From Shewanella loihica PV-4 (GTDB taxonomy: Bacteria; Pseudomonadota; Gammaproteobacteria; Enterobacterales; Shewanellaceae): 64,000 bases of DNA. Below the pieces are notes generated by a model. That model worked only from the letters and a program-made list of their open reading frames with translations, was not told the origin of the DNA and did no database searches. Below, piece by piece: positions 1 to 64,000 of this stretch. A program made the position numbers and the translations under genes. The stretch lies in the NCBI RefSeq assembly GCF_000016065.1, contig NC_009092.1:2108001-2172000 (forward strand), in the 5' to 3' direction. Positions within the stretch are counted from its first letter, which is position 1, and the number at the start of each line of letters is the position of its first letter.

Positions 1-1074
1 CTGGCGGCAGGTAGGGGAGTCATCGGCCCAGTTGTCGCCATCCGATGCCTGGGCCGCATAGATGTTCCACTCGCTCTCTGGATAGCGCTCACGCTGGATC
101 TCATGCATCAGCTTGAGCGCACTGGATACTATGGTGCCGCCGGTTTCCTGGGAGTAGAAAAACTCGTGCTCATCCACCTCTTTGGCCTGGGTGTGGTGCC
201 GTATGTAGACCACCTCCAGATTCTTATAGGTGCGGGTGAGAAACAGATAGAGCAGGATATAGAAGCGTTTGGCCATATCTTTGGTGGCCTGATCCATAGA
301 GCCAGACACATCCATGAGACAGAACATCACTGCCTGGCTCGAGGGCACCTCGCGCTTGGCGAAATTGTTGTACCTGAGATCGAAGGTGTCGATAAAGGGT
401 ACCTTGGCAATCTTGGCCTCAAGCTCCGCTATCTGCTCCTTCAGGGCGATGATCTTCTCCGCCTCCGAACCGGGAGTCTGCTCTAGGGCCTCTAGCTCTG
501 CCTTAAGCTCTTTCAGCAGCGCCTTCTTCGAGGAGGACATGGCGATCCGACGTGCCAGGGATGAGCGCAGCGAGCGAATGATGTTGATGTTGGCGGGCAC
601 GCCATCATTGGTAAAACCGGCGCGATAGGTTTGATACTCCACCAGTTTATTGAGGCGATTGCGCTGCAGGTTGGGGAGTTCGAGATCTTCAAACAACAGT
701 TCCAAATATTCATCTTTGGAGATCTGAAATACGAAATCGTCCTGGCCCTCGCCTGAGTTAGACGCGTCCCCCTGACCGCTGCCCTGGCCGCCGCCCTGGT
801 GCGGACGCTCAACCTTATCGCCGCGGGAGAATTGATCGTTGCCCGGATGCACCCGCTCGCGCATGCCCCCTTGCCCCTGATGAAAGGTGGGCTCGCTAAT
901 ATCCCGTGTCGGGATGCTGATCTTCTCGCCTTTATCTATGTCGGTCACGCTGCGCCGGGTCACGGCGTCACTGACGGCCTTCTTGATCTGTTGCTTATAG
1001 CGGTTGATAAAACGTTGACGATTGACTGTACTCTTTCCCTTAGTATTCAATCTTCTATCGATAAAATTAGCCAT
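1..1074 (-). CDS. yeaH: YeaH/YhbH family protein (DUF444), 3' part beyond left edge
   Basis: Partial gene: 358 codons are open from an ATG at 1072-1074 to the left edge with no stop, compared with about 427 residues in E. coli YeaH. The N-terminus ([16 protein letters not shown]) and the acidic, glycine-rich segment near residues 80-110 are typical of the family. A von Willebrand A-like MIDAS segment follows ([12 protein letters not shown]), then conserved ETGGT and ASDGDNW stretches. The family is expressed from the same operon as the PrkA kinase and is linked to nutrient and stationary-phase stress in enterics; its biochemical role is not settled. It lies 47 bp downstream of prkA on the same strand, so the two are almost certainly co-transcribed. 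A SpoVR-family gene would be expected beyond the edge but cannot be seen. Confidence 0.93.
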
Positions 1075-1093
1075 GCGCACCTCCCAAGACTAG

Positions 1094-1111
1094 CGGGGAG
1101 CAAACTCCCCG
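1094..1111 (-). other. Intercistronic hairpin between prkA and yeaH
   Basis: CGGGGAG (1094-1100), loop CAAA, CTCCCCG (1105-1111) form a perfect 7-bp GC-rich stem in the 47-bp prkA-yeaH gap. There is no run of T after it, so it is more likely an mRNA-stability or processing hairpin than a full terminator. Confidence 0.5.
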
Positions 1112-1121
1112 TGTACGGGTA

Positions 1122-3056
1122 TCAAGATGATTTACGAACCCGTAAATACCACTCAGACAAGAGTCTGACCTGTTTCTTGGTGTAGCCTTTCTCCATCATG
1201 CGATTGACGAAATCGTCGTGCTTACGCTGATCGTCTGTCGAGGTCTTGGTATTGAATGAGATAACCGGCAGCAGATCTTCCGTGTTGGAGAACATCTTTT
1301 TCTCGATGACGGTACGCAGCTTCTCATAGCTGGTCCACAGAGGGTTAGAGCCTTCGTTGTTGGCCCTGGCGCGCAGTACGAAGTTGACGATCTCATTGCG
1401 GAAATCTTTCGGGTTACTGATCCCCGCAGGCTTCTCTATCTTCTCAAGCTCGGCGTTGAGGGCGGCACGATCGAACAGCTGGCCTGTCTCAGGATCCCGG
1501 TACTCCTGATCCTGGATCCAGAAGTCGGCGTAGGTGACATAGCGATCGAAGATGTTCTGGCCATATTCCGAATAGGATTCCAGGTAGGCGGTCTGGATCT
1601 CTTTACCGATGAACTCGATATATTTAGGGGTGAGGTAGCCTTTTAGGAACTCCATATAGCGCTCGGCCGTCTCGGCGGGGAACTGTTCCTGCTCGATTTG
1701 GCGCTCCAGCACATAGAAGAGGTGCACAGGGTTGGCGGCGATCTCGCTGTGATCGAAGTTAAACACCTTAGAGAGGATCTTAAAGGCGAAGCGGGTAGAG
1801 AGCCCCTGCATCCCTTCATCCACACCGGCATAGTCGCGATACTCCTGATAAGACTTGGCCTTAGGATCGGTATCTTTCAGGCTCTCGCCATCATAGACCC
1901 GCATCTTAGAGTAGATGGAAGAGTTTTCCGGCGCCTTGATGCGCGACAGTACGCTAAACTGGGCCAGCGTCTCTAGGGTATAAGGCGCGCATGGCGCCTG
2001 AGCCAACTCAGAGTTGGTGAGCAGTTTCTCGTAGATCTGGATCTCTTCTGACACCCTGAGGCAATAAGGCACCTTGACTATGTAGACCCTATCTAAGAAG
2101 GCCTCGTTGGTCTTGTTGTTTCTAAAGCTGGTCCATTCCGACTCGTTGGAGTGCGCCAGAATGATGCCGTTGAAGGGCAGGGCCGATAGGCCTTCTGTGC
2201 CGTTGTAGTTACCCTCCTGGGTGGCGGTCAGCAAGGGGTGCAGCACCTTGATTGGCGCCTTAAACATCTCGACGAACTCCATGAGGCCTTGGTTGGCACG
2301 GCACAAGGCGCCCGAGTAGGAGTAGGCATCGGCATCATGCTGGGCGTAGTGCTCCAGCTGACGAATATCCACCTTACCGACGAGCGATGAGATATCCTGA
2401 TTGTTCTCATCGCCTGGCTCTGTCTTAGCTATCCCAATCTGATCTAGGATGGCGGGGAAGACCTTGACCACCTTGAACTGGGAGATATCGCCGCCAAACT
2501 CATGCAGGCGCTTCACCGCCCAGGGTGACATTATGGTCTTTAGGTAGCGCTCGGGTATGTTGTATTCGTTCTTAAGCAGCTCCCCATCTTCCTCCGGATT
2601 GAACAGACAGAAGGGATGGTCGTTGACTGGGCTGCGTTGGCCATTGGCGCTCAGCACATAGATGGGCACTCTCTGCATCAATGATTTGAGCTTCTCGGCC
2701 AAGGAGGACTTACCGCCCCCCACAGGGCCTAGCAGATAGAGGATCTGTTTCGATTCTTCTAGCCCTTGGGCCGAATGTTTGAGGTAGGCGACGATCTGCT
2801 CGATAGAGTCTTCCATGCCGTAAAAATCTTTAAAGGCGGGATAGCGAGAGATAAGCCTGTTGGAGAAGATGCGGCTAAGGATCGGATCCTTAGAGGTGTC
2901 TATGACCTCCGGCTTACCGATAGCCGTAAGCAGTCGCTCGGCCGCCGATGCGTAGGCGATCCTGTCCTCTTTACAGATAGCCAGAAACTCTTGCAGTGAA
3001 TACTCTTCGTCTAATTTTTTTTCATAGCGCTGTTGATAATGCTCGAAAATGCCCAT
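1122..3056 (-). CDS. prkA: PrkA-family serine protein kinase (YeaG)
   Basis: Protein of 644 residues, full length for the YeaG/PrkA family. An N-terminal AAA+ domain carries the P-loop GPVGGGKSS at residues 110-118, and the C-terminal half is the PrkA kinase-like domain. In E. coli YeaG is a serine kinase involved in adaptation to nitrogen starvation and stationary phase, paired with YeaH. I chose the ATG at 3054-3056 (MGIFEHYQQRYEKK), which matches the family N-terminus; a start 14 codons further upstream would add a non-conserved segment. A purine-rich AGGGGGTGG lies just before this ATG. It is the first gene of the prkA-yeaH unit. A TTGCAA-rich inverted repeat at 3180-3206 is a candidate control site. 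Confidence 0.95.
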   Translation of the reverse strand: MGIFEHYQQRYEKKLDEEYSLQEFLAICKEDRIAYASAAERLLTAIGKPEVIDTSKDPILSRIFSNRLISRYPAFKDFYGMEDSIEQIVAYLKHSAQGLEESKQILYLLGPVGGGKSSLAEKLKSLMQRVPIYVLSANGQRSPVNDHPFCLFNPEEDGELLKNEYNIPERYLKTIMSPWAVKRLHEFGGDISQFKVVKVFPAILDQIGIAKTEPGDENNQDISSLVGKVDIRQLEHYAQHDADAYSYSGALCRANQGLMEFVEMFKAPIKVLHPLLTATQEGNYNGTEGLSALPFNGIILAHSNESEWTSFRNNKTNEAFLDRVYIVKVPYCLRVSEEIQIYEKLLTNSELAQAPCAPYTLETLAQFSVLSRIKAPENSSIYSKMRVYDGESLKDTDPKAKSYQEYRDYAGVDEGMQGLSTRFAFKILSKVFNFDHSEIAANPVHLFYVLERQIEQEQFPAETAERYMEFLKGYLTPKYIEFIGKEIQTAYLESYSEYGQNIFDRYVTYADFWIQDQEYRDPETGQLFDRAALNAELEKIEKPAGISNPKDFRNEIVNFVLRARANNEGSNPLWTSYEKLRTVIEKKMFSNTEDLLPVISFNTKTSTDDQRKHDDFVNRMMEKGYTKKQVRLLSEWYLRVRKSS

Positions 3057-3179
3057 GTTCCACCCCCTGAAAAGCCAACGATATGTCTTAAGGGACAACT
3101 GAAAATCAGTGACCTACTACTAATAATAGTCTCTAAACGAGATCTGGGTATCAAAAAAGACAATAAAAACAATGACAAA

Positions 3180-3206
3180 CAGTTGCAATTGCAATTGTTG
3201 CAACTG
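3180..3206. promoter_or_regulatory. Inverted repeat with three TTGCAA units upstream of prkA
   Basis: CAGTTGCAA (3180-3188) and TTGCAACTG (3198-3206) are perfect 9-bp inverted arms around a 9-bp spacer that itself begins TTGCAA. The hexamer TTGCAA therefore occurs at 3183, 3189 and 3198. It sits 124-150 bp upstream of the prkA ATG and is the only gene-proximal palindrome in this gap. It is probably an operator; the regulator is unknown. Confidence 0.45.
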
Positions 3207-3463
3207 TAGTGGCTTGTCTAGGCTAGTTTGCTTCGGGCGCCTTGGGGTTGCTTAGCTATCGAGGAAAGGAGGGTAAGCAAGGGCATGAGACATCGAATTT
3301 GAGAGATCATTTTCAACAGAAGTTGAGTGTGTATTTGAGTGCATTCTTGAGTGGGTAATGTGCGGGCGATATCGGTTACTTAGCAATGAACTTAACTCAT
3401 TTAAGTTGCTTGAAACGCGTTGCTAGCCTGGGTTAGCGTAAGGGGCTAAGGTTTTTGCCGGGC

Positions 3464-3492
3464 AATAAAAAAGGAGCCGGGAGGCTCCTTTT
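3464..3492 (-). terminator. Rho-independent terminator of sodB
   Basis: Stem AAAAGGAGCC (3469-3478) with GGCTCCTTTT (3483-3492), loop GGGA. Read on the minus strand it is followed by a T-rich tail (3464-3470), starting 20 bp after the sodB stop. Confidence 0.85.
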
Positions 3493-3511
3493 CAAATCCG
3501 GTTGAATTTGA

Positions 3512-4096
3512 TTAAGCAGCGAAGTTGCTGTTAACGAATTCCCAGTTAACCAGGTTCCAGAACGCCGCCATGTAGTCAGGACGTACGTTACGGTAATCGA
3601 TGTAGTAAGCGTGCTCCCAAACGTCAACAGTCAGAAGTGGTGTAACACCTTCGTCAGTCAGTGGGGTAGCAGCGTTGCTAGTGTTAACGATGGCCAGGCT
3701 ACCGTCAGCTTTCTTCACTAACCAAGTCCAAGCGCTACCGAAGTTGTTAACGGCTGCATCGGTGAACTGTGCCTTGAATGCATCGAAAGAACCGAAGGCT
3801 GCGTCGATAGCTGCGGCGATGTCGCCAGTGGCTGCGCCGCCAGCGTTAGGTGCTAGACAGTTCCAGTAGAAAGTGTGGTTCCAGATTTGAGCTGCGTTGT
3901 TGAAGATGCCGCCAGTAGAAGTCTTAACGATCTCTTCTAGGCTCTTTTCGGCAAGTTCAGTACCTTCAACAAGACCATTTAGTTTCACTACATAGGTGTT
4001 GTGATGCTTACCATAGTGATACTCGATGGTTTCCTGGGAAATATGGGGCTCGAGTGCGTTCTTCGCATAAGGCAGTGCTGGTAATTCAAAAGCCAT
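3512..4096 (-). CDS. sodB: Superoxide dismutase [Fe]
   Basis: Cytoplasmic iron superoxide dismutase of 194 residues that converts superoxide to hydrogen peroxide and oxygen. The metal ligands are visible: H27, H74 (in AAQIWNHTFYWN), D158 and H162 (in DVWEHAYYIDY). Gln70 before IWNH is the residue position typical of Fe rather than Mn enzymes. There is no signal peptide. The start is the ATG at 4094-4096 (MAFELPALPY), which has a GGAG ribosome site 5' of it; a longer frame adds 15 unconserved codons. It is single-cistron with its own terminator and is divergent from grxD across about 230 bp. Confidence 0.97.
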   Translation of the reverse strand: MAFELPALPYAKNALEPHISQETIEYHYGKHHNTYVVKLNGLVEGTELAEKSLEEIVKTSTGGIFNNAAQIWNHTFYWNCLAPNAGGAATGDIAAAIDAAFGSFDAFKAQFTDAAVNNFGSAWTWLVKKADGSLAIVNTSNAATPLTDEGVTPLLTVDVWEHAYYIDYRNVRPDYMAAFWNLVNWEFVNSNFAA

Positions 4097-4327
4097 GTTT
4101 TTTCTCCATTGACATTCAATTGTCTTTTTAGGTTTGCTCACAGAGGCACATTCTACCTGATAAAGTTGTGATGTGAATCATTGTTTGTTTGATTTTTTAG
4201 ATTAATTCAATCGATAACCTAACTCAGTGAATAACCCTGAAAAAAGTAGGTTTTCGTTATCTGTGAACCTAGCGTACAATAGGCTAAATTTGTTGACGTA
4301 GCTTTGCTGCAAAATTTAGGAAAGAAG

Positions 4328-4678
4328 ATGGACACAAACGAAACTGTAGAAAAAATCAAACAGCAAATCGCTGAAAATCCTATCATCGTTTACATGAAAG
4401 GGTCTCCTAAGCTACCTAGCTGTGGATTTTCTTCGCAAGTGGCGCAGATCATGATTAACTGCGGTGCTCAATTTGCCTATGTTGATATTTTGCAGCATCC
4501 CGATATCCGTGCCGAGCTGCCTAAATATGCAAACTGGCCAACCTTCCCACAGCTTTGGGTTGAAGGCGAGCTAATTGGTGGTTGCGACATCCTGACCGAG
4601 ATGTATCAGAAGGGTGAGCTACAGACTCTGATCGCCGATACGGCTGCTAAATATGCAGATCAAGAGGGTGAGGCTTAA
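4328..4678 (+). CDS. grxD: Monothiol glutaredoxin Grx4 (CGFS type)
   Basis: Protein of 116 residues with the monothiol active site CGFS at residues 32-35 and the conserved WPTFPQLWVEGELIGGCDI glutathione/Fe-S binding region. Grx4 proteins hold a [2Fe-2S] cluster between two monomers, often with BolA, and work in Fe-S delivery and iron regulation. The start is the ATG at 4328, preceded by AGGAAAGAAG; an upstream in-frame start adds 8 residues without family similarity. It is divergent from sodB and ends at a strong terminator shared with the convergent permease gene. Confidence 0.96.
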   Translation: MDTNETVEKIKQQIAENPIIVYMKGSPKLPSCGFSSQVAQIMINCGAQFAYVDILQHPDIRAELPKYANWPTFPQLWVEGELIGGCDILTEMYQKGELQTLIADTAAKYADQEGEA

Positions 4679-4723
4679 TCTTAATTGAGCCAAGCGGAAG
4701 GTGAATCCTTCCTACCCGATAAG

Positions 4724-4752
4724 AAAAAGCCCTTCAAATGAAGGGCTTTTTT
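4724..4752. terminator. Bidirectional terminator between grxD and uraA
   Basis: AAAAAGCCCTTC (4724-4735) pairs with GAAGGGCTTTTTT (4740-4752), loop AAAT. A run on one side and T run on the other allow use in both directions between two convergent genes. Confidence 0.85.
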
Positions 4753-4797
4753 GTGTCTAAAATCCATGCATCAAGCATGCTGACTGTCCAGAGATCC

Positions 4798-6033
4798 TTA
4801 GGCGACTTCCTGCTCCTGACGGGCGTGGGTCTCGGGCAACAGGAGGTTCATGGTGATGGCCACAATACCGCAAAGGCTGATCCCCGTGAGGCTGAAAGAG
4901 CCGATACCAAATGCCATGCCGCCGATACCAAAGACCAGGGTGACACCGACGATGCAGAGGTTTCTTGGCTCGCTAAGATCCACATGATTCTTGATCAGTG
5001 AGTTCAGACCGACGGCGGCGATTGAGCCGAACAGCAAACACATTATGCCGCCCATCACAGGTACGGGGATGGTCTGCATAAGCGCGCCGAGCTTGCCGAT
5101 AAAGGCCAGCAGAATGGCGGTGATGGCGGTCCAGGTCATGATAGCTGGGTTGAAGGCCTTGGTCAGCGTCACCGCGCCAGTTACCTCAGAGTAAGTGGTG
5201 TTTGGTGGGCCGCCGAGCGCCGATGCTGCTATGGTCGCGATACCGTCACCGCTCAGGGTGCGGTGCAGGCCAGGCTTCTTCATATAGTCTTTACCTGTGA
5301 CGTTTGAGATCGCTAGTATGTCGCCGATATGCTCGACAGCCGGGGCGATGGCCACGGGGATCATGAAGGCGATGGCGTGCCAGTTAAATTCAGGCGCCAC
5401 AAAGTTAGGCATGGCCAACCAGCTTGCCTGGGCGACTGGGGCAAAGTCGACTACGCCGAAGAAGAGGCTGAGACCATAACCCACTATGATGCCCGCCAAG
5501 ATTGGCATTAGCTTAACGATTCCCTTGGCAAAGATCGCCACCGCTATGGTGGTCAGCAGCGAGGCGAGGGAGATGATTAAGGCATGCTCCGGGTCGACCA
5601 GAACCAGTCCGCCATCGCCGCTCTTACCGAGCGCCATGTTAACGGCAACCGGCGCCAGACCCAGACCGATCACGATAATCACAGGGCCGACAACTACCGG
5701 TGGCAGCAGTCTCTTGATGAAAGCATCACCTCTGAATTTTACCAGGGTGGCCAGCACCAGGTAGACGCATCCTGCTGCCATCAGGCCGCCCATGGTCGCG
5801 GGGATCCCCCAGGTTTGTACACCGTAGAGGATGGGAGCGATGAAGGCGAAGGAGGAGGCGAGGAAGATGGGGACTTGGCGTTTGGTCACGAGCTGAAAGA
5901 GCAAGGTGCCAATGCCGGCGGTAAAGAGGGCGACGTTGGTATCGAGCCCGGTTAACAGCGGCATCAATACTAAGGCGCCAAAGGCGACAAACAGCATTTG
6001 CGCGCCCTGTAGGGGGATTGCTAAACGTTTCAT
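4798..6033 (-). CDS. uraA: Uracil/xanthine permease, NCS2 family
   Basis: Inner-membrane nucleobase:proton symporter of 411 residues with about 12-14 hydrophobic segments. The family signature region PAVEHIGDILAISNVTGKD is present; its Glu binds the nucleobase in UraA. The start is the ATG at 6031-6033 (MKRLAIPLQGAQM). In E. coli uraA sits next to hda; here it is on the opposite strand with a DUF2066 gene in between, and no upp gene is next to it. Uracil is the likely substrate by synteny, but xanthine or another purine is possible because family members differ. A PurR-like sequence lies about 120 bp upstream. Confidence 0.87.
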   Translation of the reverse strand: MKRLAIPLQGAQMLFVAFGALVLMPLLTGLDTNVALFTAGIGTLLFQLVTKRQVPIFLASSFAFIAPILYGVQTWGIPATMGGLMAAGCVYLVLATLVKFRGDAFIKRLLPPVVVGPVIIVIGLGLAPVAVNMALGKSGDGGLVLVDPEHALIISLASLLTTIAVAIFAKGIVKLMPILAGIIVGYGLSLFFGVVDFAPVAQASWLAMPNFVAPEFNWHAIAFMIPVAIAPAVEHIGDILAISNVTGKDYMKKPGLHRTLSGDGIATIAASALGGPPNTTYSEVTGAVTLTKAFNPAIMTWTAITAILLAFIGKLGALMQTIPVPVMGGIMCLLFGSIAAVGLNSLIKNHVDLSEPRNLCIVGVTLVFGIGGMAFGIGSFSLTGISLCGIVAITMNLLLPETHARQEQEVA

Positions 6034-6150
6034 TGTTATTCTCTTTTTATGGCTAAACCGCACAATGTTAACGTCTTGCTAGCATATTTGCACTTAACTT
6101 GATCACATTCTCCGGCTTGCCTCATTAAAGCCATTGAAAAAAGCGAATTT

Positions 6151-6164
6151 GACGACGTTTGCAG
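6151..6164 (-). promoter_or_regulatory. Possible PurR-type operator upstream of uraA
   Basis: On the minus strand the sequence reads CTGCAAACGTCGTC, which matches the left half and centre of the gammaproteobacterial PurR consensus (GCAAACG core) but only weakly on the right half. It lies between uraA and the DUF2066 gene and could serve either promoter. Single weak site, low confidence. Confidence 0.3.
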
Positions 6165-6230
6165 ACAGGCATGGCCAAGGCTTATGTGTTACACTGCCGC
6201 CATTGTATTCGTGAATAGATATAGATACGG

Positions 6231-7361
6231 ATGTTTAAGAGTCTTTTTTCTGTGGTGCTTGCCGGTACGTTTTGCGCCGCGAGTCTGAATGTTGCCGCCG
6301 TCGAGGTGACCGAGCTGGACAGGAGTGCGATTAAGATCGCCGATCGCAGCCAGCAGGTAAAGAATCAGGCGCTAAGCCAGGCGATGCAAGAGGTGGTATT
6401 GAAAAATACCGGCGATCGCGCCGCTCTCAGCGCGCCTTTGGTGGCCCAGGCCATTGCCGAACCAACCGCTTATATTCGTCAGTTTGGCTACCAGGAGCTG
6501 GGCGGTGAGCAGTTCCTGCAGGCTTCATTCGATCACAGCAAGATCATCAGCCTACTGCGTCAGGCTCAGCTACCGGTTTGGGGCAAGCAGCGTCCACTGA
6601 CGCTGTTGTGGCTAGCTCAGGAGAATGAAGGCAAGCGTGAGCTACTCAACGACTCCTCAGTGCTGGAGAGCCGTAGCCTGATCGCCAAAATGTCGCAGAC
6701 GCGCGGCGTGCCCATGCTACTGCCTATGATGGATCTCGATGATTCCATGGCCATCAGCGTCACTGACGTGCGCGGCATGTTTGCCGATACCGTGGCTAAG
6801 GCCAGTCAACGCTATGGCAGTGACTACTTTGCCATGGTGTCGCTGGATAATCAGCCAGATGGCCAGGTGAGCTATCAGTTGTCCCTCTTCCCAGCGGCTA
6901 GCGAGCAGCCGCTGTTTAACCCCTTGACCACACAATCGGCTCAGGTTGCCGATATGGACGCGGCGGTAACGGCGATCTTCGAGGCGATCAGTCAATATTA
7001 TGTGGAGCGCTACGCCATTGCCGATAGCGGCGAGGCGAACAGCACTCAGCTGACATTCGTCGAGATCACCAACCGTCAGCAGCTGCTGGAGATTGAGAAA
7101 TACCTGTATCAGCTCAGTGCGGTTAAGTCTGTGTCGCTGACTAAGCTGCAGGGGATAACCGCCGAGTTTTCCTTACAGCTCTTTGGCAGCGAAGAAGATC
7201 TGTATCGTTTGATAAGCCTGGAGCCTAAGATCCGCAGCCTGGAGCAGTCAAATAGCACGGATCAGCTCAACCTGCAGTCGCAAATGGGCGTCGATGAGAG
7301 GGTGGATCCGTTATCATCGTCACAGACTCCACGCCACGAGTATATTTGGCAAGGACGTTAA
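6231..7361 (+). CDS. DUF2066 family exported protein
   Basis: Protein of 376 residues with an N-terminal signal peptide (MFKSLFSVVLAGTFCAASLNVAA), so it is probably periplasmic. The remainder matches the DUF2066 family, which in marine gammaproteobacteria sits just upstream of hda. The family's function is unknown. Recognisable features are the repeated Q/A-rich stretch following AIKIADRSQQVKNQAL and the LTLLWLAQENEG segment. It is followed after 90 bp by hda on the same strand and is probably in the same transcription unit. Confidence 0.8.
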   Translation: MFKSLFSVVLAGTFCAASLNVAAVEVTELDRSAIKIADRSQQVKNQALSQAMQEVVLKNTGDRAALSAPLVAQAIAEPTAYIRQFGYQELGGEQFLQASFDHSKIISLLRQAQLPVWGKQRPLTLLWLAQENEGKRELLNDSSVLESRSLIAKMSQTRGVPMLLPMMDLDDSMAISVTDVRGMFADTVAKASQRYGSDYFAMVSLDNQPDGQVSYQLSLFPAASEQPLFNPLTTQSAQVADMDAAVTAIFEAISQYYVERYAIADSGEANSTQLTFVEITNRQQLLEIEKYLYQLSAVKSVSLTKLQGITAEFSLQLFGSEEDLYRLISLEPKIRSLEQSNSTDQLNLQSQMGVDERVDPLSSSQTPRHEYIWQGR

Positions 7362-7451
7362 GGTAAGCTGGGCGCCTAATGGTAATTTGCTGAGTGCTAA
7401 ATTAGGCCGCCCAGGCAATACAGTCACAAGATAAGATCGAGATCCCTATAC

Positions 7452-8162
7452 GTGTCACCCCATTCACCGGTACAACTTTCTTTACCCGTCTATCTGCCCG
7501 ATGATGAGACCTTTAACAGTTATTATCCCGCGGCCGGTAACGACGAGCTGATCCTGAGCCTGCAGGCATCTGCCGAAGGGCGGGCCAACAAGGCCGTGTA
7601 CCTATGGGGCCCGGTCAAGGCAGGGCGTACCCATCTGATGCACGCTACCTGTGCCAGAGCCAATGAGCTCAATCGCAGCAGCTTCTATCTACCGCTTGGC
7701 ATACACGCCAGCATCTCCACCGAACTGCTAGAGGGTCTGGAACAGTTAGATCTCGTCTGCATCGATGATGTAGATGCCATTGCGGGGCATCCTCTATGGG
7801 AGGAGGCGCTGTTCGATCTTTATAACCGGGTGGCGGAACATAAGCGCTGCGCCCTGGTGGTGAGCGCCAGCGCAACGGCAAGCGATGCAGGATTTGCCCT
7901 GCCGGATCTGGTGTCTCGTATGCAGTGGGGGCTGACCTATCAGCTACAGCCTATGGCCGATGAGGAGAAACTGGCGGCGCTGCAACGCAGGGCCGCGATG
8001 CGCGGATTACAGCTGCCGGAAGATGTGGGGCGCTTCCTGCTCAATCGTCTGGCGCGGGATCTGCGTACCCTGTTCGATGTGCTCGATCGCCTGGACAAGG
8101 CATCACTTGTCCATCAGCGTAAGCTCACCATTCCCTTCGTGAAAGAGATGCTGCGCCTGTAG
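7452..8162 (+). CDS. hda: DnaA regulatory inactivator Hda
   Basis: Protein of 236 residues, an AAA+ homologue of DnaA domain III. Hda bound to the DNA-loaded beta clamp stimulates ATP hydrolysis by DnaA and so prevents re-initiation. The N-terminal clamp-binding motif QLSLPVYLPDDETF is at residues 8-21. The Walker A loop is GPVKAGRTHL, with arginine instead of lysine, as usual for Hda. Walker B is the LVCIDDVDAI region. The start is GTG at 7452; there is no ATG that keeps the clamp motif. The ribosome site is weak, consistent with low expression. Confidence 0.94.
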   Translation: MSPHSPVQLSLPVYLPDDETFNSYYPAAGNDELILSLQASAEGRANKAVYLWGPVKAGRTHLMHATCARANELNRSSFYLPLGIHASISTELLEGLEQLDLVCIDDVDAIAGHPLWEEALFDLYNRVAEHKRCALVVSASATASDAGFALPDLVSRMQWGLTYQLQPMADEEKLAALQRRAAMRGLQLPEDVGRFLLNRLARDLRTLFDVLDRLDKASLVHQRKLTIPFVKEMLRL

Positions 8163-8240
8163 CGTCTGTCTTAATTGCTAGCGCTTTAACGGTCAGCATT
8201 TTAGCTATCAGGATATCAAGTCGTTAACGACTTACCACAA

Positions 8241-8265
8241 AAAAGGCACCTTATTGGTGCCTTTT
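8241..8265. terminator. Terminator between hda and the DUF2069 gene
   Basis: AAAAGGCACC (8241-8250) pairs with GGTGCCTTTT (8256-8265), loop TTATT. The flanking A and T runs suit both convergent genes. Confidence 0.78.
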
Positions 8266-8292
8266 GCGTTAGATGCCTGTTTATCTAGCCAT

Positions 8293-8664
8293 CTATTTCT
8301 TGCGCTTCTTCAGTCCCAGGCCCAATTCGCGACCGCGAATGCGCGCGTAGAAGGGCAAAGTGATCATCAAGAGGCTCAGCAGCGCCACCTCGCAGATGGC
8401 GAAGACCAGCGCCGTCTCGGTGACATAGAGCAGGGTCAGGCCGTGCAACATATAGAGGCAGATGATGAAACTTGCCCAGGCATAGGTGTAGGGCTGACCG
8501 GTTAAGATCCCCTTAAGCGGCGCCAGCAGGGGCAAGATCCACAGCAGGCTGAAGATCAGCGAATATTGTCCGGTCAATCCCTGATTGCCAAACCAGGCGG
8601 TCATCAACAGCAGCAGCGCCACATAGGCGGCGCGGCTAATTTGAAACAGTGTCTTTGAGCTCAT
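8293..8664 (-). CDS. DUF2069 family inner-membrane protein
   Basis: Small hydrophobic protein of 123 residues with four predicted membrane helices and a very basic C-terminus (KKRKK). It matches the DUF2069 family, whose function is unknown and which is often found next to arsC-like (yfgD) genes. It starts 14 bp after the arsC-like stop on the same strand, so it is almost certainly co-transcribed. Confidence 0.8.
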   Translation of the reverse strand: MSSKTLFQISRAAYVALLLLMTAWFGNQGLTGQYSLIFSLLWILPLLAPLKGILTGQPYTYAWASFIICLYMLHGLTLLYVTETALVFAICEVALLSLLMITLPFYARIRGRELGLGLKKRKK

Positions 8665-8678
8665 TTCGACTCTCAGCC

Positions 8679-9026
8679 TTACAGAATGGCCAGTACGTTT
8701 TCTGGAGGGCGACCAATTGCCGCCTTACCGTTAGCCAGCACGATAGGACGCTCGATCAGCTTAGGGGTGTCTACCATGGCCTGGATAAGCGCCTCGTCGT
8801 CGGTGACGTCGGCCAGGTTCAACGCCTTGTATTCCTCTTCCTTGGTGCGCATCAGCTCACGCGGCGCTAGGCCAAGCTTATCTAAGATGCTGCGGATCTC
8901 CACCTTGGTCAGTGGCGTCTTGAGGTATTCGATCACTTGGATATCGCAGGCTTTCTCTTCCAGCAGCGCCAGGGTTTGGCGGCTTTTAGAGCAACGAGGG
9001 TTATGAATTATGCTTACTTGCGTCAT
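8679..9026 (-). CDS. arsC: ArsC-family glutaredoxin-dependent reductase (YfgD-like)
   Basis: Protein of 115 residues of the thioredoxin-fold ArsC family. The catalytic cysteine is in NPRCSKSRQTL (C12), and the conserved IERPIVLANGKAAIGRPPE segment carries the arginines used for oxyanion binding in arsenate reductases. It corresponds by position to E. coli yfgD (next to bepA), whose role as a true arsenate reductase is not established; no arsenite efflux gene is nearby. The start is the ATG at 9024-9026 (MTQVSIIHNP); a start 5 codons upstream is less likely. Confidence 0.85.
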   Translation of the reverse strand: MTQVSIIHNPRCSKSRQTLALLEEKACDIQVIEYLKTPLTKVEIRSILDKLGLAPRELMRTKEEEYKALNLADVTDDEALIQAMVDTPKLIERPIVLANGKAAIGRPPENVLAIL

Positions 9027-9067
9027 GGCAGTTCTATCCATATCTAGAAATTTGCCGCCATTCTACT

Positions 9068-9107
9068 GCAAAAGGTGAGCCGAGTCACAGGGCCTTGGCT
9101 CACCTTT
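9068..9107 (-). terminator. Terminator of bepA
   Basis: AAAGGTGAGCC (9071-9081) pairs with GGCTCACCTTT (9097-9107), an 11-bp stem followed on the minus strand by TTTT. It lies between the bepA stop and the arsC-like start. Confidence 0.75.
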
Positions 9108-9113
9108 ATTGGT

Positions 9114-10571
9114 TTAAAGCAGTTCGAGTTGTTTCTTCGACTGTTTGAACTGACGGATCCTGGCCTCGATCTTAGCCAGTTGCAGCGGATTTTTCTCCGA
9201 CAGCCGGTAAGCAAAGTTGAGTTGATCTATGGCGCCATCATAGTCTGCCGCCAGCGCCATGGTTTCCGCCTTGGCAAAATGCTCCATGGCGCGGTTACCT
9301 GTCTGCTTGTAGGCATCGCTCAGCAACTGTAGCGGCAATTGATTCTGCTTATCGAGGAAGATCATATCTTCCAGCAGGGGAATGGCCTGTTTGGCCTTAC
9401 CATTTTCGATAAGCGCGTTGGCCAGGTTGATGTTGATCACTTGAGAGGTGGGCTTGAGTTTGCGCTCACGGGTCAGCAGATCGATCGCCTGTTGATGCTC
9501 ATGGCGCTCCAGCAGAAGATCTGTCTTAGTGTCGATATAAAAGAGGTTATTGGGATCTTTAGCGAGCAATTTGTCTATGATGATCTCTGATTCCTTGGCC
9601 TTCTCGGCGCGCAGCAGAGCAAGCGCCTTACCGTACAGGGCCGCCTCTTCAAATTGGTAGCTGTTCTTTCTTATCTGGTCGTTAAATAGCGCCAGCGCCG
9701 CCTCTTCGCTATAGCTAGAGAAGCGCACCTGAATACGCGCCTTGGCTAGCTGAAAATCCAGATTATCGGCCACATACCTGTGGGGATATTGCGCCGCCCG
9801 GTTTCTTGCCTCGGCAATTCGCGATTCGGGCAAGGGGTGCGTCAGCAACATCTGCGGCGGCTTAGTGGTAAAACGATAGCGTGTGGCCAGCTTAGAGAAG
9901 AAGTCCGCCGCGCCGTTCGGATCGAAGCCAGCGTCGACCAAGATCTGCATGCCGATACGGTCCGCTTCTTTCTCGTGCAGGCGGGTGTAGTTGATCTGCG
10001 CCTGAGTCGCTAAGGCCTGAGTCGTCGCCATGGCAGCCATGCCCACCTGAGGCACGGCAATAGTGAGCAAGATAGCGCCTAGTAGACCCGCTATTGTCGC
10101 CGGAGAGCTCTTCTGCTGCGCCTCGAGAGAACGCGCCAGGTGCCGTTGGGTCACGTGGGTGATCTCGTGGCCTAATACCGAGGCCAGCTGGCTCTCGTTA
10201 TCGGCGTTGAGAAACAAGCCGGTATGAACCCCCACATGGCCGCCGAAGAAGGCGAAGGCGTTGATCTCATCGTTTCTAAGCAGGAAGAAATAGAAGGGGG
10301 TCTTTACACCAGTTGCGTGGGCTACCAGGCGGTTACCCAGCTCGGTCAGGTATTGATTGAGTACGGGATCGTTAAGCATGGGCGCCGATGAGCGGATCAC
10401 CCGCATATAGGCGTCGCCATAGCTGTTTTCTTTTTCCAGGCTGAAGGTGTTCACCGCCGCGGTGCCAAGATCTGGCAGATCGTTGTTGGCAAAGCCTAAG
10501 GGGGCGATAGAGAACAGGGCCATCGACAAGGCGCCGGCAACCAGGGATTTTGCTTTGTTAACTTTACTCAA
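9114..10571 (-). CDS. bepA: Outer-membrane assembly metalloprotease BepA (M48) with TPR domain
   Basis: Periplasmic protein of 485 residues. A signal peptide (ending near PLGFA, residue 28) is followed by an M48 zinc-protease domain with HEITH at residues 135-139. The distal zinc ligand is the Glu of EKEADRIG. The C-terminal half, from about residue 300, is a TPR repeat domain. In E. coli BepA helps LptD mature and degrades stalled outer-membrane proteins. Position next to the yfgD-like gene matches E. coli. It has its own terminator and is divergent from the TusA-like gene. Confidence 0.93.
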   Translation of the reverse strand: MSKVNKAKSLVAGALSMALFSIAPLGFANNDLPDLGTAAVNTFSLEKENSYGDAYMRVIRSSAPMLNDPVLNQYLTELGNRLVAHATGVKTPFYFFLLRNDEINAFAFFGGHVGVHTGLFLNADNESQLASVLGHEITHVTQRHLARSLEAQQKSSPATIAGLLGAILLTIAVPQVGMAAMATTQALATQAQINYTRLHEKEADRIGMQILVDAGFDPNGAADFFSKLATRYRFTTKPPQMLLTHPLPESRIAEARNRAAQYPHRYVADNLDFQLAKARIQVRFSSYSEEAALALFNDQIRKNSYQFEEAALYGKALALLRAEKAKESEIIIDKLLAKDPNNLFYIDTKTDLLLERHEHQQAIDLLTRERKLKPTSQVININLANALIENGKAKQAIPLLEDMIFLDKQNQLPLQLLSDAYKQTGNRAMEHFAKAETMALAADYDGAIDQLNFAYRLSEKNPLQLAKIEARIRQFKQSKKQLELL

Positions 10572-10740
10572 ACTTATCCTTAGCGTTTATAGATAACTGG
10601 GTCTGCTTTGTTGGAACCAAATCGGGCCAATTAGTTCAGTTTCTCTGGCCCATGAGGCGAGCGTTTCGCCATCATTGTTCGCTTGTGGTTTCACTGGAGA
10701 CTTAGGATAATAGCCCGAGTTTGCCTTTAGCAAGATCATT

Positions 10741-10962
10741 ATGACTTTTATTGACTTAACCCACTACCGATGTCCCCTGGCCTTAGTTAAGCTAAAGATG
10801 GCGCTCAAGCAGTTGCCCAGTGGCGACGTGCTGCGGGTACAGCTTAAAGACAGTGGTTCACGCCAGGATGTGCCCAGGTTTCTTGAGAAGGCCAACTGGC
10901 AATATGTTGAAATACAAAACGATGCTGAGATCTTGGTGTTGTCGATAACCCGAGGCGACTAA
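10741..10962 (+). CDS. TusA-family sulfurtransferase-like protein
   Basis: Protein of 73 residues with the TusA/SirA fold signature: DLTHYRCPLALVKLKMAL places the single cysteine (C11) where TusA carries its persulfide, although the usual CPxP is CPLA here. Family members relay sulfur (for example for tRNA thiolation), but many paralogues have other roles. It lies between bepA and perM; that placement is not found in E. coli. True TusA is normally longer (about 80 residues) and elsewhere, so I leave the symbol blank. Confidence 0.8.
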   Translation: MTFIDLTHYRCPLALVKLKMALKQLPSGDVLRVQLKDSGSRQDVPRFLEKANWQYVEIQNDAEILVLSITRGD

Positions 10963-11131
10963 CATTTTGCCCAGGGGGAGCTTTAGATATCGACCTTAAC
11001 GCGTCTTTAGATAGAAATGAGTCTTTAGCTTCAGAGGCGCCGATTAATTATTTTTCATGATGCTCGATGTTGCAGACCTAAACGCTTAATTTACAAAGCG
11101 GCGGTTCTTGGTTTCTAAATAGGAAGAGTAG

Positions 11132-12232
11132 ATGTTTTCAATCATTACCAATTGGTATAAAGAGAGATTTAGTGATCCCCAGGCGGTGACCCTGATGCTG
11201 ATATTGCTCGGGATCGCCCTGATCATCTATTTTGCCGGCGGGCTCCTGGCGCCCTTACTGGTCGCCCTGGTGCTGGCATTTTTGCTTGAATGGCCGGTAG
11301 CGCAGATGGTCAAGATAGGCATCAACCGCACCACGGGGGCCTCGCTGGTACTTGTGCTGTTTGTTGGCGTGATGCTGCTGATCACCTTCGGTCTGGTGCC
11401 CAGTATCTGGCGTCAGGGGGTGGCTCTGGTGACGGATCTCCCTACCATGTTGGATAAAGGTTTTATCACCCTCAAGGGCTTCGTCGAGCAGTATCCGCAG
11501 TTTTTAAGTGTCGAACAGCTCGACGCCTCGGTGGGCGAGCTCAAGAAGCTGCTGGATACCCAACATATACTGGATCTAGGTAAACAGTTGATCGGCTACT
11601 CGGCATCACTTCTGGTGCTCATGGTCTACGCCATCTTAGTGCCACTGCTGGTGTTCTTCTTCCTCAAGGATAAAGATGAGCTGGTTCGCGGCAGCAAGCG
11701 TTTCATCCCCGCCAATCGTGACTTGGCCCGTAAGGTGTGGCTGGAGATGAATCAGCAGATCTTTAACTACATTCGGGGCAAGGTGATCGAGATAGTCATC
11801 ATAGGCGCCGCAAGTTATATCTTCTTCGCCATCATGGATCTGCGATACGCCGCGCTGCTCGGGGTGTTGACCGGCTTCTCCGTGTTGATCCCTTATGTGG
11901 GCGCGACCCTGGTGACTCTACCGATCGCCCTGGTGGCCTTCTTTCAGTGGGGCATAAGCCCGGAATTCGGCTATCTGATGCTGGGCTACGGCATCATTCA
12001 GGCGCTCGATGGTAACCTGCTGGTGCCGATACTGTTCTCAGATGCGGTGGACCTTCACCCTGTGTTTATTATCGCGGCCGTGCTGGTCTTCGGTGGACTC
12101 TGGGGCGTCTGGGGCGTCTTCTTCGCCATTCCGCTCGCCTCCCTGGTGAAGGCGGTGGTGAATGCCTGGCCTAAAGCCGATAAGCCTGAGCTGGAAAAGT
12201 CTAAGACTGAAGCCGAGCAGGGCGCCGTCTGA
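11132..12232 (+). CDS. perM: AI-2E family transporter, PerM-like permease
   Basis: Inner-membrane protein of 366 residues of the AI-2E/PerM (UPF0118) family with about eight hydrophobic segments and a long soluble loop after the third. The family hallmark PYVGATLVTLPIALVAFFQWG is present near residue 255. Substrates differ among members (TqsA exports AI-2; others are Na+/H+ antiporters), so the transported compound is not known here. Position after bepA matches E. coli perM (yfgO). The ribosome site AGGAAGAG is well placed before the ATG at 11132. It ends at a clear terminator. Confidence 0.85.
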   Translation: MFSIITNWYKERFSDPQAVTLMLILLGIALIIYFAGGLLAPLLVALVLAFLLEWPVAQMVKIGINRTTGASLVLVLFVGVMLLITFGLVPSIWRQGVALVTDLPTMLDKGFITLKGFVEQYPQFLSVEQLDASVGELKKLLDTQHILDLGKQLIGYSASLLVLMVYAILVPLLVFFFLKDKDELVRGSKRFIPANRDLARKVWLEMNQQIFNYIRGKVIEIVIIGAASYIFFAIMDLRYAALLGVLTGFSVLIPYVGATLVTLPIALVAFFQWGISPEFGYLMLGYGIIQALDGNLLVPILFSDAVDLHPVFIIAAVLVFGGLWGVWGVFFAIPLASLVKAVVNAWPKADKPELEKSKTEAEQGAV

Positions 12233-12248
12233 TCTGTGTTTAAACGTT

Positions 12249-12276
12249 AAAGGAGCCTCTAGGCTCCTTTTTTGTG
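12249..12276 (+). terminator. Terminator of perM
   Basis: AAAGGAGCC (12249-12257) pairs with GGCTCCTTT (12262-12270), loop TCTA, followed by more T. Confidence 0.85.
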
Positions 12277-12303
12277 GAAGTATACATAGAAAGTGTTTGT
12301 GGC

Positions 12304-13191
12304 TTATCTCAACGCCTGCTTGGCCGTCGCCGCCAGGGCGCGGTAGACAAGTGTGGTCTGTTTGGCCTTGATGTTCCAGTGTTGCCAATAGAGGGGCACC
12401 TTCATGGTGCAATCTGGGGCGATTAGTTTTAACGCGCCGCTTTGCAGCAATGGCTCGGCCTGAAGATGGCCCACAAGGCCGTAACCCATGCCCAGCAAGA
12501 TCGCCTCCAGAAAGCTCTCGGAGGAGGGGATCTGATGCTCCCGCCATTGCTCAGGCTCAATGCCAAAATGCTCGCCTAAAAACTTCTCATGTAGCTTATC
12601 TTTGGTGGAGAACACCACGGCCGGCGCCTGACGCAACCGGCTAGGCGTTACACCATCGGCAAAATACTCCTGAATAAAGTCCTGGGTGGCGACGCAAAGG
12701 TACTCCATCTGGCCAAGGTATTCGCTGGAGCAGCCTGCAAGCGGCGCCTCTGTGGTGGTCACGCAGCCTACAGCCTCGCCGCTTTTCAGCAGATGGTGAG
12801 TGTAAGACTCATCGTCGACAACTAGCTCCAGTAGCCAGCGGTGGCGCTTAAACAGCTCGGCGAGGGCAGGCAGAAACCAGGTGGCCAGGCTGTCGGCATT
12901 CACGGCTATCTTCACCACTGTGGGCAGCGAAGGATCGTCGGCGTCGATCTCGGCGCTGAGTTCGCTCTCCAGCAGGCTTACCTGGGCGTAGTGCCTGAGC
13001 AGACGCTTGCCCATGGGGGTCGCCTGTACAGGATTACTGCGAATAACCAGGGTCTGGCCGACTCTCTCCTCTAACGTCTTGATGCGCTGGGACACGGCTG
13101 ATTGGGTGATAAAGAGTGCCTTGGCAGCGCGCTCGAAGCCGCCTTCGGCGATCACCACGCTCAAGGCTTTCAGGTGGGCGTAATCCAGCAT
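12304..13191 (-). CDS. argP: LysR-family regulator ArgP (IciA)
   Basis: Protein of 295 residues. The N-terminal winged helix-turn-helix (MLDYAHLKALSVVIAEGGFE, then AAKALFITQSAVSQRIKTLE) is characteristic of ArgP, and the rest is a LysR effector-binding domain. ArgP activates export of arginine through argO and controls several lysine-sensitive genes in E. coli. It is divergent from argO, with 134 bp between the start codons, which is the arrangement expected for an activator and its target. In this genus it probably senses lysine/arginine, by inference. Confidence 0.93.
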   Translation of the reverse strand: MLDYAHLKALSVVIAEGGFERAAKALFITQSAVSQRIKTLEERVGQTLVIRSNPVQATPMGKRLLRHYAQVSLLESELSAEIDADDPSLPTVVKIAVNADSLATWFLPALAELFKRHRWLLELVVDDESYTHHLLKSGEAVGCVTTTEAPLAGCSSEYLGQMEYLCVATQDFIQEYFADGVTPSRLRQAPAVVFSTKDKLHEKFLGEHFGIEPEQWREHQIPSSESFLEAILLGMGYGLVGHLQAEPLLQSGALKLIAPDCTMKVPLYWQHWNIKAKQTTLVYRALAATAKQALR

Positions 13192-13325
13192 CCTATTCTC
13201 CCAGCTCCTACTTTTAATGGTTATAAGCTTGGCTAATGATACATTAAATTTATTAGTTGGGTTTATTTTTAGAAGCTCGCTATGCTTGCGACCTCTTTCT
13301 AGTCGTGGTTATTTTGGAGTTTCTC

Positions 13326-13949
13326 GTGCAAGCATTCATTCAGGGGATAGGTGTTGGTGGCAGCCTGATCATCGCCGTTGGGGCGCAAAACGCCTTCGTA
13401 TTAAAGCAAGGCTTAAAGCGCGCCCATTCCTTACCTATCGCTGCCCTGTGTTCTTTTATCGATGCCGTGATGATCACCGCAGGCGTGGCGGGCCTCGGCC
13501 ATCTGATCCTGGCTTTTCCCTTAATCAAGGATATCGCCAGCCTCGGGGGTGCAGCCTTCTTGCTCGTCTATGGTGCTCAGGCTCTGCGCGCGTCCTTTAA
13601 TGCTCAGGGACTGGATACCGACTCGACCCAGGGGGCGGACACTCTGCGAGCGGCGCTGCTCACCACTCTGGGGATTAGCCTGCTTAACCCCCATCTGTAT
13701 CTCGACACCGTTGTCTTGCTGGGTAGCATCAGCACTCAGTTTGAGCAGCAAGACAGGCATATGTTTGGCGCCGGCGCCGTGCTCGCCTCTTTCGTGTGGT
13801 TCTTCGCCTTGAGCCTGGGTGCCAGGTACTTAAGTCCGCTGTTTAAAAAACCAAAGGCCTGGTGCTACTTAGACAGATTCATTTTTGTGACTATGTGGAG
13901 TATCGCGGCGGCGCTGCTTTGGCCCTATGTTAAGGCCATGATGGGCTAA
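13326..13949 (+). CDS. argO: Arginine/lysine exporter ArgO (LysE family)
   Basis: Inner-membrane amino-acid exporter of 207 residues with about six membrane helices. The family motif GAQNAFVLKQG is at residues 18-28, and the conserved LLNPHLYLDTVVLLGS is in the second half. I chose the GTG at 13326 (reads MQAFIQGIGVG): it aligns with ArgO N-termini and has GGAG 9 bp upstream. A frame open from 13257 would add 23 unrelated residues. It is divergent from and presumably activated by argP. Confidence 0.9.
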   Translation: MQAFIQGIGVGGSLIIAVGAQNAFVLKQGLKRAHSLPIAALCSFIDAVMITAGVAGLGHLILAFPLIKDIASLGGAAFLLVYGAQALRASFNAQGLDTDSTQGADTLRAALLTTLGISLLNPHLYLDTVVLLGSISTQFEQQDRHMFGAGAVLASFVWFFALSLGARYLSPLFKKPKAWCYLDRFIFVTMWSIAAALLWPYVKAMMG

Positions 13950-14004
13950 TTGATTGATGGGCTAGTTGGTTGTTGAACTAGTAGCTGACGAATCTTTAGA
14001 TAAT

Positions 14005-14031
14005 AAAAAAGCCGGCATTGCCGGCTTTTTT
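14005..14031. terminator. Bidirectional terminator between argO and bcp
   Basis: AAAAAAGCCGGC (14005-14016) pairs with GCCGGCTTTTTT (14020-14031) around a 3-nt loop. It serves the convergent genes argO and bcp. Confidence 0.88.
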
Positions 14032-14050
14032 TGTCGAGGACTAACTAGCA

Positions 14051-14521
14051 TTAGCTATTTTCTTGAATATATTTCAAGACAACTTCATGGTGATCTTTGG
14101 TTTTGAACTTATTGAAGATATGTTCGATGTTGCCGCTTTCATCAATGAGGAAAGAGGTGCGCACCACGCCCATGTTTTCACGGCCCATGAATTTCTTGAG
14201 TTGCCAAACACCATAAGCTTCGCATACGGCATGCTCTTCGTCCGCGAGTAAGGTGAAGTTCAACTCCTGCTTGTTTGTGAAGTTTGTAAGCTTCTTCGGT
14301 GTATCAGGGCTAATGCCAATAATCACAACGTTTAGTTCATCAAGCTCTGATTTAGTGTCCCTTAGCCCACAAGCTTGAACAGTACAACCTGGTGTAGAGG
14401 CTCTTGGATAAAAGTAAACGAGAACTTTCTTGCCTTTAAAATCGGCCAGGGAAACTGATTCATCATTTTGGTTTTGTAGGGTAAAGTCGGGGGCCTTATC
14501 GCCCTGGGTTAAGGTTTTCAT
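14051..14521 (-). CDS. bcp: Thioredoxin-dependent thiol peroxidase (BCP/PrxQ)
   Basis: Peroxiredoxin of 156 residues that reduces hydrogen peroxide and organic peroxides with thioredoxin. It contains both cysteines of the PrxQ type spaced by five residues: peroxidatic C46 and resolving C51 in TPGCTVQACGLRD. It overlaps gcvR by 4 bp (ATGA), so it is translationally coupled, as in E. coli. Confidence 0.95.
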   Translation of the reverse strand: MKTLTQGDKAPDFTLQNQNDESVSLADFKGKKVLVYFYPRASTPGCTVQACGLRDTKSELDELNVVIIGISPDTPKKLTNFTNKQELNFTLLADEEHAVCEAYGVWQLKKFMGRENMGVVRTSFLIDESGNIEHIFNKFKTKDHHEVVLKYIQENS

Positions 14522-15072
14522 AGATCATCCTTAGGTTGTGTTTCGATACCCTGCATACGTTCGATATGGCAGCTTAGGTTCATCTCTTCGGCGAGTGCGG
14601 CGATATTTTGTTCGAGTTTTTCGATATCGACCTTCTCGGGCACGTTGATGGTAAGGAAGACATTCTGCACCGGCTCACCGTCTGGAGTCTCCTCGGCGTG
14701 GGAGCGTACGGCGGCGAGATCCAGTGAACGATCGGCCAGGAACTGGGTGATACGCTTCATGGTGCCGCGCTGGTCTTTACCGTTGAAGGTCACTTCGAGG
14801 CGAGACACATAGTTTGGCGGCGTGTGCTGAGAGCAGCGTTTCATTACCGTTAGCAGGCCAAGCTCGACACTCAGAGCTGGGAGGCTGGCTTCCATCTTAG
14901 TGATCGATGCCCAGGCACCTGAAATCATCATGATCAAGGTAAACTCACCACCAAAGAGGGCCATACGGCTATCGACGATATCGCAATCACATTCGCTTGC
15001 GAGTCTGGCAAATTTACTGACGATACCAGGACGATCAGAACCCAGTGCGGTAACGACCAGATGATTGGACAT
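14518..15072 (-). CDS. gcvR: Glycine cleavage system transcriptional repressor GcvR
   Basis: Protein of 184 residues with two ACT domains: residues about 5-75 starting HLVVTALGSDRPGIVSKFA, and about 90-165 with RLEVTFNGKDQRGTMKRIT. GcvR binds glycine and inhibits activation of gcv genes by GcvA. It is first in a two-gene unit with bcp and divergent from dapA across 243 bp. The same gene neighbourhood (bcp, gcvR, dapA, bamC) is found in E. coli. Confidence 0.9.
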   Translation of the reverse strand: MSNHLVVTALGSDRPGIVSKFARLASECDCDIVDSRMALFGGEFTLIMMISGAWASITKMEASLPALSVELGLLTVMKRCSQHTPPNYVSRLEVTFNGKDQRGTMKRITQFLADRSLDLAAVRSHAEETPDGEPVQNVFLTINVPEKVDIEKLEQNIAALAEEMNLSCHIERMQGIETQPKDDL

Positions 15073-15315
15073 GAAATTCCCCCATTGATTGGTAACTCGT
15101 TGTACAAATAAGCGTCGATTGAATAATGTCGGCCTTTTTTAGGTGGCTTATGCTATCACAAGTTATCAGTTTTGAGATCCCTGTCGTGATAAAGAGTCAA
15201 ACATTTGACCTAGGGGGAGCGGTGTTATCATTCTCTGTGATCTAGGGATACTTATGCTTGTTTTTACCTGTGAGCATCAGTACCATAGCCAGTCCTGAAT
15301 CCTTGGGGAAATCAC

Positions 15316-16200
15316 ATGATAAACGGAAGCATCGTAGCCTTAATCACACCCATGAATCGTGATGGCTCAGTCGATTATGCAAGTCTCGAGAAGTTGGTTG
15401 AGTACCATATTGAACAGGGTACTGACGCCATCGTTGCCGTCGGCACGACTGGCGAGTCAGCCACTTTACCTCTTTCAGAACATATTGAAGTGGTTGCCCA
15501 CACGGTAAAATTTGCCGCCGGACGCGTCCCAGTGATAGGTGGTAATGGTGCAAACGCCACCGCCGAAGCGATCGAGCTGACCAAGGCGCAGGCCAACCTA
15601 GGTGTGGCCGCCATGCTAGGTGTAACGCCTTACTACAACAAACCGACACCTAAAGGCTTGGTTGCCCATTACAGCGCCGTTGCGGCCGCAACCGATATCC
15701 CACAAATTCTCTACAACGTGCCCGGCCGTACTTCGGTGGACATGTTGCCCGAAACTGTTGCCCAGTTGGTCGACGTGCCAAACATCATAGGTGTGAAGGA
15801 AGCGACCGGCGATCTAAGCCGCGTGGCTAGGCTGCGCGAGCTGTGTGGCGATGACTTCATGCTCTACAGCGGTGATGACGCCACCGCCCGTGAGTTCCTT
15901 ACCCTGGGCGGTAATGGCGTGATCTCTGTGGCCAACAACATAGTGCCTAAGCAGTTCAAGCTGATGTGCGATGCGGCCCTTAAGGGCGATCTCGAGGGTG
16001 CCCTGAAGGCCGAGGCGCCAATGAAAGATCTGTTCAGCGCGCTATTTTGCGAGGCCAATCCGATTCCTGTGAAATGGGCGGCGCATCGTATGGGGCTGAT
16101 CAGCCAAGGACATATTCGCTTGCCATTAACGGAACTTTCCGAGCAATATCATGGTCTGTTGCTAGAAGCGATGAAGAATGCCGGAATAGAGGTTCAATAA
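15316..16200 (+). CDS. dapA: 4-hydroxy-tetrahydrodipicolinate synthase
   Basis: Protein of 294 residues that condenses pyruvate and aspartate semialdehyde, the first committed step to diaminopimelate and lysine. The Schiff-base lysine is K161 ([10 protein letters not shown]). Y133 and R138 ([10 protein letters not shown]) and the GTTGESATL motif at residues 43-51 are present. It is followed after 4 bp by bamC, the same pairing as in E. coli. dapE of the same pathway is also in the window (32883-34013). Confidence 0.97.
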
Positions 16201-16204
16201 TTAG

Positions 16205-17326
16205 ATGCTAAAGCAAGTCACCCCAATCCTACTGGTTGCCGCCGTTACGGCCTGCAGCACGCCTATTGACAGACGCCAGGCTAATGGCGATGACGAATAC
16301 GCCAATGTGACGTCTCAGCCCAAACTGGTGATCCCAGCTGGATTGAATCAGCCGAAATATAATACCGAATTCGATATTCCTGAGGTCGGTAGCAAGGTCG
16401 ATAAGACCTTGGTTGGCAAGAAACTCGACATTCGTCCACCGCTACAGGTACTGCCGATGGCAGAAGGTACCCATGTGGAGGAGTCAAGCGACAGCATCAA
16501 GATCGTGGTCGAGTCTATCGATAACGATATCGATCTGCGCAGCGAGCTGTTCAGCATCTTGGATGAATATTTTAGTCAGCACGAGATCAAGATCCTCAAA
16601 GAGGATAGAGATACAGGTGTGATCGAAACTGATTGGATTGAAAATCAGGAAGTTATCGATTCATCTCTGTGGGGTTCCGATGAAGTATATTCGGTGCGTC
16701 AACGCTATCGTTTCAGCGTCAACGTGCGTCCTCACGGCCGTAGCGGTAACCTTGCTATCGAATTGATTGATCACGAAGAGAGCTTCGATGGTAAGGCCCA
16801 GGATATCCTGCTTACCGGTGAAGATAAGCGCCGTTATACGGTAGATATGCTTAACAACACCATCGCTTATATGAGTGTCAAGCGTGCCAAGGCGATTAAA
16901 GCCAAGCGCCTGCGTGAGAGCCTGGGTATCGATGTGGCACTGGTTAAGGCGCCTGCCGTTGCCGAGAACGAGACGCCAGAGCAAAGCTTCTGGTTGGCCG
17001 ATGCCAGCTACAGCCGCACCTGGGACCGTCTGCGTATCGTACTGCCTGAGCTGGGCTTTGAGATCGTCGATATGGATAGCAACAAGGGGCTTTACTATAT
17101 CAATGTGAGCGACGATTCTGGCTTCTGGAGTTCATTATGGAGCGATAAGAAGCTGCCGATGGAAGAGGGCTCGTATCGCCTGCAGATTGAGCAAGACAAG
17201 GGCGACACTTCTAAGACTCGCATCTACCTCAAAGATAAGGAAGATAGTCCTGTGAGCAATGAAGTGGTCGAGGCCGTCTACGATGGCATGGCCGAGCTGA
17301 TGAGCGAAGACCGTAAGGTTAGATAA
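16205..17326 (+). CDS. bamC: Outer-membrane assembly lipoprotein BamC
   Basis: Lipoprotein of 373 residues. The signal peptide ends in a lipobox VTAC with the acylated cysteine at position 17; Ser at +2 favours the outer membrane. A flexible N-terminal region (residues 18-90) is followed by two helix-grip domains as in BamC. It is an accessory component of the BAM complex that inserts beta-barrel proteins. It starts 4 bp after dapA, so it is in the same operon, and it has a terminator of its own downstream. Confidence 0.92.
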   Translation: MLKQVTPILLVAAVTACSTPIDRRQANGDDEYANVTSQPKLVIPAGLNQPKYNTEFDIPEVGSKVDKTLVGKKLDIRPPLQVLPMAEGTHVEESSDSIKIVVESIDNDIDLRSELFSILDEYFSQHEIKILKEDRDTGVIETDWIENQEVIDSSLWGSDEVYSVRQRYRFSVNVRPHGRSGNLAIELIDHEESFDGKAQDILLTGEDKRRYTVDMLNNTIAYMSVKRAKAIKAKRLRESLGIDVALVKAPAVAENETPEQSFWLADASYSRTWDRLRIVLPELGFEIVDMDSNKGLYYINVSDDSGFWSSLWSDKKLPMEEGSYRLQIEQDKGDTSKTRIYLKDKEDSPVSNEVVEAVYDGMAELMSEDRKVR

Positions 17327-17360
17327 GTTCAACTCAGTCAGAGAAATGCTTAGATAAAGA

Positions 17361-17385
17361 AAGAGGCCAAAAGGCCTCTTTTTTT
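17361..17385 (+). terminator. Terminator of dapA-bamC
   Basis: AAGAGGCC (17361-17368) pairs with GGCCTCTT (17373-17380), loop AAAA, followed by TTTTT. Confidence 0.87.
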
Positions 17386-17618
17386 GTGCGCGCGTTTTTA
17401 GCGCTATCACGTCAGAATAAGGAATCCTTTCGGGCCCGATTTTTCCTTTTTATCTTCGCTTTCATGACTCATCTACTGGGCAGGCGCCAACCTCTGATTT
17501 GCCTTGTTTAGTGTGGCTACTTTTGTATGGCAGTAAAATGGCGAGCAAGCCTTCTATGCCATATAGTTAGTGAGATTGTCGGTCATAAGTTTGATGGAGT
17601 ATATCTGCCGAGGTTGAG

Positions 17619-19991
17619 ATGCCAGCTAAGGTGCCACTGCAGGATGTAGACGCAAAATATCTAAAGATCATCAGTGAGTTTGCCATCGACATGCTCTCTC
17701 TGAGCGGCGTGGATGAGATCCTCTGGCATCTGGCGCAGAATGTGGTCTCCCAGCTGGGGTTCGATGATGTGGTGGTCTATCTGCTGGATCCCGCCCGGGG
17801 CGTCTTGATGCAGAAGGCCAGCTTCGGCGACAAGAATCCCAGCGGCCATGAGATCCTCGCGCCCATAGAGCTCAAGCTGGGGGAAGGGGTGGTTGGTACC
17901 GTGGCCAAGACCAAGCAGCCCCTGAACGTTACCGACACCCGGCTGTTCCCCAACTATATCGTCGATGATGCCCCAAGGCTCTCCGAGCTCGCCGTGCCCA
18001 TGTTGATGGAGGGGGAGGTGATCGGAGTGATTGATACCGAACATCCAAAGAAGAATTTCTACACGCCCCACCATGAGCGAATTTTATTTGCGCTGGCCTC
18101 TATCGCGGCGCTGAAGATCCACAGAGCCAATAATCTGGTGACGCTGCAAAAGCGGGTGGCCGAGTTGGAATATGCCAGCAAGATCCAAGATACCCTGTTT
18201 GCCATAGCCGAGATCATCTTCGAGACCGATTCCATCAAGGCCTTCTACCAGAAACTGCACACCTGTATCGCCCGCCTGCTCAAGGCTGACAACTTCTATG
18301 TGGCGCTGCTCAGCGATGATGGCCAAACCTTGCACTTTCCCTACCATGTAGATCAGTACGATCATCTTGCAGAAGACGCCGAGCAGCCCCTGTTACCGAC
18401 CCGTCTTGGGATCACTGGCTATGCACTGCTTAAGAATCGGCCGCTGTTGGCCCATGAAGGGCAGATTCAGGCGTTGGTGGATCAGGGGGAGATAGTGATC
18501 AATGGCGCCATGCCAACGGCCTGGCTCGGGGTGCCCTTTGGCGACGAGGCGTTTCGTGGCATCGTCGTGGTGCAGAGTTATCATGGTGATTATCGTTATA
18601 GCGAAGCCGATCAGCAGCTGCTGGTGTTTACTGCCAAGCATATACGTAACGCCATCAGCCGCATGAAGCTCAAGGCCAATCTTACTGAGATGGCCCTCTA
18701 TGATGGCTTAACTGGGCTGCCCAATCGCACCCTGTTCATCGACCGCCTCAATCAGGCCATCGCCAAACTGAATGACGCTTGTAACGACGCTGCATCTGCT
18801 GCTGGGGTTGGGCTGGTGCTGCTGGATATCGACCATTTTAAGGCGGTTAACGATACCTATGGTCACCATCTTGGGGATGAGCTGCTTAAGGTGTTTGCCG
18901 AGCGCATCCATGCCGCGATAGCGAGCCAGGATACCTTCTGCCGACTCGGGGGGGATCAATTTGGTCTGCTGTTGGTGGATATCAATTCAGAGGAGCAGTG
19001 CCTGGAGCGGGTCGAAGCCCTGCGAGAGCAGATGCAAGCCGTGCTGGATCTCGGCGGGATCTCGCTTACCTTGTCCGTCAGCATGGGGCTGGTGACCTGT
19101 TTCTCACCCGGGATGCAGGTGACGGATCTGCTGCGCATGGGGGATCAGTCGCTGCTAAGGGCCAAGCTGATGGGACGGCACAGGCTTTGTGTGTTCACAA
19201 GTGGCGAGCAGGCGGAGCTTCAGGAGGCGCAGATATGTCAGGCGTTTCAGCAGGCCGCAGATCAAGGTGAGCTCTATTTCAGTTTTCAACCTCAATACCG
19301 GCTCAAGGATGGCAAACTCCTAGGGGCAGAGGCGCTGCTACGTTGGCAGCATCCAAGATTAGGTACCATCTCACCACGGCGATTGCTTGCGCCGCTGCGC
19401 CGACAAGGCGCCCTCGAGCTGGTGGATGCTGTGGTCGCTAAGCTTATCCTGGCTCATCTTAAGCGTTATCACGGCGACTATCCCGAGGGATTTCGCCTCA
19501 GCGTGAACATAGCCTGTGACGGCTGCGCCTTGTTTGATGCGCTAGGGAGAATGGCCGGGGAGGGCATCGAGCTGGCATCTTATCTGGGCATAGAGATCCC
19601 TGAGTCCAGCCTCGGCGCCTCGTTCGAGGCGGTAGTTAGCTGTATCGCACGGGCAAAGTCTCTCGGCGTGCTGGTGAGCCTGGATGATGTAGGTGCCAGC
19701 CACGCTACTTTTAAATATCTGCAGGAGTTCAGGTTCAATCGCCTCAAGATAGCCCAAGGGCTCATCAGTCCAATGGAGATGGCCTATGACAACCAGGTTA
19801 TTTTGGAGACCATCATCAATCTCGCCAGCACGTTGAATATCGATACCCTGGCGCAGGGGATTGAAACCCGCGAGCAGTACCAGACGATGCAGGCTCTGGG
19901 GTGCGACTATGGTCAGGGGGAGTTTATGAATCCCTCCGTCAGCGAGGAAAAGCTACTGCTTATGCTGACAGAGTCCCATCTATATAGATGA
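17619..19991 (+). CDS. GAF-GAF-GGDEF-EAL protein with degenerate catalytic motifs
   Basis: Soluble protein of 790 residues: two GAF-like sensor domains (about 25-170 and 195-345), a GGDEF domain (about 360-525) and an EAL domain (about 545-785). The diguanylate cyclase motif is GGDQF at 444-448 (Glu to Gln), and the inhibitory RxxD site is ASQD. In the EAL domain E571 (AEALLRW), the Asp pair 689-690 and K710 are kept. However, DFGTG reads DVGAS, KID reads KIA, and the usual AEGVE reads AQGIE (Q746), replacing a glutamate implicated as catalytic base. It therefore probably senses or binds c-di-GMP rather than making or breaking it. It is monocistronic, with no transmembrane helices. Confidence 0.88.
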   Translation: MPAKVPLQDVDAKYLKIISEFAIDMLSLSGVDEILWHLAQNVVSQLGFDDVVVYLLDPARGVLMQKASFGDKNPSGHEILAPIELKLGEGVVGTVAKTKQPLNVTDTRLFPNYIVDDAPRLSELAVPMLMEGEVIGVIDTEHPKKNFYTPHHERILFALASIAALKIHRANNLVTLQKRVAELEYASKIQDTLFAIAEIIFETDSIKAFYQKLHTCIARLLKADNFYVALLSDDGQTLHFPYHVDQYDHLAEDAEQPLLPTRLGITGYALLKNRPLLAHEGQIQALVDQGEIVINGAMPTAWLGVPFGDEAFRGIVVVQSYHGDYRYSEADQQLLVFTAKHIRNAISRMKLKANLTEMALYDGLTGLPNRTLFIDRLNQAIAKLNDACNDAASAAGVGLVLLDIDHFKAVNDTYGHHLGDELLKVFAERIHAAIASQDTFCRLGGDQFGLLLVDINSEEQCLERVEALREQMQAVLDLGGISLTLSVSMGLVTCFSPGMQVTDLLRMGDQSLLRAKLMGRHRLCVFTSGEQAELQEAQICQAFQQAADQGELYFSFQPQYRLKDGKLLGAEALLRWQHPRLGTISPRRLLAPLRRQGALELVDAVVAKLILAHLKRYHGDYPEGFRLSVNIACDGCALFDALGRMAGEGIELASYLGIEIPESSLGASFEAVVSCIARAKSLGVLVSLDDVGASHATFKYLQEFRFNRLKIAQGLISPMEMAYDNQVILETIINLASTLNIDTLAQGIETREQYQTMQALGCDYGQGEFMNPSVSEEKLLLMLTESHLYR

Positions 19992-20154
19992 TCTCGCGTA
20001 TCATTTAGTGATTGATACCATACTCTTTTGTCGCTCACGCCGGGCGTAAATGTAAATGGTGTGTTAAGTTTGTAAGCAAAGGTAAAACGCCTTGAAGCAC
20101 TTATATTCCTAGGTAAACTACCGATAACATAACGCGCATTCTTTCGGAAGATTG

Positions 20155-21240
20155 ATGAAAAAAACGATAATAATCTCAATGCTTTTAGCGGCGGGCGCCG
20201 CCACCTACTATTTCACTCAGCAAACCGAAACGCCTAAGGGGCCACGCGGGCGGCCTACGCCTAACGTGGTAGTGGCAAAGGCCGAAATGCAGCCGATTCG
20301 TGACGAGGTAGAGGCCCTGGGAACCGGTAAGGCCAACGAATCGATCACTGTGACCCCTAAGGTCACCGACATGGTGACCGAAATCAATTTCAACGACGGT
20401 CAGATGGTCGATAAGGGCCAGCTTCTGGTGCGTTTGCAAGACAGAGAGCAGATCGCCCGCGTGACTGTGGCCCGGGTGAAGATGAAAGATCATGAGCGCG
20501 AACTGGCGCGTATCAGCTCACTGGTCACCAGTCAGACGGTGGCGGCACTGGAGCGCGACAGGCTGCAGACCCTTATCGATACCGCCAAGGCCGAGCTGGA
20601 TCAGGCAGAATCTTCCCTCAAGGACAGACGCATACTGGCACCATTCTCTGGCCGCCTGGGCCTGCGTCAGGTGAGTCAGGGCAGCCTGGTAACGCCAGGT
20701 ACAGTGATCACCACCTTAGATGATATATCCACGATCAAACTGGATTTCTCCGTGCCTGAGCGCTTCCTGCAGTCTCTGGCGATAGGTAAGTCGGTCGAGG
20801 CCAGCGCCGTGGCCTTCGAAGGCGAGCTCTTCACCGGTAAGGTGGTCTCTGTTGATAGCCGCATCAATCCGACCACACGCGCGGTGACGGTGCGGGCCGA
20901 GATCCCCAACAAGGGAATGCGTCTGCTACCCGGCATGTTGATGAAGGTGAAGCTTATCAAGCAGAGCCGCGAAGCACTCATCATCCCAGAGGCGGCGATT
21001 ATCCCGATTCAGAAAGATCACTTCGTCTACCTGGTGAATGATGAGAACGTGGTCGAGCGTCGTCAGGTGCAACTAGGCCTGCGTAAACGCGGCTGGGTGG
21101 AGATTGTCGGCGGTGTAGATGTCGGCGAGCAGGTGATGGTACGCGGCATTCTCAAGGTGCGCCCAGGCGATACCGTCAAGGTGCAATACAGCGAACATTT
21201 CAGTTTCAACCAACAAGCTAAGGTGGAGCCGCTAGCATGA
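20155..21240 (+). CDS. RND efflux periplasmic adaptor (membrane fusion protein)
   Basis: Protein of 361 residues with an N-terminal membrane anchor or signal (residues 3-20), a lipoyl/barrel-sandwich domain split by a short coiled hairpin (about 60-170), then beta-barrel and membrane-proximal domains. It matches HlyD/AcrA-type adaptors and acts with the following RND pump. The ATG at 20155 has GGAAG 5 bp upstream, favouring it over a TTG one codon earlier. Its stop overlaps the pump start by 4 bp (ATGA), so translation is coupled. No outer-membrane channel gene is in the unit; a TolC-like partner encoded elsewhere is likely. Confidence 0.92.
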   Translation: MKKTIIISMLLAAGAATYYFTQQTETPKGPRGRPTPNVVVAKAEMQPIRDEVEALGTGKANESITVTPKVTDMVTEINFNDGQMVDKGQLLVRLQDREQIARVTVARVKMKDHERELARISSLVTSQTVAALERDRLQTLIDTAKAELDQAESSLKDRRILAPFSGRLGLRQVSQGSLVTPGTVITTLDDISTIKLDFSVPERFLQSLAIGKSVEASAVAFEGELFTGKVVSVDSRINPTTRAVTVRAEIPNKGMRLLPGMLMKVKLIKQSREALIIPEAAIIPIQKDHFVYLVNDENVVERRQVQLGLRKRGWVEIVGGVDVGEQVMVRGILKVRPGDTVKVQYSEHFSFNQQAKVEPLA

Positions 21241-24200
21241 TCTTGACGGATTTGTCGGTAAAACGACCGGTTTTTGCGTCCGTCATCAGCATGTTATTAA
21301 TCGCCTTTGGTTTGGTTTCCTTCGATAAACTCCCCCTGAGGGAGTACCCTAATATCGATCCGCCGATCGTCTCGGTACAAACCAACTATCGCGGCGCCAG
21401 TGCCGCCGTGGTGGAGAGTCGCATCACCCAGCTGGTGGAAGACAGGATCAGCGGCGTCGAAGGGATCCGCAATATTAATTCTTCCAGCAGCGATGGTCGC
21501 TCCTCCGTGACCCTGGAATTCGACGTCGGCCGTGATATCGAGGCGGCGGCCAACGATGTGCGCGACCGTATCTCGGGCCTGCTCAACAACCTGCCGGAAG
21601 AGGCCGATCCCCCAGAGGTGCAAAAGGCCAATGGTGGAGATGAGGTGATCATGTGGCTCAACCTGGTCTCGGATCAGATGAACACTCTGCAGCTCACCGA
21701 CTATGCCCGTCGTTACCTGGTAGATCGTTTCTCTGTGATCGACGGTGTGGCAAATATTCGTATCGGTGGCGGTAAGGTGTACGCCATGCGGGTGTGGATA
21801 GACAGGCAGGCCCTGGCGGCCCGTAACCTGACGGTATCGGATATCGAATCTGTGCTGCGCTCAGAAAACGTCGAGTTGCCGGCCGGCTCGGTGGAATCTC
21901 AGGACAGACACTTCACCGTGCGCCTGGAGCGCACCTTCAAGACGGCGGAAGATTTTAACAATCTGGTGCTGGCCGAAGGGGAAGATGGTTACCTCATCAA
22001 GCTGGGTGACGTGGCCAGGGTAGAGATTGGCTCGGAAGAGGAGCGTATTACCTTCCGCGGTAACCGTGAGGCCATGATTGGCCTTGGGATCTCCAAGCAG
22101 TCGACCTCCAATACCCTGGAAGTGGCCCGCGCCGCCAATGCCCTGGTGGATAAGATCAATCCGACACTGCCTGCTGGCATGGAGATTAAACGCTCCTATG
22201 ACAGCTCAGTGTTTATTGAAGCCTCCATCAAGGAGGTGTATCAGACCCTGTTTATCGCCATGTTTCTGGTGATTGTGGTGATCTATCTCTTCCTGGGCAG
22301 CGTGCGCGCCATGTTGATCCCGGCGTTGACGGTACCTGTCTCCTTGATGGCGACCTTTATCGTGCTCTACGCCTTGGGTTACACCATTAACCTGCTGACC
22401 CTGCTGGCGATGATTCTGGCTATTGGCATGGTGGTGGATGATGCCATCGTGGTGCTGGAAAACATCCACAGACGCATCGAGGAGGGCGACTCGCCCCTCA
22501 AGGCGGCCTACTTAGGTTCTCGTGAGGTGGCCTTTGCCGTGGTGGCGACCACCCTGGTATTGGTAGCTGTGTTTATGCCAATCACCTTCTTAGAGGGAGA
22601 TCTGGGTAAACTCTTTAAGGAGTTTGCGGTGGCCATGAGCGCCGCGGTGATCTTCTCGAGTCTGGTGGCCCTGACCCTAAGCCCCATGATGTGCTCTAAG
22701 CTGCTTAAGCCTGCGGGGCAAGATCCTTGGCTGGTGCGCAAGATAGATGCAGGGATGAACTGGCTGTCGGCCGGTTACCGTGCGACGCTTAAGCGCGCCA
22801 TGATCCATCCCTTTATCGTCAGCTCGCTGGTGGTTATCGCCTTAGGGCTTAGCGGTTATCTGATGACTAAGGTGCCGCAGGAGTTTGCGCCTCAGGAGGA
22901 TAGGGGCTCGATGTTTCTGATCGTCAACGGTCCTCAGGGGGCAAGCTTCGAGTATATCAGCCCCTACATGGATGAAATTGAAAATCGCCTGATGCCCCTG
23001 GTGGACAGCGGTGACATCAAGCGTCTGCTTATTCGAGCGCCACGCGGCTTTGGTCGCAGTGCCAACTTCTCTAACGGCATGGCGATCATAGTACTGGAAG
23101 ACTGGGCGGACCGTCGCAGTGCCTTTGAGATCATAGGTGACATTCGTGCCCGTCTGTCGGATCTCGCCGGTGTGCGCGCCTTCCCCGTAATGCGTCAGGC
23201 CTTCGGCCGCGGCGTGGGTAAGCCGGTGCAGTTTGTGCTTGGAGGCCCAAGCTATGAAGAGCTCGCCAAGTGGCGCGACATCTTGTTGGAGAAGGCCAAG
23301 GAAAATCCTAACCTGGTTGGCTTGGATCACGACTATCAGGAGACCAAGCCTCAGCTGAGGGTGGTGATCGACAAAGACAGGGCGGCGGACCTTGGGGTCT
23401 CTATCTCGCACATAGGCCGCACGCTCGAGTCTATGCTGGGCTCGCGTCTGGTGACCACCTTCATGCGCGACGGCGAAGAGTATGACGTGATCATCGAGGG
23501 TAACCGGGATAATCAGAATACCGCCAGCGATCTGAGCAACATCTATGTGCGCTCGGACCGCAGCCGTGAGCTGATCCCGCTTGCTAATCTGGTCTCGGTA
23601 GAGGAGTTTGCCGATGCCAGCCAGTTAAACCGCTACAACCGTATGCGCGCCATTACCATAGAGGCCAACCTGGCCGATGGTTATAGCTTGGGTGAGGCGC
23701 TAGATTACCTTAACAATCTGGCCTACACCTATCTGCCGGCCGAGGCGGTGATCAGCTATAAGGGGCAGTCTCTGGACTATCAGGAGTCTGGCAGCTCGAT
23801 GTATTTCGTCTTCCTGCTGGCGCTGGGTATCGTCTTTTTGGTACTCGCGGCCCAGTTCGAGAGCTATATTCACCCTATGGTGATCATGCTGACCGTACCT
23901 CTGGCCACCTTGGGCGCCCTAATCGGCCTCTGGGTGACAGGCCAGAGCCTGAACATCTATAGCCAGATAGGCATCATCATGCTAGTGGGGCTGGCGGCCA
24001 AGAATGGTATCTTGATCGTCGAATTTGCTAACCAGCTGCGGGATAAAGGGATCGAATTCGACACTGCGATCATCCAGGCGGCAAGCCAGCGCCTTCGTCC
24101 TATCCTGATGACAGGGATCACCACGGCGGCGGGGGCTATTCCGCTGGTGTTGGCCCAGGGCGCAGGCGCCGAGACACGCTTCGTGATTGGTGTGGTGGTC

Positions 24201-24365
24201 TTGTCGGGTATCATACTGGCGACCTTCTTTACGCTGCTGGTGATCCCGGTGGCCTATGGCCTGATCGCCAGAAATACCGGTTCGCCGGAGGAGATCAGTC
24301 AGCGATTGGACGCCGAACTAGCACAAGATCAACATCACGAGTCAGGCTTAAGAAATGCCGACTAG
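21237..24365 (+). CDS. RND multidrug efflux permease, HAE-1 type
   Basis: Protein of 1042 residues, full length for AcrB/MexB-like drug:proton antiporters: 12 membrane helices and two large periplasmic loops (about 35-330 and 560-860). The proton-relay aspartate pair is in GMVVDDAIVVLEN in helix 4, and conserved GLAAKNGILIVEFAN is in the second half. Its substrate is not predictable from sequence. It is the second gene of a two-gene operon that ends at the terminator at 24375. Confidence 0.93.
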   Translation: MILTDLSVKRPVFASVISMLLIAFGLVSFDKLPLREYPNIDPPIVSVQTNYRGASAAVVESRITQLVEDRISGVEGIRNINSSSSDGRSSVTLEFDVGRDIEAAANDVRDRISGLLNNLPEEADPPEVQKANGGDEVIMWLNLVSDQMNTLQLTDYARRYLVDRFSVIDGVANIRIGGGKVYAMRVWIDRQALAARNLTVSDIESVLRSENVELPAGSVESQDRHFTVRLERTFKTAEDFNNLVLAEGEDGYLIKLGDVARVEIGSEEERITFRGNREAMIGLGISKQSTSNTLEVARAANALVDKINPTLPAGMEIKRSYDSSVFIEASIKEVYQTLFIAMFLVIVVIYLFLGSVRAMLIPALTVPVSLMATFIVLYALGYTINLLTLLAMILAIGMVVDDAIVVLENIHRRIEEGDSPLKAAYLGSREVAFAVVATTLVLVAVFMPITFLEGDLGKLFKEFAVAMSAAVIFSSLVALTLSPMMCSKLLKPAGQDPWLVRKIDAGMNWLSAGYRATLKRAMIHPFIVSSLVVIALGLSGYLMTKVPQEFAPQEDRGSMFLIVNGPQGASFEYISPYMDEIENRLMPLVDSGDIKRLLIRAPRGFGRSANFSNGMAIIVLEDWADRRSAFEIIGDIRARLSDLAGVRAFPVMRQAFGRGVGKPVQFVLGGPSYEELAKWRDILLEKAKENPNLVGLDHDYQETKPQLRVVIDKDRAADLGVSISHIGRTLESMLGSRLVTTFMRDGEEYDVIIEGNRDNQNTASDLSNIYVRSDRSRELIPLANLVSVEEFADASQLNRYNRMRAITIEANLADGYSLGEALDYLNNLAYTYLPAEAVISYKGQSLDYQESGSSMYFVFLLALGIVFLVLAAQFESYIHPMVIMLTVPLATLGALIGLWVTGQSLNIYSQIGIIMLVGLAAKNGILIVEFANQLRDKGIEFDTAIIQAASQRLRPILMTGITTAAGAIPLVLAQGAGAETRFVIGVVVLSGIILATFFTLLVIPVAYGLIARNTGSPEEISQRLDAELAQDQHHESGLRNAD

Positions 24366-24374
24366 ATAAATGAG

Positions 24375-24402
24375 AAGGCCAATCACAAGATTGGCCTTTT
24401 TT
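24375..24402 (+). terminator. Terminator of the RND operon
   Basis: AAGGCCAATC (24375-24384) pairs with GATTGGCCTT (24389-24398), loop ACAA, followed by TTTT. Confidence 0.87.
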
Positions 24403-24613
24403 GTATCCATAAGACGGCTATCTGCGTTTTGATTCAGCGGCTGCAATGGTTTTTGGAACTGTATGGTCAGCTTGACAGCTTCTTAAAAACTAAAGCAAAA
24501 AACTTCATTCAAAATCGCTAAATAATGGAATTTGACCACTAACGTCTCATTAACAAGTGATGGCGAATATAGTAGAGTGAAAACAGAACTTGGTTGCAAC
24601 AGGGAGAATGCAG

Positions 24614-24931
24614 ATGACATTATCAATCGAGACTAAGCAGCATCAACCCAAGTCGGCGCCTGCAACACTGCAGAAAAACGCCATTCGAGTCGATGGACGC
24701 CTCAGCATGAGTCGAGAAGCGCTCGACTTCAAATCGTTTAGCTCAAATTGCCTCTATGGCCCGTACCACCTACCACTCAAAGAGATAGTCAAGGTCGAGA
24801 CCTGTTGGGGTAAGGGCGCCGGGATCTTACCGATCACGCCAGATGGGATCCAGGTGAGCCTCAGCAATGGTGATCGCTATCAGTTTATCGTGGCCGATCC
24901 CGAGGCCTGGGTGAAGAGTCTCTCTTCATAA
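24614..24931 (+). CDS. Small GRAM/PH-like domain protein
   Basis: Protein of 105 residues, no signal or membrane segment. From about residue 27 it shows a pleckstrin/GRAM-like beta pattern: GRLSMSREALDFKSF, LPLKEIVKVETCWGKGAGILP, PDGIQVSLSNGDRYQFIV, then a C-terminal helix. The GRLxxxxxxLxF and I-x-x-V...G-x-x-V pattern is typical of bacterial GRAM domains, which are of unknown function. I chose ATG 24614 because AGGGAG lies 8 bp upstream; ATG 24608 is too close to it. Single gene. Confidence 0.62.
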   Translation: MTLSIETKQHQPKSAPATLQKNAIRVDGRLSMSREALDFKSFSSNCLYGPYHLPLKEIVKVETCWGKGAGILPITPDGIQVSLSNGDRYQFIVADPEAWVKSLSS

Positions 24932-25349
24932 TCAGGTGCACAAGGTATTAGCTGGTCGCCAGCTCGTTTAAAGGTCTGACTTTATTTATGGTAAGTGCAA
25001 CAGGCGATAGCGACTAATACGTGACGCTAATATCTGGACCTTGTGCATTTCATTAGCACTAACTAAAAGGCGAGTCCTGTCTGGGCTGGCCTTTTTTGTT
25101 TTACCACTTCCTTTATGTTTTCACCGTATCTCTAGCCGTTTCTTTGCTTTGCGAGTTCTTTAATTCCAGGCTTAGTTACATTTCAGATCGGCAAGCCCAG
25201 AGCAATTACCAACATGGCACTAGACATAGCTATAGCCAAGCATGCACAGCGCATTCACTCCTTTTCAGTCTATTACCCAGGTTGACGTTTCTTGACGCAA
25301 AAAGTTTGTCATAGGTAAGGCCTTTGTAATTAATCTGTTAAGGAAATTT
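24932..25349. other. Intergenic region with one imperfect terminator
   Basis: 418 bp with no gene I trust. It contains the hairpin terminator at 25065-25097 and the leader of the following lipoprotein gene. A 72-codon open frame at 25096-25314 has no ribosome site and no recognisable composition. Confidence 0.5.
25065..25097 (+). terminator. Imperfect Rho-independent terminator
   Basis: AAAAGGC and AGTCC on the left arm pair with GGGCT and GCCTTTTTT on the right arm with one internal mismatch, loop TGTCT, followed by a T run. It lies 134 bp after the small PH-like gene, so the transcript it ends is uncertain. Confidence 0.55.
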
Positions 25350-26720
25350 ATGTTAATTAAACAACGCAATTGGAAATTGGCTCTGCTGGCTGGAGTGGCT
25401 GTGATGACGGCCGCCTGTGACTCGGATGAGACCAGCAGTGACGCTGCGGCCTACATTCAGTTCTATAACGCCTCGCCCAACAGTGTAGCGACCCACTTGG
25501 TGCTGGATGAGCATGCCTATACCGCGGTGGAGTTTAGTGATGCCTTGCCTCGCTATCAGTATGCGCTAGGAGAGGCCGAGGCCAGTATTCGCGGCTATGA
25601 TGCAGGTGGTGATACGGTCGAGTTGCATGAATTCTCGTTGGATCTCAAAGATGGCGACAATCACCTGTTTGTGCTTATCGGCGACTATGAGAGTAGCGAA
25701 TACTTAGACATACGTTATGAGCGCAGCGAGATGGATGAGATCAACGATGACGCCAACAGCGACGAGAGCAAGATGCAGATCTTGGCGGTGCACGGGGCCA
25801 TGGATGAGGGGGCCTATGATCTGTACCTGGCCAAGGCCGGTTCGAGCTTCAGTGAGGCTGAGTTACTGGGCAGCCTCAGCTACAAAGAGAACACAGAGGC
25901 TGTGATGCTGGATACCGGGGAGTATGTGCTCTATCTGACTGAGCCGGGTGAGAGTCAGCCGGTATTTCACACCAGTACCATGGTGTTAACCAGCGAGACG
26001 GTCAATAAGCTGGTGCTGCATAACAGCTTTGGTCCGGGTGAGCCTAAGTTAGTTGTGGATAATGTCGACTCGACCGGCACGCCTGTGGGGTATGTCAATC
26101 AAGATGCCGACGCCGAGTTCAGGGTCTACAACGCCATGAACCAGGCGCGATCGCTCGATCTACAGCTGAGCAGCGATGCCCAGAATATTAACCTGGAGGC
26201 GCTTTCGCCCCATACCCTGAGTGATTTCAGCGCGATAGATTACAACGACTATGGCGTTAGCGTGTTCAATGCAGGTTCTGCTGATCTGCTGGCCAATAAC
26301 CTGCTGGTGACCTTCAACCAGGATGAGAGTAAGACCTTAGTTATCTATGATAATAAGGCGGGGGAAACCCTGGGCATGACCATCGCCCACGATCACAGGC
26401 CGAACGCCTTCGAGCATACCTTGACGGTAGCCAATCTTATCGACACTTACGACAGCCTGGATCTCTACTTAGTGCGCGATGGGGAGACCATAGATACGGC
26501 GGCCTATAAGCTGACTTACTTGAACTTCACCGAGCTGGCGCAGATCAACCTGCCGACAGGCGATTATGATATCAGCCTGGTACACAAGGAGGATAACGGC
26601 ACCCTGACCTTAGTGTATCAGTCGGATGCGCAGGCTATTGATCAGACGGGCAATTACACCTTAGTGCTGAGCCGGGACGAAACCCAGCCATTGGGGCACA
26701 GGGCTATGCTGTTCCAATAG
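25350..26720 (+). CDS. DUF4397 domain lipoprotein
   Basis: Protein of 456 residues with a lipoprotein signal (lipobox TAAC, cysteine at 23; following Asp residues at 24 and 26). The mature part is acidic and contains DUF4397-type beta repeats, recognisable as YIQFYNASPNS, then EFRVYNAMNQARSLDLQL, and the later LTVANLIDTYDSLDLYL. The family is found in secreted and cell-surface proteins; the function is unknown. Asp at +2 after the cysteine would favour retention in the inner membrane by the E. coli rule, but this rule is not secure in Shewanella. Single gene between terminators. Confidence 0.8.
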   Translation: MLIKQRNWKLALLAGVAVMTAACDSDETSSDAAAYIQFYNASPNSVATHLVLDEHAYTAVEFSDALPRYQYALGEAEASIRGYDAGGDTVELHEFSLDLKDGDNHLFVLIGDYESSEYLDIRYERSEMDEINDDANSDESKMQILAVHGAMDEGAYDLYLAKAGSSFSEAELLGSLSYKENTEAVMLDTGEYVLYLTEPGESQPVFHTSTMVLTSETVNKLVLHNSFGPGEPKLVVDNVDSTGTPVGYVNQDADAEFRVYNAMNQARSLDLQLSSDAQNINLEALSPHTLSDFSAIDYNDYGVSVFNAGSADLLANNLLVTFNQDESKTLVIYDNKAGETLGMTIAHDHRPNAFEHTLTVANLIDTYDSLDLYLVRDGETIDTAAYKLTYLNFTELAQINLPTGDYDISLVHKEDNGTLTLVYQSDAQAIDQTGNYTLVLSRDETQPLGHRAMLFQ

Positions 26721-26773
26721 GAAAGTGAAATGTTTGAGCTGACGAAATAAGGCTCAGAAATTAAGGGCAATAA

Positions 26774-26799
26774 AAAAGGCTTACCTGGGTAAGCCTTTT
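26774..26799. terminator. Bidirectional terminator after the DUF4397 gene
   Basis: AAAAGGCTTACC (26774-26785) pairs with GGTAAGCCTTTT (26788-26799). It lies between convergent genes. Confidence 0.83.
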
Positions 26800-26824
26800 C
26801 TGTAGCGATGCGAAATCGTTGAGT

Positions 26825-27091
26825 CTAGTGACTATTTTCATCTGCGCTGGTTTTATCTGCGCTAGCTTTATCTGCGATAGCTTTGTCTGGGCTGGCTTTA
26901 TCTGAGTCAGCTTTGTTTAGGCTATCTTTGCCATGTTTGTCATTAGCGCCTTGGTTTTTTACCTCAGGCTTATGATGGGGCTTGCCAAATTGCGTCATCT
27001 TAAACTTGTTGCTGTATTTGAGCACCGCCAGGTTACTTGCGATCACCCCAAGCACTAAGATGATGATGAGCCAGACTTCGAGACTCGACAT
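26825..27091 (-). CDS. DUF2897 family small membrane protein with DKASA repeats
   Basis: Protein of 88 residues. The N-terminus (EVWLIIILVLGVIASNLAVLKYSNKFKM) has a single membrane helix and matches DUF2897, a short gammaproteobacterial family of unknown function. Normal members end soon after the helix; this one carries an extra lysine- and aspartate-rich tail made of about six five-residue units of the type DKA-x-A, encoded by 15-bp repeats at 26841-26930. It follows kdsB by 30 bp on the same strand and is probably the last gene of the Kdo8N unit. Confidence 0.75.
   Translation of the reverse strand: MSSLEVWLIIILVLGVIASNLAVLKYSNKFKMTQFGKPHHKPEVKNQGANDKHGKDSLNKADSDKASPDKAIADKASADKTSADENSH
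26841..26930 (-). repeat. In-frame 15-bp tandem repeat, six units
   Basis: Six consecutive 15-bp units of the type TCTGCGCTGGCTTTA (plus strand) at 26841, 26856, 26871, 26886, 26901 and 26916, with increasing divergence toward 26930. They encode the DKASA-type tail of the DUF2897 protein. Confidence 0.85.
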
Positions 27092-27121
27092 GGCTATTTC
27101 CCTCTCCTGATTCAGTAACGG

Positions 27122-27859
27122 CTAGTCTACCGCAAGGCGTGCTTCGCAGATGCGAATATCTTCTGGGGTATCGACCTCGGGCGAGTCGAAGGCGCTGATG
27201 GCAACCTTGATCGTGTGGCCATGTTCCAGTGCGCGCAGCTGCTCAAGCTTTTCGAGATCTTCTAAACGGCCAAGTGGCAGCTTATTGAAGGTTCTGACAA
27301 ACTCGCGGGTGTAGGCATACACGCCCAGGTGTTTGTAGACCGGGTAGTCATCTGTATCACGGCCGAAGGGGATGCGGGCACGAGAGAAATAGAGGGCGTT
27401 AAATTGGTTGTCGAACACCATCTTGACGTGCTTGGGATCGTTAAGCTCATGCTCTTCGGTGATCTCATAGCCTAGGGTTGCCATGCCGAACTCCCCTGGA
27501 TGACGCTCAAACAGTGTGATGATCTGCTCGATGGAGATAGGATCGATCAGCGGCTGATCGCCCTGGAGGTTGATCACCAGGTCATCGTCCGCCAAGCCAA
27601 GCTGGGTGATTGCATCCTCGATTCTGTCGGTGCCGGAGGCAGCATTGGCATCTGTCATGACTACCTTACCGCCAAAGGCTTCAACGGCCTCCTTGATGCG
27701 CAGATCGTCGGTGGCCACATAGATGGCAGTTAAGCCTTTTGCCAGCGCCGCACGCTCGTAAACGTGCTGGATCATCGGCTTACCGTTAATCGGCGCCAAT
27801 GGCTTACCCGGAAAACGGCTTGAGCCATAGCGAGCAGGGATTAACAGAGTCACATTCAT
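27122..27859 (-). CDS. kdsB: CMP-Kdo8N/CMP-Kdo synthetase
   Basis: Cytidylyltransferase of 245 residues with the nucleotide-binding signature [18 protein letters not shown] at residues 6-23, [11 protein letters not shown] near 100 and the C-terminal VDTPEDI. It couples CTP to the octulosonate before transfer to lipid A. In S. oneidensis the KdsB encoded beside kdnAB prefers the 8-amino sugar Kdo8N, and the same neighbourhood here implies the same substrate. The start is the ATG at 27857-27859 ([14 protein letters not shown]), rather than a longer frame of 18 unconserved codons. Confidence 0.94.
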
Positions 27860-27902
27860 TTGGATATACCTATCAGTTACAGTGTGCCGCAGTGCATAAG
27901 AG

Positions 27903-27925
27903 AAGGGGCTCACTAGGAGCCCCTT
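27903..27925 (-). other. Hairpin between kdnB and kdsB
   Basis: AAGGGGCT (27903-27910) pairs with AGCCCCTT (27918-27925) in the 84-bp gap between kdnB and kdsB. The minus-strand tail is only TTCTCTT, so it may be a partial terminator or a processing site that lowers kdsB read-through. Confidence 0.5.
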
Positions 27926-27943
27926 ACACCTTGAGCTTACAGG

Positions 27944-30393
<2,450 letters not shown>

Positions 30394-30545
30394 TTACTGA
30401 AATAAGCGGCTTTTTTTGGCTTTTAGGCGAGGGGACTTAGCGATAGCGCATGATTTGACCATCATGCGCTGAGATTGCCGCTTCTGAATGGGATGCAGGC
30501 CTGTACGAAAGAGCAAGATGGCCCGTATCTGATGGAGAATTTAGC

Positions 30546-31157
30546 CTAACGGCGGGCAAAGGTTTCGTTGTCTACCGTGACGTCGAGATCCGACAGCAGG
30601 CCGTTTTCGACGCTGTAGATCCAGCCGTGTACCGCCACCTTCTGACCGCGCTCCCAGGCGTCTTGCACTATGGTGGTGCTGGCGACATTGCCGACCTGCT
30701 CGATGACGTTGAGCTCACACAGGCGATCGAAGCGGGTCTTCTCATCAAGCTCCGCCAGCTCCTTGGCGTGCAGGCGATGGATATCGCGGATATGGCCCAG
30801 CCAGTTGTCAATGAGTCCGAGGCGATCATTGCCCATGGAGGCCTTGATGCCGCCGCAGCCGTAGTGGCCGACCACCATGATATGTTTAACCTGGAGCACC
30901 TCCACCGCATATTGCAGCACCGAGAGGCAGTTGAGATCCGTGTGGATCACCATGTTGGCGATGTTTCTATGAACGAACACCTCGCCCGGCATGAGGTCGA
31001 TGATCTGGTTCGACGGTACCCGACTGTCCGAGCAGCCAATCCACAGATACTCGGGATTTTGCTGTTGGGCCAGTTGTTCAAAGAACTTAGGATTCTCTTC
31101 CAGGATGCGGTTGGCCCAGCGGCGGTTGTTGTCGAACAAAGGTTTAAGTAGTTTCAT
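30546..31157 (-). CDS. can: Beta-class carbonic anhydrase
   Basis: Cytosolic carbonate dehydratase of 203 residues. The zinc site is complete: C42 and D44 in GCSDSR, H98 and C101 in GHYGCGG, the same spacing as E. coli Can. It interconverts CO2 and bicarbonate for biosynthetic carboxylations. Monocistronic, separated by about 250 bp from kdnA and 139 bp from the hydrolase gene downstream on the right. Confidence 0.95.
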
Positions 31158-31296
31158 TTAGTTAAAATCATGTCTATGAAGAAGATTTTGCAGGGCAGCA
31201 TTCTAACATTAAATAGTTACCCTGCTGGTCTACTCAGTCTAGATGCTATCCTTTAACTAGGGCTAATCCGAATAGCTGTCGACCTGAATGTTCGCC

Positions 31297-32130
31297 TTAT
31301 CCTAAGTGTTTTCCAAAGAAGTCACTCAGATGCTGATTGATCCACTCACTCTGTTCCAGTGTCGAGATATGTCCCGCCTCGGGGATATGCAAAAACTCGC
31401 TGCCGTCGATGGCATCGTGCATCAGATAGGCCTCCAGCACGGGGCTGGGCTTATCCTGGGTGCCCGTCATGATAAGGGTCGGCAGGGTCAGCTGCTCGAT
31501 ATCTTCCATGATGTCGCGGCGACCGAAGATGATGCGGCCAAGGCGTGATATGCTCTCCAGCCGTTCTGGCGCAATGCTCGCGAGCGACGCCTTAAAGGAG
31601 GCGATAAGCTCAGGCTGTTTCTGCTCGACATTGTCACTAAAGAATAGCGGCGCTATCTGCTCAATCAGCGGCTCAGGTAACCGACCTGCGGCAGTCATGG
31701 CATCGAGCATGGCGTAATACTTGGCGCGGCTGACTTCGGGTTCGAAGCCGAGGAAACAGCCCATCATCACCAAGGTCTTTACCCGGCGCGGCGCCATCAG
31801 GGTCAACTCGGTGCCCCACATGCCGCCAACTGACAGGCCAAGAATGGAAAACTCATCGATCTCCAGGCTGTCCATCAGCGCCAGATAGTGCTCGGCCAGA
31901 TGTTTGAGCGAGCGGCAACCGCTTGGTAGAACATCTGAATGACCATGCGCCCAGAGATCGGGCACGATACAGCGGTAGTGCTGGCTCAGGTGGGCAAGCT
32001 GCGGCGCCCACATGGCGCTGTCCCAAAGGTAGCTGTGGCCCAGCAGGAGTACAGGTCCCTGGCCGATATCCAGATAGCTCATCTGCTGGCCGTTTAGATT
32101 GAAACTATGACGAAAACTGTCGAGGTTCAT
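31297..32130 (-). CDS. Alpha/beta hydrolase
   Basis: Protein of 277 residues with an alpha/beta-hydrolase fold. The oxyanion segment LLGHSYLWDSAMW is near residue 30, nucleophile elbow GLSVGG has S100, the acid lies in TGTQDKP (about 220) and the catalytic His in EAGHIS (about 250). The substrate is unknown; similar proteins are annotated as esterases, haloperoxidases or lactonases. It starts 7 bp after the M15 peptidase gene, so it is probably the last gene of the yffB-dapE-M15-hydrolase unit. Confidence 0.82.
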   Translation of the reverse strand: MNLDSFRHSFNLNGQQMSYLDIGQGPVLLLGHSYLWDSAMWAPQLAHLSQHYRCIVPDLWAHGHSDVLPSGCRSLKHLAEHYLALMDSLEIDEFSILGLSVGGMWGTELTLMAPRRVKTLVMMGCFLGFEPEVSRAKYYAMLDAMTAAGRLPEPLIEQIAPLFFSDNVEQKQPELIASFKASLASIAPERLESISRLGRIIFGRRDIMEDIEQLTLPTLIMTGTQDKPSPVLEAYLMHDAIDGSEFLHIPEAGHISTLEQSEWINQHLSDFFGKHLG

Positions 32131-32136
32131 GGGAAA

Positions 32137-34354
<2,218 letters not shown>

Positions 34355-34528
34355 AATCTGATTCTCCGTATGGGGTAACGTCCGACCAGAAACGTTGTGA
34401 TGTCTTATTCGTGTCAGTTACTTTGGCCAGCTTTGCTGGCAAGTGCAGTGACTTGCAGGTCTTTTTTTGGTTATTGTGGCACCGAGTCGCCTCTGCCTCA
34501 AGGGCTAAGCAGGACGCAAGTGTCTGTT

Positions 34529-34556
34529 TGAAAAAAAATCACCCAGGTTTAGGTGA
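34529..34556 (-). terminator. Terminator of the pts operon (crr)
   Basis: On the minus strand TCACC (34556-34552) pairs with GGTGA (34543-34539), followed by eight T residues (34531-34538). It is about 85 bp after the crr stop. Confidence 0.68.
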
Positions 34557-34640
34557 GAAGCCGCTGCCCGGCGCTAACGCACCGGGGAAAACGAGAGTTA
34601 TATCAATCAGAAAGAGATTAGCTAATTACCGGGATAGGGA

Positions 34641-35150
34641 TTAAAGCTGAACCGAGAAGATCACATCTTTACCGGCTTCGATACTGCCGTGACGCTTGTC
34701 GAGTCCCTGAATATCTTCCATGTTCGCCAGCACCACAGGCGTGAGCAGGCTCTCGACATGGGCCTTGAGGTAGTCGAGATCGAATTCGAGTATGGGATCG
34801 CCAGCCTTAACCTGTTGACCCTCTTCGGCCAGACGGGTAAAGCCGTTGCCCCTGAGTTCTACCGTGCCGACGCCGAAATGCACAAACAGCTCGAGCCCTT
34901 GGGGTGACTCGATACTGAAGGCGTGGTTGGTTTCGAAAATCTTACCTATGGTGCCATCTACCGGCGCCACTATCTGTTTGCCCTTGGGCGCGATGGCAAT
35001 ACCGTCACCGACTATCTTCTCGGCAAAGACCACATCCGGCACTTTCTCGATAGCCACTATCTCGCCCGACACTGGCGCGTACACGTCGATGCCGCCCGTG
35101 ATAGGTGGCTGACCAGAAATTAAACGTCTTATGCGGCTCAAAAATCCCAT
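34641..35150 (-). CDS. crr: PTS glucose-specific EIIA component (EIIA-Glc)
   Basis: Cytoplasmic phosphocarrier of 169 residues. H91 in LELFVHFGVGTVEL is the phosphorylated histidine, with the supporting H76 in ETNHAFS (E. coli numbers are one lower). It accepts phosphate from HPr and passes it to an EIIBC permease; it also controls adenylate cyclase and permeases in enterics. Last gene of ptsH-ptsI-crr; no EIIBC gene is nearby, so here it may be mainly regulatory or serve permeases encoded elsewhere. Confidence 0.96.
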   Translation of the reverse strand: MGFLSRIRRLISGQPPITGGIDVYAPVSGEIVAIEKVPDVVFAEKIVGDGIAIAPKGKQIVAPVDGTIGKIFETNHAFSIESPQGLELFVHFGVGTVELRGNGFTRLAEEGQQVKAGDPILEFDLDYLKAHVESLLTPVVLANMEDIQGLDKRHGSIEAGKDVIFSVQL

Positions 35151-35216
35151 TAAATTGCCCCTGTGTTAGCACGCTGTAGTGTCGTGATAAATTATGCCTA
35201 GCATACTCAAAAATTA

Positions 35217-36923
35217 TCAAGAGTGACAGTGTGTTAATAATTGATTTAACGCATCGATGCGCGAAATTTGCAAGGCCTTGTGCGCAAGTTCGACACAATC
35301 TGGGTAAGACCAACGACTGAGGGCCTGTTTAACCTCGAGTAGTGAGGCCAGGTTGACGCTAAACTCCTCGAGCCCAAGGCCTATTAGGAGCGCTGTGGCG
35401 CTGGGGTTACTGGCCAGCTCGCCACACATGGAGACTCGCACCTTGGCAGCCTTGGCTTGTTCGATAATCTGGGCGATCAGGCGGATGATCACAGGCGAGA
35501 GCACCGGATATTGGTCGATCAGCAGTGGATTGGCGCGGTCGGCGGCCATAGTATATTGGGTGAGATCGTTGGTGCCTATGCTGACAAAATCCAGCAGGGG
35601 GAGCATGGAGGCGAGATTAAACACCGCCGCCGGGGTTTCCACCACTATGCCAAGCTCGAGTTCACCAAAGCCTTTTTCCGCCTCCACAAGCTCCTGTTTG
35701 CACAGCTCCAGCAGCGCAAGAACCGCTTCGAGTTCCTCCACCTGATTGACCATGGGAAACATGAGGCGGATAGGACCATGGTTGGCGGCCCTGAGGATCG
35801 CCTTGAGCTGGGCACTAAACAGCTTAGGATGGGCGAGTGTGTACCTGACGCCTCTGAGGCCCAGTGCAGGATTCTCCTCGCTGTCCATGGCGAGGGTTGG
35901 CACCTCCTTGTCGGCGCCCAGATCCATGCTGCGAATGGTGAGCGGCTTGCCGTCGAGCAGCTGCAAAGCGTCACAGTAGAGCTGATACTGGCGGTTCTCG
36001 TCCGGCAGCTCGTGGTTGTTCATAAACAGAAATTCGGTGCGAAACAGGCCAACCCCCTCGGCGCCCACATCGGCCAGGTGATTGATTTCGCTGATACAGC
36101 CGACATTTGCCAGCAGGGGAATGGAGCGGCCATCCTTAGTCTGGGTGACTGTGCCTTTTAAGGCCAGTAGCGCCGACTTGCGCTCGTCCGCCTGCTGTTT
36201 CTGGGCGTTAAGATCATCTATCTGCGTCTCGTCGGGCTCAAGATAGAGCTCGCCATTGATGGCATCTACCGCCAACACCATGCCATCCGTCACCTCTAGT
36301 GTCTGCCAGGGGCAGCTCATCAGAGTGGGAATGCCCGCGCTGCGGGCCAGGATCGCGGTATGGCTGGTGACGCCGCCGGTCTGCAGTACCAAGGCGCTGA
36401 CGCGCTCAAGTGGCAGGGTGGCGAACTCGGCCGGGGTAATATCTTTAGCTAGGACGATAGCATTTTCCGGCAGGCGGCTGAGGTTGTCGCAGTGTCCGGT
36501 AAGCAGGGTGCGGATCAGGCGCTGACCCAGACTCAGCACATCTTCGGCGCGCCTTGCGAGATAGGGGGAGTCTGCCTCTTGCATCGCCTGGGCCTGTTTG
36601 GCGAAGCTGTGCTCCACCGCCAGGGCCGCTGAAAACTGGCGCTTGCCTATGGTGTCGCTGAGCTCGGCCAGTAACTCTTCATCCTCTAACAGCAGGAGAT
36701 CGGCTTCGATCAGCTGGTAGTTGTCCGATTCGGGATCTAGCTTGGCGGCGCAGGCCTGGCTTTGTTTGATGAGGGTCTTGAGGGCGCGATTGAGTCTTTG
36801 CTGCTCGCGGGCGAGCTGGGAGGGAGGCAAGAGGTGATAGTCGAGTTTGCTTTCATAGGTGCGAAGCACCTTGGCCTGCCCGAAGGCGATGCCCGCCGAT
36901 ACCGCTATGCCTCTCATCGTCAT
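35217..36923 (-). CDS. ptsI: Phosphoenolpyruvate-protein phosphotransferase (enzyme I)
   Basis: Protein of 568 residues. The phosphorylated His is H188 in TGGVTSHTAILARSAGIP, and the PEP-binding domain contains VGLFRTEFLFM and the catalytic cysteine in SMCGELASNP. It transfers phosphate from PEP to HPr. Starts 11 bp after ptsH with GGAG upstream of ATG 36923; a second ATG two codons in (MRGIAVSAGIAFG) is an equally possible start. Confidence 0.96.
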   Translation of the reverse strand: MTMRGIAVSAGIAFGQAKVLRTYESKLDYHLLPPSQLAREQQRLNRALKTLIKQSQACAAKLDPESDNYQLIEADLLLLEDEELLAELSDTIGKRQFSAALAVEHSFAKQAQAMQEADSPYLARRAEDVLSLGQRLIRTLLTGHCDNLSRLPENAIVLAKDITPAEFATLPLERVSALVLQTGGVTSHTAILARSAGIPTLMSCPWQTLEVTDGMVLAVDAINGELYLEPDETQIDDLNAQKQQADERKSALLALKGTVTQTKDGRSIPLLANVGCISEINHLADVGAEGVGLFRTEFLFMNNHELPDENRQYQLYCDALQLLDGKPLTIRSMDLGADKEVPTLAMDSEENPALGLRGVRYTLAHPKLFSAQLKAILRAANHGPIRLMFPMVNQVEELEAVLALLELCKQELVEAEKGFGELELGIVVETPAAVFNLASMLPLLDFVSIGTNDLTQYTMAADRANPLLIDQYPVLSPVIIRLIAQIIEQAKAAKVRVSMCGELASNPSATALLIGLGLEEFSVNLASLLEVKQALSRWSYPDCVELAHKALQISRIDALNQLLTHCHS

Positions 36924-36934
36924 CCTGACTCCTG

Positions 36935-37192
36935 TTAACTTAAGGTGATGAGCAGCTCGGCAACGGTATCAACCGCTGGCTTTGCCTGCTCGCCATCGGC
37001 GCTGACCTTGACCTCCACGCCCTTGTAAAGGCCCAGGGTCTGCAGCTTAAACAGGCTTTTGGCGCTGGCCTGCTTGCCCTGGCATTCCACTATGATGTCA
37101 CAATCATAGGCCTTAGCTGCCTTAACGAGCAGGGCGGCTGGCCGGGTATGAATGCCGTGCTCGGCCATGATGGTGACTGTTTTTTGGTACAT
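36935..37192 (-). CDS. ptsH: Phosphocarrier protein HPr
   Basis: Protein of 85 residues. H15 in EHGIHTRPAALLV is phosphorylated by enzyme I. The region SAKSLFKLQTLGL contains the conserved regulatory-site serine. First gene of ptsH-ptsI-crr. Confidence 0.96.
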   Translation of the reverse strand: MYQKTVTIMAEHGIHTRPAALLVKAAKAYDCDIIVECQGKQASAKSLFKLQTLGLYKGVEVKVSADGEQAKPAVDTVAELLITLS

Positions 37193-37223
37193 AAACTCGC
37201 TCTTTGGAAATGACGCTCGGCGC

Positions 37224-37616
37224 TTAGGCCTGGTAATGAATGATCTGATAGTTGGTCTTCTTCAGCGCCTGTATCGCCTGTTGCAGCTTGTCCTTCTTCA
37301 CCAGAATATAATCGGTATCGAAGGTAGAGATGGCAAAGATGCTGATCTTGGCTTCTGCCAAGGTGCCTGAGACGCTGGCGAGGATCCCCGTCATGGAGAA
37401 ACCCAGCGGACCGACCACCTCGAGGCAGCGCCAGTCGCTCTCCTCTTCGAGGCTGTCGAGTTGCAGCTCGGCGGGAACCACCACAGAGAGTTCATCTTTG
37501 GTCTTGCCGATGAAAAACATGGGCTGACGAAACACCTCGGGCACTAACTCACTGTCTGGGCTGAAGCTGTGAATACTGTATAGCTGAGGATGTACCGCTA
37601 ACGTCATTCGAGCCAT
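37224..37616 (-). CDS. ACT domain-containing protein
   Basis: Protein of 130 residues with two ACT-like segments in the CASTOR/ACT_7 style; the clearest is GPLGFSMTGILASVSGTLAEAKISIFAISTFDTDYILV near residues 70-108. Such small ACT proteins bind amino acids, and their partners are mostly unknown. It ends 31 bp before ptsH on the same strand, so it may be co-transcribed with the PTS genes. Confidence 0.78.
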   Translation of the reverse strand: MARMTLAVHPQLYSIHSFSPDSELVPEVFRQPMFFIGKTKDELSVVVPAELQLDSLEEESDWRCLEVVGPLGFSMTGILASVSGTLAEAKISIFAISTFDTDYILVKKDKLQQAIQALKKTNYQIIHYQA

Positions 37617-37761
37617 GGTTATGTGATCCCATCGATGCTGAAAAATGTGATGTCGTTAAGCTTATCACAGATTTAACGCCCGCTGTCGAGCTTTGAGCCG
37701 GGATTTTTAGTGCCTGAGTTTTAGTCGGGATAATTAACTGCCCTTCGCCTTTGCAGCAAAA

Positions 37762-37789
37762 TAAAAGGGAGCCATCTGGCTCCCTTCTT
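37762..37789 (-). terminator. Terminator of the methyl-accepting chemotaxis gene
   Basis: AAGGGAGCC (37765-37773) pairs with GGCTCCCTT (37778-37786), loop ATCT; the minus-strand tail is TTTTAT. Confidence 0.75.
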
Positions 37790-37831
37790 TATCTCTAGTC
37801 TGGCTCACGCTGTCCAATTAAGAGATTAGTT

Positions 37832-39469
37832 TTAAACCTTGAACTGACCCAAGATCTTGGCGCTGGTCTGACTGATTTGACGCAGAGACTCGGCGGCCAT
37901 GCGATTGCTCTCGTTGGCCTTGACCGATACCTCAGACAGCTCAGTGATGCTGCAGATGTTGCGGTTGATCTCTTCGGTCACCAGGGACTGCTCCTCGGTG
38001 GCGCTGGCTAGCTGGGTGTTCATGTCGCTGATATGGGCGATCAGCTCTAGGATGGTGTTGAGGGATTCACCCACGGCCTGGGCTTGCTGCTGCAGCTCCA
38101 CCGATTGGGTCTGCGTATCGCTGTTGCTGTGCATCACGTTGGCGACGCCATTTTGAATATCAGTGATGATCTTCTGGATCTCGTTGGTGGAGTCTTGGGT
38201 GCGATTGGCCAGGGCGCGCACCTCGTCGGCCACCACGGCGAAGCCTCGGCCATGGGCGCCGGCGCGGGCGGCCTCGATGGCGGCGTTTAACGCCAGCAGG
38301 TTGGTCTGATCGGCGATGCCGCGGATCACATCCAATATGCTGCCGATCTGCTCGGAAGACACCCCAAGGTGCTGGGTGATGCCTTCGGCATTCTTCAGCT
38401 CCTGAACCAACTTATGGGTATTCTCTACCGTGCCGTCCATCTGCTGCTTACTGTCCTGAGCCTGCTGCTTGACGCTGTTAGCGGCATCGGCTGCCTGCTG
38501 GGTGCTGCTGGCCATCTCATGAGTGGTGGAGAGCATCTGATTGATGGCGGTGGCGACGCTACTGGTCTCCTGATGCAGGTGATCGACACTGGCGTTAGAT
38601 TCGGCAACGGCATTAAATAAACGGTCGGCGTCCTGGTTGAGATCGTGTCCAACCGGTTGGAGATCGGCAACCATCTTGTTGATCTTACCTACGAAGTTGT
38701 TGAAGGCGATGGCGAGGGCCACCACTTCATCTTTGCCTTGGGTGGGCAGGCGCTTGGTCAGATCGCCTTCACCCTCGGCAATATCTTTCATCGCATCGAT
38801 AGCCTGATTCAGCGGCGAGCTGATGGAGTGATTGAGGATCAGGAAGAAGGCAAAGATAGGCACAGAGATCAGCAACATGATCCCCAGATAGTTGTACATC
38901 ACGCTGATGGTGGTGTCGTTGACATCGCTCATGTAAGAGGTAGTCACCAGTGTCCACTGCCAGGCAGGGAAGGTGCGGGCTTCCATCAGGGCTTCTTCCT
39001 GCTCGCCTGTGATAGGGTTTCTCATCTCCATGCTGGCCTTGGCGATGCCCGAGGCCATGGCCTTGTCCAGTAACTTATCTAAAGCGTTGCCGCCCATCTG
39101 GCTGGTGAGCTTTGATGCCTTGATGCCGAGCTGGTCAGGCGATGCACCATTGGCCAGCAGGGTATGATCTGCATCGAACAGCAGGAAATAGCCGCTCTCG
39201 CCATATTGGATCTGATTGACCAGATTCGCCGCCTCTCGCTGGGCGTCTTCTGGCGTCAGGATATTTTGCTGGCTCTGGCGGTAGTGAGTGTCGATCACAC
39301 TCAGGAGCGTGGATAGCTGCGCGTCGTTTTGCAGCCATTTCTGCTTAATCAGGTTGTTGCGCTGCTCGTTGATCGAAAAGCTGGCGAAGACAAAGGTGCC
39401 TATGGCGGCAAGCACCAGCATTAAGATGAGGCGCTGTAGAATGGTGAACCTTCTGAGGATCGCAAGCAT
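37832..39469 (-). CDS. Methyl-accepting chemotaxis protein with single Cache domain
   Basis: Transmembrane chemoreceptor of 545 residues. Helix 1 (about 10-32), a periplasmic single-Cache (sCache_2) domain with [20 protein letters not shown], helix 2 (about 185-210), a HAMP domain and the signalling domain with the hairpin tip [20 protein letters not shown]. No obvious C-terminal CheR-binding pentapeptide (it ends ILGQFKV). Such Cache receptors often detect small organic acids; the ligand is unknown. The start is the ATG at 39467-39469 with AGGA 6 bp before it. It is divergent from the DUF3334 gene. Confidence 0.9.
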
Positions 39470-39861
39470 GTTATGTCCTATCAATAGCCCGGTTAAATGT
39501 TGCTAATATACAGGCTAACGAAAGGGTTGAGAATGCGGTGGCAACGAATAGTCAATCGATTGACTGTTTATTGTTAATTAATTGAACTGGCTCACGTTGA
39601 CTCCGGATCTTTTTGGCATTTTTACGCAACCGAACAATGTGTGTTGCCTCCTTTGTGAGGCAGTTAACGGCGTTTTTTAAAGGCCTTTGATAGGGAACGG
39701 ATGACGGAGAACCGTACAAGATGTCACGATTTTACGAACCGCAGATCTGGTTGTTATTTCGCCGCTGAATGAGAATTAACTAATCCCCTGTTTTGATTTT
39801 GATTTTTATCGTAATAGCGCGCAGAATGGAGTATGACTCTTTTTTGACATGTGATGAGACT
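39470..39861. other. Divergent promoter region between chemoreceptor and DUF3334 genes
   Basis: 392 bp. It holds the 16-bp perfect palindrome at 39550-39565, a short hairpin TGCCTC/GAGGCA at 39645-39662 without a T run, and presumably both promoters. No credible gene. Confidence 0.5.
39550..39565. promoter_or_regulatory. 16-bp perfect palindrome upstream of the chemoreceptor gene
   Basis: AGTCAATCGATTGACT is a perfect palindrome centred on CG, 81-96 bp upstream of the chemoreceptor ATG. Its length and location suggest an operator; the central CG is found in LacI-family sites among others. The regulator is unknown. Confidence 0.5.
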
Positions 39862-40554
39862 ATGACCTCGCAAGTGATCAGTTCCGACGATATTTTGCTA
39901 AAACTCTGCCATTCGGTGTGCCGGGTGCTGACCAGTACCACGGGCAGCCAGGTGAGCCATGCCGCCATGGTGCAGAGCATCACTAAGACCTGCCTCAAAC
40001 CAGATCTTGGCTGCTTCTCCATCTTCGACGGTGGATTCTCAGGCCTTGTGGTGATCAACTTTTCGGCCCCGGCGGCGGTGGAGATCTACCAAGCCTATAT
40101 GAAGCAGATGGGGATGCCCGAGTCTGAGCTGGCCTTCTCCCATACCTCGGATGAGGTGGGGGATGTGATGGGCGAGTTGATGAACCAGATCCTGGGCGAC
40201 TTTATCGTCAAGGTAAACAAGGAGCTGCAGACCTCGATCAATCAGAGTCAGCCTAAGATGCTGACCATTAACAAAGAACTGACCATCTCCATCGACACCA
40301 ACCTGGATGAGGCGGTGGCGCGCCGCGTCGCCTTCAAGACCGCCAGAAACCATATCTTCTATCTGGAATACGCCATGGATAAGACTGAATTTATCAAGCT
40401 GGCAGATTTCGAGCATGAGGAAGACGATCCCGATGCCTTGCTGGCCCAGCACGGTCAAGGAAGCCAGGCGGCAGACCCTTCTTGGTCGGCGGCAGTTAAT
40501 AGTGCCGTTGTGGTCGACGATTCTGATGATCTGATGAAGGAGCTTGGGATATAA
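39862..40554 (+). CDS. DUF3334 / CheX-like chemotaxis protein
   Basis: Protein of 230 residues with an N-terminal CheX/CheC-like fold. The segment SHTSDEVGDVMGELMNQILGD contains E105 and N108, the ExxN arrangement used by CheX-type phosphatases to dephosphorylate CheY-P. A C-terminal acidic tail (from about residue 180) ends in DDSDDLMKELGI. It matches DUF3334, found in vibrios and Shewanella. It is divergent from a chemoreceptor. The start is taken at ATG 39862 (MTSQVISSDD); an upstream in-frame start would add 23 residues of unlikely sequence. Phosphatase activity is an inference. Confidence 0.75.
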   Translation: MTSQVISSDDILLKLCHSVCRVLTSTTGSQVSHAAMVQSITKTCLKPDLGCFSIFDGGFSGLVVINFSAPAAVEIYQAYMKQMGMPESELAFSHTSDEVGDVMGELMNQILGDFIVKVNKELQTSINQSQPKMLTINKELTISIDTNLDEAVARRVAFKTARNHIFYLEYAMDKTEFIKLADFEHEEDDPDALLAQHGQGSQAADPSWSAAVNSAVVVDDSDDLMKELGI

Positions 40555-40618
40555 TCGAGCTTCTTAAGGGGCGGGCGTTGGCTCGCCCTGTTTGTGTATA
40601 ACAAGGTCGCCCATAATT

Positions 40619-41647
40619 ATGACAACGAAAGCTACCTCTATCGATATCGCTTACCGCGCCGGGGTGTCACAATCCACGGTATCGCGGGCATTGCGAAACA
40701 GTCCGCTCGTCAATGAAGAGACGCGCTTGAGAGTACAGGCCATTGCCAAGGAACTTAATTACAAGGTCGACAAGAACGCCAGCAACCTGCGCACTCAAAG
40801 CAGTCTGACCCTGGCGCTGTTATTGTGTGAAGATCCCACCAACGACGATTCGCTGATCAATCCATTCTTCCTCTCCATGTTGGGTTCTATCACCCGGGCA
40901 ACGGCGCAGCAGGGCTATGATCTCCTGGTCTCCTTTCAGCAGCTTAGCAGCGATTGGCACGCCGATTATGAAGACAGCAATAAGGCCGATGGCATTATTC
41001 TGCTCGGTTACGGCGACTACATGGATTACGAGGAGAAGCTCAATAAGCTGGCGGCGCAGAATACTCACCTAGTGATTTGGGGTCCGGCGCAGCATAAGTC
41101 CTCCGTGCTCTCCATTGGTTGTGATAACCGTCAGGGGGGCGTGTTGGCCACCGAGCATCTGCTGGCCAAGGGGCGGCGTAATATCGCCTTCATCGGCGAT
41201 GCCTCAAGCCATAGCCCAGAATTTCAGGCGCGCTACTTGGGTCATCAACAGGCGCTCAAGGCGGCAGGTGTGCCGCTACAGAAAAACCTGCAGGTGGATG
41301 CCATCAGCACGGAAAGCTCGGGCTTCGAGGCGGCCAATCAACTGCTGGCGCAGAAACGTTCCTTCGACGCCATCTTCGCCGCCAGCGATCTCATCGCCAT
41401 CGGCGCCATGCGGGCGCTGAAAGAGCAGGGGCTGAGGGTGCCTGAGGATGTGTCTGTCGTGGGTTATGACGACATTCCTGTGGCGAGCTTCGCCAATCCG
41501 CCGCTGACCACCATCAAGCAGAACACTAAACTCGCCGGTGAGATCTTGGTTGAGAGCCTGCTGAAGCAGATCAAGGGGCAGGAGGTGAGCAATCAGTTGA
41601 TCCCCACCAGCCTGATCGAGCGCGAGTCCTGCGGCGAAAAGCGTTAG
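40619..41647 (+). CDS. LacI-family transcriptional regulator
   Basis: Protein of 342 residues: the helix-turn-helix (TSIDIAYRAGVSQSTVSRAL, residues 6-25) and hinge, then a periplasmic-binding-protein-like effector domain (about 60-335) with VPEDVSVVGYDDIPVASFANPPLTTI. The effector is probably a sugar, but the target is not given by its neighbours (DUF3334, exonuclease). It could be the regulator of the maltodextrin genes 5-13 kb away, which carry LacI-type operators, but this is only inference. The start is ATG 40619; the ribosome site is weak. It is convergent with the exonuclease gene, overlapping by 4 bp. Confidence 0.88.
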   Translation: MTTKATSIDIAYRAGVSQSTVSRALRNSPLVNEETRLRVQAIAKELNYKVDKNASNLRTQSSLTLALLLCEDPTNDDSLINPFFLSMLGSITRATAQQGYDLLVSFQQLSSDWHADYEDSNKADGIILLGYGDYMDYEEKLNKLAAQNTHLVIWGPAQHKSSVLSIGCDNRQGGVLATEHLLAKGRRNIAFIGDASSHSPEFQARYLGHQQALKAAGVPLQKNLQVDAISTESSGFEAANQLLAQKRSFDAIFAASDLIAIGAMRALKEQGLRVPEDVSVVGYDDIPVASFANPPLTTIKQNTKLAGEILVESLLKQIKGQEVSNQLIPTSLIERESCGEKR

Positions 41648-42258
41648 CCTAAATAGGCTCGCATAAACTTTTCTAGCTGATGCTTAGGTTGACGTTGTAG
41701 CTTAAGCATCAATTCAAAACTGGGTGCAGGGCAGGCCCATCTCTGTGATACCGCATCGCTCAGCGCCAGCCATAAGGCACCGGTAACCTCGGCGTCGTTC
41801 AGCGCGCGGTGAAACACGCCATCGTTGGCGATACCTAAATAATTCACTAAGGTGCCTAGCTGATGGTTAGGCACCGCTTGAAACAGGCGTCTTGCCAGCA
41901 GCAGCGAACAGGCAAAGGGCTGGGATTGCTCCAGGTCGATGCGCGCAAATTCCGCCGTTAAAAATTTCTGATCGAAACTGGCGTTGTGAGCCACCAGATG
42001 ACATCCCTGGATGAAGTCGGCAAAGTCAGCCATCACGGTCTCGCAACTTGGCGCATCACTGAGCATCGCATTGGTGATCCCTGTGTAATCAGCGATGAAA
42101 CTGCTGACGGCAAAGCCGGGATTCATCAGCTGCTGAAACCTATCGACCACTACACCTTGCTGTAATTTAACCGCCCCTATCTCGATGGCACGATCGCCCT
42201 GTAAGGGGGAGAGGCCTGTGGTTTCAAAATCCAATACCACTATGGCATCTTGGGACAT
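41644..42258 (-). CDS. DnaQ-like 3'-5' exonuclease (DEDDh)
   Basis: Protein of 204 residues with the three exonuclease motifs: ExoI VVLDFETTGL (D10, E12), ExoII VAHNASFDQKFL and ExoIII FHRALNDAEVT (histidine of the DEDDh type). It is a stand-alone domain, without polymerase or GIY-YIG parts, so it resembles the PolC/ExoX-type accessory exonucleases rather than the Pol III epsilon subunit. Substrate unknown. Single gene downstream of the EF-G terminator. Confidence 0.85.
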   Translation of the reverse strand: MSQDAIVVLDFETTGLSPLQGDRAIEIGAVKLQQGVVVDRFQQLMNPGFAVSSFIADYTGITNAMLSDAPSCETVMADFADFIQGCHLVAHNASFDQKFLTAEFARIDLEQSQPFACSLLLARRLFQAVPNHQLGTLVNYLGIANDGVFHRALNDAEVTGALWLALSDAVSQRWACPAPSFELMLKLQRQPKHQLEKFMRAYLG

Positions 42259-42290
42259 AAGGGCTCCTGTATGGGGAAAGACACAAAAGA

Positions 42291-42324
42291 AAAAACCCTA
42301 ACAACATACATTGTTAGGGTTTTT
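42291..42324 (-). terminator. Terminator of the EF-G gene
   Basis: AAAAACCCTAACAA (42291-42304) pairs with TTGTTAGGGTTTTT (42311-42324), a perfect 14-bp stem with a 6-nt loop and T-rich tail on the minus strand. Confidence 0.9.
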
Positions 42325-42353
42325 AGTAAAGAAACTTCAGTTAAGGAGTAAGA

Positions 42354-44438
42354 TTACTTCTTAGCTTCTCTTTCTTTAACTTCAGCGATAACTTTTTCAG
42401 ATACGCTGTTAGGACATGGTGAGTAGTGTGAGAACTCCATAGAGAACTGACCACGACCAGAGGTCATTGTACGTAGAGAACCGATGTAACCGAACATTTC
42501 TGAAAGCGGTACGTCAGCCTTGATACGAACACCAGTCACACCTGCTTGCTGATCTTTGATCATGCCGCGACGACGGTTAAGGTCACCAATTACGTCACCT
42601 ACGTTGTCTTCTGGGCTGAATACGTCAACTTTCATGATAGGCTCAAGTAGTTGCGCGCCAGCTTTTGGCATAGATTGACGGAATGCGCCTTTAGCAGCGA
42701 TTTCGAACGCGATAGCTGATGAGTCAACTGCGTGGAAAGCACCGTCAGTCAGTTCTAGTTCAACGTCTAGTACTGGGAAGCCAGCAACGGTACCAGTCTG
42801 CATCATGCTCTCGAAACCTTTCTCAACAGCAGGCCAGTATTCTTTAGGTACGTTACCACCAACAACAGAAGACTTGAATGTGAAGCCAGTGTTTGCTTCG
42901 CCTGGACGGATAACGTAGTCGATCTTACCGAACTGACCAGAACCACCAGATTGCTTCTTGTGAGTGTAGCTATCAGCAACTTCTTGAGTGATAGTTTCAC
43001 GGTATGCCACTTGTGGCTCACCTACAATCAGCTCAACGCCGTAAGTACGCTTCAGGATGTCTACCTTAATGTCTAGGTGAAGTTCACCCATACCCTTAAG
43101 GATGGTTTCGCCTGAATCTTCGTCAGTTTCAACGCGGAATGATGGATCTTCTGCGATCATCTTACCGATAGCGATACCCATCTTCTCGCTGCCGCCCTTG
43201 TCTTTAGGGGCTACTGCGATAGAGATTACTGGCTCTGGGAACACCATGGCTTCCAGAGTACATGGGTGCTTAACATCACACAGAGTGTGACCAGTCTGAA
43301 CGTTCTTCATACCCACGATAGCGATGATGTCACCAGCTTGTGCGGTTTCAAGTTCGTTACGCTCGTCAGCCTGCATTTCACACATACGACCGATACGCTC
43401 AGTCTTACCTGTTGCAGAGTTCAGGATGGTGTCACCCTTGTTGATACGACCTGAGTAGATACGTACGAAGGTCAGGGCACCGAAACGGTCATCCATGATC
43501 TTGAACGCAAGAGCTTTCAGAGGTGCATCAGCGTCAACGATAGCGTGTTCGCCAGTCTCGTTACCTTCTTCGTCAGTCAGAGGCTGTGGATCAACTTCTT
43601 GTGGCGCAGGTAGGTAATCAACTACCGCGTCTAGTAGAAGCTGCATACCTTTGTTCTTGAAAGCAGAACCACAGTATGTTGGGAAGAAGTGCATGGTACG
43701 AGTACCTTCACGGATACAACGCTTGATGTCTTCCATAGCTGGCTCTTCGCCTTCCATGTAAGCTTCCATCAGATCGTCGTCCATCTCAACGGCAGACTCG
43801 ATCAGTTGCTCACGGTATTCTTCAACCATGTCAACCATGTCAGCAGGTACATCTTCGATGCTGTAGTTTTCAGCTTGTCCAGATTCGTCCCAAACCCATG
43901 CTTTACGGGTTAGTAGATCGACAACACCCTTGAACTCATCTTCGATACCGATAGGCAGTACCATTACGAGTGGGTTAGCCGCAAGAACGTCTTTAGTTTG
44001 CTTAACAACGCGCAAGAAGTCGGCACCCATACGGTCCAACTTGTTTACGAAGATGATACGCGCAACTTCAGATTCGTTTGCATAACGCCAGTTGGTTTCT
44101 GATTGTGGCTCAACACCACCAGAACCACAGAATACACCGATACCACCGTCTAGTACTTTTAGAGAACGATAAACTTCAACTGTGAAGTCAACGTGGCCAG
44201 GGGTGTCGATGACGTTGAAACGGTGATCGTTCCAGAAGCAACTTACAGCAGCAGACTGAATGGTAATACCACGCTCAGCTTCCTGTTCCATGAAGTCGGT
44301 TGTAGATTCACCATCATGAACTTCACCGATCTTATGAATCTTACCGGTTAGCTTTAGGATACGCTCTGTTGTGGTGGTCTTACCCGCATCAACGTGAGCG
44401 AAGATACCAATGTTTCTGTACTTTGATAAATCAGTCAT
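42354..44438 (-). CDS. fusA: Elongation factor G, stand-alone copy
   Basis: Translocase GTPase of 694 residues with all five EF-G domains. GTPase motifs: G1 AHVDAGKT (14-21), switch II DTPGH, G4 NKLD. The C-terminus carries domain IV ([13 protein letters not shown]) and the domain V region following [21 protein letters not shown]. It is not beside rpsL, rpsG or tufA, so it is probably a second copy, as some Shewanella and Pseudomonas carry. Its own strong terminator and a codon use biased to abundant-tRNA codons (many CGT, GGT, TTC, AAC) suggest high expression. Whether it works in elongation or recycling is unknown. Confidence 0.93.
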
Positions 44439-44981
44439 TTTTCTACTCTATTGGAGTTACGTTCTAAAATTCGGGGGGAAGTATATCAATACTTTTCAAA
44501 TTTTTTTATTCATTTTTATCAATTTTGCTGAAATATCATCTTTATCGGGAGAAATTACCCACTCTAGCATCCTCCACATAAGGGGCAAACCCATAGCCGG
44601 TGCGGATTTCGCTCATAAAAAGAACATGATGTTATAACCCGAAATTTCGTTATATCTTTTTATATGGGGATGTGGTGGGGGATCACAGCCAGGTTACAGC
44701 CTTTATGGAAGAGGGGGATTTTAGGGGGAACTGGGGCGAAATAGATTAACGTTGAAAAGCGCCTTTGTAAGCGGCCTCTTTGGACTTGGATTGGCCTGGT
44801 TAAATATGCTGGGTTAGGGTTGGCAAGCGTGTAAAAGTGCACCTTGGGCTGAGGCTCATCGTGATGCATCTAAGGCTGTCACGACAGGGCAAAGAAAAAG
44901 CCAGTCGCTTGGACTGGCTTTGGGGACTGGCTTTTGCGACTGGCTTTGTTCTATCTATGTTGGCAGAGGCTTTTTGCCTGT
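44439..44981. other. Intergenic region between EF-G and glucoamylase genes
   Basis: 543 bp. It contains the EF-G leader, the glucoamylase terminator at 44893-44921 and a short repeated ACTGGCTTT at 44913, 44926 and 44939. Two small open frames (44410-44637, 44660-44869) are not credible genes. Confidence 0.5.
44893..44921 (-). terminator. Terminator of the glucoamylase gene
   Basis: AAAGCCAGTC (44897-44906) pairs with GACTGGCTTT (44912-44921); the minus-strand tail is TTTTTCTTT. It lies 61 bp after the glucoamylase stop. Two further copies of ACTGGCTTT follow to the right. Confidence 0.75.
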
Positions 44982-47483
44982 CTAGTTGTTAAGTGCCTTG
45001 GCCACATCCTCGTAGTGGTCCCACACCTTAGCCTCTGTGATAGAGCGCACCATCTTCACATATTCGGCGTGGGTCCAGGCAAGCGGGGTGGCCGAGTTAG
45101 TGCCTTGGCCAAGCTGATAGTTAAAGCGGGTCTTGTCGCCCACACCATCCCAAACCTGCTCGGGTAGCATCAGTCCCTCATTGGCAAAAGCCTCCATCCC
45201 CTTGACATAGGTCTGTACTAGCTGCGCCTTGCTTGCATCATTGAGCGTGCCATCGGCGATCGCCTTGGCCAGTTCGAAGTGGGCGCGCTCGCCGGTGAAG
45301 AACGGCCAGACTCTGCCGCGTTGCCCAGGAGTGTTGCTGCCACTCTCGGCATAGTTGGCGCCTGTGGCGGTGTCTTCGCCATAGCCGTCGTTGCCGTAGC
45401 GTCTAAAGCCTGGGAACGTGCTGCCATCTTTGGCGGTAAATTCATACCTGACTCTGAGATTATCCTCGAGCGCCGTGTTATCGATAAGCTTGAGGGTGTC
45501 GTTGATGGTCTTGTCGTTGGCGCTCTTCACGCCGTAACGCACCAGCTCTAGGAAGCCGCCGTCTAACACCTCACGCTGATCTAAGCCTGCGCGGCCATTG
45601 TTGTCGGCAAGCTTATCTGCACTGTCCGGCGTACCATTGGGCGCAAGGCGCAGATAGTAAGGCGCCTTTGTGCCATCCTCTGCACTTAGCAGGCCTTGCT
45701 GGGTCACTACCAAGGAGTCGAGCTTTTCGGCCATTGATTTGGCACTGGCGAGATATTTCTCGCTTGAGTTTAAATCGCCTGCCTGCTTGGCGATATCGCT
45801 GGCAGTGATCAGCCCTGCTATCACCGCCGCTGCGGTAGAAGGTGAGTAGCCTTGCTGCTCTTCCCAACGTTCTTGCTGTGTCTTAAGGGGTGTGATCTGA
45901 GTGTAGTTCCAGTCGAGGTTGACCTCGCCGCCGCTTATCAGAAAATCGGCCGCCGGCTTCAACATGGTCTGATACCAGCTGGCGATCTCATTGTCGCTCA
46001 GCACGCCAGCCTGCCAGAGCTTCCAACCGAGCATGATAGGCATGGCGGTCTGATCCAGCTGCACGCCGACCCATTCTATCTGACCATCCACATGAGTCTT
46101 CTGTAGGAACCAGCCGGGCACGCCGCTATAGCCGGGTGTCGCTGCCGTAACCTGAACCTTCTTTAGATACTCGAAGGCCACCTTAGGGGTTTGGGTATCG
46201 CCCATGGCCAGAAACGCCATGGCGCATTGATAGAAGTCCCTCGGCCAGACGGCCTTGTAGCCGGTCGAGCCGGTGACGGCCGAGACGCTGTCGCCCCAGG
46301 GATTAGAGAGCGAGGCGATAAGGGCGCCGGCGTGGGTCTTATCTTCCTGGGCCTTGAGCACCATGGCGCTGGTATAGAGTAGCTTGCCCTCATCGGCGGT
46401 ATTGGCGGTCATGGCATTAAGACTTGAGAGCGAGTGCAGATAGTCCTGCCAGCCGATGGCATCGCCTTCACCGTTATAGGCGGCGAGGACCTTGTTATAA
46501 CCATCTTTAAGGGTGTCTTTGGCATTTTGCTCGCTGCTGGCCTTATCTGCGCCGAAGCCAAACACTAAGGTAGTGCGAAGACTTGGGCGGTTAGCATCGC
46601 CCACCTCCAGAGTAGGCAGCGCCGCCGTCATGGCGACATTACCTAGGCTTTGCTTATCAGCGCTGGTGCTGGCGTAACGCCAGTTCAGCTCGCCGTTGGC
46701 CTTAAGATCGGTGAGACCATCTGACTCGCCGACAAAGCCCACGCTACTTGCCGTAAAGGGAATGTCACCGCGCACGGTCAGCACGCTGGAATCTTTATCG
46801 CCCGTGTAGGCGAAGAGGCTGTTGCCATCTTGGCTCACGCTGGCGATATCGTTGGCGCCGCTGTTGTCGATATGGGGATTGACGTAGAGATAAGGGGTGA
46901 TCCCCGGCTCGAAGGCGGTAAAGAACACCTGCATCACCAGGCTGTCGCGATCGGGATCGGTAAAAAAGTGCTTCTCTATCTGATATTTGCCCTCGATATC
47001 TTTGTTTATCACCTTGTAGGCGAGGGACAATGGTCGCCCTGCTTCATCCTTATGCAGGTAATCTATGCTGGTGACCGTGTTGTGTTTCTCGGTATCGACG
47101 AAGCCATTGCCGCTGATGATGAACTGCGCCTCTTTGAGCTGGGCGTTATGGATAAGCCCATACATGGTCTCGGTGAGGATCCCCTGCGCCAGTGAGAACC
47201 ATACCCGACTAACGGGATTGGCCTGGCTGCTCAGGTACTGATCGGCACCCTGCGCATTGGTCACATAGGGCTCGAACGAGGTGCCAATCCCTGTTTTGCC
47301 GGAAAAGGCCCAGGTAGGGGAAGCGCCGGGCGCGCCCGGTGCAACTGAAATTGTCTCAGATACGCTGGCACTTGGTGCAGGTGCGGCGTCGATATCACTC
47401 TTGGCGCCGCCACAGGCGCTAAGCAGGGCGCCCAAGGAGAGGGCGATCAGAGTGCGCGTAAAAGGTACTGGCTTAGACGTCAT
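44982..47483 (-). CDS. Glucan 1,4-alpha-glucosidase (GH15 glucoamylase), lipoprotein
   Basis: Protein of 833 residues with a lipobox LSAC (cysteine 24), so it is probably membrane-anchored in the periplasm or at the cell surface. After an N-terminal beta-domain (about 60-330) comes the (alpha/alpha)6 GH15 catalytic domain. Landmarks are GYKAVWPRDFYQCAMAFLAMGD, WEEQQGYSPSTAAAVIAGL with the general-acid Glu region, and LMLPEQVWDG with the general-base Glu. It releases glucose from the non-reducing ends of maltodextrins. Downstream (90 bp) of the MFS maltose transporter in the same orientation, so likely co-transcribed. Confidence 0.9.
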   Translation of the reverse strand: MTSKPVPFTRTLIALSLGALLSACGGAKSDIDAAPAPSASVSETISVAPGAPGASPTWAFSGKTGIGTSFEPYVTNAQGADQYLSSQANPVSRVWFSLAQGILTETMYGLIHNAQLKEAQFIISGNGFVDTEKHNTVTSIDYLHKDEAGRPLSLAYKVINKDIEGKYQIEKHFFTDPDRDSLVMQVFFTAFEPGITPYLYVNPHIDNSGANDIASVSQDGNSLFAYTGDKDSSVLTVRGDIPFTASSVGFVGESDGLTDLKANGELNWRYASTSADKQSLGNVAMTAALPTLEVGDANRPSLRTTLVFGFGADKASSEQNAKDTLKDGYNKVLAAYNGEGDAIGWQDYLHSLSSLNAMTANTADEGKLLYTSAMVLKAQEDKTHAGALIASLSNPWGDSVSAVTGSTGYKAVWPRDFYQCAMAFLAMGDTQTPKVAFEYLKKVQVTAATPGYSGVPGWFLQKTHVDGQIEWVGVQLDQTAMPIMLGWKLWQAGVLSDNEIASWYQTMLKPAADFLISGGEVNLDWNYTQITPLKTQQERWEEQQGYSPSTAAAVIAGLITASDIAKQAGDLNSSEKYLASAKSMAEKLDSLVVTQQGLLSAEDGTKAPYYLRLAPNGTPDSADKLADNNGRAGLDQREVLDGGFLELVRYGVKSANDKTINDTLKLIDNTALEDNLRVRYEFTAKDGSTFPGFRRYGNDGYGEDTATGANYAESGSNTPGQRGRVWPFFTGERAHFELAKAIADGTLNDASKAQLVQTYVKGMEAFANEGLMLPEQVWDGVGDKTRFNYQLGQGTNSATPLAWTHAEYVKMVRSITEAKVWDHYEDVAKALNN

Positions 47484-47573
47484 ATTCAGGGTCTCGTTTA
47501 TTATGTTTATATTTTGGTTAAGTCAGTTAAGTCGTTTAAGTCTGTGTGTTTGTTAAGCCTCAAGCCTTACGCA

Positions 47574-49124
47574 TTAGCGCTCGGCTTTGCTCGCTTCGCT
47601 GCTGACAAATAGCACGCTAATTCCAGCCAGGATCATGAAGCTGCCACCCAGGATGAGGGCGAAGATCGGCTTGCCATCGAAGAAGGCATTGAGCAGCACG
47701 CCTAGCACGCTGGCGGCCAGCAGCTGAGGGATCACGATGAAGAAGTTAAAGATCCCCATGTAGACCCCCATCTTGGCGGCGGGCAGTGCGTTGGACAGCA
47801 GGGCATAGGGGATAGAGAGGATAGACGCCCAGGCGATACCTACACCTATCATGGGCAGCCATAACAGGTTCGGGTCTTGTATAAAGTAGAAGCTAATCAA
47901 GCCAATGCCGCCACAGCAGAGGTTGATCAGATGAGTGACCTTGAGGCCAACCGCCATGGCGAGCAGTGGGATGAAGATGGCGGCCACCGCGGCAAAACCG
48001 TTGTAAGAGGCGAACAGCATGCCCACCCAGTCGGCGCCATCGTTATAGGCCTTAGACAGCACATCCTGGGTGCCATAGTGATGATCCGTTACTGCCGCCG
48101 TGGTGTAGATCCACATAGAGAAGAGGGCGAACCAGGAGAAGAACTGCACCACAGCCAGCTGGCGCATCGCCTTTGGCATATGAAACAGGGCATCGACTAC
48201 GCTAAACACCATGCCTTGCTGGTGGCGCTCTTCGCCTTTGATATGCTTCAGTGTGTTAGCGCAGAACCATTGCAGTGGGCCGAAGGCGAAGATCCCAAGG
48301 GCCAGCAGATAGAGCTGCTTATCAAGAGACTGCAAGAAGATGACGGCGGTTAAGATGGCGCCCACCAGGCTCCAGAGCATGGCGCCTTTCTGATAGGCCA
48401 GCCAGCTGCGATCGTGGTGCAGCGTGACCTGCTCGCCGTTTTCCTGTTCGAAACGGGCCAACTCCTCGGGCGAGTACTCTTTGGTGGTAAACACTGTCCA
48501 GCTGACGGCTAACAGCAGCACGGCGCCGCCGAAATAGAAGGCGTAGCGTACCGAATCGGCGATCTCGCCCTCGGGCGCCGTGTTAGCCACATCGAAGTAG
48601 TTAGTCAGCAGGTAAGGGAGGGCAGAGGCGACCACTGCGCCAACGCCGATGAAGAAACTCTGCATGGCATAGCCTAGAGGGCGTTGTTTGGTGGGCAGGT
48701 TGTCGCCCACGAAGGCGCGAAACGGCTCCATGGCGATGTTGATGGAGGCGTCCATGATCCACAGCATGCCAGCAGCGACCCAGAGCACGGGCGAGTGGGG
48801 CATGATGAAGATGGCGAGTGTGGTGAAGATGGCGCCAATCAGAAAGTAGGGGCGGCGACGACCCAGGCGGCCCCAGGTGTTGTCACTCATATAGCCGATG
48901 ATCGGCTGCACCAGCAGGCCGGTGAGCGGCGCGGCGATCCAGAGGATAGGGATGTCATCAATTGCTGCGCCGAGTGTCTGAAAGATACGGCTGACGTTGG
49001 CATTTTGCAGCGCGAAGCCAAACTGGATCCCCAGGAAGCCGAAACACATGTTGAAGATCTGCCAGAAGCTGAGTGCAGGTTTAACGGTGGTCGTGCCTTG
49101 GGCGGGTAGGGTGTTTTGTGACAT
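47574..49124 (-). CDS. malT: MFS maltose/maltodextrin transporter
   Basis: Inner-membrane protein of 516 residues with 12 predicted helices. The signature WGRLGRRRPYFLIGAI in the first cytoplasmic loop is typical of the glycoside/sucrose-type (SUC/GPH-like) symporters to which Shewanella maltose transporters belong. Context with GH15, GH97 and GH13 supports maltose or maltodextrin as substrate. The start is ATG 49122-49124 (MSQNTLPAQG) with GAGAAG upstream; an ATG 8 codons earlier has no ribosome site. Symbol follows Shewanella sugar-utilisation usage and should not be confused with the E. coli regulator MalT. An operator candidate lies about 325 bp upstream. Confidence 0.85.
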   Translation of the reverse strand: MSQNTLPAQGTTTVKPALSFWQIFNMCFGFLGIQFGFALQNANVSRIFQTLGAAIDDIPILWIAAPLTGLLVQPIIGYMSDNTWGRLGRRRPYFLIGAIFTTLAIFIMPHSPVLWVAAGMLWIMDASINIAMEPFRAFVGDNLPTKQRPLGYAMQSFFIGVGAVVASALPYLLTNYFDVANTAPEGEIADSVRYAFYFGGAVLLLAVSWTVFTTKEYSPEELARFEQENGEQVTLHHDRSWLAYQKGAMLWSLVGAILTAVIFLQSLDKQLYLLALGIFAFGPLQWFCANTLKHIKGEERHQQGMVFSVVDALFHMPKAMRQLAVVQFFSWFALFSMWIYTTAAVTDHHYGTQDVLSKAYNDGADWVGMLFASYNGFAAVAAIFIPLLAMAVGLKVTHLINLCCGGIGLISFYFIQDPNLLWLPMIGVGIAWASILSIPYALLSNALPAAKMGVYMGIFNFFIVIPQLLAASVLGVLLNAFFDGKPIFALILGGSFMILAGISVLFVSSEASKAER

Positions 49125-49448
49125 CCGATGCTTCTCTTTATTATTCATTATTGATCTGCACAGCGCCTAAGGGCGTGCAATCTGTATTTTATGGAAGTCG
49201 GTCGAGTGAAAAAAGAGGCGAATACACGCTTCCCTCAAACGGGTATTCGCCAAAAGCTAGGGTTCTACTTCTCTAGGCTTATTCACTAGGCTTAAGCCTT
49301 GATGAGTAGATAGAGACTCTAGCGCTCACCTCTCATGCCTTCAGTGCCTGATGAGGTGAGCGTCGACCTGGCCAATTTCATAGGAAGTTACACATGAAAT
49401 TAAACACCAAGGCATGTTAACCCTGAGCCGAAACAGGCGACAACCGAT

Positions 49449-49462
49449 TACATACGTATTCA
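49449..49462 (-). promoter_or_regulatory. LacI-type operator candidate upstream of the maltose transporter gene
   Basis: On the minus strand TGAATACGTATGTA, an almost perfect palindrome centred on CG, the usual centre of LacI-family operators. The same site with one base changed lies upstream of the GH97 gene at 54173-54186. It is about 325 bp from the transporter ATG. Confidence 0.65.
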
Positions 49463-49745
49463 TCATCAGGCATTAACCTTTATGCAGCCTGTTGTTAACC
49501 TGGTAATGCCTGGGGCTTGCTAAGGATACCCACTTAAAAACAGTTGGTTAAAGTGAAAGTGGCAATCCAGCCGCTTTACATCCGTTGGGGTTTGTAACAA
49601 TGGGCAACAAGGGCTAACTCGTATCGATAATGACGCAAAAAGCAGTAGAAAACGGCATTGTGAAAGGCTAGTTAGGCTAGGTGTTCTAACCAAAACTTGA
49701 TGCTCATTATGGTGAAACTCAATTTTGCGGTGAAAATTTTTGCTT

Positions 49746-49779
49746 TAGGTCTAAGTATAGGTCTAGGTATAGGCATAGG
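49746..49779. repeat. 12-bp tandem repeat
   Basis: TAGGTCTAAGTA (49746-49757), TAGGTCTAGGTA (49758-49769) and a partial third unit TAGGCATAGG (49770-49779). Non-coding. Confidence 0.6.
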
Positions 49780-49873
49780 TTTTGTAGAGTTGACTTAACT
49801 GATGGGCGCCAAAAGAGTTACCTATATTGCCTCATTAAGTTTGAGTCTGTTTAACTGAGGTCAATTTGTATGG

Positions 49874-49909
49874 GATAAAAAAAACAGGCCGCGATAGCGA
49901 CCTGTTTTT
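49874..49909 (-). terminator. Terminator of the M28 peptidase gene
   Basis: AAAAACAGG (49880-49888) pairs with CCTGTTTTT (49901-49909), with CGC/GCG pairing inside after one mismatch; the minus-strand tail is a run of T. Confidence 0.8.
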
Positions 49910-49983
49910 AGCTTAGTTTAAATTAGGTTCAAAATTTTAGATGCATTATTTCGAGACTTTTTCGAATTCAGCTTAAGAATTCA

Positions 49984-51513
49984 TTAGTGCGATTTCGCCG
50001 CGTTTGAATCTGCATCGCTTGGTGGGCGGAAGAAGGCGCCTGCCGCGCCGGGGAACACCACAGGGCTGGTGTTACCGTTAAAGCCCACGGCGGCAACGCC
50101 GTACAGGTAGTTGTCGATCACCATATTGCTCAGGGTGAAGCTGTTTACCTTGCCCACATAACGGCTATGACTCCACTCTGCCTCTGTGGTCTTGCGCCAA
50201 TAGATACGGTAACCGGCGACTTCGGCGGTGGCATCCGCCTGCCAGCTGAGCTGGGTATCGGCCGAGACCTGTCCCGAGATGCTCACCTGTGTTGGCGGCG
50301 ATGGTGCCCAGGCCATAGACGCCAGGCTGATGGCGTTGAGGGCGGTAAGCTTGGCGGCGAAGGCTTCATCTACCCCCTCAATCACGTCGCCATAGGCAAT
50401 ACCGTTCTCCGTGCGAATGTCCTGATGCTGGCGGTTGTAGTTCTCGTTGGTTTCCATCACGCGCACCGCGGGGAATCCCGCCTTATTGAAGGGCAGGTGA
50501 TGGCCGCCGCGACCGAAGCGATCGAGTCGATAGATGAGCTGCACATCCAGGTTAGTCATGTACTGATCGGCCAGCTGCTTGATATGCCGGGCAAGGTTAC
50601 GCGAGGCGGAGTCGTTCTCGCCGCCGCTGAAGTAACGCTCCTTGGCTTCTGCCTCGGTTTCTGCAATACGCACGCCCTCGGAGAACACCCGCACCGTGTG
50701 GTTGCTCACCACGCCGTTAATCCCCTCGATGTTGCCTATCATGTCGTTGTTGAGTACCGCCTCGACCTGCCAGCCTTGCTTCTTGGCAAAGTCGGCCAGT
50801 CCGGCGCCGCCATAAAGGCCTTGCTCTTCGCCCGATAGCGCCGCGTAGACTATGGTGCCACCAAACTGATACTGGCTGAGGACGCGAGCGGCCTCCATGG
50901 CACCTGCGACCCCCGAGGCGTTATCGTTGGCGCCAGGGGAGAAGGAGCTGGCGTCCATCACGTCGCTGACCCGAGAGTCGATATCGCCGCTCATCATCAC
51001 CACGCGGTTGGGGTCTAAGGTGCCACGTTGAATGGCGATGATATTCACCACACGTGTTGGCTCGGGAATGCGCTTGCCTGATACTGTGTCGCCAACTTCT
51101 ATCACCTCAAGGCAGTGATCGCAGGCGGCGGAGATACGTTCAAACTCGGCCTTGATCCAGTTTCTGGCCGCGCCTATGCCGCGATCTTTATCCGTCTGAC
51201 TCGATAGGGTATGGCGGGTGCCAAAATTCACTAAGGTTTGTATATCTTGCAGTATGCGTGCAGGCTGCGGCGCACCGGCAATCTCATACAGGCGAAGATC
51301 TTCTTGGGAGGGTGCCGCATAAGGACTCTGGCCCAGTGCACTCTGGTTAAGCTCGCTCTGGTTAAGCGCGCTTTGGCTTAGTGCGTTTTGGCTTAATAGT
51401 GTATGGCTGCTTCCTGCATGATGCAGTGGTGTGGCCGGAGGGGCCGCATGGGCGGTGCCAGCACAGATGGCCGTAAATACTAGGGTCTTCCCGATAGATG
51501 CCTTGATTGTCAT
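49984..51513 (-). CDS. M28 family aminopeptidase with fibronectin III-like domain, exported
   Basis: Protein of 509 residues. The signal peptide ends at AHA (residue 23), then a low-complexity stretch of five LNQS-type units (residues 39-63), the M28 zinc-peptidase domain (about 90-390) and a C-terminal fibronectin III-like domain (about 400-490). Metal-site elements: SPGANDNASGVAGAMEAARVL, SGEEQGLYGG (catalytic Glu) and NNDMIGN. It is expected to be secreted or periplasmic and to release N-terminal amino acids. The start is ATG 51511-51513, immediately before the signal peptide; a longer frame adds 48 unlikely residues. Why it lies inside a maltodextrin locus is unclear. Confidence 0.87.
   Translation of the reverse strand: MTIKASIGKTLVFTAICAGTAHAAPPATPLHHAGSSHTLLSQNALSQSALNQSELNQSALGQSPYAAPSQEDLRLYEIAGAPQPARILQDIQTLVNFGTRHTLSSQTDKDRGIGAARNWIKAEFERISAACDHCLEVIEVGDTVSGKRIPEPTRVVNIIAIQRGTLDPNRVVMMSGDIDSRVSDVMDASSFSPGANDNASGVAGAMEAARVLSQYQFGGTIVYAALSGEEQGLYGGAGLADFAKKQGWQVEAVLNNDMIGNIEGINGVVSNHTVRVFSEGVRIAETEAEAKERYFSGGENDSASRNLARHIKQLADQYMTNLDVQLIYRLDRFGRGGHHLPFNKAGFPAVRVMETNENYNRQHQDIRTENGIAYGDVIEGVDEAFAAKLTALNAISLASMAWAPSPPTQVSISGQVSADTQLSWQADATAEVAGYRIYWRKTTEAEWSHSRYVGKVNSFTLSNMVIDNYLYGVAAVGFNGNTSPVVFPGAAGAFFRPPSDADSNAAKSH
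51325..51399 (-). repeat. In-frame 15-bp tandem repeat, five units, in the M28 gene
   Basis: Five 15-bp units encoding LLSQN, ALSQS, ALNQS, ELNQS and ALGQS (residues 39-63 of the peptidase), a linker between the signal peptide and the catalytic domain. Confidence 0.85.
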
Positions 51514-51900
51514 GTTCTGCTCTTCATTCTTGTTATTTTTCGATGCTTTATATGCACTCAACTTGTTTTGCGTTGAACTGGCTATGCGCTCAGCTAGGCT
51601 AGTCGGAAAGCGACCAACGTTGGCTCGCTCTTCGTGGGCTAGGAGTGCACAAACCACCTTAGCAGAATAACGCTAGCGCTTGGATGAGGGATCGCGGCTT
51701 TAGTCGTAGAAATGTGGGGGGAATCGCCGGAAAAAGGTAAACAAATGTTGCAGATGATAGGCCTTGGCCCGATATGGCAGATAAACGCAGGAGAGGGCGA
51801 AGGGCATTGCCAGAATAAGAAGAGGATGCAAGCCTGCCTGCACAGACTTGCTTCCTCTAATGTGGTTTAAGCGCTAGATCGCTAGTGCTACAACTGAGGC
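51514..51900. other. Intergenic region upstream of the M28 peptidase gene
   Basis: 387 bp holding the peptidase leader and the GH97 hairpin at 51821-51858. I do not see a copy of the TGAATACGTATG operator here. Confidence 0.5.
51821..51858 (-). terminator. Hairpin downstream of the GH97 gene, probable terminator
   Basis: AGAGGATGCAAG (51821-51832) pairs with CTTGCTTCCTCT (51847-51858) with one mismatch. The minus-strand tail is TCTTATT, weaker than usual. Confidence 0.6.
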
Positions 51901-54024
51901 CTAGAGCGCCTTGAAGCGAATCGCGACGCCGCCACTGCTGGCAAGTTTTAACGTCAGCTGCTGCTTGCTATTCACCTTTTGGGTCTCAATCACATAGTCA
52001 TAGGGATTGGTGCGCCAATCGGCCTTGTCGCCGTCTCGGTAGATCTGCACCTCATAACTCAGGGCGGGGTCGAGGAAATCGAGCTTGATGTTGATCTCAC
52101 GTGCGTCATCGTCGGTGATCGCGCCCAAGTACCAGTCCTTGCCCTGACTCTTGCCACCACGCTCCTGACGGGCAAAGGCCACATATTCACCTACCTCACC
52201 GGCCAGGGCGATACTCTGGGCCCAGTCGGTGGGCACATCCCGAATAAACTTAAAGGCATCGGGATGCTGCTTGTAGTTGCGGGGCAGATCGGCGGCCATC
52301 TGGATCGGGCTGTAGAGCACCACATAGAGGGCCAGCTGTTTGGTCAGTGTGGTCTGCACCCGGTTAACCGCATCCAGGCCTTTGGGGGCCAGGTCGAAGA
52401 TCCCCGGGGTGAAGTCCATAGGGCCAGCCAACATGCGGGTGTAGGCCAGGGTGGTGGTGTGCGACGGATTATTAGGTGGCGTGCCCCAAGCGTTAAACTC
52501 CTGACCACGGGCGCCTTCGCGGGCGATCCAGTTTGGATAGGTGCGGCGCAGGCCGGTATCTTTAATCGGCTCATGGGTATTGATGCTGATGTGGCGCTTG
52601 GCCGCTTCGGTGACGCTATGCAGATATTCGTTGACCATAAACTGGCCATCATGCCATTCGTGGCGCACTATGCCTTGTTCATCCACGCGCTTGATATCAC
52701 CGCCATCGGCCACATAGCCGGTCTTCACCTGAGTGACGCCATATTGCTGATAGAGATCATAGGCATCGCTCATCTGCTTGCGATAGTTGGTGACCGAGCC
52801 AGAGGTCTCGTGATGACCGATCAGGCGAACGCCCTTGCTGGCGCCATAGGCAGAGATCTCAGGGAGATCGAAGTCTGGGTAGGCCTGGGTGAAGCTGAAT
52901 ACGTCGCCGTTGTGGAACCAGCTGCCGTCCCAACCTATGTTCCAGCCTTCTACCAATACGCCGGCGAAGCCGTTCTCGGCGGCAAAATCCATGTAGCGTT
53001 TGGTCTCTGAGGTGGTGGCACCGTGTTTGTCGCCTGAGCCCCAAGTGTTCTCGTTGAGGTGCATGCCCCACCAAATCCCCACATATTTGCCGGGCTCGAC
53101 CCAATCCACATCCCCAAGCTTATTAGGCTCGTTGAGATTGAGGATAAGATCTGAGTTCAGCAGGCCGGTGGCCTTGTCGGCGATCTGTATGGTGCGCCAA
53201 GGCGTACTAAAGCCCGCCTGGGTCTTGACGCGCATGCCATCTGACCAAGGGGTGAGATCGGCGCGCAGGGTGCCGTCTCTGCGCTGATCCAGCGTCATGG
53301 CAGCGTAGTCCACCAGCGCCGCTTCGTGGATGCTCATGTGCACCCCATCGCTCAGGGTGAAGGTGAAGGGGGTATGAACCCTATCGACCTGTTTGAGCGG
53401 CGTCTTCTGATACAGGTACTCGTAGCGGTTCCAGCCACGCGCCGGGATCCACCAGGCGGTGACGTTCTCGGGTTGCGGCAGGGTGAATTCGGTGAGCTCC
53501 GAAGTGATGTTGAGTTTGTCTAAATCGCCTTGCTTCGGCATCTGGTAGCGAAAGCCTAGGCCATCATCGAACACCTTGAACTCGACCACAAAGCGATATT
53601 GACCATTACTCAGGGTGGCTGTCAGGCCATTGTGTTTATCGACAACCCATTCACGTTCGCCCCAAGGCTGTTGCCAGCGCTCATCGGCCTGGCTGCGCTT
53701 GACCTCTTGAATGCTAAAGTCAGTGCCAAACTCCCCAAGAGACTCAAACACAATTCCAAGCTTGGAGGGTTCGATCACCTTCTTACCATGAAAGCTGACG
53801 CTGTAGCGCGGCGTTTGATCATCATCGCTCAGGCTGACCACGATCTGCTTGTCAGGCGAGGTCAGAGAGATTGTCTTGGCCAGGCCAGTGCTTGGCAGCA
53901 TCATGCCGGTCGCCGCTATGGCAAGGGTGAGTGCCGATAGGGTGGTCGGAAACGGCGATCTGGGCTGGGATCTGGAGTGGGGGCTCGCTTGGTGGCTTGT
54001 TAAGTGAGTCGAGGTGCAAGACAT
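51901..54024 (-). CDS. GH97 alpha-glucosidase (SusB-like), exported
   Basis: Protein of 707 residues with a signal peptide after a long basic N-region (hydrophobic stretch about 25-42, ending GLA). A GH97 N-terminal beta-sandwich, a TIM-barrel and a C-terminal beta-domain follow. The glutamates of the inverting SusB type are present: E406 in GHHETSGSV, E485 in NTHEPIKDTG and the REGARGQE segment (about 503-509). Retaining members have an Asp nucleophile instead. It should release glucose from maltodextrins in the periplasm. The start chosen is ATG 54022-54024 with AAAGG 8 bp upstream; two upstream in-frame ATGs lack ribosome sites. A LacI-type operator is at 54173-54186. Confidence 0.9.
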   Translation of the reverse strand: MSCTSTHLTSHQASPHSRSQPRSPFPTTLSALTLAIAATGMMLPSTGLAKTISLTSPDKQIVVSLSDDDQTPRYSVSFHGKKVIEPSKLGIVFESLGEFGTDFSIQEVKRSQADERWQQPWGEREWVVDKHNGLTATLSNGQYRFVVEFKVFDDGLGFRYQMPKQGDLDKLNITSELTEFTLPQPENVTAWWIPARGWNRYEYLYQKTPLKQVDRVHTPFTFTLSDGVHMSIHEAALVDYAAMTLDQRRDGTLRADLTPWSDGMRVKTQAGFSTPWRTIQIADKATGLLNSDLILNLNEPNKLGDVDWVEPGKYVGIWWGMHLNENTWGSGDKHGATTSETKRYMDFAAENGFAGVLVEGWNIGWDGSWFHNGDVFSFTQAYPDFDLPEISAYGASKGVRLIGHHETSGSVTNYRKQMSDAYDLYQQYGVTQVKTGYVADGGDIKRVDEQGIVRHEWHDGQFMVNEYLHSVTEAAKRHISINTHEPIKDTGLRRTYPNWIAREGARGQEFNAWGTPPNNPSHTTTLAYTRMLAGPMDFTPGIFDLAPKGLDAVNRVQTTLTKQLALYVVLYSPIQMAADLPRNYKQHPDAFKFIRDVPTDWAQSIALAGEVGEYVAFARQERGGKSQGKDWYLGAITDDDAREINIKLDFLDPALSYEVQIYRDGDKADWRTNPYDYVIETQKVNSKQQLTLKLASSGGVAIRFKAL

Positions 54025-54103
54025 TCCGTGTACCTTTTTATTGTCGTTTTTAGGGTTAGGGTTATTGCTAGTCATGGCAGCAGGCAAGATTTCTTGCTAT
54101 CAG

Positions 54104-54142
54104 TGATAGCCATGAGTGATAGCCATGAGTGTTAGTCATGTT
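54104..54142. repeat. 13-bp tandem repeat between the GH97 start and its operator
   Basis: TGATAGCCATGAG at 54104-54116 and again at 54117-54129, with a diverged third unit TGTTAGTCATGTT at 54130-54142. Confidence 0.65.
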
Positions 54143-54172
54143 AGAAGGGAAGGCGCGAGGGGAGCAATGCGC

Positions 54173-54186
54173 TGCATACGTATTCA
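54173..54186 (-). promoter_or_regulatory. LacI-type operator candidate upstream of the GH97 gene
   Basis: On the minus strand TGAATACGTATGCA, identical in 13 of 14 positions to the site at 49449-49462 and centred on CG. It is about 150 bp upstream of the GH97 ATG. Confidence 0.65.
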
Positions 54187-54551
54187 CCTGCCAGGCTGTT
54201 AGTTCGCGGCAATCTCCGCGATAAGCCAGCAAGTGACAGCGGGGATGATCCCTCAATGAAGGCGGCCTCAGTCACTTATTATTCAGTGCTCGGTTTACAG
54301 GGCATAAGTGTGTGAAAAGGTTGGGCAGTCAGTAGTTGCAAAAACAATAGCAAAAGATCAATTCAACGCTCTGCCACATTTAGTTACGGAATTTAGGGGG
54401 TTAGTGCAGAGATTTATGCTGATCTGACGTCGCAAGTTGTGGCAGCATATGGCCTGATTACAATTGTGCAGTCGATTTATTGCAGCAGCTTTTTCATCGT
54501 CTTTTATTGCAGCTATTTTTCGTTGTCACTTACAGCCGGATCAGGAAAGCC

Positions 54552-54956
54552 ATGTATCAAGGAAGTTGTCTATGCGGTGGCATTAAAGTCGCCATCAGCG
54601 GACCCATAAGTCATATCATTCATTGCCACTGTTCCCTGTGTCGTAAATCGAGCGGCACGGCATTCGCCACCAATGGTTTTGTCGAACTGGTGGACTTCAA
54701 TCTATCGGATAAGGCCGATTTCCTCACAAGTTTTGAGTTTTCTCCTGGAAAGCGACGCTATTTCTGCCGTCACTGTGCGTCGCCTATCTACAGTGCCAAC
54801 GACCAGGATAGTAAGCGCATTCGCCTCCGACTAGGCATATTGGACTCGCCGATCAACGAGCGCCCCATGTCTCATAACTTTGTCACCTCCAAGGCGAACT
54901 GGGAGGAGATGGATGCTAAGTTACCCTGGTATGAGGGCCACGAGCCCGGCAGGTAG
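54552..54956 (+). CDS. GFA family protein (glutathione-dependent formaldehyde-activating-like)
   Basis: Protein of 134 residues with the Mss4-like fold. Zinc cysteines are in GSCLCGG (7-9), HCHCSLCRKSSG (about 26-31) and RHCASP (about 74). The family takes its name from Gfa, but most members have no proven activity; in this window no formaldehyde genes are nearby. The start is ATG 54552 with AGGAAAGCC just before; an upstream in-frame start would add 24 hydrophobic residues not found in the family. Confidence 0.85.
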   Translation: MYQGSCLCGGIKVAISGPISHIIHCHCSLCRKSSGTAFATNGFVELVDFNLSDKADFLTSFEFSPGKRRYFCRHCASPIYSANDQDSKRIRLRLGILDSPINERPMSHNFVTSKANWEEMDAKLPWYEGHEPGR

Positions 54957-55070
54957 TTTCTCGGGCGCCAGTTATTCGCTACTAGGTATTAGCTACTAGT
55001 TGATAGCTGTCAGCATAGCAATACGATCATGCAGAACATGAAGCTCGAATCGATTCACTAAGGATGGGTC

Positions 55071-56156
55071 ATGAATAGCAAAAACTTCAAGGCATTACTG
55101 GGTACAGAGCTGCCTATTATTCAGGCGCCGATGGCTGGGGTGCAAGACAGCAAACTCGCCATCGCGGTGGCTAACGCCGGTGGGCTTGGGTCAATCCCTT
55201 GCGGCATGTTGAGCTCGGCGCAGATAGTCGATGAAATTAAACGTTTTCGGGCGGCGACCAGCGCGCCACTAAACCTTAATTTCTTCTGCCATGAGTTGCC
55301 GCCGTTCGACAAGCAAGCTCAGGCGCGCTGGCATGAGTTATTAGCGCCATATTTTGATGAACTTGAGATAGCGGCCGATCTCGGCCAAGGCGGCGCGAGT
55401 CGTATGCCTTTTAATCATGAGATCGCTGATGCCATAGAAGCCTTTAAGCCAGAGGTGATTAGCTTTCATTTCGGCCTGCCGCAAGAGAATCTGCTTGAGC
55501 GGGTGAGATCTTGGGGCGCAAAGGTGATCTCAAGTGCCACCACAGTAGCCGAGGCAGAGTATCTGGCGGCGCGAGGCGTGGATGGCATTATCGTTCAGGG
55601 CGTCGAGGCGGGTGGTCATCGCGGTATGTTTCTTAGTGATGATGTGAGCACTCAGGTGGAATTGGAACCCCTGCTGACTAAGATCGCCTCGCGAGTCGAT
55701 GCGCCGCTGATCGCCGCCGGCGGCATAGGTGATAGTCACGGGGTAAAAGCCGCCTTAGCAATGGGGGCCAGCGCCGTGCAGATAGGCAGCGCCTATCTCT
55801 TGTGTGATGAGGCCAATACCTCAAGTTTGCATAGAGCGGCCATCGAGAATGCGGCTAATACAGAAGGGAGTACGGTTAGGGCTGAAGGCTGTACTGCGCT
55901 CACTAATCTCTTCTCGGGTAGACCGGCAAGGGGCCTGGTTAACCGCGCCATGTCAGAGCTTGGGGCAATAAACGACTCGGCCCCGGCCTTTCCCTATGCG
56001 ACTAACCTTATGGCGCAGCTACGCAAGGCGAGTGAGGCCCGCGGCATGAGTGATTTCTCGCCCCTCTGGTGTGGGCAAAATGTCGGCAGCTGCAAGAAGA
56101 TCGCCGCAGGCGAGATGACCCTGGCGCTAATGCAGCAAGTCACGCAACTAGAGTAA
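55071..56156 (+). CDS. Nitronate monooxygenase family flavoprotein
   Basis: FMN-dependent TIM-barrel protein of 361 residues (NPD/NMO family). It shows the N-terminal PIIQAPMAGV, GVDGIIVQGVEAGGHRG (about 172-188), LIAAGGIGD and GASAVQIGSAYL FMN-binding segments. Family members oxidise nitronates; several similar proteins act on other substrates (for example enoyl reductases), so the exact reaction is uncertain. It stands alone, followed 53 bp later by a GNAT gene that may be co-transcribed. Confidence 0.85.
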   Translation: MNSKNFKALLGTELPIIQAPMAGVQDSKLAIAVANAGGLGSIPCGMLSSAQIVDEIKRFRAATSAPLNLNFFCHELPPFDKQAQARWHELLAPYFDELEIAADLGQGGASRMPFNHEIADAIEAFKPEVISFHFGLPQENLLERVRSWGAKVISSATTVAEAEYLAARGVDGIIVQGVEAGGHRGMFLSDDVSTQVELEPLLTKIASRVDAPLIAAGGIGDSHGVKAALAMGASAVQIGSAYLLCDEANTSSLHRAAIENAANTEGSTVRAEGCTALTNLFSGRPARGLVNRAMSELGAINDSAPAFPYATNLMAQLRKASEARGMSDFSPLWCGQNVGSCKKIAAGEMTLALMQQVTQLE

Positions 56157-56209
56157 TTGCGGCAAAGTATTAAAAATAATCACGAATAGAGCAGATGAAA
56201 GGAGATCCC

Positions 56210-56740
56210 GTGATTGAGAAACCAGAGATAGAGAAACTAGATGATGTAGTTAAACCACAGACAGAAAAACCAGAGACTGAAAAACAGGCGCTTGAATCTA
56301 AGCTAGGTATCACAGTCAGCCAACTTGAGGGTGAAAATAGCGAACTGGTCGATACCTTGGTCGATGGTGTGCGTCAGTATAACTTCGACAAGATGGGCAA
56401 GGAGACGTCTGCGCCCTTGACTGTATTGGCTCACGACAAAACCGGTAAGCTGATTGGCGGCGTCTATGGTCGCACCATCTATAAAAACTTTCTCATCCAT
56501 GTGGTCTGGGTGGATGAATCGGCCCGCGGCACAGGGCTCGGACGCGACTTGATGCTAGAGGCGGAGCGCGTGGCAATTAGCCGCGGTTGCCAGCAGGCTC
56601 AGGTGGATACCTTAGATTTTCAGGCGCCGGATTTTTACCAAAAACTTGGCTTTAGCGTCGCAGGCATTATCCCTGCGTTTGATGGCAGTCCAGCCCGCTA
56701 TTTTCTGTTTAAGCGCTATTGTGATAGTGTGACTCGCTAA
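56210..56740 (+). CDS. GNAT family N-acetyltransferase
   Basis: Protein of 176 residues. A charged N-terminal segment rich in EKPE-type repeats (first 30 residues) precedes a GNAT domain: VVWVDESARGTGLGRDLMLEAERVA holds the acetyl-CoA binding R/QxxGxG/A loop (RGTGLG), and DFYQKLGF is the usual C-terminal motif. The substrate is unknown. I chose GTG 56210 because AGGAG lies 5 bp before it; ATG 56195 is an alternative with no good ribosome site. Confidence 0.82.
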   Translation: MIEKPEIEKLDDVVKPQTEKPETEKQALESKLGITVSQLEGENSELVDTLVDGVRQYNFDKMGKETSAPLTVLAHDKTGKLIGGVYGRTIYKNFLIHVVWVDESARGTGLGRDLMLEAERVAISRGCQQAQVDTLDFQAPDFYQKLGFSVAGIIPAFDGSPARYFLFKRYCDSVTR

Positions 56741-56790
56741 GCGATTCGCTGAGACGAATCTTTAATTAATCCATTGTTCAAGGAAGATAA

Positions 56791-57231
56791 ATGTCTAAAA
56801 ATTTGTTTGCTGGTGTCCTGCTGACACTCGCATTAACTGCCTGCAGTTCCACCCAAAACACTCCCGGTAACTCGGAATCGGTCAATAACACCTTATTGGC
56901 CGGCAATCTGCTTGAGGTGAGCGGGGAAAACCTAAGTGATTATTGGAAGCCCAAGTCGACAAAACCTGTGATGCTGAAGTCCCGCCCTAAGTGGATTCCC
57001 AAAGGGATGGGCCAGTTTAGTTATCATGTGGTCATAGATAGTGAGGGCAATGAGGTGAGTAAGACTCTGGTAAGTTCCAGCCCCGAAGGTTGGATGACCC
57101 AAGCAAGACTAAATAAGATGCCTAAGGTCCGTTATCTTGCCAGTGACGATAACCCTGAGCATCTGCCCGTAAAGGCGTTGTTGACGTCAAAGGTGATGCC
57201 TCGTCACCTCATAGAGAGCCAACAGCAATAA
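56791..57231 (+). CDS. Lipoprotein with a TonB C-terminal-like domain
   Basis: Protein of 146 residues with a lipobox LTAC (cysteine 18). The segment from about residue 70 (GQFSYHVVIDSEGNEVSKTLVSSSPEG, then FT-like secondary pattern to PVKALLTSKV) resembles the C-terminal fold of energy-transducing TonB proteins, but there is no proline-rich periplasmic arm and no ExbBD genes are nearby. Ser-Ser after the cysteine suggests outer-membrane sorting. Function unknown. Confidence 0.65.
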   Translation: MSKNLFAGVLLTLALTACSSTQNTPGNSESVNNTLLAGNLLEVSGENLSDYWKPKSTKPVMLKSRPKWIPKGMGQFSYHVVIDSEGNEVSKTLVSSSPEGWMTQARLNKMPKVRYLASDDNPEHLPVKALLTSKVMPRHLIESQQQ

Positions 57232-57423
57232 GTCTAATTTCAATTGTTTAGTCTAAAGCTCTCTGTCACAAAGACTCTGTCTCCAATGCTCGGTCTAAAG
57301 TACTTGCTCCGAGTGTTCAGTCTCGGATGACCTGAAATGTCCATTGAGGCTTTTACCGAGTAAGCATTCAACCTAGCAATTTCAGGATAGCAAGTTAAGG
57401 ATAGCTAGTAAGGAAATCAGGCT

Positions 57424-57825
57424 ATGAATAGATTCTGCCGTGGGCTATTACTCGTCATCTTGTCGTTCGCCGTTAGTTTGCCACTCCTGGCCGATGACGG
57501 CTTGCTGGGCCAGGTGTTTGAGCAGAAGCAGAGCGGCGTTCAGATCCAGGGGGAAGGCGAGGTGATTCGCCTGCTCAGTGATGATACCAAGGGCAGTCGT
57601 CATCAGCGCTTCATCTTGCGCCTAGCCAGTGGTCAGACGCTGCTGGTGGCCCACAATATCGATCTGGCGCCGCGCATTGCCGATCTTAAGGTCGGTGACA
57701 GTGTTGGCTTCTTTGGCGAATATGAGTGGAATGCTCGCGGCGGTGTGATCCACTGGACACACCATGATCCAAGGGGGCGTCACCCGGCGGGTTGGTTAAG
57801 CCATGGCGGCCGCAAATATCAGTAG
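57424..57825 (+). CDS. DUF3465 family exported protein
   Basis: Protein of 133 residues with a signal peptide (ending LLADD near 25). The conserved body (GEVIRLLSDDTKGSRHQRFILRL, VGFFGEYEWNARGGVIHWTHHDPRGRHPAGW) matches DUF3465, an OB-fold-like family of unknown function found in marine gammaproteobacteria. Its stop is 1 bp from the convergent HD-GYP stop. Confidence 0.83.
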   Translation: MNRFCRGLLLVILSFAVSLPLLADDGLLGQVFEQKQSGVQIQGEGEVIRLLSDDTKGSRHQRFILRLASGQTLLVAHNIDLAPRIADLKVGDSVGFFGEYEWNARGGVIHWTHHDPRGRHPAGWLSHGGRKYQ

Positions 57826-57826
57826 G

Positions 57827-59113
57827 CTACTGGCTCGTTTCTAGCTCCGATTCGCTCGCGACGGCGACCTGGCCTCTGAGTGGCTGCTTGGATGGCCGCT
57901 CGAACAGAGATGCCTTCGACAGCAGTTCGAACCTGTGATTGATGGCGATAAAGCTCTCAACCAGCTTAGGGTCAAAATGGGTGCCTTTATCCTGATGGAT
58001 TAATTCCAGCGCTTCTTGATGACTAAAGGGGCGTTTGTAGCAGCGCGGCGAGGTCAGGGCGTCATACACATCTACTAGGGCGACGATACGGGCCGAGAGG
58101 GGAATCGCTTCCCCCTGGAGCCCGGCCGGATAGCCGCTGCCATCCCACCACTCATGATGCCCACCGGCGATATCACGCCCCATCTTTATGTAAGGACACT
58201 CTGGCGCGTAACTAAGCAGACTCGCTAATACCTGAGCGCCAATAACCGGGTGCGCCTTGATCTGCTCAAACTCCTCTTCTGTCAGTCGTCCGGGCTTGAG
58301 CAAGATGGCATCGGCGATCCCCACCTTGCCGATATCATGCAAAATCGAAGAGAGGGTGATCTCCTGAATAAAATCGTCGGTTAACTCTGCTGGGGCATCA
58401 ATGTCGGTTTGTCGCTGAGTGGCAAGCATCTTGGCGTAGTGCTGCATGCGGATCAGGTGCGCGCCGGTCTCGTTGTCCCGGTATTCGGCCAGTTTTGCCA
58501 GCCCCATCACGGTTGCGCGCCGCGATGCTATGGTCGATCGCAGCGACTGGGTCAGTTTACCCAGCAGGAAGGCGGCGGATTGAGTGACTATGGCATTGGT
58601 GACAATGAAGTTTATCGCCACTACAAACCAGATGAAGCTGCTATAGCCCTGGGTCTCCGGCCATTGAAAGCCTTGCGTATGGTAGACCAGCCCTATGACC
58701 AGCAGAGCCGCAGCGTTAAGCAGTTGGGCGCAGAGGCTGGCCCGCTTGCCAATCAATATGCTGGTGAGCGGGGGGAAGATAAACAGCCAGAAGAACCCGG
58801 CGCCCGTTGGGCCTATGGTGATAAGGAAGGCCACGCCGATGGCGAAGAACATCAAACAGCCTATGCAGTAGCGTAAGGTCTGCCTCAATCCTCTCGCCAG
58901 TAAGATGTAGAGCAGCAACAGGTAGGCCAGGGTATCAAAGGCGGCCATGCCGACCAGACCCATCTGGATGCAGAGGTAGACACTGGTGATGTAGACGGGC
59001 ACACATAAGATGGCGAGGAGGCCAAACAGGCGCTTGAAGATCAGTTCGCGCCAGATGGGCAAGGTATCGTGAAGTTCGTGTGCGGCCGTTTGGGAAAAAT
59101 TAGGGGCATCCAT
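57827..59113 (-). CDS. Membrane HD-GYP domain c-di-GMP phosphodiesterase
   Basis: Protein of 428 residues: about six membrane helices in residues 28-185 forming an integral sensor region, then an HD-GYP domain (about 200-395). The HD pair is at 259-260 (ILHDIGKVGI) and the full HHEWWDGSGYP signature is at 319-329, so it is expected to hydrolyse c-di-GMP to GMP. The N-terminal region is not a Cache or PAS domain that I recognise. The start is ATG 59111-59113 with AAAGGA 6 bp upstream. It has an intact catalytic site, unlike the degenerate GGDEF-EAL protein in this window. Confidence 0.9.
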   Translation of the reverse strand: MDAPNFSQTAAHELHDTLPIWRELIFKRLFGLLAILCVPVYITSVYLCIQMGLVGMAAFDTLAYLLLLYILLARGLRQTLRYCIGCLMFFAIGVAFLITIGPTGAGFFWLFIFPPLTSILIGKRASLCAQLLNAAALLVIGLVYHTQGFQWPETQGYSSFIWFVVAINFIVTNAIVTQSAAFLLGKLTQSLRSTIASRRATVMGLAKLAEYRDNETGAHLIRMQHYAKMLATQRQTDIDAPAELTDDFIQEITLSSILHDIGKVGIADAILLKPGRLTEEEFEQIKAHPVIGAQVLASLLSYAPECPYIKMGRDIAGGHHEWWDGSGYPAGLQGEAIPLSARIVALVDVYDALTSPRCYKRPFSHQEALELIHQDKGTHFDPKLVESFIAINHRFELLSKASLFERPSKQPLRGQVAVASESELETSQ

Positions 59114-59488
59114 AGTCAATCCTTTGCACTGCCAGAGGGATTTCAATACCGGCGCAGCCTCTCTGGCGAGATCCTAACTGCTGCGCACCTAGCTATATAA
59201 GCTCTATAAACTAGCAATGTGAACCGCACTCGGCACTTAATGACGCGCAACAGGCAGAATCTTACTGTGTCGATTCCTTACTGCTTTGAGTCTTTACTGC
59301 GTTGATTCTTAATTGCGTGGAGTCTTCGTTGCCGAGCCTTGGTTCACCCCTTCATTATTACCCATAACGCGGCTCGCGGGCTAATTTACCTTTCTCTAAA
59401 CTGTTTCTTTTGTATGAAAATGTGACCAAGACGGTATGGAAAGGCCTTGGCTTGTCCTAAGCCTGAGCTCGTAAGTCAGCACTGCGTT
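59114..59488. other. Intergenic region with a 16-bp tandem repeat
   Basis: 375 bp between two minus-strand genes, carrying the HD-GYP leader and the four-unit repeat at 59261-59324. No gene seen. Confidence 0.55.
59261..59324. repeat. 16-bp tandem repeat, four units
   Basis: CTTACTGTGTCGATTC (59261), CTTACTGCTTTGAGTC (59277), TTTACTGCGTTGATTC (59293) and TTAATTGCGTGGAGTC (59309), contiguous and exactly 16 bp each. Confidence 0.8.
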
Positions 59489-59725
59489 TTAATAAAGCTC
59501 AGCCGGGACATCGTCTGGCGGCGTCAGTTCGTCGATGATCTCTCTGTCGATTTCGCGTTCTATGATGCGATCTTCTATGTCTCGGCGGATCAGTTCATCT
59601 TCCAGGCGCTGACAGTGAAAATCACAAAAGCCGCCTGTGTTGTGTATGGTGTGGGTCGAGCCAGGATCGCTGCTTGCACAGGCGCTTAACAGTAAGATCG
59701 CGGCAAGGGTGTATAGTGTTTTCAT
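59489..59725 (-). CDS. Small lipoprotein of unknown function
   Basis: Protein of 78 residues: signal peptide with lipobox LSAC (cysteine 16), then a two-cysteine segment (FCDFHC) and a strongly charged helix (RRDIEDRIIEREIDREIIDE). The Ala-Ser-Ser after the cysteine suggests outer-membrane sorting. No family recognised. A GGAG-type ribosome site (AAAGGAGCG) precedes the ATG. Confidence 0.7.
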   Translation of the reverse strand: MKTLYTLAAILLLSACASSDPGSTHTIHNTGGFCDFHCQRLEDELIRRDIEDRIIEREIDREIIDELTPPDDVPAELY

Positions 59726-60003
59726 AATCGCTCCTTTTATCGCTCATGTTTATCGCGTCACTAGCCGGTTTTAACCTCATCCTTAGCCGGGCCATCTGTG
59801 AGTGCTAGTAGTGCTTCATCTGTGGCTGCTTAGCCGGCGAACACATCGTTAGGACCATAGTGACTCGATAAGCGCGGTAGATTAAGTTAGGTTTTATAGT
59901 AAAAACGGATAGGTGACTAGATTCATGCAAAAAGCTGGCTCTGGTAGCTGCTAGAGATAGCTAACAGTGATTGGCTGAGAGGCGCAAAGGTGAATTAAGC
60001 CAG

Positions 60004-60059
60004 GTAATTAAAGCTAAGTAATTAAAGCTAAGTAATTAAAGCCAGATCACTAAAGCTTC
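60004..60059. repeat. 14-bp tandem repeat, about four units, upstream of rhlE
   Basis: GTAATTAAAGCTAA at 60004-60017 and identically at 60018-60031, GTAATTAAAGCCAG at 60032-60045 and a diverged ATCACTAAAGCTTC at 60046-60059. Confidence 0.8.
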
Positions 60060-60111
60060 CTATATTATTGGTTTACTTTGGGTAAACTGGGCTAGTCTTA
60101 GCAAACGGCTC

Positions 60112-60120
60112 TGTTATACT
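60112..60120 (+). promoter_or_regulatory. Extended -10 promoter element for rhlE
   Basis: TGTTATACT fits the extended -10 consensus (TGnTATAAT) with one change. Transcription would begin near 60127, leaving a leader of about 60 nt before the rhlE ATG. No clear -35. Confidence 0.45.
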
Positions 60121-60189
60121 AGCGCGCCTCAAATACCAGCCGCTCGATTGGCTGACGATTTTTGCCCTTGCGACCCTAAGAGAGTATCC

Positions 60190-61656
60190 ATGACCTTTGC
60201 AAACCTTGGCCTGCCAAACGCTGTGCTCACTAACCTTGAGCAACTTGGCTACAGCCAGCCAACGCCAATCCAGCAAGAAGCCATTCCCCTGGCGCTCAAG
60301 GGTAAGAACCTGATCGCGGCGGCGCAAACCGGCAGCGGTAAGACGGCGACTTTCGTGCTGCCTATGCTCACGACCCTGATGCAGGGGCAGACACAGCGCA
60401 AGAAGCGGGCGCGGGCAATCATATTAGCGCCGACACGCGAGTTGGTGCTACAGGTAAATGATCGCATTGGCGAATATGGTAAAGGCTTAGGGCTGGTATC
60501 CATGGCCGTTTATGGCGGCGTCGATGTGCAGGCCCAAAAGCAGCAGTTGATCGAGGGCGTCGATATCGTGGTGGCCACCCCGGGTCGTCTGCGGGATCTC
60601 TACACCCAGAGAGCGATCCGCTTCGACGAGGTGGAGCTACTGGTGCTCGATGAAGCCGATCGCATGTTGGATATGGGCTTTATCGAGGATATCACCAAGA
60701 TCTTAGATACCCTGCCAGAAGAGAGGCAGAACCTGCTGTTCTCCGCCACCCTGTCTCGCCCGGTGCGCGAGTTGGCGAAACAGGCGGTGCCTAAGGCGAT
60801 CCACCTGTCGGTCACTAAGAATCAAGATAGCCAGCCAGATATCGAGCAGTGGATCACCACGGTCGATAAGGATAAGAAGTCGGCGCTGCTCAGTCAGCTG
60901 ATTAAAGACAATGCCTGGCCCCAGGCGCTTATTTTTATCGAGACCAAACATGGTGCCGCCAAGTTGGTGAGCCAGCTGGAGAAGCGGGGCATTCAGGCCG
61001 AGTGTATTCACAGCGGTCGTACTCAGGCGGTGCGTGAACAGATCCTGGCGGACTTTAAGGCGGGTAAGATTGCCTACCTTATCTCCACCGGCATCTCGGC
61101 GCGCGGGATAGATATCGATAACCTGCCGCTGGTGATCAACTATGACCTGCCGTTTCCCGCTGACGAATATGTGCATCGCATCGGGCGTACCGGCCGAGCC
61201 GGCGCCAAGGGCGAGGCGATCTCCCTGGTGTCTAAAGATGACTTTAAGAACCTCTGCATGATCGAGAGCCGCCTCGATCACTTGCTGGAACGTCGAGAGA
61301 TAGAAGGTTTCGCGCCGAGAAAACCTGTACCCATCTCTATCCTTAACTATGTGCCCAAGGCCAAGCGTGAGCAGGCGCAGGGTGAGAAGGGTAGCGAAGC
61401 CGCGGCTAGCCAAGGTGTGAAGGCTCCTAAGGAAGCTAAGGATAAGCGCAGAGAAGATAAGCCTAGAGGGCAATCCAAGTCTCAAGGTAAGGCAACTCCT
61501 TATAAAGGTAGCTCTACAGACAAGAAGGCTCGGCCTGCTAAAGCTAAATCAGCAGCGCCTAGTGATCGCGGTGGGAAAGATCAAAGGTTAGAGCATAAGG
61601 TTGAAGAAAAGCCAGCTTTTAATCCTTGGGCCGAAAGTCGGCCGGGTAAGAAATAA
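60190..61656 (+). CDS. rhlE: DEAD-box ATP-dependent RNA helicase RhlE-like
   Basis: Protein of 488 residues with a complete helicase core: Q motif QPTPIQQEAIP, motif I AAQTGSGKT, Ia PTRELVLQ, II LDEADRMLDMGF, III SATL, V STGISARGIDI, VI HRIGRTGRAG. The C-terminal tail (from about 400) is rich in Lys, Arg, Gln and Ser, and is likely RNA-binding. It unwinds RNA duplexes, typically in ribosome assembly, decay or cold growth. The start is ATG 60190 (MTFANLGLPNAV); an earlier frame adds 14 residues of no similarity. The symbol is by family likeness. Confidence 0.92.
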   Translation: MTFANLGLPNAVLTNLEQLGYSQPTPIQQEAIPLALKGKNLIAAAQTGSGKTATFVLPMLTTLMQGQTQRKKRARAIILAPTRELVLQVNDRIGEYGKGLGLVSMAVYGGVDVQAQKQQLIEGVDIVVATPGRLRDLYTQRAIRFDEVELLVLDEADRMLDMGFIEDITKILDTLPEERQNLLFSATLSRPVRELAKQAVPKAIHLSVTKNQDSQPDIEQWITTVDKDKKSALLSQLIKDNAWPQALIFIETKHGAAKLVSQLEKRGIQAECIHSGRTQAVREQILADFKAGKIAYLISTGISARGIDIDNLPLVINYDLPFPADEYVHRIGRTGRAGAKGEAISLVSKDDFKNLCMIESRLDHLLERREIEGFAPRKPVPISILNYVPKAKREQAQGEKGSEAAASQGVKAPKEAKDKRREDKPRGQSKSQGKATPYKGSSTDKKARPAKAKSAAPSDRGGKDQRLEHKVEEKPAFNPWAESRPGKK

Positions 61657-61667
61657 GATTTAACGAG

Positions 61668-61690
61668 AGCCCTCAGATTGAGGGCTTTTT
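61668..61690 (+). terminator. Terminator of rhlE
   Basis: AGCCCTCA (61668-61675) pairs with TGAGGGCT (61679-61686), followed by TTTTT. Confidence 0.82.
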
Positions 61691-61691
61691 T

Positions 61692-61721
61692 ACATCTGCA
61701 GCATTCATTGCAGATGTTTTT
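61692..61721 (+). terminator. Second hairpin with T run after rhlE
   Basis: ACATCTGCA (61692-61700) pairs with TGCAGATGT (61709-61717), followed by TTTT. It lies directly behind the first terminator, as a back-up. Confidence 0.65.
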
Positions 61722-61859
61722 GATTGGCCTCTTTGTAGGGTGTTCTGGAATCTTAGATTTCTAACAGTTTTGTTAGCAAGATGAGAACACTTCTGGATTG
61801 ATTGCCGTAGGCGGCTTTGTTATCGGCTAAATATGTTTGAAGGTTTTAGTTTCATGGTG

Positions 61860-61988
61860 ATCTAACGCCTGCCCGGCGAGGGTTGTGCAGATACCCTTGT
61901 GAGACGCCGCAAGTACGCTCCCTGTAGGCTCTACCGTGACATCCCTGTCACGGAAGCTCACAAATGTATCTACACTCGATATCTAACG
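61860..61988. repeat. MITE-like hairpin element flanked by 8-bp direct repeats
   Basis: ATCTAACG occurs at 61860-61867 and 61981-61988. Between them lie CCGTGACA/TGTCACGG (61934-61953, loop TCCC) and a larger imperfect pairing of GGCG-AGGGT with ACCCT-CGCC. The size (about 121 bp), internal palindromes and direct repeats are those of a small non-autonomous repeat; similar sequences may be interspersed in Shewanella genomes, but no second copy is in this window. Confidence 0.5.
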
Positions 61989-62390
61989 TCTCTCCGATTT
62001 GACCACTTTTGATGACTAGTTGAAAGTTTAGAAGGTTGGTAACCTTTACTCGCTAGACTGCGGATTGATACAGGTATAATGGGATTTTGCCAAAAAGTCC
62101 CACTTTCACTTCCTTCTATTTAAACTTGCGATTCTCGCTTTGTTTTTTAAAAATTCGTAACTTACTGATTAGCAGTGGTTGAATTTTGAATAGTTCTGAT
62201 TTAATAGCAAGTGGCGGCGGTCTCGCCCTTTCTTTTAAATAAGCCGAGTCTCGCTTTGTTTTGGGGTCGCTCACTTTCTCCTTGTTATGCAATGTCATTA
62301 TTGGTATAAATTTCATATGGTTAAGAAATTTTGTCGCGATGTATATTAGGTGATAATGATTTGCATAGGCGGCATTCTCGCTAATAAGCG

Positions 62391-63386
62391 TTATGTGCAA
62401 GGGAGAAATCGCAAATAAATGAGAACAATTGATACTATTTTTTCCTCAGAAGTAAATGTCCCTCTATATCATTACACTGGGATAGGGTCCTTGTTAGGAA
62501 TGGCAAATTGTAAATCAGTTTGGGCGAGCAGCATTTCTTACATGAATGATTCAAAAGAAATAGTGCATGCATGCGAAACGGTCGAAAATGTATTACGAGC
62601 ACGAATAGTTTTTGGTCAAAAAGATGAAGAACATCGCTTTCTGGAACAATTAATTGAATGGACTAAATCTTGCTCGAAAGTCGCACATACAATGTTCGTC
62701 TTCTCTCTATCCGAAAAACCGAGTCTTTTAAGTCAGTGGAGGAGTTACACTCCACATGGTAAAGGTGTAAGCCTTGAATTTAGCCCAAATAAAGTAAATG
62801 AAATCGCTCGCTTCACAGGAATGAGAATTGCTAAGTGTGTTTATGATGATAGAGAGCAAGAAGAAATAATTAGCATTTTGGTTGAAAAACTATTGGTTAA
62901 TTTTAGGCAGGAATTGCCAGCTATGGATATAACTGATAAGCCGCCTAGTCAGTGCTATTATGATTTCATTAATCAATATACGAGTGACATATATCAAGTT
63001 CTTGCAATTATAAAACATGGAGCATTTGAGGAAGAATGCGAATGGCGACTAATCTCTCCACACATTCCAAAGTTTGGTGATCCAAGATTGAAGTTCAGAG
63101 AAGGTGCATCAATGTTAGTGCCTTATATAGAGCTACCATTAGGTGATAAACCATTTTTTCGTAAAATAATATTAGGCCCGTCCCAGCACCAGAATTTAAA
63201 CATGTCTGGTCTATCGATGTTTATGAGTAATCAAGGCATCTCAAATGAGCTATTAAACTGCCAAATTCCTTATAGGGAATGGTAAGCACATAACAAGCGG
63301 CAGCAATCGGACTTGCAAAACAGTCACTCTTTTTTCCAAAAAACCGGCAAAACAAGCGCCAATTTTGCAAGCCGTTGTGCCGGGCG
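62391..63386 (+). mobile_element. Integron gene cassette carrying a DUF2971 gene
   Basis: The segment begins at G^TTATGTGC (62390/62391) and ends at G^TTAACA (63386/63387) with an attC site at its 3' end. The first nine bases around the left boundary (GTTATGTGC) are the exact reverse complement of GCACATAAC (63286-63294), as required when a cassette's R' box is split by IntI recombination. It encloses one open frame in the normal orientation, 28 bp after the boundary, with almost no room for its own promoter. No integron integrase gene is in the window. Confidence 0.85.
62419..63285 (+). CDS. DUF2971 family protein (cassette-borne)
   Basis: Protein of 288 residues. Typical DUF2971 features: N-terminal LYHYTG, WASSISYMNDSKE (35-50), FVFSLSEKPSLLSQWRSY (about 94-112), GKGVSLEF, and IKHGAFEEECEWRLISPHI near 205. 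No signal peptide or membrane segment. The function is unknown; the family is frequent on mobile elements, and toxic or defence roles have been suggested for such cassette genes but not shown here. It is visibly AT-richer than all neighbours, consistent with recent transfer. GGGAG lies 13 bp before the ATG, a longer spacing than usual. Confidence 0.85.
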   Translation: MRTIDTIFSSEVNVPLYHYTGIGSLLGMANCKSVWASSISYMNDSKEIVHACETVENVLRARIVFGQKDEEHRFLEQLIEWTKSCSKVAHTMFVFSLSEKPSLLSQWRSYTPHGKGVSLEFSPNKVNEIARFTGMRIAKCVYDDREQEEIISILVEKLLVNFRQELPAMDITDKPPSQCYYDFINQYTSDIYQVLAIIKHGAFEEECEWRLISPHIPKFGDPRLKFREGASMLVPYIELPLGDKPFFRKIILGPSQHQNLNMSGLSMFMSNQGISNELLNCQIPYREW

Positions 63387-63392
63387 TTAACA
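63286..63392 (+). other. attC: attC recombination site (59-base element)
   Basis: R'' ACATAAC (63288-63294), 5-nt spacer AAGCG, L'' formed by GCA-CAA-CGG within 63300-63310, long central part, L' CCGTTGTGC (63372-63380), 5-nt spacer CGGGC, R' GTTAACA (63386-63392). L'' and L' pair throughout except for G63303 and T63307; A63311 is also unpaired, followed by a 9-bp inner stem CTTGCAAAA (63312-63320)/TTTTGCAAG (63363-63371). Unpaired bases on only one side of the stem and 5-nt spacers are the defining attC features. Confidence 0.88.
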
Positions 63393-63435
63393 TGCAAGAA
63401 TAGTCATATTGGTGTATCTGACTGAATGAGTCGAA

Positions 63436-63490
63436 ATCAAAAGCGAGTAGGCTGAGCGTGGTAATTAATGCTTAATCTACTCGCTTTGAT
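63436..63490 (-). terminator. Long-loop hairpin, possible terminator of the GH13 gene
   Basis: ATCAAA-GCGAGTAG (63436-63450, one extra A) pairs with CTACTCGCTTTGAT (63477-63490), with a 26-nt loop. It follows the GH13 stop on the minus strand by about 20 bp. The large loop and absent T run make terminator function uncertain. Confidence 0.45.
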
Positions 63491-63508
63491 ATCTTGAAGG
63501 GACAGGGC

Positions 63509-64000
63509 TTATTTCTCTCCTACGACGAGTACCTTTGACTCAAGTGGAGCAAGGTTTAGTGTGACTTGACCTCCCTTCGTCGTTAGCGTCAATGGCGCTG
63601 CAGGTTTTTTATCACTCAACATCTCTTTAAGCGGGTAGGTGCCTGGTGCGAGTTGCCAGCGTTTAACTAAGGCTGGGGGCAGCTCTAGGGTGAGGTGCTT
63701 TGCCTTGTCTTTGGCGAAGTTGCTGACGATGATGAGCTTTTGCTTGTCGTCGAAGCGGCTGAAGGCAAATAGGTCTGCATCATAGCCCTTGCCTTGATCG
63801 ATATTCGCCCTGTGCAGATCGCCATATTCACCGCTTAGGGCACTCAGGCTATGGCTGAGGTTTAACAGCTTGGCGTAATAGGCTCGCAGACTCAGCTCCT
63901 CTTTTGAAGACTGACCGCCGTCGAATTTACCCAGGTTCATAAAGCGCTGGTGGGCCGGCACGCCAACATAGTCGAAGATGCTGGTGCGGCTGGGTTTGCC
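63509..64000 (-). CDS. GH13 alpha-amylase family enzyme, C-terminal part
   Basis: Partial gene: 164 codons are open to the right edge. The visible part begins GKPSRTSIFDYVGVPAHQRFMNLGKFDGG, a sequence seen at the end of the GH13 catalytic barrel in extracellular or periplasmic alpha-amylases and cyclomaltodextrinase-type enzymes. A domain C beta-sandwich follows (LFAFSRFDDKQKLIIVSNFAKD, TLNLAPLESKVLVV). The catalytic Asp/Glu/Asp triad lies beyond the edge. It presumably degrades starch or maltodextrin with the GH15 and GH97 enzymes at 45-54 kb, though about 9.5 kb of other genes lies between. Confidence 0.85.
   Translation of the reverse strand, partial: GKPSRTSIFDYVGVPAHQRFMNLGKFDGGQSSKEELSLRAYYAKLLNLSHSLSALSGEYGDLHRANIDQGKGYDADLFAFSRFDDKQKLIIVSNFAKDKAKHLTLELPPALVKRWQLAPGTYPLKEMLSDKKPAAPLTLTTKGGQVTLNLAPLESKVLVVGEK

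Follow-up and report, generated by a model that had tools for sequence, protein, structure and literature searches.

A gene cassette between rhlE and an amylase gene in Shewanella loihica PV-4 was very probably captured at one of about 20 dispersed attI-like docks that lack an integrase gene, and loaded there by an integron integrase (IntI) acting in trans. The window analyzed here is the whole stretch of 64,000 nucleotides that contains it (NC_009092.1, positions 2,108,001 to 2,172,000), and positions are counted from its first base. Each dock would consist of a short leader and an attI-like site ending in G^TT, with its own small cassette array behind it; the better-kept leaders appear to carry a degenerate SOS box, and those of the family represented in the window (type A) also a −10-like element. 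IntI, supplied by a resident integrase since lost or by a plasmid-borne arrival, would join a circular cassette, through its folded attC, to the G^TT of a dock, placing the cassette gene behind it. Because the docks have no intI in cis, they are called attI-like.

The segment 62391-63386 is confirmed as an integron gene cassette with precise boundaries and an attC that looks intact (Table 1), as an earlier note based on the window sequence had proposed. Its crossovers can be read from the sequence, at G62390^T62391 on the left and G63386^T63387 on the right. The bases at the cassette start (G^TTATGTGC, 62390-62398) are the exact reverse complement of GCACATAAC (63286-63294), and a nine-of-nine complement at two fixed places has a chance probability of 3.8e-6. 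In known integrons, the bottom strand of attC is the strand that folds and recombines. Here the bottom strand folded into an attC-like hairpin with three single-base bulges, all on one side, at an energy of −25.1 kcal/mol (z, −3.99) that none of 200 shuffled sequences equalled. The first covariance model (R1) scored the site at 52.8 bits with the site itself part of the model. Because R1 contained the window's own attC, a second model (R2) was built on 20 attC sites, all from other genomes, and this gave 42.1 bits (E of 1.2e-8 for 235 kb). The sites used for the models were chosen by eye among the matches listed (first 14 per strand). Complementary R''/R' ends, L''/L' boxes, an imperfect hairpin, and one-sided bulges, the features that characterize an integron cassette, are thus all present, and the fold and attC model that the note had proposed as checks both agreed with it, as did Pfam with its assignment of the cassette gene to DUF2971. 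Residues 56 to 145 of the cassette protein also partially match a PADLOC phage-defence candidate, PDC-S31 (PDLC04990; E, 3.3e-7). R2 gave no second attC in the 64-kb window at E values up to 0.1, and an Rfam search of 60000-64000 returned nothing relevant.

Table 1. Features of the S. loihica PV-4 window in and around the captured cassette
Feature	Position	Strand	Remarks
pal, imperfect palindromic repeat of about 169 bases	61837..62005	+	Sole copy in the window
Type A leader, integrase-less attI-like region	62003..62390	+	Repeated segment; ends at AATAAGCG^TT
LexA-box-like CTGC-N8-ACAG	62058..62073	+	One mismatch to CTGT-N8-ACAG; putative, by sequence only
−10-like TATAAT, pointing to cassette	62075..62080	+	Kept beside the LexA-like box in longer leader copies
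attI-like core with inferred IntI crossover G62390^T62391	62360..62396	+	GGCATTCTCGCTAATAAGCGTT, repeated in the genome
Gene cassette, 996 bases	62391..63386	+	9/9 complementary ends and attC
Cassette gene, 288 aa, DUF2971	62419..63285	+	Pfam PF11185, E 4.5e-12
attC	63288..63392	+	42.1 bits with a model without S. loihica sites; fold
attC boxes	R'' 63288-63294; L'' CGGCA 63298-63302; L' TGCCG 63378-63382; R' GTTAACA 63386-63392		Read directly

The DNA to the left of the cassette is a repeated segment that ends at the crossover. A 2-kb query (61640-63700) against 117 genomes of the genus returned many matches to pal, an imperfect palindromic repeat upstream of the leader, and four further long matches that stop no more than 6 bases beyond the left crossover (two in G113 and one each in G033 and the S. 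loihica genome). As this query mostly caught pal, the leader was searched alone (62003-62396, 129 genomes), and it matched 7 of the 129 (S. loihica, G033, G113, G070, G102, G017, and G063). Apart from a 27-base match to a different part of the query in G063, the matches end at query positions 390 to 394, which is 2 to 6 bases past the crossover after position 388; those in G017 and some other matches are short (31 to 98 bases), and in the G102_C1 leader CC replaces CG ahead of the crossover. Five matches lie in the S. loihica genome, one of them covering only the right 144 bases, and the core GGCATTCTCGCTAATAAGCGTT has five exact places there plus a sixth with 2 mismatches. Behind the five full or partial type A copies of this genome stand five different cassettes, and the docks of G113_C3 and G033_C12 have the same cassette start. 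When 1.5 kb was read downstream of each leader place (G063 and G102 excluded), the exact 7-base R'' complement was present in 14 of 18; for S. loihica copy A2 it was found in a longer stretch, and it was absent from the 1.5 kb behind G113_C23 and both G070 leader copies. R1 places attC about 0.4 and 0.8 kb behind these two G070 leader copies.

These repeats changed the reading of how the cassette arrived. An attG is a non-classical genomic site with a degenerate, non-conserved target, and chance insertion of one cassette at an attG-like site was a candidate until the upstream repeat was found, when it was dropped; such insertion is reportedly an established route for single cassettes, from work of Loot et al. 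in 2024. The target here is instead a conserved repeat, about 390 bases long, with its end at the crossover and with different cassettes behind its S. loihica copies, which makes this route extremely unlikely. A conserved site, with G^TT as the crossover and the array beginning there, is what is expected of attI and what the dock shows. The earlier note had put forward that the cassette was inserted outside an array, at a single chromosomal site; on the same evidence, this gives way to a repeated dock with sister copies holding other cassettes. The TATAAT in the leader is a putative promoter for the cassette, and the leader as a whole would be expected to drive the cassette gene.

No integron integrase exceeded the curated cut-off of the TIGR02249 profile in the PV-4 assembly, a single contig of 4,602,594 bases listed as 100% complete, so the absence of an integrase that the earlier note had reported for the window extends to the complete genome. 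The two best places found with the profile are Xer-like, and both lack profile positions of about 182 to 237, the stretch that holds the IntI-specific insert. Complete integrons have intI adjoining attI; in this genome just an intI 5' fragment at 3.74 Mb is kept, and no full intI lies near the window dock or elsewhere. A plasmid outside the PV-4 assembly may carry one.

Two further attI-like ends were found upstream of other attC clusters in the same genome, and the resulting families were named types A, B, and C in this analysis. Type B (GCGCATGCGCACTAATAAAATG^TT) includes the attI of Shewanella type that has been described in S. oneidensis and prophage M16-3 (PMC9892861), and type C ends in CAAGGTCTCACTAATAAGTTG^TT. 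With up to 3 mismatches, S. loihica has 6 type A, 10 type B, and 3 type C sites, and a fourth, diverged type C site at 1,055,850 was recognized by eye, for a total of 20 attI-like sites (A, 6; B, 10; C, 4). With a docking site at about 20 places and no integrase found, cassette capture looks spread over many integrase-less docks. Across 126 genomes of the genus, type B cores (up to 3 mismatches) occurred in 62, type A-like cores in 14, and type C-like cores in 11, compared with 0 (B), 1 (A), and 1 (C) matches for reversed control patterns; because some 3-mismatch matches are other variants, such as ACTATACAAATG, and some adjoin intI, these are counts of similar cores rather than of proven docks. 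The highest type B count in one genome was 14 (G051). At least 4 type B sites were present in 24 genomes, 23 of which were covered by the integrase search; an intI match at an E value of 1e-60 or below was found in 12 of the 23 and not in the other 11, S. loihica among them. Types A and C were not seen beside an intact intI, the nearest being the attI of G020, and we infer that IntI recognizes both. When the type A core was sought more widely, in a scan from which the S. loihica genome was possibly absent, 9 loci in four species were obtained. One of these, in Thalassotalea, resembles a mixture of types A and C; its 8-kb locus has no intI match, and its sole attC match (28.0 bits) is on the same strand, about 1.6 kb further downstream.

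All 20 S. loihica docks have an attC match 253 to 1,859 bases downstream on the same strand, and 19 of these dock-linked sites reach at least 21.9 bits with R2, which contains no S. loihica site. The scores of B1 (21.9 bits) and A6 (22.3 bits) are modest, and the attC of B6 is weak, at 14.1 bits (E, 0.16) with R1 and missing from R2 at E values up to 0.1. In total, the genome has at least 39 attC matches, a lower bound because 150 of 1,105 candidates were scored, and the 37 listed matches form 18 clusters, each of which starts at one of the 20 attI-like sites. The cassette called "lone" in the earlier note is therefore alone in the window, with its one attC, and far from alone in the genome. 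Two other genomes were compared: of the 14 type B sites in G051, 11 have an attC within 4.5 kb downstream, as do 6 of the 9 in G015; three sites in each had none within that distance, and one of the three in G015 is the attI beside a resident intI.

The linkage of docks and attC bears on two other explanations. The leader might be a mere transcription- or palindrome-linked repeat near cassettes rather than an IntI site, in favor of which pal also occurs without a dock, at the rhlE locus of G013. However, intact leader copies end at G^TT, type B has the published S. oneidensis-type core, and attC accompanies every S. loihica dock, so that this explanation is very unlikely. A single large ancestral integron, later broken up by rearrangements, would account for the array of seven attC matches that has the intI 5' fragment next to it at 3.74 Mb and for the lack of any intI over the cut-off. 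Yet break-up would leave one attI, whereas the listed clusters each have their own, from three families and at scattered loci, with orphan leaders unlike the resident leader, and such an origin is accordingly very unlikely. Loss of an array, the other possibility raised by the earlier note, likewise leaves unexplained why every cluster has its own attI-like site.

Capture at dispersed docks can also be followed at orthologous loci in relatives. In the rhlE-amylase interval, S. loihica and G033 have a type A dock in common with differing cassettes, in G070 the dock is of type C and its cassettes are others again, and G013 shows pal alone; the empty site that the earlier note suggested looking for (GCG joined to TTAACATGC) was not seen in the interval as read in these three relatives. 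Beside a pstS-like gene (named by eye), S. loihica, G070, and G102 have a common type B dock (90 to 95% identity) whose first cassettes differ. At this locus, the G113 dock is a type A variant, one G033 flank joins a type C dock, and G013 reads as a decayed dock. No attI core was present at this second locus in G046, G051, or G009, which, with G013 at rhlE, represent the dock-free relatives. As S. loihica, G070, and G102 have no intI match at E values up to 1e-60, cassette exchange at the pstS-side dock implies an integrase that was lost since or that came from outside. The flanks of the G033 pstS-side dock lie on separate contigs, C14 (L188) and C1 (L189), each adjoining dock or array DNA; two docks may have exchanged DNA, or the assembly may simply be broken here.

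Arrays in these relatives also appear to carry insertions of other kinds. Several arrays of G033, G070, and G113 (L049, L050, L052, L065, L087, and L092) are cut at one and the same point just past R'', after TAACAAGTGACTGTGGTG or TAACAAGCGACTGTGGTG, by a repeat that begins GACTGTGGTGTTTAGTCAATATATTTATCCG and resembles an attC-targeting element, perhaps IS110/IS1111-like. A second element, starting CTGGGGGATCCCCTCATAA, sits at the apparent attC crossover (between GGCG and CTGG) in two arrays, L049 of G033 (about position 1650, reverse strand) and L093 of G113 (about position 955). In S. gelidii (G017), a dock on the reverse strand (L062, about 230-1130) lies, by eye, beside a tRNA-like sequence, as in a genomic island, and adjoins an open frame resembling the start of a phage-type integrase.

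Bearing on the origin of the docks is the homology between type B leaders and intI-attI DNA. Over its last 160 bases, the B6 leader shares 87% and 89% identity with the intI-linked leaders of G113 and G013, and an alignment puts the SOS boxes of type B and intI-linked leaders in register further upstream. B10 matches G113 over the entire leader, retains the 5' part of intI at 3.74 Mb (tblastn residues 1 to 56), and has an array of seven attC matches; it looks like an old home integron with its integrase lost. Fragments of intI also persist in G070 (residues 1 to 47) and upstream of one type A site in G113. Together with the 53 residues of intI that are left at a Pseudoalteromonas copy, such relics would be expected if several complete integrons had arrived independently and intI had been lost in place at each, an origin that we consider unlikely but to which we give more weight than to the other rivals. 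Among the S. loihica type B sites in the leader tree described below, however, only B10 has intI upstream. Six type B orphans share a CTGG SOS box, and many have a common upstream sequence that is not intI, as expected if docks multiplied after intI loss.

The LexA box has the consensus CTGT-N8-ACAG. A perfect box was present at 16 of 17 intI-adjacent loci (14 of 15 genomes) and, among the 19 orphan sites tested, in B10 alone, which keeps the intI fragment. Nine of the 19 orphan boxes differ from the consensus at a single base (six type B boxes with CTGG and three type A boxes with CTGC), 6 have two, and 3 have three mismatches, which is the chance level for such a stretch. A tree of type B leaders was built from 38 loci, of which 26 were kept, each a distinct leader that extends 290 bases or more upstream of a strict type B core. 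On this tree, the division into orphan and intI-linked leaders takes 3 changes, compared with 7.1 in shuffles (0 of 500 as low), though the separation is not clean, as two long-branched intI rows fall among orphans and one orphan (L054) among the intI rows. Multiplication after intI loss fits the tree better than repeated losses do, and a single origin is not proven by it.

How docks might have multiplied is suggested by pal. Same-orientation copies of pal end 174 to 507 bases upstream of 16 of the 19 attI-like sites tested; the nearest for B2 is 1,142 bases upstream, and the 1.5 kb upstream of B4 and of B10 contains no copy. All pal copies within 1.5 kb upstream (17 of 19 docks) are in dock orientation, with none inverted. 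Downstream copies, found at 7 docks over a reach of up to 9 kb that was uneven between loci, are all inverted, with none direct; at the window dock, none was present in the 1.6 kb covered downstream. No pal match occurred in 54,450 fetched bases of the S. loihica genome more than 6 kb from attI-like sites. Several arrays also share a 71-base right end that follows the last attC and begins at its crossover. Similar right ends number 29 in 9 genomes, and by reading most begin at an attC crossover; the exceptions are one cut by a contig end and two, on G046_C34 and G102_C1 (511 kb), that follow no evident attC. The docks may thus have spread as pal-flanked units after intI loss. Because the window array is without the 71-base right end, and because an empty type B dock (attI joined directly to the common right end) was found in 0 of 126 genomes, leaving the unloaded ancestral form unseen, spread as a pal-flanked unit is offered as a hypothesis.

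Similar sites also occur on mobile replicons. Among 72,556 plasmid and 50,697 phage records, none matched the type A leader. The type B leader matched 21 of the plasmid records, from Shewanella (14), Citrobacter (2), Pseudoalteromonas (2), Enterobacter (1), Escherichia (1), and Moellerella (1), and two phage records that represent one phage, M16-3. Five stretches of 7 to 12 kb each, four from plasmids and one from the phage, were examined closely, and the 17 other plasmid records may hold complete integrons. In all five stretches, an attI-like site is followed by attC downstream on the same strand. A tblastn search found no intI in four of the five, and the Pseudoalteromonas stretch is the one that keeps the 53-residue fragment. 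In the S. baltica plasmid the core is altered at the crossover, the first cassette gene of the Enterobacter IncC plasmid is annotated as fosfomycin resistance, and the Moellerella plasmid has a predicted trimethoprim-resistance gene. On the IncC plasmid (L190, 948-3808), the attI-like site follows a trio of genes encoding a hypothetical protein, a 634-aa site-specific integrase, and another hypothetical protein, and this trio might be part of the element that carries the site. M16-3 has a complete integron elsewhere in the prophage (PMC9892861, in its available text).

From these data a distributed integron can be tentatively envisaged, at somewhat less than even odds: a non-autonomous, pal-flanked mobile unit with attI and a detuned SOS promoter that has multiplied to up to about 20 Shewanella loci per genome and has also entered plasmids and a prophage. 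The chromosome as a whole would then be a set of cassette docks, on which transient integrases act in trans. The anatomy itself, about 20 integrase-less attI-like docks in one chromosome, is well supported by sequence comparison as a new form of integron setting.

Several known systems share parts of this anatomy. The attI of the SonIntIA integron of S. oneidensis MR-1 (AAACGCGCATGCGCACTAATAAAATGTT; PMC9892861) has the same core as the type B docks and a homologous leader. Unlike that attI, the type B docks of S. loihica have no adjoining intI, number ten in the one genome (up to 3 mismatches), and carry the CTGG box in six cases; the window dock belongs to another family, type A. CALINs (attC clusters) and SALINs (single attC sites) are likewise cassettes with attC and without intI, and the window, with a single attC match in a genome that has no intI over the cut-off, falls under this description. 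In contrast to the definition of a CALIN, which includes no attI, all 18 listed clusters here begin at an attI-like site. Known attI sites displaced to the end of a cassette also recombine outside their normal place, whereas here the attI-like site starts a separate chromosomal array. The sole published precedent found is the CALIN of prophage M16-3, which also has attI at the array start (PMC9892861). It is a single example, and the prophage concerned also has a complete integron, whereas S. loihica has about 20 sites of three families, no intI over the cut-off, and counterparts in other species. No earlier report of multi-copy, integrase-less attI sites per genome was found in the open-licence literature.

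An integron is usually described as one platform consisting of integrase, attI, and array. Here about 20 attI-like docks, each at the head of a small array, lie in a complete genome that yielded no integrase. Plasmids carry similar sites as well, and some of these plasmids are conjugative ones from Enterobacterales. Current tools miss such docks, as attI sites beyond class 1 go unsearched; attI detection in IntegronFinder 2.0, for example, is limited to class 1, according to the available text of PMC9024848. Dispersed docks would account for the abundance of CALINs and SALINs in Shewanella, with CALINs reported in 59 genomes and 115 SALINs in 41 genomes (PMC9229058), and would make the docking site a part in its own right, separate from the enzyme.
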